From a virus: a stretch of 35,001 nt of DNA. The position numbers and the translations under genes are program-made. Where the stretch lies: the IMG/VR virus record IMGVR_UViG_3300037961_001127, positions 1 through 35,001 of that record; one strand, given 5' to 3'. The notes under the pieces were generated by a model. That model made no database searches. It was not told the origin of the DNA and saw only the letters and a list, made by a program, of their open reading frames with translations. Below, in pieces: positions 1 through 35,001 of the stretch. Each line of letters starts with the position of its first letter. The stretch's first letter is position 1.

Positions 1-101
1 TCAAGAAACACCGCCTTGTCGGCTGGCTGTGTGCAAAAAATGGTGCGGGTGCCAGAAGTCCAGTTGACCGCCGCATCGCTGTTGCTCGACTGCAAAATGG
101 T
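1..101. repeat. Left copy of 101-bp terminal direct repeat
   Basis: The first 101 bases match the last 101 bases of the window (34901-35001) at 100 of 101 positions; the only difference is G at 99 versus A at 34999. Both copies lie inside the same minus-strand fibre gene. The mismatch falls at the third position of a Thr codon (ACC versus ACT), so it is silent. The simplest reading is the overlap left when a circular or circularly permuted phage genome is written as a line. A true short packaged terminal repeat is possible but less likely, because it would split the fibre gene. Confidence 0.95.
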
Positions 102-308
102 CGTGCGTGCAAGCGTGGTCCCAGACGCAGTGAAAGTGCCGATGCCAATCTCAAAGTCTGTGCCGTCGGTACAGCAATAGTAAGTGGTATTGCCGTCACC
201 AATAGCGGTAAACGCATCAAATCCAGTAAACGAGCCGGACAGCGTGTATGTACCAGTGCCGGTTGTGGTCGTTTGCTGCTTAACGCGGTCTTTGAGTATG
301 AGTGCCAT
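1..308 (-). CDS. Tail fibre with S74 chaperone, N-terminal part (continues at 34900)
   Basis: This is the first 102 codons of the large fibre gene whose remainder lies at 32506-34900. The reading frame starts at ATG 308 with MALILKDRVKQQTTTTGTGT, preceded by a GAGG ribosome-binding site, and is open to position 1. Joined across the repeat it stays in frame and gives a protein of 900 residues. The N-terminus, with a Thr-rich stretch followed by repeated small-residue and aromatic strands (YTLSGSF, FTAIGDG), matches the virion-attachment end seen in fibres of uncultured marine phages. The start lies 8 nt past the stop of the 317-703 gene. Partial only because of where the circle was cut. Confidence 0.85.
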   Translation of the reverse strand, partial: MALILKDRVKQQTTTTGTGTYTLSGSFTGFDAFTAIGDGNTTYYCCTDGTDFEIGIGTFTASGTTLARTTILQSSNSDAAVNWTSGTRTIFCTQPADKAVFL

Positions 309-316
309 CTGTCGCC

Positions 317-703
317 TCAGTCAGCGGTAATGTCTAAGTCGCCTGCGTCGATCTTCAAGACATCGCCCGAGCTGATCGCTTTACCTGTCGAAAAGGCACC
401 GTGGATCAACAAATTCCCGCTTGACGCCGCATCAAAGATACCGAAGTGCGAGACCGTACCCCACGACCCCGTCGCTGCCGCAAACTCAACCGCGCTGGTG
501 TTGTCGGTAGCGCCGCTGGCTGCGCTGTCGAAGGCAATCGCTTTGCGCGCATAGTTGTTGCCGGTCAGTTCAGTGCCACTGTTGTCATCAGCAAAGCTGC
601 CGGTGGACAGGCCGATATAGACGGTTGACGGTGCGGTAAACGCCGCAGTACCGAGAAGATGGTCGAGTAGCTTGTTCTCCGCGTAATCACTAAGTGCGCT
701 CAT
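317..703 (-). CDS. Putative tail-fibre-associated structural protein
   Basis: The 128-residue product starts MSALSDYAENKLLDHLLGTA and carries the signature YIGLSTGSFADDNSGTEL followed by NNYARKAI. This family is common next to fibre genes in marine podoviruses and siphoviruses and is usually annotated as a phage tail fibre or structural protein of unknown detail. The C-terminal half is a run of short beta-strand-like segments (TVSHFGIFDA, NLLIHGAF, DVLKIDAGDLDITAD). Start and upstream stop overlap as TAATG with the adaptor gene, which implies translational coupling. The fibre gene starts 8 nt downstream. A virion role is inferred from position and family resemblance. Confidence 0.7.
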   Translation of the reverse strand: MSALSDYAENKLLDHLLGTAAFTAPSTVYIGLSTGSFADDNSGTELTGNNYARKAIAFDSAASGATDNTSAVEFAAATGSWGTVSHFGIFDAASSGNLLIHGAFSTGKAISSGDVLKIDAGDLDITAD

Positions 704-1347
704 TATGCTTCTCCTGCCGTGTTCTGGCGCTGGTAAATGCTGCTGATCTGGAGCGACGACGTGCCGTAGTTCGCGCGCTCTTCGTCGATCTTGATCTCGT
801 TAATCGCCATCGTGAAGCGCTGCATGTAAGCGTTGGCGCGCTGCTCATCGAGAAGATACGCATACGCCTCGGCAAGGCTTCCATACAGGTAAGCGTCGGG
901 ATGGCGCGTCAGCACCTCATTGACGAGGTTGCTGTCAGAAAGTGCGGACAGCGAGCCGATGTAAATGATCTCAACCGTGTAGGTGCTGTCAGGCTTGGGC
1001 CGCAGCTTTAGCTCTTGCCCGACAAGCGAGTAAGCGCGCGGCTTGCTATTTCCGCCGGACGAGTAAGAGCTATGCAGGGCGGTTGGCGACATATACTCCA
1101 GAACAGTCTCAGGGTCGCCGTTGAGCTTCACCATCCGCAACTCACGCAAATCAGTTGGCAGCGCTGTGTATTCGTCACCAACAGTTAGCGTGGCGGTAGC
1201 GCGCTTTTCTTGGCTGCGCGTCTCTAGCTCGCGGCTCAAGCGCCCCTCAGCCAAAGAAATGAAATCGGGGATGACGCTGGTGAGGTCATCCCTTGCCAAG
1301 AAGTTCGCGATTGCGGTCTTCAGTTCTGTGTAATTCGTGATCGCCAT
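703..1347 (-). CDS. Head-tail adaptor protein (SU10-like/P22 gp4-like)
   Basis: The 214-residue protein opens MAITNYTELKTAIANFLARD and contains DFISLAEGRLSRELETR, then a beta-rich centre (YTALPTDLRELRMVKLNG, LKLRPKPDSTYTVEIIYIG) and a helical C-terminus. This order matches the phage adaptor family that includes SU10 and other short-tailed phages. The adaptor binds under the portal ring and joins the head to the tail hub. It sits between a small conserved gene and the fibre genes, three genes downstream of capsid, which fits. Its stop overlaps the next start as TAATG, and its own start overlaps the preceding stop as TGATG. Confidence 0.8.
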   Translation of the reverse strand: MAITNYTELKTAIANFLARDDLTSVIPDFISLAEGRLSRELETRSQEKRATATLTVGDEYTALPTDLRELRMVKLNGDPETVLEYMSPTALHSSYSSGGNSKPRAYSLVGQELKLRPKPDSTYTVEIIYIGSLSALSDSNLVNEVLTRHPDAYLYGSLAEAYAYLLDEQRANAYMQRFTMAINEIKIDEERANYGTSSLQISSIYQRQNTAGEA

Positions 1348-1670
1348 CAGAGGTTTCCGCCGCCTGTTCTAAATGCCCGGTTCTGGTGATCGTTCAGCCA
1401 CTGCTTCCACGCTCTTTGGTTTTCGCGCATCGGGCCAAACTTTTCCAGAAGGTGATTGTACACGACGTTTGGTATTTCGGCCACATGCTGTGCGTGCCGC
1501 TGTGTATTGCCGATCATTGAGCCGGGCTTGTAGTCATTCGCCATCTGCTTGTTGATTTTCAGCAGGTCGCCAAACTCTTGCCGCTGCTCAATGTGCATAG
1601 ACCCGTCGCTATGCTGGTGCATCACGACTTCTTTGCGGTCTCTGGGACTGGTGTAGAGATATCGTTTCAT
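1347..1670 (-). CDS. Conserved phage protein between capsid and adaptor
   Basis: The 107-residue product contains NDYKPGSMIGNTQRHAQHVA, NVVYNHLLEKFG and AWKQWLNDHQNRAFRTGGG. I recognise this as a conserved protein found beside the capsid and adaptor genes of uncultured marine podoviruses, with no established function. It is polar and basic, with no membrane segment and no obvious enzyme motif, so a minor virion or head-completion role is possible but not shown. ATG 1670 is preceded by ATGAGGACAAA, and its stop overlaps the adaptor start as TGATG. A strong hairpin separates it from the capsid gene. Confidence 0.75.
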   Translation of the reverse strand: MKRYLYTSPRDRKEVVMHQHSDGSMHIEQRQEFGDLLKINKQMANDYKPGSMIGNTQRHAQHVAEIPNVVYNHLLEKFGPMRENQRAWKQWLNDHQNRAFRTGGGNL

Positions 1671-1685
1671 TTTGTCCTCATAGAG

Positions 1686-1711
1686 GAGAGGGCGACCTAA
1701 GCCGCCCTCTC
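1686..1711 (-). promoter_or_regulatory. Hairpin just after the capsid gene
   Basis: Perfect 9-bp arms, GAGAGGGCG at 1686-1694 and CGCCCTCTC at 1703-1711, flank an 8-nt loop. The hairpin begins a few bases past the capsid stop on the minus-strand transcript. No T-run follows on that strand, so it is not a classical rho-independent terminator. A partial attenuator or an RNA-end stabiliser that favours capsid mRNA is the likeliest role, by inference. Confidence 0.6.
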
Positions 1712-1717
1712 GCTAGA

Positions 1718-2668
1718 TTAGGAACCGCTCAGATCAAGGATCATTGCGTGTGCCTTCGGGGCAGTCGGCTTGAGCGCCCACTCGATCAGGACGTGGCTCT
1801 CAGTCGCGTCGCCAACCTTGGCAAGGTCTTCCTCAAGGAAGTTACGACCATTCAGTGTGCAGAGTGACACAAAGTCTGGGTCGATCAGGAAGATACGGTC
1901 ATTGGAAAGCTGGCGAGACGGGGTCGCCTCAACAGTACCAAAGTCACCGAGGAACACCGAAGTCGAACCGACATAGGTGACTTCCTTGGCGGCAGTCATG
2001 TTCACGTCATTGCTGACGAGGTTGCCGGAAGCAGCCAAATCCGAAAAATTAGCTTTGTTCGTGGCACTCATGACCATCATGCGAGGGTTGCCGCCGTCAG
2101 CCCAAGCGTCCTGCTGCGCGTCCTCAATGAGGGCGAGCGTCAGTGCGCGGTCATCACCGTTGGTGATGGCGTCAGTACCGTCGCCAGTAGCGAAAGCGCC
2201 GGAGCCAGCACCGACAGAGCCGTTAGTGATCCAGCAAGACAGCGAAGCTGACTTACGAGGGTCAGAAGCGGAACGAGCAACATCGGTATCGCCGATCATC
2301 TTTTCCAGATCGCGGCGCAGTTCCAATGATTTCAATACCTTCTGGTAATTGTGTTCACGCTCTCGTCCGGCAGTATCTACCGCGTCCAGAGTGCCAGAAG
2401 TCGCGAAGACTTTCTTGGAAATCTGGTGGTAGTTACCCACGCGGCTGGTCGGCGTGGCCGCCGCAGTCGCAGTGTCGGCACCTTCGTTGTGGTAGTTCGT
2501 GGTGCTGCTCGCAGCCAATTCCTGTACTTGCCACTCGGTAAAGATACCGTTGGATGTTTCCTTCTTCACATTCGAGAAGATCGGTGTTTCAGCAGGGTCG
2601 ATGCGATAGATCACATCGGCAAGCTGCTCGCGCTCACCAATCGCAGCGCTAGTAGCGAAAGTCGTCAT
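1718..2668 (-). CDS. Major capsid protein (SU10/DUF5309 type, HK97 fold)
   Basis: The 316-residue protein begins MTTFATSAAIGEREQLADVI and carries the family hallmarks YRIDPAETPIFSNVKKET near residues 21-38, WQVQELA, VGNYHQISKKVFATSGT and the C-terminal VLIEWALKPTAPKAH. These match the SU10-type major head protein family (DUF5309). It forms the icosahedral shell. Its length is typical, and there is no fused protease or long N-terminal delta domain, in line with a separate scaffold encoded just upstream. The start has an AAAAGGA ribosome-binding site. The hairpin downstream of the stop may help keep its expression high. Confidence 0.9.
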   Translation of the reverse strand: MTTFATSAAIGEREQLADVIYRIDPAETPIFSNVKKETSNGIFTEWQVQELAASSTTNYHNEGADTATAAATPTSRVGNYHQISKKVFATSGTLDAVDTAGREREHNYQKVLKSLELRRDLEKMIGDTDVARSASDPRKSASLSCWITNGSVGAGSGAFATGDGTDAITNGDDRALTLALIEDAQQDAWADGGNPRMMVMSATNKANFSDLAASGNLVSNDVNMTAAKEVTYVGSTSVFLGDFGTVEATPSRQLSNDRIFLIDPDFVSLCTLNGRNFLEEDLAKVGDATESHVLIEWALKPTAPKAHAMILDLSGS

Positions 2669-2694
2669 GACTTTTTCCTTTTCAAGTTGCGGGC

Positions 2695-3702
2695 CTAGTT
2701 TCGGCCCATAAGATACTCAACAGCGGCATCCACCGTACCGGCGCTTTCAAAGCGCTTTTTGGCTTCTTGCCGAGAACGATTAGCAACTTCGCGCTTGGTC
2801 TTTGGTCGCCCTGCCTTGGCCATCTTCGGGGCTTTACGGGTGCGTTTCTTGGCGGCGGGGGCTTTGTCTTGTAGCTGGTCCCACTGCCACGCTTTATAAA
2901 GAAGCTCAATCGCGCGCGCATCAGATGCGTTTGCGATCTCCTCTTCACTAAACCCGATCCGCTTCTGAGCGTAGGTAATCACTTCCCTGCGCTCCTGCTC
3001 GCGTACATCCTCATCCTGCCACGCAGGAATACGGTTGAGCATCTCGCCACGCTGCACCTCTAGGTGCTGACGTAGGTTCTGCTCTTGCTCGCGAGCCTGT
3101 TCCGACGCGATGCGCTGACGTTCGGCCTCGACCTGCTTCTGGTATTCCTTTTGCTGGTCGAATTCGGCCTTTGCCAGAAACAAGTCACGCTCGGACATCG
3201 TCTCGGCCAATGCTCTCCAGTCAGGCTCTTGCTGAGTTGTCTGCTGGATTTGGGCGCTCAACTGATCAAGTTGCTGCGCGTAAGCGTCCCGAAGTTGTTT
3301 CGTCTCAGCTTGCTCGGCCTCAAAGGCTTTGCGCTGTTCGGCTAACTCCATCGAGCGCTTAGTGTACGCCTGCTGCCGCGAATAACCATTCCGAAGCTCG
3401 TCAAGGTCTACCTCGATCTCCTGACCGTCCACCTTTACGGTGTAGGTCTGGGGAGGCTCCTCTTCGTACTCGTCATCATCATCCGCCTCGTAGGCGTCTT
3501 CGCCCTCATCGTCCTCCTCGTAATCCGCTTCGGCGGCCGCTTCTGCGGTCTCCGCCTCTGGTTCATACGCCTCAGTCTCAGGCTGTTGAGGCTCTCTTGC
3601 CTCTACGGTTTCTTCTGTCACGGTGTCCGCTGGGGGCGTGTTCAGAAGAGAAACTGCGTCATTTAAAGAAATAGCTCCGGTTCCTGTCGGATTGTCGGAC
3701 AT
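2695..3702 (-). CDS. Scaffolding protein
   Basis: The 335-residue product is strongly acidic in its first quarter, with runs such as EADYEEDDEGEDAYEADDDD around residues 55-75, then has a long Gln/Glu/Arg-rich coiled-coil stretch from about residue 110 to 230. The C-terminus is basic (KAPAAKKRTRKAPKMAK, then helical). Acidic N-terminus, coiled-coil centre and basic capsid-binding C-terminus are the usual build of podovirus internal scaffolds. Its place directly before the capsid gene is the usual one. ATG 3702 is preceded by TAGGAGC, whose TAG is also the stop of the 93-codon gene upstream. No protease domain is visible. Confidence 0.85.
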   Translation of the reverse strand: MSDNPTGTGAISLNDAVSLLNTPPADTVTEETVEAREPQQPETEAYEPEAETAEAAAEADYEEDDEGEDAYEADDDDEYEEEPPQTYTVKVDGQEIEVDLDELRNGYSRQQAYTKRSMELAEQRKAFEAEQAETKQLRDAYAQQLDQLSAQIQQTTQQEPDWRALAETMSERDLFLAKAEFDQQKEYQKQVEAERQRIASEQAREQEQNLRQHLEVQRGEMLNRIPAWQDEDVREQERREVITYAQKRIGFSEEEIANASDARAIELLYKAWQWDQLQDKAPAAKKRTRKAPKMAKAGRPKTKREVANRSRQEAKKRFESAGTVDAAVEYLMGRN

Positions 3703-3712
3703 AAAAAAGCTC

Positions 3713-3994
3713 CTAGTTTACACGGCTGTACCGTTTAAATTCGTCAAGCTGTGCTTGTGCCAGCTTACCATCCTCGACAACGCTTTGAAAATACCCCTTG
3801 ACAGCGCCAAGTGCCTGCATCAGTTGGAATAACTTCTCGCGTGCCTCTCCATCATCGACGCCGGATGTTTTCCAAGCCTCGACGAATTGCTCATCGAGAT
3901 ACTCAAACGCCTCGATAAAAAGCTCATTTCGCAGCAGCGCTGCGGCCTTCTCGGCGCGATCCTGCCGCTGCCTGTTCTTGCCCTCATTAATCAA
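3713..3994 (-). CDS. Small helical protein upstream of scaffold
   Basis: The 93-residue product (INEGKNRQRQDRAEKAAALL, then FIEAFEYLDEQFVEAWKTSG) is charged and predicted helical. Related short helical proteins sit between portal and scaffold in marine podoviruses, with no known function. The start is uncertain: the longest frame begins with TTG at 3994, overlapping the end of the 447-residue gene by 8 nt, and I see no good ribosome-binding site before it. Its stop codon forms part of the scaffold ribosome-binding site, so the two are tightly linked. The frame is probably real, and its N-terminus could be a few residues shorter. Confidence 0.65.
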   Translation of the reverse strand: MINEGKNRQRQDRAEKAAALLRNELFIEAFEYLDEQFVEAWKTSGVDDGEAREKLFQLMQALGAVKGYFQSVVEDGKLAQAQLDEFKRYSRVN

Positions 3995-5330
3995 GGAGTG
4001 TGTACCCTGTCAGTTTTCGCGGCGCTTCAAAATATTCTGGAGATATAGCAGCTTGCTGCCGGAAAGCAAGGTTTGCCGCGCTAAAGTCGGAAGGCGTGCC
4101 GAAGCCCGCCCCGTAACGCTCTCTGAAGCCCATCAAACCCTCTGGAGCCACGTCTAGCAGTCCCATTCTCGCATACTGCGCGCCGGGCGTCACAGGGGCG
4201 GTTGGGGCGGTTGGGGCGGTTGGGGCTGTGGTTGTCCTGCTGCGCGTGTCAAGCCGGCACGCCTGCAAATCTTCATCAAAGATATATCCGTCTGGACATT
4301 CCTCGCGGCCCGTTACCGGGTTGGTGACGGGCGGGACCATATCATACTGGTCTTCATACGAGCTATCGTAACCACCGTATCCCGGCCCCGGTGCGATAAT
4401 GTCCCTGTACGGATGATCTGGACCGGGGTCAAATCGGTTGCCCCCGTACACCACACCGCCAAATGCGTTGGTGCTAAGTTCGCCCATAAGTTTGCCCTTG
4501 CTGTTAAAAACAGGCTGGCCGAGACCAAGACGCAAATCCTCTTGTGGTGCATTTAGCCCAAATATTGATGCAAGGAGAGGCATATAACCAGACCTAGATG
4601 AGTACTTCATAACCGCCGGAGCATTTGCCCCATACCTTGCAAACATAGCGCCGGGGCCGCTGGCAAGTTGTGCCGGCGTAAAACCCATCTCTGGGGTGCC
4701 AACCATCATAGCGCGAATTTGCGCTGCTTGCCGTGCTTCGTCTGTGGTCCGAGCCTCAGCTAAAGCATCTGCGGTGGCCGTTGACGCAACAGATGATCCG
4801 AAACCAAGATCAACGGCGGGCGTGCCTGTCTCTTCAATGTACATACTGGGGCGGCTCGGATCATAAAAATAATCAGCCATAGCCTGATAGCGCGCCGCAT
4901 CCGCTGCGGAAACTGTAGGCTTGACGCGCGGCCCATAGCCTAAATCAACAGCGCCTAAGCTAGGCGGATAAAACTCAGGCTCAACGTAGGCAGGGGCCGC
5001 TTGAGCCGCCGCCAGAGCGGCAAGCTCTGCCTCTTGCTGCCGCGCAATCTCCTGACGCTGCGCGTCGCGTGCCGCCATATCTGCGAGTTTCTGTTGCGCG
5101 CTAGAAATGCTTGCTTGAGCGGCAAGAGTGTTGGCGATCCTGTCGGCTTGATTTGCCGCCATTGCAGCATCGTAAGAGACGGCTGGAGCCGTCATCGGCC
5201 CGTAGTCAAAAAACCCCGCCCCATAATCATCGCCGTAAGATGCGGCAATTTCCTCCGCCATCTGTTGTGCTTCGCGCTCCTGCCGAGCGCTGGGCTGGGG
5301 CTTTGACCAATCAGTGTCGTTCCTTGCCAT
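3987..5330 (-). CDS. Virion-associated protein with Ala-rich coil and TAP repeats
   Basis: The 447-residue protein has an Ala/Gln-rich helical N-terminal third (AANQADRIANTLAAQASIS, QQEAELAALAAAQAAP), a Tyr/Pro/Gly-rich middle, and the motif NPVTGREECPDGYIFDEDLQ followed by ACRLD, a two-Cys segment also found in proteins of other marine phages. Next comes a Thr-Ala-Pro repeat (TAPTAPTAPTAP, about residues 368-379). Function is unknown. Its place between portal and scaffold and its low-complexity build suggest a minor structural or internal protein. The start has a GAGGAA ribosome-binding site inside the portal stop region. The repeat DNA is also a quadruplex candidate (4195-4225). Confidence 0.65.
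   Translation of the reverse strand: MARNDTDWSKPQPSARQEREAQQMAEEIAASYGDDYGAGFFDYGPMTAPAVSYDAAMAANQADRIANTLAAQASISSAQQKLADMAARDAQRQEIARQQEAELAALAAAQAAPAYVEPEFYPPSLGAVDLGYGPRVKPTVSAADAARYQAMADYFYDPSRPSMYIEETGTPAVDLGFGSSVASTATADALAEARTTDEARQAAQIRAMMVGTPEMGFTPAQLASGPGAMFARYGANAPAVMKYSSRSGYMPLLASIFGLNAPQEDLRLGLGQPVFNSKGKLMGELSTNAFGGVVYGGNRFDPGPDHPYRDIIAPGPGYGGYDSSYEDQYDMVPPVTNPVTGREECPDGYIFDEDLQACRLDTRSRTTTAPTAPTAPTAPVTPGAQYARMGLLDVAPEGLMGFRERYGAGFGTPSDFSAANLAFRQQAAISPEYFEAPRKLTGYTLLD
4195..4225 (+). repeat. 9-bp tandem repeat and G-quadruplex candidate
   Basis: Four GGGG tracts (4195-4198, 4204-4207, 4213-4216, 4222-4225) are separated by three identical 5-nt loops CGGTT. This is an exact 9-bp period on the plus strand, opposite the coding strand. 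The repeat encodes the Thr-Ala-Pro triplets of the 447-residue protein on the minus strand. The pattern meets the standard four-tract, short-loop definition of a quadruplex-forming DNA sequence. Whether it folds is untested. Confidence 0.75.
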
Positions 5331-5332
5331 CG

Positions 5333-7369
5333 TTAGTTCCTCGGCAGGTTGGTTGATATCTCAGCGTCGGTGACAGCCTTGGCGACGCGAAGCTCGGCCT
5401 CTGCCTGTAGCTCTTGCCGGCGCAACTCCATCTCCATTGTCATCTTCTCACGCTGTATCTGGATTTCCGCTTGCATCTTCTCGCGTGCCAGCGCGATCTG
5501 CTGCTCCATCTTGGCGCGGTCAATCTCCATCTCTTGCTGTGCCTTGACCATCTCAGGATCGGGCTGCGGAGCCTGCTGCTGCGCCTGCATCATCATCTGC
5601 TGCTGGATCATCTGCGGTGAGTTAAAGAATTGATCGGCATCCTTGAACCCGCCGATCTCGGCAATCGAGCGCAGCGTGTTGACATATTGAGGCATCGAGA
5701 CAATCGGGTTCTGCGGCCCAAGCTGCATCAGGATTTGCTCTTGCTTGGCCGCGATCTGCGTCAGAAACGCAATCTTGGTCTCGTCGTCTGTGGTGCCAAG
5801 CCCAACCTGCACGACAGTGTCAAACTGCGACTTCCACTCGGCCGGGTTGATTGGCACAAAGTTATTACGCAGGCGGAACATCTTCGGCTTGTTGTCATGC
5901 TTCAGCACCAGATGCAGGATGCCCTTAAACAAGTCCTTCACGCCGGTCTCAGCCATTGTGCGGGCGTAGCTCTCCAGCTTGACCTGTGCGCCTCTAACGG
6001 TAGCAGCGACGGCGCTGGCAGTCGAAGACTGGAGAGCATCCGGTGACAGCCCCTGAGACGCACGGCTCATGCCGGTACGTTGCTCTTTGACGCTGTCCAA
6101 ATAATCCATCAGCGGGCGTATCTCACCGCCAACCGACGCACCTGTGATCTGCTGCACCATACCCGGCTGGCGGGCGCGGATGACGCCGCCGGCAGAGCCG
6201 TCCAGCAAGTCATCGAGGTTTACCTGACCCTCAACCGCGATCATGCGCGGCAGCGTGCTGCTGTAGACGCTGTCGAGATACTGGCGCATCAGCGTGGTCT
6301 TGATCACCTGCAAGTCCTCGGTCAGATCATAGACTGACCGGCCGATCAAACGATGCGGCATCAGGATCGGCGAGCAGACCGCAAACGGCATGTGGTCCCA
6401 CGGCTCATTGTGCAGGATGTACGCGCCGTCAGAGCCAATCGCGCAGATGCGGCGACGCTCGGCAACGCCGTCGCCGTCAAAGTCAACATTCATGATGCAC
6501 TCGTGATAAATCACCGAGCGCAGGGTCGGATCGGCCGCGTCAACCCCCGTTGCCGCCTCTAAATCTTGGAAACGGTTATTGACTTCGCGGTCTGTATCAA
6601 GCTCGTTTTCGCCGGCATACTGCTCGATGATGTCGCGGTCATAGCCCATCGCCACAAGCTCGCTCACAGTGAGCGATGTGCGGTGTGCCACAAAATGAGC
6701 GTCATCAAGTGACGTGCAGTGACGCGAGACAAGAAACTCTTCTGGCGGCACGTTGATCGCCTTGATTTGGCCAGACTTACGCTTCACGCGGACAGACAGA
6801 TCATACTGGATATCGAGCGGCACCTCTGTGCCATCCTCATCCACCACCGACTGCATAACGGTCTCGCGCTGCTCCACGATCTCGATGTTCGGATCGTTCA
6901 GCAGCATGACCATTTCCGGTTCGGACAGGCCGTTATACTCTTCCTCGTCTACCTCTTCGACTTCCTCGTAGAAGTATTTAATGACGCCCATCCTAAACAA
7001 TAGAGCGTCCTTGAAGAATGTATGAAGCAGCTTATACCCGTCATTCTGGGTCTGGATCAGATAGTTGACGTAATCTGACGCCTGCTCGGCAGCCTCCATA
7101 TCCTCGGCCGTGCGCGGGGAAAAGCGCACATATTTGTCATTCGCCGTGAATACGCGCATCAGGTTCGGCATAATCGCCTCGACTGTGTCGGCGACTTCGG
7201 TTGCGACGACGGAAGACCGACCCTCAACCTCGTTGCCGAGCGGCTCGCCCAGATAAAAGTCGAGCGCCCGGAGGCGGTCAGTCGTGTACTCGCTGTCGAA
7301 GTGGTTCAGCGCGTCAGTGATCTCACCGCTGACAATCGACCCAAGTTGTACGTCGTCCATCTCATCCAT
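5333..7369 (-). CDS. Portal protein (P22-like)
   Basis: The 678-residue protein has the typical size and profile of P22-like portals. The N-terminal segment includes DALNHFDSEYTTDRLRALDF, then RSSVVATEVADTVEAIMPNL and FLVSRHCTSLDDAHFVAHRT. In the centre are RLIGRSVYDLTEDLQVIKTT and SRASQGLSPDALQ. The last 110 residues are a Met/Gln/Glu-rich coiled coil, like the C-terminal barrel region of long podovirus portals. Twelve copies form the DNA channel at one capsid vertex and dock the terminase and the adaptor. The start directly abuts the stop of the preceding basic gene (TAAATG). Confidence 0.92.
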   Translation of the reverse strand: MDEMDDVQLGSIVSGEITDALNHFDSEYTTDRLRALDFYLGEPLGNEVEGRSSVVATEVADTVEAIMPNLMRVFTANDKYVRFSPRTAEDMEAAEQASDYVNYLIQTQNDGYKLLHTFFKDALLFRMGVIKYFYEEVEEVDEEEYNGLSEPEMVMLLNDPNIEIVEQRETVMQSVVDEDGTEVPLDIQYDLSVRVKRKSGQIKAINVPPEEFLVSRHCTSLDDAHFVAHRTSLTVSELVAMGYDRDIIEQYAGENELDTDREVNNRFQDLEAATGVDAADPTLRSVIYHECIMNVDFDGDGVAERRRICAIGSDGAYILHNEPWDHMPFAVCSPILMPHRLIGRSVYDLTEDLQVIKTTLMRQYLDSVYSSTLPRMIAVEGQVNLDDLLDGSAGGVIRARQPGMVQQITGASVGGEIRPLMDYLDSVKEQRTGMSRASQGLSPDALQSSTASAVAATVRGAQVKLESYARTMAETGVKDLFKGILHLVLKHDNKPKMFRLRNNFVPINPAEWKSQFDTVVQVGLGTTDDETKIAFLTQIAAKQEQILMQLGPQNPIVSMPQYVNTLRSIAEIGGFKDADQFFNSPQMIQQQMMMQAQQQAPQPDPEMVKAQQEMEIDRAKMEQQIALAREKMQAEIQIQREKMTMEMELRRQELQAEAELRVAKAVTDAEISTNLPRN

Positions 7370-7579
7370 TTACTTTGCCTTTTTCTTGGCGGCCTTCTTA
7401 GGGGCGGCAGCGACAGGCTGGTCACCCTTCATCAGGACATTGCCCTTGCTGGTATTAACATTGCGTAGCTTCTGCGTCCGCGTCGGGCCAGCGCCAAGAA
7501 CAATCTTCTTCCCGTTCTCAGCTTCCCACTGCCGTCGCTCTTTGGGCGACATCACGTCAAAATTTGGCTCTTTACTCAT
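7370..7579 (-). CDS. Small basic protein with Lys/Ala tail
   Basis: The 69-residue product starts MSKEPNFDVMSPKERRQWEA and ends AAAPKKAAKKKAK, a tail like those of histone-H1-like or nucleoid proteins. A family function is not known to me. It belongs to a row of tiny Lys/Arg-rich genes between the 544-residue gene and the portal. Its start overlaps the upstream stop as TAATG, and its stop abuts the portal start, so it is clearly part of the late operon. A DNA-binding or packaged virion protein is an inference from charge and place only. Confidence 0.7.
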   Translation of the reverse strand: MSKEPNFDVMSPKERRQWEAENGKKIVLGAGPTRTQKLRNVNTSKGNVLMKGDQPVAAAPKKAAKKKAK

Positions 7580-7836
7580 TATGCTCTCTTACTCCTGCCG
7601 CGAGCGGCTTTGTAGATGTCCTTATCAGCGGTGCGGGCCTTGTCACCCCTGATATATGAATTTACCCGCCCCATAGACCAAGCAGCCATAGGTACGTTGC
7701 GCGAACCCGATGACAGATACGCGCCTTGGCCTCGGCGATAAACTTTTGCAAGCTCTCCATAAGTCATATTCGCTTTCTTGGCTTTCTCGCGAAGCGTCTT
7801 TTTCGTCGCCTCGGAGAGGGGTTTAGCTTTTGCCAC
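7579..7836 (-). CDS. Small basic protein, DUF5824-like
   Basis: The 85-residue protein carries the segment KVYRRGQGAYLSSGSRNVPM followed by AAWSMGRVNSYI, which resembles a short domain found in many phages and giant viruses (the family I recall as DUF5824). Its function is unknown. The N-terminus is Lys-rich (MAKAKPLSEATKKTLREKAK), giving a strongly positive charge. It overlaps the upstream basic gene by 14 nt and its stop overlaps the next start as TAATG. The family name is from memory and needs a profile search. Confidence 0.72.
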   Translation of the reverse strand: MAKAKPLSEATKKTLREKAKKANMTYGELAKVYRRGQGAYLSSGSRNVPMAAWSMGRVNSYIRGDKARTADKDIYKAARGRSKRA

Positions 7837-8032
7837 GTTTCTTTTTCCTCTTCGCCTGTGCGGCGCGGGATGCGCTGACTTTCTTCACGTCGATGTTTCG
7901 ACCTTCCTTGTAAGCCTTGGCAGTGCGCTTGATCTCCTTCGCCTTGGCCGAGCGAGACCGAGAGCCTTCAACGTACTTTTTCGGCAGCCCGGTCTTCTTG
8001 TCCCTTGGGACGGTAGGAAAGCGGCGCGCCAT
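7823..8032 (-). CDS. Small highly basic conserved phage protein
   Basis: The 69-residue product contains TVPRDKKTGLPKKYV near the N-terminus, a short motif shared by small proteins of marine phages, followed by Ser/Arg/Lys-rich sequence and a C-terminal KRKKKRGKS tail. There is no recognised catalytic motif. The start overlaps the preceding stop as TGATG, and its last codons overlap the DUF5824-like gene by 14 nt. It is one of several basic mini-proteins in this stretch. Its function is unknown, and its charge suits binding to nucleic acid. Confidence 0.7.
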   Translation of the reverse strand: MARRFPTVPRDKKTGLPKKYVEGSRSRSAKAKEIKRTAKAYKEGRNIDVKKVSASRAAQAKRKKKRGKS

Positions 8033-8208
8033 CAGGCTCTCTTTCTTGCCTTTTTCTTGGCGGCGTCAGATAGCTGCCCGAAGTGAAACAGCCGCTTGCT
8101 CGACGCAGTGTGACGAGCGCCGCTGTGCAACTCGCCATTCGGCATCTTGTGAGAGCCGCCACGGTGGCGGGTGCCATCGCGGAAATAATGAGCGACGCCC
8201 TTAGCCAT
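8032..8208 (-). CDS. Small basic conserved protein (HYFxDGTxHxGGxHKMPNG motif)
   Basis: The start chosen is ATG 8208, giving 58 residues: MAKGVAHYFRDGTRHRGGSH, then KMPNGELHSGARHTASSKRL. A three-codon-longer start exists, but ATG 8208 overlaps the stop of the 26-codon gene upstream as TGATG, the coupling used throughout this operon. The His/Gly pattern HYFxDGTxHxGGxHKMPNGELHxG recurs in short proteins of marine phages, with no known role. The repeated His residues could bind a metal, which is inference. It ends in KKKARKRA and overlaps the next start as TGATG. Confidence 0.72.
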   Translation of the reverse strand: MAKGVAHYFRDGTRHRGGSHKMPNGELHSGARHTASSKRLFHFGQLSDAAKKKARKRA

Positions 8209-8288
8209 CACCCGCAATACTTCCCAAGGACTTCGTTTGCGGCCTTTCCGCCTTTGCCGCCCTTTTTCTTACCCTTGCCGTATCCCAT
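8208..8288 (-). CDS. 26-residue Gly/Lys-rich mini-protein
   Basis: The frame MGYGKGKKKGGKGGKAANEV plus LGKYCG starts at ATG 8288 with a strong ribosome-binding site (AAGGAAGGA, about 8 nt upstream) and ends in TGA that overlaps the next start as TGATG. The good ribosome-binding site and the tight coupling on the downstream side argue that it is translated. It is almost pure Gly/Lys in its first half, with one Cys near the end. Function is unknown; it fits the run of basic mini-genes here. It is too short for most gene finders. Confidence 0.6.
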   Translation of the reverse strand: MGYGKGKKKGGKGGKAANEVLGKYCG

Positions 8289-8373
8289 CGTGCTTGTCCT
8301 TCCTTGAATAAGAGCCACGCCCCTTGCGCGGCTTCACGATTTGTTGCCTCAGTTCCCGAAGCGCCTGCGCCAT
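8269..8373 (-). CDS. 34-residue basic mini-protein
   Basis: The frame MAQALRELRQQIVKPRKGRG followed by SYSRKDKHDGIRQG starts at ATG 8373, 7 nt after the stop of the 97-residue gene, and overlaps the Gly/Lys mini-gene by 20 nt. A longer start at 8457 would overlap the upstream gene by 77 nt and is less likely. The ribosome-binding site is weak. Amphipathic helix followed by a basic tail is all that can be seen. It is placed in the operon by spacing only. Confidence 0.4.
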   Translation of the reverse strand: MAQALRELRQQIVKPRKGRGSYSRKDKHDGIRQG

Positions 8374-8380
8374 CGGGTTG

Positions 8381-8674
8381 CTACCACTTGGTGCGGTGGC
8401 TCCAGTAACGGGCCGAGAGCTTGTCCGGGTTCGGGTCCTGCGCGTTGTGCCTTGCATAATACGACGCCCGCCGAGCTTTCTCTGCCTTGGTCTTCGGTTT
8501 CTTCCCCGCTCCCTTGACGCCCTGCTGGCCGAAGCGGATCAACTTAACCCTATCGCCATCCTTCGCCACAACCACATGCGATTTTGTGGGGTGGTCCGGA
8601 GTGCGCTTCGGCTTATTGTACTCCCTAACGCCGGCTCGCGCTAGACGGGGGTCTTTAGGGGCGCGTGGGGCCAT
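8381..8674 (-). CDS. Conserved basic phage protein (KSHVVVAKxGDxVKLIRFGQQGVKG)
   Basis: The 97-residue protein contains PTKSHVVVAKDGDRVKLIRF, then GQQGVKGAG, and a Lys-rich helical second half with KAEKARRASYYARH. I recognise this arrangement from small proteins of many marine phages, usually listed as hypothetical. The beta-strand core VVVAKDGDRVKLIRFG with basic flanks looks like a small nucleic-acid-binding or virion protein, but no function is established. Its start overlaps the stop of the 544-residue gene as TAATG. Confidence 0.75.
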   Translation of the reverse strand: MAPRAPKDPRLARAGVREYNKPKRTPDHPTKSHVVVAKDGDRVKLIRFGQQGVKGAGKKPKTKAEKARRASYYARHNAQDPNPDKLSARYWSHRTKW

Positions 8675-10308
8675 TAAAATACATCTCCTAGCAGTCCGCG
8701 ACGATACATCTCTGTGAACCTGTCCACATCGTCGGCGATCTCAGGCGTGATCGTTTGCAGCACATTGCTAATCTCGGCACTACGACGGTCAGACGACATC
8801 GCCTTTTCAGCAGCGCGGCGATTAGCAAAAAACTCTGGGAATATTAAGCTGCGTGGCACCGGCATTTCAAGCATGCCCAAATCCTCGCCGCTTATGCCCT
8901 GACGATATGTCTTGTGAAACACAGGAACATTGCCCTCACCGCCAATCGGGGTCATCGGGTCTTCGTCAAACCGGACAATGCGTCCACCAGTGGGGGCCAT
9001 CATCGCCGATGGGTCGTTGACCCGATAGGCCATCTCTGGATCAGAGACAACAGTGCGGATAACCGACACATCTGGGAAGCCCTTCTCGCGGTAACTGCCT
9101 TTTTCCATTGTGTCGGCGACAAGTTTGCGCGCGCCACCCTTGCCGGCACTATATAGATAAGCCTCCACATCTGCGCTTAAAATGCCGGGAAAATCCTTGT
9201 AAGGAAACGTCGTTGTTTTCTCTTTTGTCTTTTTATTTGTTTTTGTAACGGAAAAGTTTCTGATCTCATTATCAAACCGCGCAATTTGTTTTTCTGGTAT
9301 CCAGTCCGCCTGCTTTGTCATGTCAACAATGACATCCGCCACATGATGCGAGAAATCGCCAGATCGAGCGCCCATAGCGCTGTAAATCCCCAAAAGTCCG
9401 GGGTTTTCGCGGGCCTGCTTTGCATATCCAGAAATCACGGCGGGGTCAGACGCCCAAACGAGGCCCAGTTCGCGGGAAAGCTCCTCAGCAGGGAAGTCCT
9501 TTCCGCCCTGCATCCTAACCGGATTTTGTAATTTTACGCCCATAACGTGCGTAATCTCTTGCCCCGCCATTGTCATGTCGCCGGGCATCAACTTCGCCGT
9601 GTTTCCGATCAGGTTCTGAAGGCTGACCGTGGGGCTATCCATAACAGTGCCGAGATTGCGGATTATCGTGTCGGTGTCATCACCGCGAATAAACGGCGCA
9701 ACAAGGTTTTGAAAGCCGGGGTCTACTGCCACGCCCTCATCAAGAACGCGGGCCTGAGCCGCACCAAGATCATAGGCGCGCTGGGGGAGCAGAAGTCCTT
9801 CACCACTAACGCGAGGCAGTTGCATAGCCGCGCCAGCCTCATATAGAGCCGCCTCGGCCGGAGGCAAGGACCGAGACATAGGGCGCTTGCCGATCTGTTG
9901 GAACAGGGGCATGCTCTCAACGGCGTCAGAAGCCGCCTCAGCTTCTGAAAGCAAATCTTCAGACCTAGCAGCCACCTTAGCAGCACGCGGAGCTTTCATA
10001 GCAGCGCCAGCAGCCGCCAAAGGCGGGAATACCGTGCCACCGGCCATCATTAAATCACCGGCACCGCCCAGAAGCTGCAAACCGGCGTCTAAATACTGCC
10101 CCTCACCTATATTCTCGGTAAAGCTCGGCAGATACGCGCCGGGCTGCATAGGGTCCGGCGCATAGCCCGCCATATCCGTCAAGCCGGCTCCGGGCGCAAA
10201 AAGCAGACCCGTGGCGGCGGTTCCGTATAGGCCGGCAGACGGGTCAATACCCTCGTCAAGCAACCCCTGTTGATATGCCCCATAATATTGAGGGTTGACG
10301 GCCATCAC
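8674..10308 (-). CDS. Unknown 544-residue protein between terminase and portal
   Basis: The N-terminus is hydrophobic and Gly/Ala-rich (MMAVNPQYYGAYQQGLLDEG, later LLGGAGDLMMAGGTVFPPLA), followed by a charged linker. The C-terminal half contains SADVEAYLYSAGKGGARKLV, FPDVSVIRTVVSDPEMAYRV, APTGGRIVRFDE and a Lys/Thr-rich loop (TKTNKKTKEKTTTF). I do not recognise a named family. The glycine-rich N-terminus and late-operon place suit a virion protein, perhaps one ejected with DNA. The C-terminal half could be an enzymatic cargo domain, but no catalytic signature is clear. It begins at an ATGA overlap with the terminase stop. Confidence 0.7.
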   Translation of the reverse strand: MMAVNPQYYGAYQQGLLDEGIDPSAGLYGTAATGLLFAPGAGLTDMAGYAPDPMQPGAYLPSFTENIGEGQYLDAGLQLLGGAGDLMMAGGTVFPPLAAAGAAMKAPRAAKVAARSEDLLSEAEAASDAVESMPLFQQIGKRPMSRSLPPAEAALYEAGAAMQLPRVSGEGLLLPQRAYDLGAAQARVLDEGVAVDPGFQNLVAPFIRGDDTDTIIRNLGTVMDSPTVSLQNLIGNTAKLMPGDMTMAGQEITHVMGVKLQNPVRMQGGKDFPAEELSRELGLVWASDPAVISGYAKQARENPGLLGIYSAMGARSGDFSHHVADVIVDMTKQADWIPEKQIARFDNEIRNFSVTKTNKKTKEKTTTFPYKDFPGILSADVEAYLYSAGKGGARKLVADTMEKGSYREKGFPDVSVIRTVVSDPEMAYRVNDPSAMMAPTGGRIVRFDEDPMTPIGGEGNVPVFHKTYRQGISGEDLGMLEMPVPRSLIFPEFFANRRAAEKAMSSDRRSAEISNVLQTITPEIADDVDRFTEMYRRGLLGDVF

Positions 10309-11717
10309 ACTACCCAGCTTGTTTTTGGCTTGACTACGCGGTTGCTATTGTAACCCCTTGAGTATCCGCCGGCAACCGCACCCTGACCAGCAAAAGTCAA
10401 CACAAAAGCATCAGCCGTATCGGGCGATCTCTGGCCGCGTTTCTTCATTTCGTCTTTACTTTCGATTTTCAGCTTGCCGCTGGACAAATACTTGTACCTG
10501 ATCCCCGTCAACTCCGCGATCAGCGTGTCATCCTCCGGCATGAAACAATCACGCGCCTCAAACCACTCGCGCGCAGACCAGAACAATTCATCGCGCAGCC
10601 GGTTAAAGCGATCCTTCAGCGACGCCGTCTCGGATACCGCCACCGCTACGGCCGGCAGGTCCAACTCACGCAGCCGATCCGCGAGACCCGCGCCCAAACC
10701 AATCGCGTCAATGTAAATCGCCTGCGGGCGCATCGAATACGGCACCGCGTCATACTCCGCCAACACGATGCCGGCCAACTCCATCAGGTCTTTATTTTGC
10801 CACGTCTTGATCGGCTCAATCAGGATATTCCCCTGACGCTTGGCAAGCGCAGATCGATCCGATCCGAAGCGCGCCACGTCCAATCCCCACACAACGGGGG
10901 TGGTGGGGCCAGCCTCAACATCCCGCCGCGTCGCATCCTCCACCAAATGCAGCGGCAGCAGCACGTCATCAGACTGCGTCGGGAATTCACCCAAAACGCG
11001 CACCCTAAATACATTGCTATTCTCACCGTATTTATCCGCCATATCCGAGATAAACTTCGGATCGACATACTCACCATCCTCACACGACACAGTCATGCAG
11101 TGCCACTTCTCGCGGTCATTATGAAACGCATCGTAAAAATACCCATCCGAGCGGGTCGGGTTACCGCACATCATAATCTTCGCGCCGGGGGTGGATAGCG
11201 CACCCGATGCCGTCTCAAAAATCACGTTGGGGATGCCCGACGCCTCTTCGATGCAAAACAACATCCACGGCGAGTGAAATCCCGCCAAGCTCTCCGGGTT
11301 CTCGCGCCTCGATGTCCGCGCGACAGCGAAGCTGTCCGGCGCACCCTTGAGCGCGATTTTGTCGGACTTAAATTCAAGCAAATCCTTGAACGCGGGCGGC
11401 ATATTGCGCGCCCAGCGGTCAATCTCGGTCCACAAAACGTCACTTAGCTGGTGCGCGCTGTTGGCCGTGACCGCCACTTTGCAGGGATAATGCGTCAGAA
11501 GCCACCACAACACGACCCACGACTGAAATGCGGTTTTTCCGACGCCGTGACCGGATTTTACGGCCAATCGGTCATGCGTCGCAATCGCGTCGAGCGCCTC
11601 GGCCTGCCAGCGCTGCGGCGTTGCGCCGAGGACGGATTGCACGAAAAAACGCGGGTCGTCGCGAAACTGCGCGATCATCGCCACAAGGTCGTTATTTTCG
11701 GCGGCGGATGGTGTCAT
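10305..11717 (-). CDS. terL: Terminase large subunit
   Basis: The 470-residue packaging motor has both expected domains. In the ATPase part, Walker A is SGHGVGKT (residues 55-62) and Walker B is MLFCIEEA (152-159) with the catalytic Glu pair. In the RNase-H-like nuclease part, acidic residues are in VVWGLDVARFGSD (D280), IYIDAIGLGAG (D337) and SPDTADAFVL (D433, D436). Size and motif spacing are normal for podovirus large terminases, and no inactivating change is seen. ATG 11717 has a GGAG ribosome-binding site. A 186-bp spacer, unusual in this genome, separates it from the small subunit. Confidence 0.95.
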   Translation of the reverse strand: MTPSAAENNDLVAMIAQFRDDPRFFVQSVLGATPQRWQAEALDAIATHDRLAVKSGHGVGKTAFQSWVVLWWLLTHYPCKVAVTANSAHQLSDVLWTEIDRWARNMPPAFKDLLEFKSDKIALKGAPDSFAVARTSRRENPESLAGFHSPWMLFCIEEASGIPNVIFETASGALSTPGAKIMMCGNPTRSDGYFYDAFHNDREKWHCMTVSCEDGEYVDPKFISDMADKYGENSNVFRVRVLGEFPTQSDDVLLPLHLVEDATRRDVEAGPTTPVVWGLDVARFGSDRSALAKRQGNILIEPIKTWQNKDLMELAGIVLAEYDAVPYSMRPQAIYIDAIGLGAGLADRLRELDLPAVAVAVSETASLKDRFNRLRDELFWSAREWFEARDCFMPEDDTLIAELTGIRYKYLSSGKLKIESKDEMKKRGQRSPDTADAFVLTFAGQGAVAGGYSRGYNSNRVVKPKTSWVV

Positions 11718-11903
11718 TGCGGTTTCTCCGATAACGGTGGGGGTGGGTGAGGGGTATATATTTTTACACCGCCCGGCCGCGTGTGCGAGACCGGGGGGGT
11801 CAACCGAAATCTGGTTAACTTTCGGGCAAATGTCGCATAACGTTCATTATGGAAGATCGCGGTTCAATGATTTCAATGACTTACGCATAGTCCGTTTCTG
11901 GCC
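11718..11903. other. Intergenic spacer between terminase genes; possible pac or regulatory region
   Basis: This is among the longest non-coding gaps in a genome where most genes overlap. It holds a direct repeat TTCAATGA at 11863-11870 and 11872-11879 (9-bp period), an inverted repeat CCGAAA/TTTCGG around a GTTAAC palindrome (about 11809-11830), a run of seven G near 11790 and an AT-rich TATATATTTTTA stretch near 11756. A gap at this place could carry a packaging recognition site or a promoter for the large terminase. No convincing -35/-10 pair was found. Confidence 0.4.
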
Positions 11904-12395
11904 CTATATTATGTCGCTATCAGGACACTCATTCTGAGCGATCTGACCGCGCGCGCGTACTTCTTCCGATTGAGTGTCTCGCTCCTCTATCAGCGTCACA
12001 GGCTCAGGCGCGTTGACCTTCGTTAGCGCCTCAAGGTACGACCCGCCTTGTGCCGGCTTCACCTCAAGCTGCTGCCTGTCGCCATAGATTTTTGGCGTCA
12101 TGCGAGCTACCTGCCATTTCGTTATGTCTGCTGCCAGCCTCAAGCCGTGAGCGTCGCCCATACCCATCCTAGCGTCCCGCTTGATGTCCTCTAGCTCCTC
12201 TTGCAGCAGCATGCCCCTAAACTCTAGCGCCAGCCGATACTGCCGCTCAAACTCCGGCTCGGCTGCCAACTTTCTCGATATCGATGTCCAGCTTGGCATC
12301 GACTTGTCTTTGACGATGGACGTGATCGTGCTGCCATTCGTCAGCCGCTCCAGAAACTCGGCCCATACGTCTTCAGATATTTTCGGCCTTGCCAT
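11904..12395 (-). CDS. terS: Terminase small subunit (Sf6-like)
   Basis: The 163-residue protein has an N-terminal helix-turn-helix-like segment (FLERLTNGSTITSIVKDKSM, then PSWTSISRKLA) followed by FERQYRLALEFRGMLLQEEL and the family end-signature LRLAADITKWQVARMTPKIY then GDR. This matches Sf6/P22-type small terminases: helical DNA-binding head, coiled oligomerisation core and a disordered acidic tail (here about residues 130-163). It recognises the packaging site and loads the large subunit. Its start directly abuts the stop of the zinc-ribbon gene upstream. Confidence 0.85.
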   Translation of the reverse strand: MARPKISEDVWAEFLERLTNGSTITSIVKDKSMPSWTSISRKLAAEPEFERQYRLALEFRGMLLQEELEDIKRDARMGMGDAHGLRLAADITKWQVARMTPKIYGDRQQLEVKPAQGGSYLEALTKVNAPEPVTLIEERDTQSEEVRARGQIAQNECPDSDII

Positions 12396-12599
12396 TCAAT
12401 CTTCCTCCAGCGTCAGCACAAAGCTCGTGTCTTGATCAATCTCCAGCAGCGGCTTTCGACAGGCGCTGCACACAATCGTCTGCGTTTCCTCGTAGACCCT
12501 GCCGCGCGTCGACATCCCGCACCAATCGCACTCGACGTAGTTGCGGAAGAAACGCACATATTCGCGTTCCTGCGCCTCAAGGTCCACGACATCAGCCAT
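12396..12599 (-). CDS. Small zinc-ribbon protein
   Basis: The 67-residue product has two Cys pairs, CDWC (C24, C27) and CSAC (C44, C47), 16 residues apart, a clear four-Cys zinc ribbon. The N-terminal helix is acidic (MADVVDLEAQEREYVRFFRN), as is the tail (LEED). Its target is unknown; such ribbons often bind nucleic acid or RNA polymerase. It overlaps the DUF6378 gene by 8 nt and directly abuts the small terminase gene, so it could act in late regulation or packaging, which is inference from place. Confidence 0.75.
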   Translation of the reverse strand: MADVVDLEAQEREYVRFFRNYVECDWCGMSTRGRVYEETQTIVCSACRKPLLEIDQDTSFVLTLEED

Positions 12600-12855
12600 C
12601 CGTGGCTACCTCCGCCCCACATGCGCCATAGCCGGCGATATCGACCCAGCTATCTTCATGCTCTGGCGTTTCCATCAGCCGTGCCACCTTCACGCAGGTC
12701 ATAGCAAGCACAACCTGCTCTGGCGTCACCGCCTTGCCAAACACCACCGACCACAGCGCCGCTATCCGCTCGTGGTTCTCCCGCACGTCGCCATAGCTCT
12801 CGCCACGAGCCTCCACGGCGTGGATTGCTGCCTCTAGCGCTTCTAACTTCTTCAT
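12592..12855 (-). CDS. DUF6378-like phage protein
   Basis: The start is set at ATG 12855 (87 residues), which has a GGGAGG ribosome-binding site 4 nt upstream, rather than the longer frame to 12912. The sequence includes MKKLEALEAAIHAVEARGES, YGDVRENHERIAALWSVVFG, LAMTCVKVARLMETPEHEDS and WVDIAGYGACGAE. This is the pattern of the all-helical DUF6378 family, which resembles MazG-type helical folds and is frequent in phages; its activity is not established. The conserved ENH, KVAR and DSWVDIAGY positions are all present. Confidence 0.8.
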   Translation of the reverse strand: MKKLEALEAAIHAVEARGESYGDVRENHERIAALWSVVFGKAVTPEQVVLAMTCVKVARLMETPEHEDSWVDIAGYGACGAEVATDG

Positions 12856-12991
12856 AATGCCTCCCGATGATAATTCCACAGCAGCTACACCTCTGGCCCT
12901 GCTCATGATCATTTAATGTGTCCATCTGGCATCTGGGGCAACACCCCATTGCCAGCCACTTTGCGAATAATCCGTCGCCTTTACTTAACAT
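12656..12991 (-). CDS. Possible zinc-ribbon gene overlapping DUF6378 in another frame
   Basis: ATG 12991 has a GAGG ribosome-binding site and overlaps the upstream stop by 11 nt. The first 45 residues look real: MLSKGDGLFAKWLAMGCCPR, then CQMDTLNDHEQGQRCSCCG, with Cys pairs CPRC and CSCC 13 residues apart. From about residue 46 the frame runs out of phase through the DUF6378 gene for some 65 codons, and that half has the Arg/Gly composition of a shadow frame. Either a short zinc ribbon has lost its stop, or the two frames are joined by a frameshift, or there is a sequence error. The full length is doubtful. Confidence 0.4.
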   Translation of the reverse strand: MLSKGDGLFAKWLAMGCCPRCQMDTLNDHEQGQRCSCCGIIIGRHYEEVRSARGSNPRRGGSWRELWRRAGEPRADSGAVVGGVWQGGDARAGCACYDLREGGTADGNARA

Positions 12992-13223
12992 AGCGCCTCA
13001 CTACCTTTGTGCTGCTCTCAGGCGCAGGCTCTTCCCACCTTGCCCTGCACTCTGCCAGCGGCTTGCTCACGCCGTCATGCGCGGCTGGATACACTTCGAC
13101 CCGCACACCATCTTTGACCCGCATGATGTGAACCGTCAACGTATGCACATCTATCCACGCATGATTGCCGAGCAGCTGGTACTCCTCGTTGGTATAGATG
13201 ATGTTCAAATCCTTGGTCGTCAA
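12981..13223 (-). CDS. Small hypothetical protein
   Basis: The 80-residue product (MTTKDLNIIYTNEEYQLLGN, then HAWIDVHTLTVHIMRVKDGV) is predicted to be mostly beta strands: HAWIDVHTLTVHIMRV, then VRVEVYPA. I recognise no family and see no catalytic motif. It starts at an ATGA overlap with the 199-residue gene upstream and ends 11 nt inside the next frame, which marks it as a coupled operon member. Composition matches its neighbours. Confidence 0.65.
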   Translation of the reverse strand: MTTKDLNIIYTNEEYQLLGNHAWIDVHTLTVHIMRVKDGVRVEVYPAAHDGVSKPLAECRARWEEPAPESSTKVVRRYVK

Positions 13224-13819
13224 AACGGTATCTCGTCATTTAGCTCGGCGATAATCTCTTCCTTGCTCTTTTTCTTGACACTATCGATTGTAGCACCCTC
13301 AAAGAGCGACTTCACCTTTTTCGTCGTCTCACCCGCCTTGCCTTCCTCAAAAGCCTCCACGATAGCCGCGATCTCGCTCATCGCATAGACGCGATCAATC
13401 CTGCCGCTATCCCGTATCTTGGCGATCTCCGCCCTGTCTCGGCACACTGCCACGACAGCGCCCTTCGGCGTCGTCTCTTCCCACACCTCACCGCTGACGG
13501 GTTCGGCCCCCAACTCTATCGCCCTGCGCTCTAAAGCCTCGACGCCGCGTATCGTGCTGGCAACCGCTTCCTCTACCTCTACACCGCTGCCCTTATCTAT
13601 CGCCTTATTCAGCACATCCATCTGCGCCCAGAACCGGTCCCGCAAATCCGCCTCAACCAGCAACGGCAATCTGTCGATGCCCCACTTCACTTCTGCCGCC
13701 CTGACCTTAGCGTCATACGTCGCCAGCGCAGCGCGACACTTATCAGCGTCTCGTTCGCTCGGATAGAACCGCCACTCTCTCGATGTCTTGCCCTTAGGCA
13801 CTCTCTTTCTCGTCGCCAT
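13220..13819 (-). CDS. Replication-region protein with SSB-like C-terminal tip
   Basis: The 199-residue protein starts MATRKRVPKGKTSREWRFYP with a GGGAG ribosome-binding site and has a helical centre, EADLRDRFWAQMDVLNKAID, then mixed sequence (GAVVAVCRDRAEIAKIRDSG). The last residues, IIAELNDEIPF, closely resemble the acidic DDDIPF tip of bacterial SSB, which docks many replication and repair proteins. I do not recognise the body, and no OB-fold signature is clear. It follows the primase-helicase gene after a palindrome-rich spacer. A replication role is inferred from place and the tip. Confidence 0.7.
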   Translation of the reverse strand: MATRKRVPKGKTSREWRFYPSERDADKCRAALATYDAKVRAAEVKWGIDRLPLLVEADLRDRFWAQMDVLNKAIDKGSGVEVEEAVASTIRGVEALERRAIELGAEPVSGEVWEETTPKGAVVAVCRDRAEIAKIRDSGRIDRVYAMSEIAAIVEAFEEGKAGETTKKVKSLFEGATIDSVKKKSKEEIIAELNDEIPF

Positions 13820-13848
13820 ATTTTTTCTCCCATCGTGTGCATACGTGT

Positions 13849-13927
13849 GTGTGATGTGATCCCCTAGGGGTGATCACACACATCACACAATTATGTGATC
13901 ACATGTGATCGTGTGATTTAATCACAC
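13849..13927. promoter_or_regulatory. Dense cluster of TGTGATC/GATCACA palindromes
   Basis: Nearly every base lies in a dyad. CCCCTAGGGG (13861-13870) is flanked by GTGTGATGTGAT (13849-13860) and ATCACACACATCACAC (13873-13888). GATCACATGTGATC (13897-13910) is a perfect 14-bp palindrome. GTGTGATT and AATCACAC surround a single T at 13911-13927 and overlap the primase-helicase stop codon. Half-sites TGTGA/TCACA recur about ten times. It may be a multi-site operator, an origin-like iteron cluster or a transcript-end structure. TGTGA/TCACA resembles CRP half-sites, but the spacings do not fit one clean CRP box. Confidence 0.7.
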
Positions 13928-15763
13928 ATTTTCTTCTAACCCATTGATAATCCAACACATGTTACTTTCAATCGCAATCACACGCTTCTTTTGCAGCGCA
14001 TTTCGTGCGTCGCGGCGTTTTCCGCCGGTTTCGTCGGGTGCCTTGGCATTATGATAGGCGTGCCACACGTCTTTGTGGACGCTTCTGGCGCTCTTATCGA
14101 TCAGCGCCGAGCGCAGTGCCGCCAGCGCGATTTCCTGCTCAAACGTCAGCGCAGATCGGTTGCGCGTGGCCTGCTCATCGGTGCGCTCCAGCACGACGGA
14201 TGTCTCGGAGATCGACGCCGGCACAACCAGCATGTTGAACCGCAGGTCGCCCTCGATAGGTTCAGCGTCTTTCTGTTTCTCGACGCGCAGCGTGACGATG
14301 TCGTCAGACTTGCCGACCATCAGCGACGTGGACACAGCGCCGAGCAGCGAGTTTGAGCCGCGTGCGCCCTGCGCGCTATTCTTGCCCGAATGATGCACCG
14401 CCAGCATTGTGCCGCCTGTATGGCGCTGGATCGTGTCGCAGGCATCGATAAATCTGGCCATCTCCGACGCGCTGTTCTCTTCTGCGCCGTGCATCGAGCG
14501 GTGAACGGTATCGACCACCACCATCGAAAATTGCTTGTCAAGCCGATCAATCGTGTAAAGCAGCCGCGTTATCTCTTCCTCGTCCATAAAGTTAACCGCG
14601 ACGGGGAGAACGTGCATATCGGGCGTCTTGTCCATTCCCTTATGCTTGGACCACGCCTTCCAGCGTTTTGCGAAGCCCCCCACGCCCTCGCCGGCTATAT
14701 ACAGCACGGCACCGCGCTTGGTCTCGTATCCCTGCCACGGGACGCCGTTAGCGACGCTGAGAGCCATATCGATGGCGAGGAATGACTTACCGCTACCCGG
14801 CGAGCCATACATCATTGTGAACGCCTTCTCTGGCAGTAGCTGGTCGATGAGAAACTCAACCGGCGGCATTGACCATACCGCGTCCTGATCGAGCGTCTCG
14901 AAAGGCTCGATCACGTTGCCGTCCGCATCCTCAATCGCGGGCTCATCGCTCGGCTCTGGCTGCGCCGTCACCACAGGCGCGCTGCGGACGATTTCCATAA
15001 GCTCGTCCAGCGTGTGGTCGCTCAGGAAGTCCGCCACGTCGCCCTTCTCTTGCAGCCCCGGCAGGTCAACCCGCTTGATGCGCTCCGCCTTACCCCAGAG
15101 GCTTGCAACCACCTTATCGGCGTGTGTGCGACCCGCCTGATCATTGTCGGGCAGCACGATCACGCTGCGTCCCGCCAAGTGCGCCGAGTGCGTGTCCAGC
15201 CACTTGCCGGACCCACCGTGGTTTGTGGTGGCGACCAGCCCGGCCTCGATCAGTGCGTCGGCACATTTCTCACCCTCGACAATAAAGACGGGCTGATCTG
15301 CGTGCTGCATGATCGCCGGCAGGTTGTACGGCAGCGGCTCGATGTCCTTGACGCTGTGGATGTATCCGCCCTTGCCGTCCGGCCGGCGCAGTCTGAATGA
15401 CTTTGGATACAGCCGGCACGCCTGATACGCCTCGGCGCCGTCTGCGTCATAATATGAGTAGATGCGCTGTATATACTGCTTCGGCTCCAGCGCCTTCTGC
15501 GCCTGCTTCTGTATCCCGAAGTCGCGCTCCAGCACGTCGGCTATGTTGCCGCTGATGCCGAGCTTTCCATATCGCTTGACGATGTCGACGGCTCCGCCGC
15601 CCTCATCAGCCTCGAAATCATACCAAGCGCCTTTTGCCAGATCGAGTTCCTTGCTGCCATTGGTTCCCCAGCGCAGGGTTCGACCTGACTGCGATAGCTT
15701 CGCGTTTGGCTCGCCCCAATAATGACGGGCAATCCTCTCCGCGTGTGCCGCTAAATTTGTCAT
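13922..15763 (-). CDS. TOPRIM primase-RepA-like helicase fusion
   Basis: Start is ATG 15763 (613 residues), an ATGA overlap with the upstream gene; a 19-codon-longer frame is less likely. An N-terminal primase-like module (LRWGTNGSKELDLAKGAWYD, then FEADEGGGAVDIV) lacks zinc cysteines. A TOPRIM domain follows with EGEK (163-166) and DND (206-208). The C-terminal RecA-fold helicase has Walker A GSPGSGKS (320-327), Walker B VVVDT (415-419), HHSGKN (457-462) and GSNSLLGA (469-476), the RepA/AAA_25 pattern. It should open and perhaps prime the replication fork; with no phage polymerase here, host replisome parts must take over. Confidence 0.88.
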   Translation of the reverse strand: MTNLAAHAERIARHYWGEPNAKLSQSGRTLRWGTNGSKELDLAKGAWYDFEADEGGGAVDIVKRYGKLGISGNIADVLERDFGIQKQAQKALEPKQYIQRIYSYYDADGAEAYQACRLYPKSFRLRRPDGKGGYIHSVKDIEPLPYNLPAIMQHADQPVFIVEGEKCADALIEAGLVATTNHGGSGKWLDTHSAHLAGRSVIVLPDNDQAGRTHADKVVASLWGKAERIKRVDLPGLQEKGDVADFLSDHTLDELMEIVRSAPVVTAQPEPSDEPAIEDADGNVIEPFETLDQDAVWSMPPVEFLIDQLLPEKAFTMMYGSPGSGKSFLAIDMALSVANGVPWQGYETKRGAVLYIAGEGVGGFAKRWKAWSKHKGMDKTPDMHVLPVAVNFMDEEEITRLLYTIDRLDKQFSMVVVDTVHRSMHGAEENSASEMARFIDACDTIQRHTGGTMLAVHHSGKNSAQGARGSNSLLGAVSTSLMVGKSDDIVTLRVEKQKDAEPIEGDLRFNMLVVPASISETSVVLERTDEQATRNRSALTFEQEIALAALRSALIDKSARSVHKDVWHAYHNAKAPDETGGKRRDARNALQKKRVIAIESNMCWIINGLEENV

Positions 15764-16581
15764 TCCGTACACTCCCCATCGTCGGCTTGGCAGAAGTACG
15801 CTTCTTCGTCGAATATCCAATCCTGCTGCCGCTGCACAAAATCAACAAATTCTGACAGGTTTCTACCTTTTCTGAAGGTTGCACCCGTCATCTCTTCCAT
15901 CCGCATCCACCACTGGGCCTTGTCTGGATATTCTCTTGCCATAGCAGCAAGCGTCGCTTCGCTTTTCAAAAAGCAAAAATCACAGTTACCCTTCGGGGTA
16001 GAGCCAGCGGCGTTTGACAGGCGCAAGTCAAATGGCTGTGCTGCCCAAAACGCAGCCACATCTAGCTTTGAGACGCCAGCATCATGCAGCGGGTACCAGT
16101 ATGACCAGCGATCCTTGCTGTCTGTCTTGGCTCGGTGCCTCTCGTCAGCGCGGATGCCGACTGCTGCCGTCCAACGCTGCCAACCTAATGACTTGAGGTA
16201 TCGCTTCATTGGCAAGATTTTCAAATCTTGCGTACAGTAACGCCAAGCCACATTTGGCAAAGTCTTGCGAAAACGTAGCAAGACCTCAAACGGCTCCCCA
16301 AACATGCTGCACGAATTGTGGTTGACCACCTTATAGCCAGCCTTGCCATCTGGCCGATCATACTCAACCCACACAATCGGCACACCCCAACGCGAAGCGC
16401 ACTCCTGCACAAAATCCAAAGTCTCAGGCATCTCGCGCCCAGTGTTGGCGAAGGTCACCTGACATCGATCCGGCAGGTCACCATTCGCCTCAAGTATCTG
16501 ATGCAGCATATAGGCGCTTGTGCGGCCACCACTGAAGCTGACCTGCACATTGCCGTCTGGCAACTTATAAAAATTTGTCAT
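15760..16581 (-). CDS. PAPS-reductase-family (adenosine-nucleotide alpha-hydrolase) enzyme
   Basis: The 273-residue protein has the PP-loop SFSGGRTSAYML (SGGRTS at 17-22), FANTGRE (44-50), RYCTQDLKILP (C116), GIRADE (142-147) and GNCDFC (C200, C203). This set identifies the COG0175-type family that activates or transfers sulfur, also used in tRNA thiolation and DNA phosphorothioation (DndC-like). The Cys positions could hold an iron-sulfur cluster. Its substrate cannot be told from sequence: sulfate reduction, tRNA thiolation and DNA sulfur modification are all possible. It overlaps the primase-helicase as ATGA, so the two are made together. Its leader GGGAGACACAGC resembles the early-gene leader. 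Confidence 0.82.
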   Translation of the reverse strand: MTNFYKLPDGNVQVSFSGGRTSAYMLHQILEANGDLPDRCQVTFANTGREMPETLDFVQECASRWGVPIVWVEYDRPDGKAGYKVVNHNSCSMFGEPFEVLLRFRKTLPNVAWRYCTQDLKILPMKRYLKSLGWQRWTAAVGIRADERHRAKTDSKDRWSYWYPLHDAGVSKLDVAAFWAAQPFDLRLSNAAGSTPKGNCDFCFLKSEATLAAMAREYPDKAQWWMRMEEMTGATFRKGRNLSEFVDFVQRQQDWIFDEEAYFCQADDGECTE

Positions 16582-16613
16582 GCTGTGTCTCCCAGCCGTC
16601 TCCCTTTTTTAAC

Positions 16614-16650
16614 GCCCCGGCGGCGGGGGGAGACTTCCCACCGCCGGAGC
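16614..16650 (-). promoter_or_regulatory. Strong hairpin after the SSB-like gene
   Basis: Arms GCCCCGGCGG (16614-16623) and CCGCCGGAGC (16641-16650) pair over 10 positions with one G-U, and the 17-nt loop can pair further (GGGA with TCCC). On the minus-strand transcript it follows the stop of the SSB-like gene by about 8 nt. No T-run follows, so it is more likely an attenuator or RNA-stabilising structure than a full terminator. It resembles the hairpin after the capsid gene in position. Confidence 0.55.
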
Positions 16651-16657
16651 TACCGCA

Positions 16658-17296
16658 TCAGAACAGGTTGCTGCCACTCGGCTGTGCTGCCGGAGGTTGC
16701 TGCGTCGCCATTGGCGTCGCCTGCATCGGTGCGGGTTCTTGTGGCGCGGCGTCGCCATCAAACATCGCCGGCCTGTCGATCCACTCGGTGATCGACCACT
16801 GGGGAACCTTGAAGCGCAACTCACCCTGCGGCGAATTGATCTTGATGGTCTCGGCTGCGTGGACCGTGACTACCGGAACCTTGCCCGGATTTGCCGCAGC
16901 CTGCGCCTCATACTGGTTGTGAAGATCATCCATCGCACGCAGTACAGTTTTCGCAGAATGTGAAAATTCGCGAAGGCCAAGCTCACGCGACGCGATCCGT
17001 ACTCGGAAGGCTTGCTTGTGATCTTCGGAAGGCTTGGCGGGCATCTGTCCGTCAGAGGCTTTGACCATTTGAAAGTCAGGCGCGCCTGATGCGAATGAGA
17101 GCCATCCAACTTCGATCTCACCCAAGTCCATTGCGAACGAGATGGGAAGTGCCAATTCCTTTTCATCTTTGACCCACACTCCGTCCGCACCTTGTGTACG
17201 GTCCTGTTGGATGAAGTCGCCCGCCTTTGCGTCCCACTTCACAATTGGAAGAATGTCACCGCTCGATGCGGTTGTCGTGTTAAATCCTAACGCCAT
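16658..17296 (-). CDS. Putative single-stranded-DNA-binding protein
   Basis: The 212-residue product begins MALGFNTTTASSGDILPIVK and has a folded core to about residue 170 (IEVGWLSFASGAPDFQMVKA, LRFKVPQWSITEWIDRP), then a disordered Pro/Gln/Met-rich tail ending PSGSNLF. A globular domain plus a long disordered tail that ends in a hydrophobic/aromatic residue is the build of phage SSB proteins. Homologues in marine phages are listed either as hypothetical or as ssDNA-binding. It sits between the nuclease genes and the primase-helicase. The ribosome-binding site is AGGAG. The family match is from memory and not certain. Confidence 0.6.
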   Translation of the reverse strand: MALGFNTTTASSGDILPIVKWDAKAGDFIQQDRTQGADGVWVKDEKELALPISFAMDLGEIEVGWLSFASGAPDFQMVKASDGQMPAKPSEDHKQAFRVRIASRELGLREFSHSAKTVLRAMDDLHNQYEAQAAANPGKVPVVTVHAAETIKINSPQGELRFKVPQWSITEWIDRPAMFDGDAAPQEPAPMQATPMATQQPPAAQPSGSNLF

Positions 17297-17309
17297 AGCT
17301 TCATTTCTC

Positions 17310-17747
17310 CTAAACGCTAACGTCAGTTGATGTTTGGCTGATTATGTCCAGCCGCTCGATTGGGTAGTAGGCGCAGACATCGTGATCCTGCGGATCGTTT
17401 CTGTCTGACCGACCACCCGGTCCTACCGAGAAGTCTGCCGCGAAATCCAGTCGCGCCAGCCCGTCACGGTAAAGCAGAATGAGGTAACAGGGCAAGCCCG
17501 TTGCCTCGGTAAGCATCTTTGCGTGCATGACCTTGCTGAGTGAGATCATGACCGTCGGATATGTTTTCATGTCGCAGCGCCGTGCCTTCACCTCAGCGAA
17601 CCCGATGGGCTGACCACCCTTCCGCAGCAGCCAGTCGAGCCGGTACTGGACCGGCAGCTTGTACACCTCGACGCCGATATTCTCCAGCGCGTCGGCGACC
17701 AGCCGCTCATTGTCCAAGTCTCGCTTGCTCTCGTATCTAGGACGCAT
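17310..17747 (-). CDS. PD-(D/E)XK nuclease I
   Basis: The 145-residue protein carries a clean nuclease core: RLDWLLRKGGQPIGFAEVKA gives D38, then E52-V-K54 after a beta-hairpin, preceded by a helix (LDNERLVADALENIGVEVYK). This is the minimal PD-(D/E)XK arrangement of small phage resolvases and VRR-NUC-like nucleases. All catalytic residues are present. It overlaps the second nuclease gene by 11 nt. A role in resolving recombination or packaging intermediates, alongside the early YqaJ-type exonuclease, is a reasonable inference. The specific subfamily is not clear. Confidence 0.78.
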   Translation of the reverse strand: MRPRYESKRDLDNERLVADALENIGVEVYKLPVQYRLDWLLRKGGQPIGFAEVKARRCDMKTYPTVMISLSKVMHAKMLTEATGLPCYLILLYRDGLARLDFAADFSVGPGGRSDRNDPQDHDVCAYYPIERLDIISQTSTDVSV

Positions 17748-18177
17748 CGGTGAGCAACTCCCTGACCAGCATCATCGCGGTGCGCGTGTCCATCTCAACG
17801 GCATAGCTCCAGTCCAGCGCGCTGGTATCGCGGCAGCCTTTGTACTCAATCGGCAGGCCAGCACGCACCACTGCCTCTGCCGGCATGCGCCATTTCCATT
17901 GCTGGTGGTTGTACTTGTAAACGAGCAGCGGGAGCTTTTGGCACGCGCGTGCAGCGGCACATGCCTGATCCCACCACGCGGGTTGCGCCGCGCACCCAGC
18001 CTTGTATCGCTTCACTTCGATGCAGAACGGGAAGTCAGGATCGTCGCATATCAGGTCGCCGTGTTCAGCCGCGCGGTACTGCTCAAGGTCGCGCTTGAAC
18101 GCGATCCCAAGCTCGTCCAGCAGCAGCTTGGCAATCTCGCGTTCTGCGGCGGCGCCCTTAGCCCTGCCGTTCGTCAC
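17737..18177 (-). CDS. PD-(D/E)XK nuclease II (Holliday-junction-resolvase-like)
   Basis: The 146-residue protein starts MTNGRAKGAAAEREIAKLLL, the RxKGxxxERE helix typical of archaeal Hjc-type and phage resolvases (E12). The core HGDLICDDPDFPFCIEVKRY gives D41 and E54-V-K56. Several Trp and Cys residues follow (PAWWDQACAAARACQ). All catalytic positions are intact. The start is GTG 18177, inside the end of the 55-codon gene upstream, and the end overlaps nuclease I. Two adjacent small nucleases of the same fold is unusual; they differ enough to have separate substrates. Confidence 0.82.
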   Translation of the reverse strand: MTNGRAKGAAAEREIAKLLLDELGIAFKRDLEQYRAAEHGDLICDDPDFPFCIEVKRYKAGCAAQPAWWDQACAAARACQKLPLLVYKYNHQQWKWRMPAEAVVRAGLPIEYKGCRDTSALDWSYAVEMDTRTAMMLVRELLTDAS

Positions 18178-18325
18178 GCTCTGCCCGCCGTGCTTCGATT
18201 GCGTCGCTGATCAACTCATCCGCCAGCGCGGAAAGGCTCCGCTGCGGCGAAATCTCAAGCTCCTCACGCAACATTTGTTTGGTCGATGCGCGCAGTCTCA
18301 ATAATTGTTGTTCGATATCAGACAC
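18158..18325 (-). CDS. 55-residue helical protein, first gene of the minus-strand operon
   Basis: GTG 18325 with a GAGAGGG ribosome-binding site opens the frame MSDIEQQLLRLRASTKQMLR, then EELEISPQRSLSALADELIS and DAIEARRAERDERQG, ending TAA. It overlaps nuclease II by 20 nt. The protein is fully helical and charged, compatible with a small DNA-binding or partner protein, but no motif is diagnostic. It is the promoter-proximal minus-strand gene, facing the early promoter, so a regulatory role would not surprise. It was found by reading the gap with a GTG start. Confidence 0.6.
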   Translation of the reverse strand: MSDIEQQLLRLRASTKQMLREELEISPQRSLSALADELISDAIEARRAERDERQG

Positions 18326-18366
18326 TTGACCCTCTCAAAAAATCGTTATCAAAACGCTATAAAGTG

Positions 18367-18396
18367 CTTGTATCACCTTGATATAATTGCTACAAG
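18367..18396 (+). promoter_or_regulatory. Early promoter with overlapping operator dyads
   Basis: The sequence TGATATAAT at 18379-18387 is a consensus extended -10 element (TGN plus TATAAT) aimed at the plus-strand cassette; the -35 region is weak, as allowed for this class. Two dyads overlap it: TATCACCTTGATA (18371-18383, 5-bp arms) and CTTGTA (18367-18372) paired with TACAAG (18391-18396). A protein bound here would cover the promoter. The expected transcript start is about 18394. The minus-strand operon must also start near here, but I see no clear promoter for it. Confidence 0.6.
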
Positions 18397-18414
18397 ATAT
18401 ACATAAGGTAAACA

Positions 18415-18435
18415 CATCGAAGGGAGACACCGATG
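18415..18435 (+). promoter_or_regulatory. Early leader copy A (ribosome-binding site)
   Basis: This contains CGAAGGGAGACACCGATG, the first of four near-identical leaders. GGGAG is the ribosome-binding site, and the final ATG starts the 160-residue gene. Unlike copies B, C and D it lacks the upstream GGCCCCGCCCC segment, since it follows the promoter rather than another gene. Confidence 0.8.
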
Positions 18436-18915
18436 ACCGACCACCAGACCCACCTTCCAAACTGCGGCCCAGTCGCCGTCGCCTATGCCGTCCGCGCCGA
18501 CATCGACCCCGGTCGCTTTGGCCGCGTTGACAGCAGCTACGTCAACGACGTGATGCGCCACATGAAGGCCACCTTCAATAAGGGCGCTCGCTGGCAGGGC
18601 CGCAGCAACCTCTCGCAGCTTTGCAAGATGCTCGACCTGTACGGCATCAAGCACAAGGCCACCCGCCGCGTCTCTGGCTACAGCCTCAAGCGCTGGGTCG
18701 ATATGGAGACCCGCGCGGGTCGCAGCTACATCGTCCGCACCGGAGGTCATTTCCAGTTTGTCCGTGGCGGCTTGGTCAGCGACCAGTACGAGACTGCCGC
18801 CGCCGATGACTTCCATCTGGGCCGCAAGCGCGTGACCCACGTCATCGAGATCATCGAGCGTGAGCGCGACGACAGCTTCGCTCAGGAATTGTTCCGCAAC
18901 TGGGCGGCGGCCTAA
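18433..18915 (+). CDS. Early papain-like cysteine-peptidase-fold protein (candidate)
   Basis: The 160-residue protein has NCGPVAVAYAV (C11) at its N-terminus and RSYIVRTGGHFQFVRGGLVS then DQ (H106, D117) in the second half. A Cys-Gly-Pro-x-Ala start followed by GGHF and a beta-strand ending in an acidic residue is the order seen in C39-like and related papain-fold peptidases and transglutaminase-like proteins. I assign the fold tentatively; no named phage family comes to mind. It is the first gene after the early promoter, where host-takeover functions are often found. It could modify a host protein or simply be a structural relative without activity. Confidence 0.7.
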   Translation: MTDHQTHLPNCGPVAVAYAVRADIDPGRFGRVDSSYVNDVMRHMKATFNKGARWQGRSNLSQLCKMLDLYGIKHKATRRVSGYSLKRWVDMETRAGRSYIVRTGGHFQFVRGGLVSDQYETAAADDFHLGRKRVTHVIEIIERERDDSFAQELFRNWAAA

Positions 18916-18954
18916 CGGCCCCGCCCCAACCATCATCGAAGGGAGACACCGATG
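18903..18954 (+). repeat. Early leader copy B (44-bp exact repeat with copy D)
   Basis: Bases 18903-18946 are identical to 19795-19838. The shared block covers the last three Ala codons and the TAA of the upstream gene, the GGCCCCGCCCC segment, CCAACCATCAT and GAAGGGAGA. It then continues CACCGATG into the 177-residue gene. The repeat therefore includes coding sequence, so both upstream proteins end in Ala-Ala-Ala. Confidence 0.85.
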
Positions 18955-19485
18955 ACCTACGTTACTGAATTCGTTATCGAGGAAACTACTTTCCACACCA
19001 TCGACGGCGTCGAGACCGAGACCAGCCGCCACATTCGTGACAGCCGTCAGTTCGACGACCTTGCCGCAGCGCAGGAGCATGCCGAGGCTTCGCAGGATCG
19101 CTTCAACAAATACGCCTTCCAGAATGGCGGCGGTGTTCGCTCGGAGTGCAAGGTTGTGCCGGTCAAGCTCGGCTTCGCCAACAACGCCCTCTACTCTGAC
19201 GTTGAGCCGTTTGAGATCGTCCGGGTCGTCAGCGACAAGACAATCGATGTCCGCGCTATGGACGCCGAGATGGCAGACGACTGGCGGCCAGAGATGGTGA
19301 GCGGCGGCTTCAGCTTCCACTGCACCAACAACGCTGACCAGCGTAAGGCGTGGGTCATCACCTCAAACGACGCCAACCCTGTTGTCCGTATCCGTAAGCA
19401 GAAAAACGGGACTTGGTACAACAAGAGCAACGGCCGCTTCTTCTTGGCCGAGCAGCCTGCCAAGAAATACGACTTCAACTTCTAA
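18952..19485 (+). CDS. Conserved early phage protein
   Basis: The 177-residue product begins MTYVTEFVIEETTFHTIDGV. A conserved C-terminal domain runs from about residue 80: YSDVEPFEIVRVVSDKTIDV, RAMDAE, VSGGFSFHCTNN, WVITSN, VVRIRKQKNGTWYN, then GRFFLAEQPAKKYDFNF. This second part recurs in early proteins of unrelated phages and is listed as hypothetical. It looks like a small beta-rich domain, with conserved HC and NN positions that could bind a ligand. Function is unknown. The start is fixed by leader copy B. Confidence 0.78.
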   Translation: MTYVTEFVIEETTFHTIDGVETETSRHIRDSRQFDDLAAAQEHAEASQDRFNKYAFQNGGGVRSECKVVPVKLGFANNALYSDVEPFEIVRVVSDKTIDVRAMDAEMADDWRPEMVSGGFSFHCTNNADQRKAWVITSNDANPVVRIRKQKNGTWYNKSNGRFFLAEQPAKKYDFNF

Positions 19486-19491
19486 TCAACC

Positions 19492-19540
19492 GGCGGGGCT
19501 TCGGCCCCGCCCCAACCACCATCGAAGGGAGACACCGATG
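19492..19540 (+). promoter_or_regulatory. Early leader copy C with perfect UUCG hairpin
   Basis: GGCGGGGC (19492-19499), TTCG (19500-19503) and GCCCCGCC (19504-19511) form an 8-bp stem with a stable tetraloop. CCAACCACCAT and CGAAGGGAGACACCGATG follow. No T-run follows the stem, so it is an intercistronic RNA structure rather than a terminator. It may protect or process the mRNA between genes. Confidence 0.8.
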
Positions 19541-19807
19541 AAGAAACTTACCAAAGCGCAGCTTGAGACTTTCGTGGACTTTGCCTGCCACCAGCACAAG
19601 GCAGAAGCTCACAACCGGAAGGCGGCCTCTGTGCTTGTCAGTGAGGACGATTACGACGAGTATGCTCGCCTTAGCCGCATCTCTTATAAGCACGCCACTG
19701 TCGCCGTAAACATCGCGCGCGACGAGCTTGGCATGACTGATGAGCAAATCGACAAGTGCCATCACCTGCTCATTACTTGGGCGAACGCTTACGAGGCGGC
19801 GGCCTAA
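19538..19807 (+). CDS. Small helical early protein
   Basis: The start is ATG 19538, set by leader copy C; the frame extends upstream but without support. The 89-residue product (MKKLTKAQLETFVDFACHQH, then KAEAHNRKAASVLVSEDDYD) is predicted to be nearly all helical, with two Cys-His neighbours (ACHQHK, KCHHLL). No family is recognised. It ends in Ala-Ala-Ala within the 44-bp repeat shared with the 160-residue gene. Expression with the other early genes is the only guide to its role. Confidence 0.7.
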   Translation: MKKLTKAQLETFVDFACHQHKAEAHNRKAASVLVSEDDYDEYARLSRISYKHATVAVNIARDELGMTDEQIDKCHHLLITWANAYEAAA

Positions 19808-19847
19808 CGGCCCCGCCCCAACCATCATCGAAGGGAGATACACGATG
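19795..19847 (+). repeat. Early leader copy D (44-bp exact repeat with copy B)
   Basis: Bases 19795-19838 equal 18903-18946. After the shared block the leader diverges slightly (TACACGATG in place of CACCGATG), keeping GGGAGA and the ATG of the 114-residue gene. The identity across stop codon, GC-rich segment and ribosome-binding site suggests recent copying or strong selection on RNA structure. Confidence 0.85.
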
Positions 19848-20189
19848 GGAAATTCACGCACACGCAGTATCAACTACAAGCCGCGTTATACGCAGATGGA
19901 GGCGTATGACATGCTGCCTCAGATCGTGCAGCGCGCGCTTCAAGATGGTCCGCAGGAATGGGACAGTGGTTATTTCCTGCGCCAGTTTCGCAAAGCCATT
20001 AAGGACGGCTGGACAGAAGAACGCGCGGCCCGGTTTGTCGCGAGGAATGTTTGGCACGCGCACCAGCGCGAGATCAGGGACGGTCACTGCTGGCGGGATC
20101 GTAAGCCCGGCCAGAAGTGGTCCGACGTTCCGCCGTCGCCGCATGTTGAAGCGCAGGCCACGATGGCTGCGGTATGGAGCAAGCCGTGA
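19845..20189 (+). CDS. Early hypothetical protein
   Basis: The start is ATG 19845, behind leader copy D (114 residues). The product is basic and helical: NYKPRYTQMEAYDMLPQIVQ, WDSGYFLRQFRKAIKDGWTE, ERAARFVARNVWHAHQREI, with a Trp/His/Arg-rich C-terminal stretch (HCWRDRKPGQKWSD). No known family is recognised. Its stop overlaps the next start as GTGA. The charge would suit nucleic-acid or nucleoprotein binding, but nothing is diagnostic. Confidence 0.68.
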   Translation: MGNSRTRSINYKPRYTQMEAYDMLPQIVQRALQDGPQEWDSGYFLRQFRKAIKDGWTEERAARFVARNVWHAHQREIRDGHCWRDRKPGQKWSDVPPSPHVEAQATMAAVWSKP

Positions 20190-20305
20190 ACTGGCGCTCA
20201 GAGATTGCGGGGGCCATCATCCTGATGGCCTTCGCATTAGGGTGGCTCGACATCTTCGGGCCGCAATACACTTGGTGGGCTTTGATCTACCACTTTGGTC
20301 AATGA
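20186..20305 (+). CDS. 39-residue early membrane peptide
   Basis: GTG 20186 overlaps the upstream stop as GTGA and has GGAG 7 nt before it. The frame reads VNWRSEIAGAIILMAFALGW, then LDIFGPQYTWWALIYHFGQ. The first hydrophobic stretch (residues 8-24) is long enough for one membrane segment, and the second half is aromatic. Single-span early peptides in phages often act at the inner membrane, for example in superinfection exclusion; that is only a possibility here. It is easily missed because of size and GTG start. Confidence 0.6.
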   Translation: MNWRSEIAGAIILMAFALGWLDIFGPQYTWWALIYHFGQ

Positions 20306-20322
20306 GAAAGGGAGACCGAAAA

Positions 20323-20802
20323 ATGGAAAAGTACATCATCACCCTTGAGTGCAACAAAAGCGCTCTTGCAGAGCTTATCGCCACTGGCCTTGAGCGCCAC
20401 GCCACGATCACTAAAGTCGAGGCGGCTCAGGAAAAGCAAAGCGTCAAGCTCGCCGCCGTGGCGGGGGCAAAGCCCACGCATGAGCCTGTGCTTCGCGGCG
20501 CTTTTTATAGCGGCCCCAAAGCGCCAAGCTGGCGTAAGCAGGTTAGCTGTTGGGAAGTCTATAAGGTTGCGGTGGATAGCTTCCACCCGCAGAAGACGTT
20601 TATGTCTGCGGACCTGACGGCAGAGTGCCGGCGTAAGGGCATAAGGATGTCGAACAACTCTGCCGCGTCGCACCTGTACCGGCTACGTGCGGCTGGGCTG
20701 ATCAAGAAGGTCGGAGGCAACACTAACTCTGGCTACGTTCATGTAGTCGCCCGCAATGTTGGCCGGCAGGAATTTGAAAGGACAATGACCAATGGTAGGT
20801 AA
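20323..20802 (+). CDS. Early protein with winged-helix-like C-terminus
   Basis: The start is ATG 20323 (159 residues), with GGGAG 9 nt upstream; the much longer open frame before it overlaps other early genes and is not supported. The C-terminal half reads TFMSADLTAECRRKGIRMSN, then NSAASHLYRLRAAGLIKKVG, helix-turn-helix followed by a wing, as in winged-helix regulators. The N-terminus (MEKYIITLECNKSALAELIA) is alpha/beta. It could regulate this cassette or the divergent operon. It overlaps the exonuclease gene by 11 nt. Confidence 0.65.
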   Translation: MEKYIITLECNKSALAELIATGLERHATITKVEAAQEKQSVKLAAVAGAKPTHEPVLRGAFYSGPKAPSWRKQVSCWEVYKVAVDSFHPQKTFMSADLTAECRRKGIRMSNNSAASHLYRLRAAGLIKKVGGNTNSGYVHVVARNVGRQEFERTMTNGR

Positions 20803-21748
20803 ACTCACACCGGACGATATCCTCACCGCGAGCCGCATCCCGGCCGTAATGAATATGTCGCCATACACAACCCCTAACGAGTTGTTGAAAGAGGCGATTG
20901 ACGCAGCCGCCGGCAACCCGCCGGCACGCATCCCGCAGAACGAGGCGATGCGCTTCGGCGATCTGATGGAGCCGGTGATCCTGAGAGAGGCGGCGTATCG
21001 TCTCGATCTGGATCACGTCAACACCGACATCGATGAGGCGGTGTTCCACCCGGACCTGCCGCTCGCCTGCTCACTCGATGGGCGCGGTGATGGCGGTATC
21101 GTGTTTGAACACAACCCGGCGCACGGCATCTATGTGCCGCAGGGCGGCGTCGTGGACACACACGGCCCCGGCGCGCTGGAGGCGAAGAACACCAGCGCAG
21201 CCCCTGAGAGCGTCCCAGCGCCTCACAGAGGCCCGCTTCAGCTACAGGGGCAGATGATGTGTACCAACTACGCTTGGGGCGCTGTGTGCGTCTTATATCG
21301 CGGCTCAGAGCTACGCATCTTCTTGTACCGTGCCGACGAAGACGTGCAGGCGCAGATCGAAGATGCGGTGCATGAGTTTGAGCGCCGTAAGCGTGACGTG
21401 GATTGGTATCCCGCCGCATCGAGTGCCGACGCTAACGTGGCTTGGGACCGTGTCGATGACGCGGCCCCGGCCCTCGATCTGAACGACGTCGCTGACGCTG
21501 ATCACTGGACATCGGTCCTGCTGGCCGCGCGTGAAGCTCGCCGAGCAGCCGAGGCTGAGATCGATCAGTGCGAGACGATGCTCAAGGAAATGCTGGGCAA
21601 CCACGAGGAAGGGCGCGTCGATGCTGACGGCTCAACCTATTACATCAAGTGGCCGATGCGGAATTACAAAGCGCAGCCGGCCAAGACAACCGAGGCGAAG
21701 CCTGCCCGGTCTATCCGGGCGAAGACCCTGACCATCAAGGAGGCATAG
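20792..21748 (+). CDS. YqaJ/lambda-exonuclease-type recombination nuclease
   Basis: The 318-residue protein fits the YqaJ viral recombinase family: SRIPAVMNMSPYTTPNELL, then MRFGDLMEPVIL (E60), a conserved ACSLDG (D96), ALEAKNTS (E130 and K132, the ExK pair) and GPLQLQGQMMCTNY (Q150, Q152). It should digest one strand of double-stranded ends to start recombination or replication repair. All catalytic residues are present. The tail is basic and disordered. No annealase such as Redbeta or RecT was found next to it; the 159-residue upstream protein does not look like one. Confidence 0.88.
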   Translation: MVGKLTPDDILTASRIPAVMNMSPYTTPNELLKEAIDAAAGNPPARIPQNEAMRFGDLMEPVILREAAYRLDLDHVNTDIDEAVFHPDLPLACSLDGRGDGGIVFEHNPAHGIYVPQGGVVDTHGPGALEAKNTSAAPESVPAPHRGPLQLQGQMMCTNYAWGAVCVLYRGSELRIFLYRADEDVQAQIEDAVHEFERRKRDVDWYPAASSADANVAWDRVDDAAPALDLNDVADADHWTSVLLAAREARRAAEAEIDQCETMLKEMLGNHEEGRVDADGSTYYIKWPMRNYKAQPAKTTEAKPARSIRAKTLTIKEA

Positions 21749-21967
21749 ATGAAGATCGTTAGGAACAAAGGCGGATATGTGATCCGCGTCACAAACAACG
21801 AAATGAGCGTGCTGCGTCACATTCATGACGAGGGCTATATGGGGATCGTCGAGCAGCACGAGGATGGATGCGGCAGCGGCCTTGAGGGCGCACAGAAGGG
21901 CATCCTGACCCAAATCATCAACCAGACCCGCCCGTGGATGCAAGTCACAGACGACAGGAGGAAATGA
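21749..21967 (+). CDS. Small early hypothetical protein
   Basis: The 72-residue product (MKIVRNKGGYVIRVTNNEMS, then VLRHIHDEGYMGIVEQHEDG) starts at once after the exonuclease stop (TAGATG), with AAGGAGG inside the last exonuclease codons as ribosome-binding site. A beta-strand start followed by a helix is all that can be predicted. No family is recognised. Its stop overlaps the LexA-like gene start as ATGA. Confidence 0.65.
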   Translation: MKIVRNKGGYVIRVTNNEMSVLRHIHDEGYMGIVEQHEDGCGSGLEGAQKGILTQIINQTRPWMQVTDDRRK

Positions 21968-22176
21968 TGCAGTCGATAACGCCCAAGCAGCACACGGTGC
22001 TGCGTATGGTTGACCGACACATCCGGCGCTACGGTTATGCGCCGAGTGTGCGAGAGATCGCGTCAGAGACCGGCAGAACAGTCGGGGCGGCGCACAAGAT
22101 ACTGGAGCGGCTGGAAGAGCGCGGACGCATCTCTCGCGGTAAGGGTCAGGCACGCTCAATCGAGGTGCTGAAATGA
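21964..22176 (+). CDS. LexA-type DNA-binding domain protein without protease domain
   Basis: Start is ATG 21964 (70 residues), an ATGA overlap with AGGAGG upstream. The sequence MMQSITPKQHTVLRMVDRHI, RRYGYAPSVREIASETG, AAHKILERLEERGRI, then QARSIEVL follows the N-terminal winged-helix domain of LexA along its whole length, including the PSVREIA recognition region and the wing. The S24 protease half is absent, so it cannot self-cleave. It may bind SOS-box-like sites in host or phage DNA, or compete with host LexA. Confidence 0.85.
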   Translation: MMQSITPKQHTVLRMVDRHIRRYGYAPSVREIASETGRTVGAAHKILERLEERGRISRGKGQARSIEVLK

Positions 22177-22343
22177 CCACTTGTCCTGAGTGCGGCGGTG
22201 AAGGCGTCGCGTGGTATGAGGTAGCTGTCTCAGCGCCGATGGCGTGGCGAGGCGGCTACCTTAGCGAGCGCCAGATGGAGTGCGAGCTATGTCGCGGATC
22301 GGGGCTGGTTGACGAGGAGACCGCCGAGAGATACGATCCTTAG
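22173..22343 (+). CDS. 56-residue CxxCxGxG-type zinc protein
   Basis: ATG 22173 overlaps the LexA-like stop as ATGA. The product MTTCPECGGEGVAWYEVAVS, then APMAWRGGYLSERQMECELC, has CPECGGEG (C4, C7) and CELCRGSG (C37, C40), the DnaJ-type zinc-centre motif split by a 29-residue insert. The C-terminus is acidic. Such mini zinc proteins are common in phage early operons and have no fixed role. It is the last gene before the terminator. Confidence 0.78.
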   Translation: MTTCPECGGEGVAWYEVAVSAPMAWRGGYLSERQMECELCRGSGLVDEETAERYDP

Positions 22344-22359
22344 TATTCCTCCCTCACCT

Positions 22360-22384
22360 GCCCCGCTTCGGCGGGGCTTTTTTT
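22360..22384 (+). terminator. Rho-independent terminator of the early cassette
   Basis: GCCCCGC (22360-22366), TTCG loop (22367-22370) and GCGGGGC (22371-22377) are followed by seven T (22378-22384). It starts 17 nt after the stop of the last early gene. The T-run overlaps the stop codon of the convergent holin gene. Read on the minus strand it has no T-run, so it ends plus-strand transcripts only. Confidence 0.93.
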
Positions 22385-22748
22385 ATTTCTTCTTCACGCT
22401 CTCAGCCAGTCCGCCGCCGAAGTAAAAGCCGACGATGCCGAGCATGATCTCGCCCAGCCACATCTCCGACGCGAAATCTTTCGCCGCCTCGACGTTGCTC
22501 ATGTCGATCACACCGTACAGTGCGCCGACCACACCGTTGGCCATAATGAACAGGAACATCGCCGTGAACATCAGCGCGATGTATCTCTGGGCCAGCTTGA
22601 AGGGCTGGTAAGCCGCGAGCAGGTCAGTCTTCGCCTTGCTCTTAGCCGCGACCCCCTCTGCGTCGCTGGTGTGCATGTCATCGATTAGGTCCATCCCCTT
22701 TGAGATGACCGCCTCCGATCCTAGTATTTTGCCAAGTATTGCAAGCAT
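22383..22748 (-). CDS. Holin (holin of 3TMs family)
   Basis: The 121-residue protein has a soluble helical N-terminus (LGSEAVISKGMDLIDD, QPFKLAQR) and two clear membrane segments at about 57-80 (YIALMFTAMFLFIMANGVVG) and 97-115 (MWLGEIMLGIVGFYFGGGL), ending in SVKKK. The order, with FKLAQRYIAL before the first span, matches the holin_3TM family of phages and gene transfer agents. It would open the inner membrane to release lysozyme. It is the last gene of the minus-strand transcript and starts at a TAATG overlap. Confidence 0.78.
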   Translation of the reverse strand: MLAILGKILGSEAVISKGMDLIDDMHTSDAEGVAAKSKAKTDLLAAYQPFKLAQRYIALMFTAMFLFIMANGVVGALYGVIDMSNVEAAKDFASEMWLGEIMLGIVGFYFGGGLAESVKKK

Positions 22749-22936
22749 TATTCCATTACCTCTACGTTGATGTCAGTTGCGAAACAGAGCATGTCCTTGT
22801 TGACGGGCATGCGCTCTTCCCAGTTGATATACGTCCCGGCGACGTGGCACTCGGCCATCGTCTCATGCCCGCTCAGGACATGCGCCGTGATCTGCCCATC
22901 CGCCTCCATCACCAGCATCAGCAGCAGCCACTTCAT
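22748..22936 (-). CDS. Small secreted or anchored lysis-region protein
   Basis: The start is ATG 22936, an ATGA overlap with the upstream membrane-protein gene (62 residues). The product begins MKWLLLMLVMEADGQITAHV, a short hydrophobic start that could be a weak signal anchor, followed by a polar domain with VLSGHETMAECHVAGTYI. Small anchored proteins in a lysis block can be spanin components, but there is no clear lipobox (L-x-G-C) or coiled coil, so I leave the role open. Confidence 0.6.
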   Translation of the reverse strand: MKWLLLMLVMEADGQITAHVLSGHETMAECHVAGTYINWEERMPVNKDMLCFATDINVEVME

Positions 22937-23130
22937 TTGCTTTCGTGTCCCATCCAAACGGCAAACGCCCCCGTGGCGGCCCCGACAATAGTTGAGACGA
23001 AAGCGGTCTGCTGCGTTGTCGCCTCAGCGCCTAGCTCCATAAACCAGTCACAAACATTCCACGACATTAGCGCGAACATCAGCATCATCAGTCGTGGAAT
23101 GATTTTGTACTCAAGCAGCGTCTTGCTCAT
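22933..23130 (-). CDS. Small two-segment membrane protein, holin-like
   Basis: The 65-residue product has membrane segments at about 12-31 (PRLMMLMFALMSWNVCDWFM) and 43-60 (AFVSTIVGAATGAFAVWM), with polar ends. Similar proteins (MSWxVCxWFM, then QQxAFVSTxVGAxTGAFAVWMGHE) occur in marine phages near lysozyme genes. It could be a second holin or an antiholin beside the 121-residue holin. It overlaps the next gene as ATGA. Confidence 0.7.
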   Translation of the reverse strand: MSKTLLEYKIIPRLMMLMFALMSWNVCDWFMELGAEATTQQTAFVSTIVGAATGAFAVWMGHESK

Positions 23131-23194
23131 TGCGATTTTTCCTCGCCTGTTCCTCTGTGGTGCGGTTGTGCATATCCCACAAGATCACATCCAT
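23111..23194 (-). CDS. Possible 27-residue mini-gene
   Basis: The frame MDVILWDMHNRTTEEQARKN, then RNEQDAA fills most of the 54-nt gap between the lysozyme and the two-segment membrane gene, overlapping both (10 and 20 nt). It would explain why the gap exists in a tightly packed operon. It has no clear ribosome-binding site and no motif. It may instead be leader sequence for the membrane gene. Confidence 0.25.
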   Translation of the reverse strand: MDVILWDMHNRTTEEQARKNRNEQDAA

Positions 23195-23604
23195 TCCCCG
23201 CTGATCATCATCGCGGCCATATCCTCGGCGCGCTTGCCGACTTGCTTGGCCCAGCGGCTGTCGAGCATCTGCGACGCAGCTTCGGTGTAATCACCTGCCT
23301 CAATCGCCGCCTGAGCCTTCTTGAAGCCGTCCCAGCGTGGCTTGCCTAGATTGAACAGCATCGACACGACAACGGCCTGACGCGGCTCTGAGAGGCCAGC
23401 AAACCACGGGTATGTCTCTGCCTCTGCTTGGCAGCGCTTGAGATCGTTTGCCAACAGATAATCGATCTCGTCATCGGACAGGCCACCGCCTAGCTCTTCG
23501 TCGATCAGGCGGCCCACGCCGATGGTCAGATACCCGCGACTGTCCTTGTAGGCGTGTGCCACCACGCCCTCATGATGCTTGATCATCTCGATCAGCTTAT
23601 CCAT
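23185..23604 (-). CDS. Endolysin, T4-type lysozyme (GH24)
   Basis: The 139-residue enzyme has the GH24 catalytic triad in standard spacing: HHEGVVAHAYKDSRGYLTIG gives E12, D21 and T27 (compare T4 E11, D20, T26). Downstream are the C-terminal-lobe signatures QAVVVSMLFNLG and WAKQVGKRAEDMAAMM. It cleaves the glycan strands of peptidoglycan. There is no signal peptide or SAR segment, so it needs a holin to reach the wall. It overlaps the upstream nuclease-fold gene by 8 nt. Confidence 0.93.
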   Translation of the reverse strand: MDKLIEMIKHHEGVVAHAYKDSRGYLTIGVGRLIDEELGGGLSDDEIDYLLANDLKRCQAEAETYPWFAGLSEPRQAVVVSMLFNLGKPRWDGFKKAQAAIEAGDYTEAASQMLDSRWAKQVGKRAEDMAAMMISGEWM

Positions 23605-24022
23605 TTCTCGTCTCCATAACGGTTCGTATAGCTCGGTGCCAACTATCGTACTCTAAATCGATTTTGTCAAAAAACTCTGGGCTGCGCCTTTCGGACAGCT
23701 TTTCTATCGTTGCCGCCGCGCAAAAGAAAACGCGCCGCTGGTCAATAGCAACGCGAGCTAAGATATCGTAAACTGATGGGTCGGGGCGGGTTTTCTTGTC
23801 TCGCCCAGAACCAAGCTGGTGGTGGTAGGTTGGAGCGCCTCGATCCCGCTGTTTGCGAAGTCTGGCAGACTTTACCTGTATCCGCATGAAGTCATTGTCG
23901 CGCCACGCGATCAAATCCACCCCATCCTGCGCGGCGTGTCCACATCTCCAGCCTAGCTCCAATATTGTTGCCAGTGTGATGTATTCGCCCATCAGGCCAG
24001 TGGTCGTGGCCGAGCCAGTCAA
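23597..24022 (-). CDS. PD-(D/E)XK nuclease-fold protein III
   Basis: The 141-residue product has GLMGEYITLATILELGWRCG (E13 helix), DGVDLIAWRDNDFMRIQVKS (D36, then Q49-V-K51). The order is that of the PDDEXK_5-type family; the usual Glu of ExK is Gln here, as in some active members. It lies between lysis genes, an odd place for a nuclease unless it acts late, for example on host DNA or concatemers. The longest frame starts at TTG 24022; an internal ATG at 23992 (MGEYITLA) is an alternative start, but would sit right on the conserved helix. Confidence 0.7.
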   Translation of the reverse strand: MTGSATTTGLMGEYITLATILELGWRCGHAAQDGVDLIAWRDNDFMRIQVKSARLRKQRDRGAPTYHHQLGSGRDKKTRPDPSVYDILARVAIDQRRVFFCAAATIEKLSERRSPEFFDKIDLEYDSWHRAIRTVMETRNG

Positions 24023-24023
24023 C

Positions 24024-24485
24024 CTATTGCTGGCCCTTCAAGAACATGACGAACGTATACAGCAGGGCGGCACCACCTATCAGGATGACCGGCAACACGG
24101 TCCACATGATGATGGCGTCACGCACCTTTGCACGACGCTCTAGCTCGTCTTTTTGTATTTGTCGCTGCCGGGCTATCTCCGCCTGCAAAGCCTCCCACGC
24201 ACCCGGCTTGCCGTGGATCGTAATGACTTCGCGAAGCTGCGCCCGCATCTGGTCTAGCTCAAGTTTTTTGAAGTAGGTATCAATGCCGGCCTGCTCGGCC
24301 CCGGTCATTCTGCTGAACAGGCTCTTTTTCTTTCGGGATGCGCCGAAGTTTAGCTCCGCCTCAGCCTTGGCGTATTTCGCCACGGGGCCACTAAGGTTAC
24401 TAAGGTCCTTCCCTGCTTTTATGGCCGAACTGATCGCGCTGCTGGCGGCTGACACGGCTGTGAAGGCAGATACCGGGTCGATCAT
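24024..24485 (-). CDS. Membrane-anchored coiled-coil protein of the lysis block
   Basis: The 153-residue protein has a small-residue N-terminus (VSAFTAVSAASSAISSAIKA), a charged helical middle with LELDQMRAQLREVITIHGKP and ALQAEIARQRQIQKDELERR, and one membrane segment at about 124-148 (IIMWTVLPVILIGGAALLYT). Charged helix plus single C-terminal span suggests a tail-anchored inner-membrane protein. An i-spanin-like or holin-accessory role fits the place but not the usual N-terminal anchor. It begins at an ATGA overlap with the 26-codon gene. Confidence 0.65.
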   Translation of the reverse strand: MIDPVSAFTAVSAASSAISSAIKAGKDLSNLSGPVAKYAKAEAELNFGASRKKKSLFSRMTGAEQAGIDTYFKKLELDQMRAQLREVITIHGKPGAWEALQAEIARQRQIQKDELERRAKVRDAIIMWTVLPVILIGGAALLYTFVMFLKGQQ

Positions 24486-24562
24486 GACCGCCTCACCAGC
24501 ATGACGATTATGACGACAAGCAGGGTGGTCTGTATCAGATCAATCATCGGAACCTGCATCAT
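24482..24562 (-). CDS. 26-residue single-span membrane peptide
   Basis: ATG 24562 overlaps the upstream stop as TGATG, and its stop overlaps the next start as ATGA, so it is coupled on both sides. The sequence MMQVPMIDLIQTTLLVVIIV, then MLVRRS, is one membrane helix with a basic C-terminal end. A longer frame to 24667 covers the 54-residue gene in another phase and is not supported. Such peptides may act as pinholins or holin partners; function is not shown. Confidence 0.6.
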   Translation of the reverse strand: MMQVPMIDLIQTTLLVVIIVMLVRRS

Positions 24563-24726
24563 CAGCCGCGCCGCGTTAACCGTTTCACTGTCTGGGTTTC
24601 CCACAATCTCACAAGCACATAAAGGCCAGTAATAACTGCCACTATATCGGGAGCCATTCCGAGCCAAGCGGCAGCAGTGCCAGTACCCGCCGCGACATCA
24701 AGTGCGGTTTTGTGTTCCTCGGTCAT
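24562..24726 (-). CDS. 54-residue holin-like membrane protein
   Basis: ATG 24726 overlaps the collar-fibre stop as TGATG. The product MTEEHKTALDVAAGTGTAAA, then WLGMAPDIVAVITGLYVLVR, LWETQTVKRLTRRG, has a Gly/Ala/Thr-rich stretch, one strong membrane segment (about 24-42) and a basic C-terminus. Size, topology and place just after the tail genes resemble small T7-type (class II) holins. With the 121- and 65-residue proteins this makes three holin candidates in one lysis block. Confidence 0.65.
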   Translation of the reverse strand: MTEEHKTALDVAAGTGTAAAWLGMAPDIVAVITGLYVLVRLWETQTVKRLTRRG

Positions 24727-25661
24727 CACGAGCCTGTCGAAATGATGTAGTTGAGAATGATTGTCGGCTGGACGTTGTTGTGTGCGCTGTTGGAGCCTTT
24801 GTTAGCAATAGAGAAGTTATCGAGACTGGTGTTGCCTGTGGTGACAACGCCATCCCCCTCTGGCGGGTCATTCCTTGTAAAGTTACCTATGGTAAGGGCT
24901 GTGGCGCTACTACTCCCGCCCTGCACCACTGTAGTCAATCCACCGTTCAGCGTGTGCGTATGGCTAGGAAGCTGTGCTGTGGTCAGCGTGTGCGTCTCTG
25001 CACCGCCTGTAGCACCAAGCGTGTCACCATTAAGGCCGCCGGACTGGTTGGTCAGGATGTTGGCACTCGACCCACCCATATCGTCCTGTCCTGCAACGAC
25101 GCGGCCACGCAAATCGGGTAGGTTAACAGTGTCACCGTTACCAAAAACCTCAGACCCGCTGTTGCCATACGCAGTTTTGACCACATCAAACAGGGCTTGG
25201 TAATTGTCGTTGGCCACTGTCGCACCTGATGAAGCGTTGCCAAGCGTTTGTCCGTAGCAAAGCAAATATCCCGTCGGTGCCGTTGCGCCCGCATATGGGA
25301 ACACCAAACCTGCTGGCAGGCTAAATGATGATGGTGAAACCCAAGCAAGCGTGCCGCTACCGTCCGTCTTGAGGTACTGGTCAGCAGAGCCGTCACCATC
25401 CGGCAGAGTGAAAGTTGTGTTTGCGGTGATGTCGCTTGGACCTTGAATTTTGATGGCGTGCGAGGCGTCGTCATCGATCAATGACAGAACATCGATGCCC
25501 GTGGTCCCATCCGACAGGTCTTTCAGATGAGACATGATTTCCCTGAGCGCGTTGTTCAAATCACTTGGAACCATCACCCCTTCGCTGAGGTTGATGCCGC
25601 CCAGTGCGGTATTGCTCGCCGCCGTTGCGTTATATTCGCGGATGCTGTCGCCTGCGCCCAT
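24726..25661 (-). CDS. Tail collar fibre protein
   Basis: The 311-residue protein begins with a virion-anchor segment (GGINLSEGVMVPSDLNNALR, then EIMSHLKDL) and has the phage tail-collar domain in the second half: GLVFPYAGATAPTGYLLCYG, DTVNLPDLRGRVVAGQDDMG, THTLTTAQLPSHTHTLNGG, NNVQPTIILNYII. The HTHT and NLPDLRGR motifs are diagnostic. It is a short fibre or host-contact protein distinct from the large S74 fibre. A promoter candidate lies in the 53-bp gap before it. Confidence 0.9.
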   Translation of the reverse strand: MGAGDSIREYNATAASNTALGGINLSEGVMVPSDLNNALREIMSHLKDLSDGTTGIDVLSLIDDDASHAIKIQGPSDITANTTFTLPDGDGSADQYLKTDGSGTLAWVSPSSFSLPAGLVFPYAGATAPTGYLLCYGQTLGNASSGATVANDNYQALFDVVKTAYGNSGSEVFGNGDTVNLPDLRGRVVAGQDDMGGSSANILTNQSGGLNGDTLGATGGAETHTLTTAQLPSHTHTLNGGLTTVVQGGSSSATALTIGNFTRNDPPEGDGVVTTGNTSLDNFSIANKGSNSAHNNVQPTIILNYIISTGS

Positions 25662-25686
25662 TGTGTTGTTCCTTTTCTGCTACGAT

Positions 25687-25715
25687 TTTATACCACGGCT
25701 CGCGGGCTATGGCAC
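25687..25715 (-). promoter_or_regulatory. Candidate internal late promoter
   Basis: On the minus strand, TGG-TATAAA (25695-25687) is an extended -10-like element, with GTGCCA (25715-25710) 17 nt upstream as a weak -35 (4 of 6 matches). It lies in the gap before the collar fibre, where the operon is otherwise packed without gaps, and would drive fibre and lysis genes. Confidence 0.35.
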
Positions 25716-27448
25716 TACGGGGTAACGCGGGTCATGCGCGTGCCGCCCTCAGTGACTGCATATGTTACAGGATTGCCGAGGCTGTCGCGGATCGTGCGAT
25801 ACTCAACGCCCGGCTCAGGGATGCGCGCCTCTCCGGTGCCGGGAAGCATGCCTGCCTCGGCGGACGGAATGCCGAGTAGGCCACTCGCCATCGGCGTCAC
25901 CGTAGGCGCAGCCTCTGCGGCCAGCAGGCCAGCGGTCGCGGGGGAGCGCATTGCTGAAGGCACCACTCTCTCCATCAGGAACGAGGTGGCCGCCTGACCG
26001 GGCCGAGTGTATGCGAGCTTGCCGCCGCCAAGTGCAAGGGCGGTCATGACAGGGTCAATCGCTGCGCCACCGCCAACGCCGCCCATAGTCATCATCGTCC
26101 TGAGCGGCGCGCTCTCCGGCACCTTCGCGCCGATGGTCTCTGCGGCAGTTTCTGCGAACTGTTGGAGCCTACCCTCGCCGCGCTCAAGACGGTTTAGACC
26201 GGCAGCGCCTGCCTTCCTCTCTTCTCGCTGAATAGCTGATAGCAACTTTGCTGGAGTAAATATATTCTCCCTAACCCCTGCGCCGGTTGCTGCGGCGCGG
26301 ACAGGGTAATACATCGAGTACGCTTCGTTCGTCTTTTTCAAAAGGTCGGCTTTGGCTGGATAATATTTCCCGATAAGGTCCATCATCTCGGCGTCCACGG
26401 CTCGGATAGCCCGCCCCAAAGTAGACTGGTATGCGTCCGTGGATTTCATGTAGGTCTGAGCAAGTTCGCCGAACCGACGCTGGATCGCTTGGATGCTTTC
26501 GCCTGTCAGCTTGTCTCCGGGCGCGCGCTCGAAGATTTCGTCGATGATAAATTGCTCCAGCTTCTCTCTGCCCTGCTTGTCCAGAGCCTGAACATAAGGA
26601 GCAATCACGCCCTGAACGTCGTCGATAAATCCTGCGCCAACATCGATCTCAACGCCCTGAAGCGCTCTCTTGTAGCTGTCAGAAAAAATCTTTTGCGCCT
26701 CTTGCGCCGCCTGTCGCGGATCAGCCCCTGCTGTGACTTTTTTTCCAAGGGGGGACAACGCCTCATTGTAAGTCGCCGTCGCAAACTGCTGGAGAGCCTT
26801 GAGCCGCGTCGGGCCGATCATCTCCGCGCCGATGGGCAGCTTTGACAGCCCTTCCTCAATCATACCGACAGTGCCGCCGAGGCGCTGCCCCACAGACAGT
26901 GGGATGCCGCGCTTGATAAGCTCCTTCGCGCCCTCAGTGATGGCGGGGGCGTACCTAGCGCCTGCGTAGCCAAGGGTAGCGCCGAGAGCCATCGAGGCAG
27001 GCACGTCACCCATAGTCTCAGCCGTGCCTGCGCCGTACAGCGCGCCGCCGGCTGCGCCCCTTGTTATGGGGGTGGTGGTCTGCATGCCCTTCTGCGCTAC
27101 CTTTGCGAGGCTGGGGACTTTAGACGCCAGCTTTAAGATGCCGCCCGGCGTCATAATTGCCGCGCCGATCTCAAGGCCAAAAGACAAGAAGGGATTCTCA
27201 CCGCGAAACTTTGAAAGCTCTGCGTTTGTAGCCTTCTTTGCCTCTTCGTATGTTTCCGGCCCAAGGATGCTGCGGACATACGCCTCTGCCTCGTCAGCGA
27301 AGCCAAAGGTTACGCCTTGACCAATAGAGCGCGCCACGCCAGTGGCAAAGCTGATCGCGTCCCAACCGCTCGCGGCTTGCTGCTCTGGCTTTGCGTCAGC
27401 AAGGCCGAGGCTTTCAATTTCTTCTTTGGTCGCTTTTCTTGTCGCCAT
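25715..27448 (-). CDS. Putative ejection protein A (577 residues)
   Basis: The long protein has a Lys/Glu-rich start (MATRKATKEEIESLGLADAK), then repeated Gly/Ala-rich hydrophobic stretches between about residues 85 and 170 (FLSFGLEIGAAIMTPGGILK, GAAGGALYGAGTAE, MALGATLGYAG) and a long helical body (ASQKIFSDSYKRAL-type heptads, LDKQGREKLEQFIIDEIF). Glycine-rich membrane-active segments plus long helices are typical of podovirus internal proteins ejected into the cell envelope. No lytic transglycosylase motif was found. It is the last of three such genes in a row; the start abuts the preceding stop (TAAATG). Confidence 0.7.
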   Translation of the reverse strand: MATRKATKEEIESLGLADAKPEQQAASGWDAISFATGVARSIGQGVTFGFADEAEAYVRSILGPETYEEAKKATNAELSKFRGENPFLSFGLEIGAAIMTPGGILKLASKVPSLAKVAQKGMQTTTPITRGAAGGALYGAGTAETMGDVPASMALGATLGYAGARYAPAITEGAKELIKRGIPLSVGQRLGGTVGMIEEGLSKLPIGAEMIGPTRLKALQQFATATYNEALSPLGKKVTAGADPRQAAQEAQKIFSDSYKRALQGVEIDVGAGFIDDVQGVIAPYVQALDKQGREKLEQFIIDEIFERAPGDKLTGESIQAIQRRFGELAQTYMKSTDAYQSTLGRAIRAVDAEMMDLIGKYYPAKADLLKKTNEAYSMYYPVRAAATGAGVRENIFTPAKLLSAIQREERKAGAAGLNRLERGEGRLQQFAETAAETIGAKVPESAPLRTMMTMGGVGGGAAIDPVMTALALGGGKLAYTRPGQAATSFLMERVVPSAMRSPATAGLLAAEAAPTVTPMASGLLGIPSAEAGMLPGTGEARIPEPGVEYRTIRDSLGNPVTYAVTEGGTRMTRVTP

Positions 27449-28756
27449 TTAATCGTCCACCGCTATGATGTCGCCATTCGGGTCTTTGTAATAAGATGTG
27501 TCTCCGACGCGCTTTATAAACTGCGAGCCGGGGGGAACGCCTGTTTCTTCAGCCTCTCCGAATAGCACCTCGTATGCTGGGCCGGATTGGGCAATCATGC
27601 TCTGAAGCGCGCGCTGTCTAGCAAGGCGCTTTTGCTCGACAACTTCTGGACCCTCACCGGGCTGCGGGAAATATTTGCGGTCTTCTTTTTCAAATTCTGA
27701 CACAGAAATCGCCGCGCCACTTTCCTTACGCAGGACTGCGGTAATGAAGTCAGTTTTCGCCGCCATATATCTCTGACCTTCTGGGGTGGCCACAAAGCCA
27801 GACACAGATTTCGGCAGATTGCTCGCCACATAATCTCTGAATTTTGTCGGGTCATACCCACTAGCGGTTAGCTCGTCAAATATGCTGAGGCCGGCGTCCA
27901 TCCGATTGGCAAACGCAGCAGCATTACTTTGCCCCTCGGTAAACTTTGCAGATGTCTGACCGATAACTTCTTCGTCTGCGGCAAAACCTTCGGGGCGATG
28001 AAACGCCGACATATCTTGACCCGGCACCCTCACGGTGGTTGTGCCTTGATCTGTTTCTCTTGTCTCAACCCTCGGCTTTGACAAGTAACCATAGGCGAGG
28101 CGGTAAAGCTGTTCCTCTTGCGGGTCAGCGTTTCCGGCCTCCATCTTAGGGCTAAGGCTTAAAAGCGTATTCATCGACTGCGCCGTCATGCTTGTGCCGG
28201 CAAATGGGCCTAATTTTTGAGCTTTTGCTAATTTAATTTGCAAATCAGCGGACTTGTAGGCGCGGTCAAACTTAGCCTGCTCCGTTGCCGCCTCAGCCTG
28301 CTTGGCCTTGGCAAATGTTTGCAACCCAGCCATCCCTGCGCGCGCCAGTATCTGTCCCGTTGAGGTTGGCACCGGCTGAGGTCCAGACGCATCAAGGCCC
28401 GTCAGCGCCGCAGACATTATTCCCATCCCAGCGGGTGACGTTAGCGGCTGCCGCATTAAATTTTGCATTGGCGTAGGCGCGCTAGGCGTTTGCGCGCTAG
28501 GAGGTATGTATGTTGACATTGCTCTGCGAAGCAGGGGCGACACAAAGGGCGTCTGAGCTTTTTTTTGCGCCGCGATGGCAGAAAGCTGTGTTGCGTCCAT
28601 ATATGGCGGATGAGGCTGACCTGCCTTGCCCCCACTCATATAAGTTGGATATGACCGGCCTCGGCGAAAATCAACTTCTGGCCGCTTCTCCAGCATTTGC
28701 AAAAACCGCGCCGACGGAGTGCCGAAAACAATGTTACCCGGTCTACCTATTGCCAT
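27449..28756 (-). CDS. Putative ejection protein B (435 residues)
   Basis: This helical, Ala/Gln-rich protein carries a conserved C-terminal block: TDFITAVLRKESGAAISVSE, then FEKEDRKYFPQPGEGPEVVE and QKRLARQRALQSM. The block recurs in internal virion proteins of many podoviruses and marine phages. The final domain (GVPPGSQFIKRVGDTSYYKD) is short and beta-like. The RKESG sequence hints at a transglycosylase-like Glu, but the rest of that fold is not evident. It is likely released with DNA. The start abuts the upstream stop. Confidence 0.72.
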   Translation of the reverse strand: MAIGRPGNIVFGTPSARFLQMLEKRPEVDFRRGRSYPTYMSGGKAGQPHPPYMDATQLSAIAAQKKAQTPFVSPLLRRAMSTYIPPSAQTPSAPTPMQNLMRQPLTSPAGMGIMSAALTGLDASGPQPVPTSTGQILARAGMAGLQTFAKAKQAEAATEQAKFDRAYKSADLQIKLAKAQKLGPFAGTSMTAQSMNTLLSLSPKMEAGNADPQEEQLYRLAYGYLSKPRVETRETDQGTTTVRVPGQDMSAFHRPEGFAADEEVIGQTSAKFTEGQSNAAAFANRMDAGLSIFDELTASGYDPTKFRDYVASNLPKSVSGFVATPEGQRYMAAKTDFITAVLRKESGAAISVSEFEKEDRKYFPQPGEGPEVVEQKRLARQRALQSMIAQSGPAYEVLFGEAEETGVPPGSQFIKRVGDTSYYKDPNGDIIAVDD

Positions 28757-29512
28757 CTAAACCCCCAATAATCCGGCACCGCCGCCAAGCAGTGCGGCAA
28801 ACATCGGGTTAAGACCCGCTTGCCCGCCCATATAATAACCACCAAGCGCGCCGCTAAGAGCCGACCCAAACGGGTTTGAATAGTAAGGCGTTATCTGTTG
28901 GCTTCCAAGCTGCCCGCCCTGCACGCTGGCAAGATAGTTCGCCAGTGCAATTTGAGGCGCTTGCTGCTCAAACTGGAAACGATCAATCTCAGCAGAAAGC
29001 TCTGCCTGATCCTGCGCCTCGCGGGCAGCGCCAACTGCGCCTAGTTTGTTTATGTCCGCAAACCCAAATTCATATGCGGCAGGAGCCATAGCCAAGGCAT
29101 CCATTTGCGCTTGATACGCCATCGGCGCGAGCGCCTCTGCAACGGCCCCCTGTTGATATCCAGAGCCATACCTGCCTGCCTTGCTAAACTGCGCCTCGAC
29201 CTGCTGAACGGCCGGCTTGAAAGCGGCGGCTTGTAGTGGGTTTGTGCCTTGCAAATTTTGCATGACAACGTCTTGAACCGTTCCCATAAGCGGAGAGCCG
29301 TCAATAGCTTTCTGACGAGTTGCGGCAAGAGCCGCCTCGGTTTCTGGAGAAAATCCGACAACCGTGGAGCCGGGGAAATATTGCTGCGGACCAAGATCGT
29401 ATAGGCGCTTCGCCTCGGATAGGGCAAACTCCTTGAATGGCGCAGTTGTTGGGTCAGTCATGTTTTGACTGACGCTTTGAATGGTCCTAGTGCCGCCGCC
29501 GCCTTTACTCAT
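28757..29512 (-). CDS. Putative ejection protein C (251 residues)
   Basis: The product begins MSKGGGGTRTIQSVSQNMTD and contains PLQAAAFKPAVQQVEAQFSK, AGRYGSGYQQGAVAEALAP and a helical Gln/Ala-rich centre. The C-terminus is a Gly/Ala hydrophobic tail (SALSGALGGYYMGGQAGLNP, LLGGGAGLLGV) with a glycine-zipper look. AQFSxAGRYGSG is a recurring motif in small ejection-type proteins of short-tailed phages. It probably inserts in or crosses the membrane during DNA entry. It overlaps the GNAT-like gene by 8 nt. Confidence 0.72.
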   Translation of the reverse strand: MSKGGGGTRTIQSVSQNMTDPTTAPFKEFALSEAKRLYDLGPQQYFPGSTVVGFSPETEAALAATRQKAIDGSPLMGTVQDVVMQNLQGTNPLQAAAFKPAVQQVEAQFSKAGRYGSGYQQGAVAEALAPMAYQAQMDALAMAPAAYEFGFADINKLGAVGAAREAQDQAELSAEIDRFQFEQQAPQIALANYLASVQGGQLGSQQITPYYSNPFGSALSGALGGYYMGGQAGLNPMFAALLGGGAGLLGV

Positions 29513-29867
29513 CTTTAAAATCCTTTATCAGTACCACCGCGCTCTGGCGGTAATCTTTTAATGTGCGAGACCAACCCCTGCGCCCGATGATCTCCATCCC
29601 GTCGCAACCCTGCGTCTTGGCCCACGCTGCGATTGCAACTTCCGCTTGCATCAATTCGTCCAAGTCACCACCCGCCAGCCAAATCCGGCACATTGCCTTC
29701 TGCGGATAGTCAACCACCTCCGTCACTATAGCAGACCTTGACAAAGGAAAAAACTGGGCCTTGCCCTCTGCTATGGCTATAGCCACGTCCTCTATTGTGT
29801 GCGACCCGCCGGCATACTCCAGCGCATCCTCAATATACCGCTTACAGCGCTGCCAGTGTTCGCTCAT
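29505..29867 (-). CDS. GNAT-like conserved protein among tail genes
   Basis: The start chosen is ATG 29867 (120 residues), 7 nt after the upstream stop; a 21-codon-longer frame overlaps that gene. The sequence SEHWQRCKRYIEDALEYAGG, HTIEDVAIAIAEGKAQFFPL, AIVTEVVDYPQKAMCRIWLA, GGDLDELMQAEVAIAAWAKT, then GRRGWSRTLKDYR matches a family frequent beside internal-protein genes of phages. It has the strand-helix order of a GNAT-like fold (strand ending in LAGGD, late GRRGW). Enzyme activity is unproven. It could modify ejection proteins or be a minor virion component. Confidence 0.72.
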   Translation of the reverse strand: MSEHWQRCKRYIEDALEYAGGSHTIEDVAIAIAEGKAQFFPLSRSAIVTEVVDYPQKAMCRIWLAGGDLDELMQAEVAIAAWAKTQGCDGMEIIGRRGWSRTLKDYRQSAVVLIKDFKDE

Positions 29868-29874
29868 TCTGTAT

Positions 29875-30192
29875 TCACCCAATAATAAGGTAGGCGAATT
29901 CTTGTGTGTGGCCGTGGTTATTGTGTCCAATCTTCATCGTCCCATCAGTGCTGGTCGATTTGATGTATGGCTGAAAGTGTGACGGTGAGTGGTCAATCGA
30001 TGTGAAAAACACTACGCTCTCTTTTGAAAAGCGCGGGTCGGTATGCGTCGTCTCAGTCACGTTGGCAGCAAGCGTCACATAATCCCAGCTATTCAAGCCG
30101 CCGTTGATCGCTCGATTTAAAACCTCTGCGATTTCGCGGGTGGTTGCGATAATAGGGTTTAGAATACGGAAATTCGTCTTACGCGCCGTCAT
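29875..30192 (-). CDS. Small tail-region protein
   Basis: The 105-residue product (MTARKTNFRILNPIIATTRE, IAEVLNRAINGGLNSWDYVT, then LAANVTETTHTDPRFSKESV) has a helix-then-strand profile. The segment VVFFTSIDHSPSHFQPYIKS with HNNHGHTQEFAYLIIG is rich in His and aromatic residues. It resembles short virion proteins of marine podoviruses, function unknown. It starts at an ATGA overlap with the gp10-like hub gene. Confidence 0.68.
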   Translation of the reverse strand: MTARKTNFRILNPIIATTREIAEVLNRAINGGLNSWDYVTLAANVTETTHTDPRFSKESVVFFTSIDHSPSHFQPYIKSTSTDGTMKIGHNNHGHTQEFAYLIIG

Positions 30193-31646
30193 CGCCTGCC
30201 GATGTCCCTCGCCTCAACCTCGATGCCGAGTGCCTTGTCCCAGTTGCCAGTAAACTTGACGCGCGCGCGGTGATAACGGCCCTGTGCCCGAAACGGCGAA
30301 AACGCCGAGGAGTTAACTGCCACGTCGCTGGTAAACGTCGGTGTCTCAGACTGCGTCTCGCGTGTGCCGACAGCAACCGTCACTGTGCCGGCCTCGTAAT
30401 ACGGATATATGCGCGTCACAATCGAGTGCTTTCCTGTGGACAGCGGTGCCTCGGCTGTCTCAATCGTGCCGGCCAGCGCTGATCCGGTAAAACTATAAAT
30501 TTTGTTCCCGTATGCGCCTCCGAAGAAATACTGACCGCCTTTGTAAAAGCGGCTGTCTAGCTGAATACTGAGGCCATCAACCGTCGCAGACAGGTTGTCC
30601 AGCGCGTCAACTGTATATCCGGCCGAGAACATAGGAGCGAGAAGGTCTGCCTCAACCTCTGCAACCGACCATTTATTCAACGTGTAGTTGTAGATCAGGA
30701 TTTTATCTGGCTGCCCTGACGGCGACGCCGTGGATGTGTACGACCACATCGCGACTTCGTTCAGCGGGTCAACCGCCGCAGACATGCGTTCATCATAATT
30801 ACTGTCGAAATCGTTTAGGAAAAATTCATTTATGCGCTCGCTTCCGATGGGCGTGATGCGCTGACCGTCGAAGGAATAGAAGCCATCACTGGACAGGAAA
30901 AAGACAAGGTTCCCAGCATTACAAACAGAGTTTTTAAAGTTACACCCGCGCTCAGACACAACTTTGTCAAACTGCCAGATCAACGGCGGGCCAGTGTATG
31001 TGGCGCGGAAAATGGCGCGCTCGGTCAGAACCGTCGCATATTCGCCGCCGACTAAGCCGGTAATCTCGCCGCTGTCGGGCAGGTCTTGGAAGTCAGACTG
31101 ATCCGTTCCAACGGTCCATCCATCTATATCGTTAAAGGCTGACCACTGGACGCGGTAGGGGATGCGGCCCGTACCGCTGTCCACGTTAGCTATCCAGACG
31201 AAGTCTCTAACAGCCGCGATAAAGTCGGCCTTCGGAGGCGAGCCGGCTAAGTCTGCAAATGCAGAGCTTGTGCCTAGTTGGAAAAACTGAAGCTCTTCGC
31301 CTATTCCGCCTGCGGCGATAATGTAATCGCCGAATTGAATAAACCTCCAGCGCTCTCCGCCGGTCAGGTCATAGCCGCCCGTCTTCTTAATGTCGTCGAG
31401 ATTGTTTGTGGACGTATTGTGCTGATAGAGCTTCGCGTCGTCACCGGCAAATAACTTGTTATTGCCAGCGCTGTCCTTGGCCGCAAAAATGCCGCGAAGG
31501 GTTCCAGAGGCCGCGTTTGAGTACGGCACAAAACTATTCATTGAGTGATAGCCCACAGCGCTCGGCATGACATTCGTCGCGACAGTTACGCCGGGGTTTA
31601 AGATGTCGGCCTGATCAGGCAGCCATTCGCCAAACTGTTGTATCAC
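30189..31646 (-). CDS. Tail hub/DNA-stabilisation protein (P22 gp10-like)
   Basis: The start is GTG 31646 (485 residues): it overlaps the upstream stop as GTGA and has TGGAGG 5 nt before it, better than the TTG four codons earlier. The protein is a string of beta-hairpins (WRFIQFGDYIIAAGGIG, DFVWIANVD, LVFFLSSDGFYSFDG, EVAMWSYTSTA, ILIYNYTLNKWSVAEVE) as in the beta-propeller-like P22 gp10 family. Such hubs sit under the adaptor and hold fibres or the needle. RVQWSAFNDIDGWTV is characteristic of this family. Confidence 0.8.
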   Translation of the reverse strand: MIQQFGEWLPDQADILNPGVTVATNVMPSAVGYHSMNSFVPYSNAASGTLRGIFAAKDSAGNNKLFAGDDAKLYQHNTSTNNLDDIKKTGGYDLTGGERWRFIQFGDYIIAAGGIGEELQFFQLGTSSAFADLAGSPPKADFIAAVRDFVWIANVDSGTGRIPYRVQWSAFNDIDGWTVGTDQSDFQDLPDSGEITGLVGGEYATVLTERAIFRATYTGPPLIWQFDKVVSERGCNFKNSVCNAGNLVFFLSSDGFYSFDGQRITPIGSERINEFFLNDFDSNYDERMSAAVDPLNEVAMWSYTSTASPSGQPDKILIYNYTLNKWSVAEVEADLLAPMFSAGYTVDALDNLSATVDGLSIQLDSRFYKGGQYFFGGAYGNKIYSFTGSALAGTIETAEAPLSTGKHSIVTRIYPYYEAGTVTVAVGTRETQSETPTFTSDVAVNSSAFSPFRAQGRYHRARVKFTGNWDKALGIEVEARDIGRR

Positions 31647-32236
31647 TGTGGCCTCCAACTTTCTGTGCCTTCAAGCACATTACCCCAAGTCTCGCCCCCT
31701 GACGAGACGGTCTGCCACGTCTCGCTGCCCTCTGCCTGCGTTGCCCACGCATCTGTGCCGTCAGCAATTTCGACCCACGCCTCTGTGCCGTCAACAATCT
31801 CAGTCCACGCATCGCCAAGAATGTTTGCCAGCGTTTCTTGTGTTACGCGGAACACAATGTCGCCGCTCATAACAAATACGGCGATTATCTCGCCGCTGGC
31901 GCTCGCTACCACCTCCACGCTGGCGTCCATACCGCGTATGCGAGAGAAGGCGTTCACGGCGCTAACAGACGCGGCTGCGGAGCCGTTTAGCAGCCTAATG
32001 CGGTCAGCGTCGGACGTTACCGTCACAGAGATAGATGCAGCGCCTGACATGCGTGCTATGAAGGCCGCAACCGCTGAAACAGACGCCGCGCCAGAAACAC
32101 TTGCATCGAACAAACGCAGGCGAATTGCTGCGCTGGTAGACGTTACCGCCGCATCGCCTGTGCCTGTGACGGTGCGCGCAATTCCTGCATTGTCGGCTGC
32201 GAAGGGCGTCTCAGAAAATGAAAAGCTGCCAAACAT
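31643..32236 (-). CDS. Repeat protein with Trp every tenth residue
   Basis: The 197-residue protein has two repeat systems. Residues 36-75 and 76-112 are two copies of a beta-like unit (IRLRLFDASVSGAASVSAVA and RIRLLNGSAAASVSAVNAFS). Residues 142-194 hold five full 10-residue units with Trp at 144, 154, 164, 174, 184 and 194 (DAWTEIVDGTEAWVEIADGT as example; pattern W-x-x-h-x-x-G-[TSG]-[ED]-x). No family is known to me. Its place before the gp10-like hub and a 23-nt gap after the next gene suggest a tail or host-contact protein. It overlaps the hub gene as GTGA. Confidence 0.75.
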   Translation of the reverse strand: MFGSFSFSETPFAADNAGIARTVTGTGDAAVTSTSAAIRLRLFDASVSGAASVSAVAAFIARMSGAASISVTVTSDADRIRLLNGSAAASVSAVNAFSRIRGMDASVEVVASASGEIIAVFVMSGDIVFRVTQETLANILGDAWTEIVDGTEAWVEIADGTDAWATQAEGSETWQTVSSGGETWGNVLEGTESWRPQ

Positions 32237-32259
32237 GATTTACTGAAACCTTGCTACAG

Positions 32260-32502
32260 TCACGATTTCCAGTATGTACGTCCGCTGGCTATCACAGAGT
32301 TGATGCGGGTCATGTCTTTACCGGCAGTTGTGTACCGGTCATCCAAAACTTCTGTTTCGAGGTACATCACCATACCGCCAACAGACTTCTTTTTCGTAGC
32401 GTCAGTTTCATTTTCGAGTTTCATCCCGCCGATTACATTTTCGATGCTATCGCAGGTGTGCAACAAGCGCAGGTAATCCCTGTCCAGTTCGTTTACAGCC
32501 AT
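32260..32502 (-). CDS. Small conserved tail-region protein
   Basis: The 80-residue product (MAVNELDRDYLRLLHTCDSI, ENVIGGMKLENETDATKKKS, VGGMVMYLETEVLDDRYTTA) has AGKDMTRINSVIASGRTYWK at the end. It is predicted to be helix-loop-helix and is conserved in marine phages next to fibre genes; function unknown. It could be a fibre-assembly or attachment helper. ATG 32502 is preceded by AAGGAGC, 3 nt after the fibre stop. Confidence 0.72.
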   Translation of the reverse strand: MAVNELDRDYLRLLHTCDSIENVIGGMKLENETDATKKKSVGGMVMYLETEVLDDRYTTAGKDMTRINSVIASGRTYWKS

Positions 32503-32505
32503 TTG

Positions 32506-35001
32506 TTAAGCTCCTTCTAGCGTGGCTACTCGCGCTTTTAGCGCAGTTATTTCGGCAGACAATTCTTGGATTGCCTTGACCAAAATCGGGTAGGTTTTCA
32601 TCGGATCGGCTTCAAGCCTTGCGGGATTTTCCCAACTAACAAGATGGGTGTAGTCTGCTGAAGCGTGATCTAGCTCAACATCTGCAAGCTCCTGTGCAAT
32701 AAAGCCAAGTTGCTTGCGGTCTCCCATCGTGCCGTCACGGCGGTTCCATGTAAAAGACACAGGCCGCAGATCGTTGATGAAACTCAAGCCATATTGAATG
32801 TCTTGGATGTTTGTCTTGTCACGCTCATCCGACAACGACGATATAGATGTGTCGTTGCAACGCAGGTTAGTGACTAATGCATCACCGAGCGTGATTTCAT
32901 CGCTTACAGAGGTTGAACTAGGCTCTGCGTTGTATCCAAGAAGGGTGTTGTTGTCTCCACCAATAGAGGTGGTCCCAGCCGAGCTGCCCACAACCGTGTT
33001 TTGATTAGAGAGGGTAATTCCTGTCCCGGCATTATCACCCACGCCAACATTGTCGTCTCCCGAACCGACGGCTCCCAAAGCTGAATTGCCTATTGCTGTG
33101 TTGTCGAATCCACTGCTCAGACCATCCAAAGTCTGATAACCAACGCCCGTATTGTCGCTACCAGTGCCAGCACCTTTTCCGGACTCTGCCCCTACAAAAG
33201 TATTGTTGTCTGATGTTGTAAACTGCTGTCCCGCCTCGTATCCGATGGCAACATTATAATCACCCGTAGTTATGTCCTCTAAAGCATAACTACCTACTGA
33301 AGTATTATAAGCTCCGCCGTTTAGACTATACGAAGCATTATAGCCAACGGCAGTATTATCACCTCCCGAGCCGCCTAGCCTTCCGGCCTGATTCCCGACG
33401 AACGTCAAGTTATCACCACCGTCTAGATCATAACCGGCTAGATATCCGATCAGGGTACAGTTGTCGGATTGTCCACTCTGACTGCCGCCAGCATATGCGC
33501 CTACGCTTGTGCCACCGGCATAGCCGTGCCTCGATGAGTATCCAACCGATACACCGTTGCTGGAATTATTGTAGTAAGTATCAGCATCCATCCCCACATA
33601 GACGCCATAATCACCCGTTCTTTGATAATCGCCTGCTCTCATTCCAACAGCAGTGGCCCCGTAGTTTCCGCCATTCGCGGCAGTGTTATACAAGGCTTGA
33701 TAACCTACGGCTGTACAATAAAAACCAGCCTCATAACCAGCGAAGTAACCTACCGCAGTGATGCCATCCGCAGACGATAGTGGCCCATATGCGGAACCAT
33801 AACCAAGCGCAGTGTTGTAGTCGTCCACCGTAACCGATGAATTCCCTAAAGCACCATAGCCCATTGCGACATTTCTGATTGAACCGCTACCTAATGCACT
33901 GCCCGTTGAATTGGTAGTAGTGTCAACATTTGAATTGATAATAGCTGTATTAGTAGAGTCAATGGCTGTGCCGCTGTCACCATTAACACCTGTTTCTGTA
34001 CGCAGCAACGCAACGTGACCATCGTACAAATCACCAACCGTGATCGTATTGTCGCGGGTGGGGTCTTCAATCGCCAGAGTGGTTTCAAAGTCGTCGTCTG
34101 TAGCACCCTCAAAGGTAAGACCAGTGGCAGTTATGCTGCTGCCACTACTGCCGCTGGCAAACGTAATCGTGTCGCTTGAGGCGTCTGTCGTTATGGTCAT
34201 GTTCGCGCCAGCAACGTAGGTCAGCGTGTCAGTGGCACTATCTGCCACGACATCGCTCTGACCACTGACCGCAATAGTCTTAAAGCTGTCGCTTGAACCG
34301 CCGCCTCCAGAACCATTAGCTGCTGCAGTGATGCGGCCTTGTGCATCCACCGTAATATCCGCTGAGGTATAGCTGCCAGCCGTGACTGCTGTGTTAGCCA
34401 GCTTGTCAGCATTGACTGCATCATCCGCAATCATACCCGTTGCCACTGTGCCGCTGTCACCCGTACCAACCAGAGTGCCCGTGTTTTCCGGCAGGGTCAG
34501 GACGGCAGAGGATGCCGCAGAGTGCGGTTGCGCTTGCAGGGTTTGAGCGTGAGCGTTGCTCGACTCGCAGTAGAACTTTACTTTCGATACTGCGCCTGTG
34601 CCCGTGCGGATGTCGATCTGACCGTCAGCTATAGAAACGCCGCCTGATGATCCATCACCGTCGAGGTTGACCACACCCGTACCGTTTGGCAGGATATCGA
34701 TGTTTCTGTTGCTGGTTGACACGATGTCGTGTGTAACAACATCAAGGTTCCCGCCTAGTTGGGGGCTGGAATCTTCCGATACATTGTCTAGCGCATTTGG
34801 GTTCGCGGTTGCGCTGGCAGCAATTCCGTCTAGCTTAGAACCATCTGTGGCAAGGTCGCGACCATCGATTGTGCCGGGGATGGAAATGTTGTCGCTGCCA
34901 TCAAGAAACACCGCCTTGTCGGCTGGCTGTGTGCAAAAAATGGTGCGGGTGCCAGAAGTCCAGTTGACCGCCGCATCGCTGTTGCTCGACTGCAAAATAG
35001 T
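32506..35001 (-). CDS. Tail fibre with C-terminal S74 intramolecular chaperone (main part)
   Basis: This is the rest of the fibre gene; the 5' end is at 308 after joining the repeat, for 900 residues in all. Order: virion-attachment end; DGRDLATDGSKLDGIAA; beta-rich shaft; a long block of Asn-Thr-x-x-Gly repeats (positions 32930-33880); then the S74 autoprotease/chaperone domain. There SLSDERDK has the catalytic Ser793 and Lys798 (Ser-x4-Lys), followed by LSFINDLRPVSFTWN, KQLGFIAQELADVELDH and a terminal coiled coil ELSAEITALKARVATLEGA. The domain drives trimer folding, then cuts itself off (108 residues). It determines host range. Confidence 0.92.
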   Translation of the reverse strand, partial: TILQSSNSDAAVNWTSGTRTIFCTQPADKAVFLDGSDNISIPGTIDGRDLATDGSKLDGIAASATANPNALDNVSEDSSPQLGGNLDVVTHDIVSTSNRNIDILPNGTGVVNLDGDGSSGGVSIADGQIDIRTGTGAVSKVKFYCESSNAHAQTLQAQPHSAASSAVLTLPENTGTLVGTGDSGTVATGMIADDAVNADKLANTAVTAGSYTSADITVDAQGRITAAANGSGGGGSSDSFKTIAVSGQSDVVADSATDTLTYVAGANMTITTDASSDTITFASGSSGSSITATGLTFEGATDDDFETTLAIEDPTRDNTITVGDLYDGHVALLRTETGVNGDSGTAIDSTNTAIINSNVDTTTNSTGSALGSGSIRNVAMGYGALGNSSVTVDDYNTALGYGSAYGPLSSADGITAVGYFAGYEAGFYCTAVGYQALYNTAANGGNYGATAVGMRAGDYQRTGDYGVYVGMDADTYYNNSSNGVSVGYSSRHGYAGGTSVGAYAGGSQSGQSDNCTLIGYLAGYDLDGGDNLTFVGNQAGRLGGSGGDNTAVGYNASYSLNGGAYNTSVGSYALEDITTGDYNVAIGYEAGQQFTTSDNNTFVGAESGKGAGTGSDNTGVGYQTLDGLSSGFDNTAIGNSALGAVGSGDDNVGVGDNAGTGITLSNQNTVVGSSAGTTSIGGDNNTLLGYNAEPSSTSVSDEITLGDALVTNLRCNDTSISSLSDERDKTNIQDIQYGLSFINDLRPVSFTWNRRDGTMGDRKQLGFIAQELADVELDHASADYTHLVSWENPARLEADPMKTYPILVKAIQELSAEITALKARVATLEGA
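32930..33880 (-). repeat. Degenerate repeat block in the fibre shaft
   Basis: About a dozen units of roughly 20-24 residues share [DN]NT-x-[VI]G-x-x-A-G, for example GDNTAVGYNASYSLNGGAYN and SDNTGVGYQTLDGLSSGFDN. At DNA level this appears as recurring ACCxxxxGTATTATC-type segments on the plus strand. The pattern is that of a trimeric beta-helical shaft. It is a likely site of unit gain or loss by recombination. Confidence 0.8.
34901..35001. repeat. Right copy of 101-bp terminal direct repeat
   Basis: Same 101 bases as 1-101 except A at 34999 in place of G. The change is silent in the fibre gene (Thr ACT versus ACC). It shows that the window closes on itself and that the two ends were read from slightly different DNA molecules, or that one end has a sequence error. 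Confidence 0.95.

Follow-up and report, generated by a model that had tools for sequence, protein, structure and literature searches.

Why does a viral protein encoded immediately upstream of a tail nozzle gene end in tryptophans placed at every tenth residue, and what restricts their number among its relatives? The question was raised by a 35,001-nucleotide stretch of viral DNA, here called the window (positions 1 to 35,001 of IMG/VR record IMGVR_UViG_3300037961_001127), in which the minus strand at 31643..32236 carries an open reading frame for a protein of 197 amino acids (ATG start, TGA stop), a reading that relatives keep. A plus-strand ORF across the same region (31638-32246, 202 aa, TTG) was rejected as an antisense shadow of the codon pattern of the Trp-array gene, the minus-strand reading being the one conserved in relatives. 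The protein contains six tryptophans in total, at residues 144, 154, 164, 174, 184 and 194, exactly where the first-pass annotation had placed them (its segment, residues 142-194, corresponds to 31655-31813), and these form a C-terminal array of five 10-residue steps from Trp144 to Trp194 (31655..31807, minus strand) that ends 3 residues before the stop codon and is conserved in 292 labelled loci. When the last 63 residues were shuffled 200,000 times, equal spacing of the six tryptophans arose once, and its analytic chance over the whole protein is ~5e-8. Units 1 and 2 are identical at 24/30 nt, other units at 10-18/30 nt, and TRF recognised only 2.3 copies in the array; apart from units 1 and 2, the units have thus diverged in DNA, which argues against fresh tandem duplication. 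The initially proposed unit formula, W-x-x-h-x-x-G-[TSG]-[ED]-x, describes units 1-5 of the window if "h" is read loosely (unit 3 has Gln) but does not extend to the family, where the glycine at position 7 is found in just 22% and the true invariant is the tryptophan.

The remainder of the protein comprises an N-terminal module of the FG..F(S)..PF type, MFGSFSFSETPF (32201..32236, minus strand), found in many relatives (L002, L022, L075, L118 and L134 among them), and a beta-rich region of ~20-25-aa repeats (31817..32173, minus strand), delineated from relatives and from strands predicted by AlphaFold2 over residues ~21-110 with pLDDT of about 56-70. The copy number of the beta-rich repeat varies among relatives, with proteins of 377-406 aa compared with 197 aa in the window.

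The gene that follows, at 30189..31646 on the same strand, encodes a nozzle of the P22 gp10 or tubeB-like type (phrog_3287, E=7e-80; PDB nozzles 8zkk, 8zkm and 9nwi, with the solved nozzles 8zkk and 8zkm matching at E about 1e-21). The mechanically called ORF begins at TTG 31658; judging from the sequence, the start is likely the GTG at 31646, which overlaps the stop of the Trp-array gene as GTGA. The codons of Trp194 and Arg195 supply a GGAGG Shine-Dalgarno-like sequence (31652..31656, minus strand) 5 nt before this GTG and, given this arrangement and the overlap, the two genes are probably coupled in translation. On the other side of the Trp-array gene, and also on the minus strand, lie a gene for an 80-aa protein (32260..32502), for which PHROGs and Pfam returned no family, and a tail fibre gene (32506..35001) whose 5' end is beyond the window and whose product carries a C-terminal Peptidase_S74 chaperone (PF13884, E=8e-15; PHROGs tail and virion structural families). 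After the nozzle gene, a 105-aa protein is encoded at 29875-30192 (minus strand), without a family match.

We defined a family of proteins with C-terminal tryptophans at 10-residue steps, the last of them 1-12 residues from the end, whose genes lie upstream of a gp10 or nozzle-like gene and share its strand, and whose arrays contain 2, 3, 4 or 6 units; the window protein has the array, the position next to the nozzle and a unit number of six. The family architecture consists of a short N-terminal module, beta-rich repeats of ~20-25 aa and the Trp array, which is at the extreme C-terminus in all relatives, both in IMG/VR (40-100% identity) and in phage records (27-36%). The period is kept in relatives down to ~20% identity, and a pattern scan that asked only for six TGG codons spaced 30 bases apart recovered 52 clean members with very different N-termini. 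In an alignment of 41 sequences, Trp144, 154, 164 and 194 are invariant and Trp174 and 184 are at least 90% conserved, and among 80 six-unit members the six tryptophans are the sole invariant columns. The family consensus unit is W-T-P/A-V/I-S-D/A-G/T-S-E-T, and tryptophan is scarce beyond the arrays (31 in ~11,000 residues). The expectation that homologues would conserve the period is thus borne out to an extreme degree, with the tryptophans invariant while most other columns drift.

The statement of the first-pass annotation that no phage family with this repeat was known also held: single-protein and profile searches of PHROGs, Pfam and the PDB yielded no family for the protein and no described match, the PDB hits to Kelch designs and to 9lc0 being repeat-driven or weak. 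No description of the array was found in the literature searched, a search outside which most subscription papers fell. Among the matches listed in a scan of bacterial genomes for the WT-type array pattern, only unrelated or out-of-frame repeats were found, and no array was located near nozzles in alphaproteobacterial genomes. Four actinobacterial genome contigs (L154, L157, L201 and L247) encode unrelated proteins with pentapeptide Trp repeats of the W-T-G-S-T type near the C-terminus. Public records that belong to the family by array, position and architecture, namely UOF77505/UOF77096, Venkman gp51 (QLF88126), phiM5_18 (ARV77520), OH p46 (QIG66102) and Octadecabacter DB virus 2 gp11 (URC15513), are annotated only as hypothetical or misleadingly, with the array unmentioned in the annotation. 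Misleading labels encountered were ribonuclease E (URC15513; gp11 of L704, MW805364), "serine-rich adhesin" (UOF77505/UOF77096; L002 and L003) and E3 ubiquitin-protein ligase (gp51 of L256). The arrays of phiM5, Venkman and Ochrobactrum phage OH have four units each, and that of Octadecabacter DB virus 2 has six.

Structure prediction did not resolve the array into a fold. An AlphaFold2 monomer model of the whole protein (41 sequences) has beta strands to residue ~134, with pLDDT up to about 70, and represents the array as coil; a second monomer model, of the array with the 42 preceding residues (80 sequences), reaches pLDDT 66-77 over the first units, with a pTM of 0.17 and no secondary structure. 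A Foldseek search with the low-confidence model returned nothing. The stacked beta-hairpin or solenoid with a Trp ladder that was suggested at first is not recovered, as neither monomer run places strands in the array, although an oligomeric or bound fold is still compatible with these models, in which an extended chain that would fold on a partner fits better than a solenoid. The first-pass annotation had named predicted disorder combined with loss of the period in homologues as the outcome that would count against it; no fold is predicted, but conservation is extreme.

A nozzle homologue lies downstream of the array gene in 51/67 first-round loci, most of the others running off the contig, and the array gene, upstream of the nozzle gene, often overlaps it. 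Each phage locus has one array gene, with the single exception of L423, where two overlapping ORFs (L423:3801-4280) end in a four-unit array and contain a six-unit array, respectively, representing either a recombination intermediate or an assembly artefact. In related phages that lack the array, the gene immediately before the nozzle is that of the adaptor or of another tail protein. A nozzle without an array, as in LUZ24 and many related phages, shows that the array is not essential to nozzle function.

The N-terminal modules often correspond to the nozzle. Group A nozzles start with FGEWLPDQP and contain a motif like TLEQLDSLSGSIDDLPASLDS (LD), and group B nozzles contain GRWRD..LVRW and the motif GYGxGxYG (YG). 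The LD motif opens 66/167 Trp proteins and occurs in 92/167 nozzles of group A, as opposed to 0/65 in group B, whereas the YG motif opens 46/65 Trp proteins and occurs in 55/65 nozzles of group B, with 0/167 in group A; the LD regular expression had zero matches in shuffled sequence. About half of the family shares a module (LD or YG) with the nozzle, a common feature that is not strictly defining. The window protein lacks both and has the FG..FS..PF module, which was looked for in nozzles and not found there; the LD motif of the window, LDNLSATVDGLSIQLDS (30552..30602, minus strand), is confined to its nozzle, in a segment with which many group A Trp-array proteins begin. The arrays of L433-L439 even have the LD module inserted within them. 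L610, L631 and L644 have an additional 16-20 aa separating units 4 and 5; the insert of L631 and L644, YYV..YWxEGY, resembles the N-terminus of other members (L046 and L073), so that modules appear to shuffle between the N-terminus and the array. The contact with a gp10-like hub that had been entertained at the outset thus gains ground as a putative link, for which synteny and the match between N-terminal modules and nozzle group are strong indications.

To keep bias out of the unit count, loci were sampled by nozzle and not by tryptophan (IMG/VR nozzle homologues, best 80 per query); Tyr substitutions, odd spacings and insertions were resolved by rule and by eye before counting. The 292 nozzle-seeded loci contain arrays of six (147), four (113), three (25) or two (7) units, and none of the 292 has five units or more than six. 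Seven further cultured or assembled phage records have 4, 6, 3, 6, 6, 4 and 4 units. Apparent exceptions dissolved: L552 and L539 have six units on inspection (a Tyr in unit 1 and a 13-residue first step, respectively), the "five" of L324 and the "seven" of L002 are spurious Tyr extensions, and the five-unit candidate in L671 is a gene truncated by the contig end. When 2.9 million viral contigs were scanned for five units in one context (G-[DE]-x-W start, four residues and a stop), no complete case was found, the matches being six-unit arrays, unrelated repeats and one gene cut by a contig end. Calibrated on the nozzle sample, the matching four-unit pattern fits 35/101 four-unit arrays and the five-unit pattern fits 2/136 six-unit arrays, so that many hits would be expected if five-unit arrays were as frequent as four-unit ones.

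A FastTree phylogeny of the nozzle requires a minimum of 65 changes in array size, 43 of which exchange six units and four; recombination may move modules as well, without affecting the absence of five. Phages whose nozzles are 97-98% identical can differ cleanly by two units, and a one-unit difference, 4 vs 3, occurs at 98.6% nozzle identity. Within six-unit arrays, units are more similar at lag 2 than at lag 1 (mean 14.2 vs 12.3), a 20-residue, two-unit super-period, which warns that pairs of units may matter instead of a 12-site ring and that the pattern may come in part from duplication in pairs; a pure rule of pairs is ruled out by clean three-unit arrays. Arrays also tolerate inserts of 16-33 aa between units.

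Twelve is divisible by each of the sizes observed (2, 3, 4 and 6) and not by 5. In podophage tails, according to the passages of PMC6702177 and PMC9509320 considered here, the portal and adaptor rings are dodecameric and the nozzle is hexameric, and fibres sit either on the nozzle or where it meets the adaptor. We tentatively favor, as quite plausible, the explanation that the array is a docking tail whose unit number divides a 12-fold ring. The protein would be a fibre-like tail component of the virion in short-tailed phages of the P22/LUZ24 type, its N-terminal module and beta repeats forming an extended appendage and its C-terminal tail a string of 10-residue docking units with one tryptophan each. 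The array would stay an extended chain up to the point at which its Trp side chains become locked in equivalent ring sites on the nozzle or at the adaptor-nozzle junction. If the ring is 12-fold (or 2 x 6-fold), the unit number must divide 12, and 12/n chains would fill the ring: two for n=6, three for n=4, four for n=3 and six for n=2. We infer that docking to 12 sites is the simplest mechanism for the period, the C-terminal position, the nozzle linkage and the missing five. Speaking against it are the lower frequency of sizes 2 and 3 compared with 4 and 6, together with the two-unit super-period; the phages that have a nozzle and no array; and the record of Sinorhizobium phage phiM5, which lacks, for phiM5_18, the particle-proteome detection mark that its neighbours have. 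The missing mark could mean that the protein is present in few copies or is not part of the virion.

Known appendages offer partial parallels. The P22 tail needle gp26, a trimeric coiled coil encoded after gp10, is likewise an extended protein at the hub encoded near gp10, but the Trp-array gene precedes the nozzle and its product is beta-rich; a gp26-like needle was rejected, the AlphaFold2 model containing beta and coil with no helix and Pfam and PHROGs giving no match. LUZ24 gp57, a tail collar fibre encoded directly upstream of nozzle gp56, occupies the same position between adaptor and nozzle but lacks the Trp array and has another N-terminal sequence. The short tail fibres gp16 of SU10, on nozzle gp17 (PMC9509320), and the T7 fibres, at the adaptor-nozzle junction (PMC6702177), are elongated beta-rich appendages encoded beside a hexameric nozzle; they differ in that the portions of these papers considered do not mention an array of Trp units, and SU10 has six trimers per virion (PMC9509320, same portions), compared with the 2, 3, 4 or 6 chains that unit counts suggest here.

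Among other explanations, it is rather unlikely that the array forms a self-contained oligomeric beta structure, in which the units would be strands or hairpins of a multi-chain closed barrel or prism (12 strands in total, or unit pairs) with the tryptophans in its core, at a fibre tip or collar. The alternation of Thr and Val around Trp, the 20-residue hairpin pairs suggested by the lag-2 similarity and the dominance of sizes 4 and 6 are consistent with such a fold, but the AlphaFold2 monomer models show no strands in the array, clean three-unit arrays arise repeatedly, the one-unit 4/3 difference exists and inserts as long as 33 aa are accommodated between units. An improbable account attributes the missing five to mutation, with duplication or deletion of two or three units reaching 2, 3, 4 and 6 and not 5. 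The super-period and the prevalence of the 6 to 4 change fit it, yet one-unit changes occur (4/3 and 3/2), three units plus a pair would give five, and not one of the many size changes lands on that number. The ladder for receptor or glycan binding at a fibre tip, as first read, is highly doubtful: tail fibre genes adjoin, and tryptophans at protein surfaces often stack on sugars, but a receptor surface should diversify, whereas many phage lineages show almost no variation in Trp count or C-terminal position and the N-terminal modules track the nozzle; Pfam gave no significant CBM or lectin match, the one insignificant hit being in the neighbouring 105-aa protein. Equally hard to credit is an assembly factor or intramolecular chaperone that aids fibre or nozzle oligomerisation and may not stay in the mature virion; that phiM5_18 is unflagged in the particle proteome and that the gene is coupled to the nozzle would suit it, but variable-length beta repeats look structural and the exclusion of five units would be left unexplained.

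Returning to the docking tail, it is possible that the array acts as a symmetry counter, such that 2, 3, 4 or 6 fibre copies close a 12-site tail ring and the number of appendages shifts by gain or loss of units, never via five. Tail appendage proteins are common, but a forbidden number in a repeat array is unusual. If this explanation is true, the array would be a sequence-level readout of the appendage copies per virion and a natural case in which an array of linear motifs is fitted to a ring's rotational symmetry. The family itself is a widespread and misannotated one of aquatic podoviruses, tied to the nozzle that gates DNA ejection.
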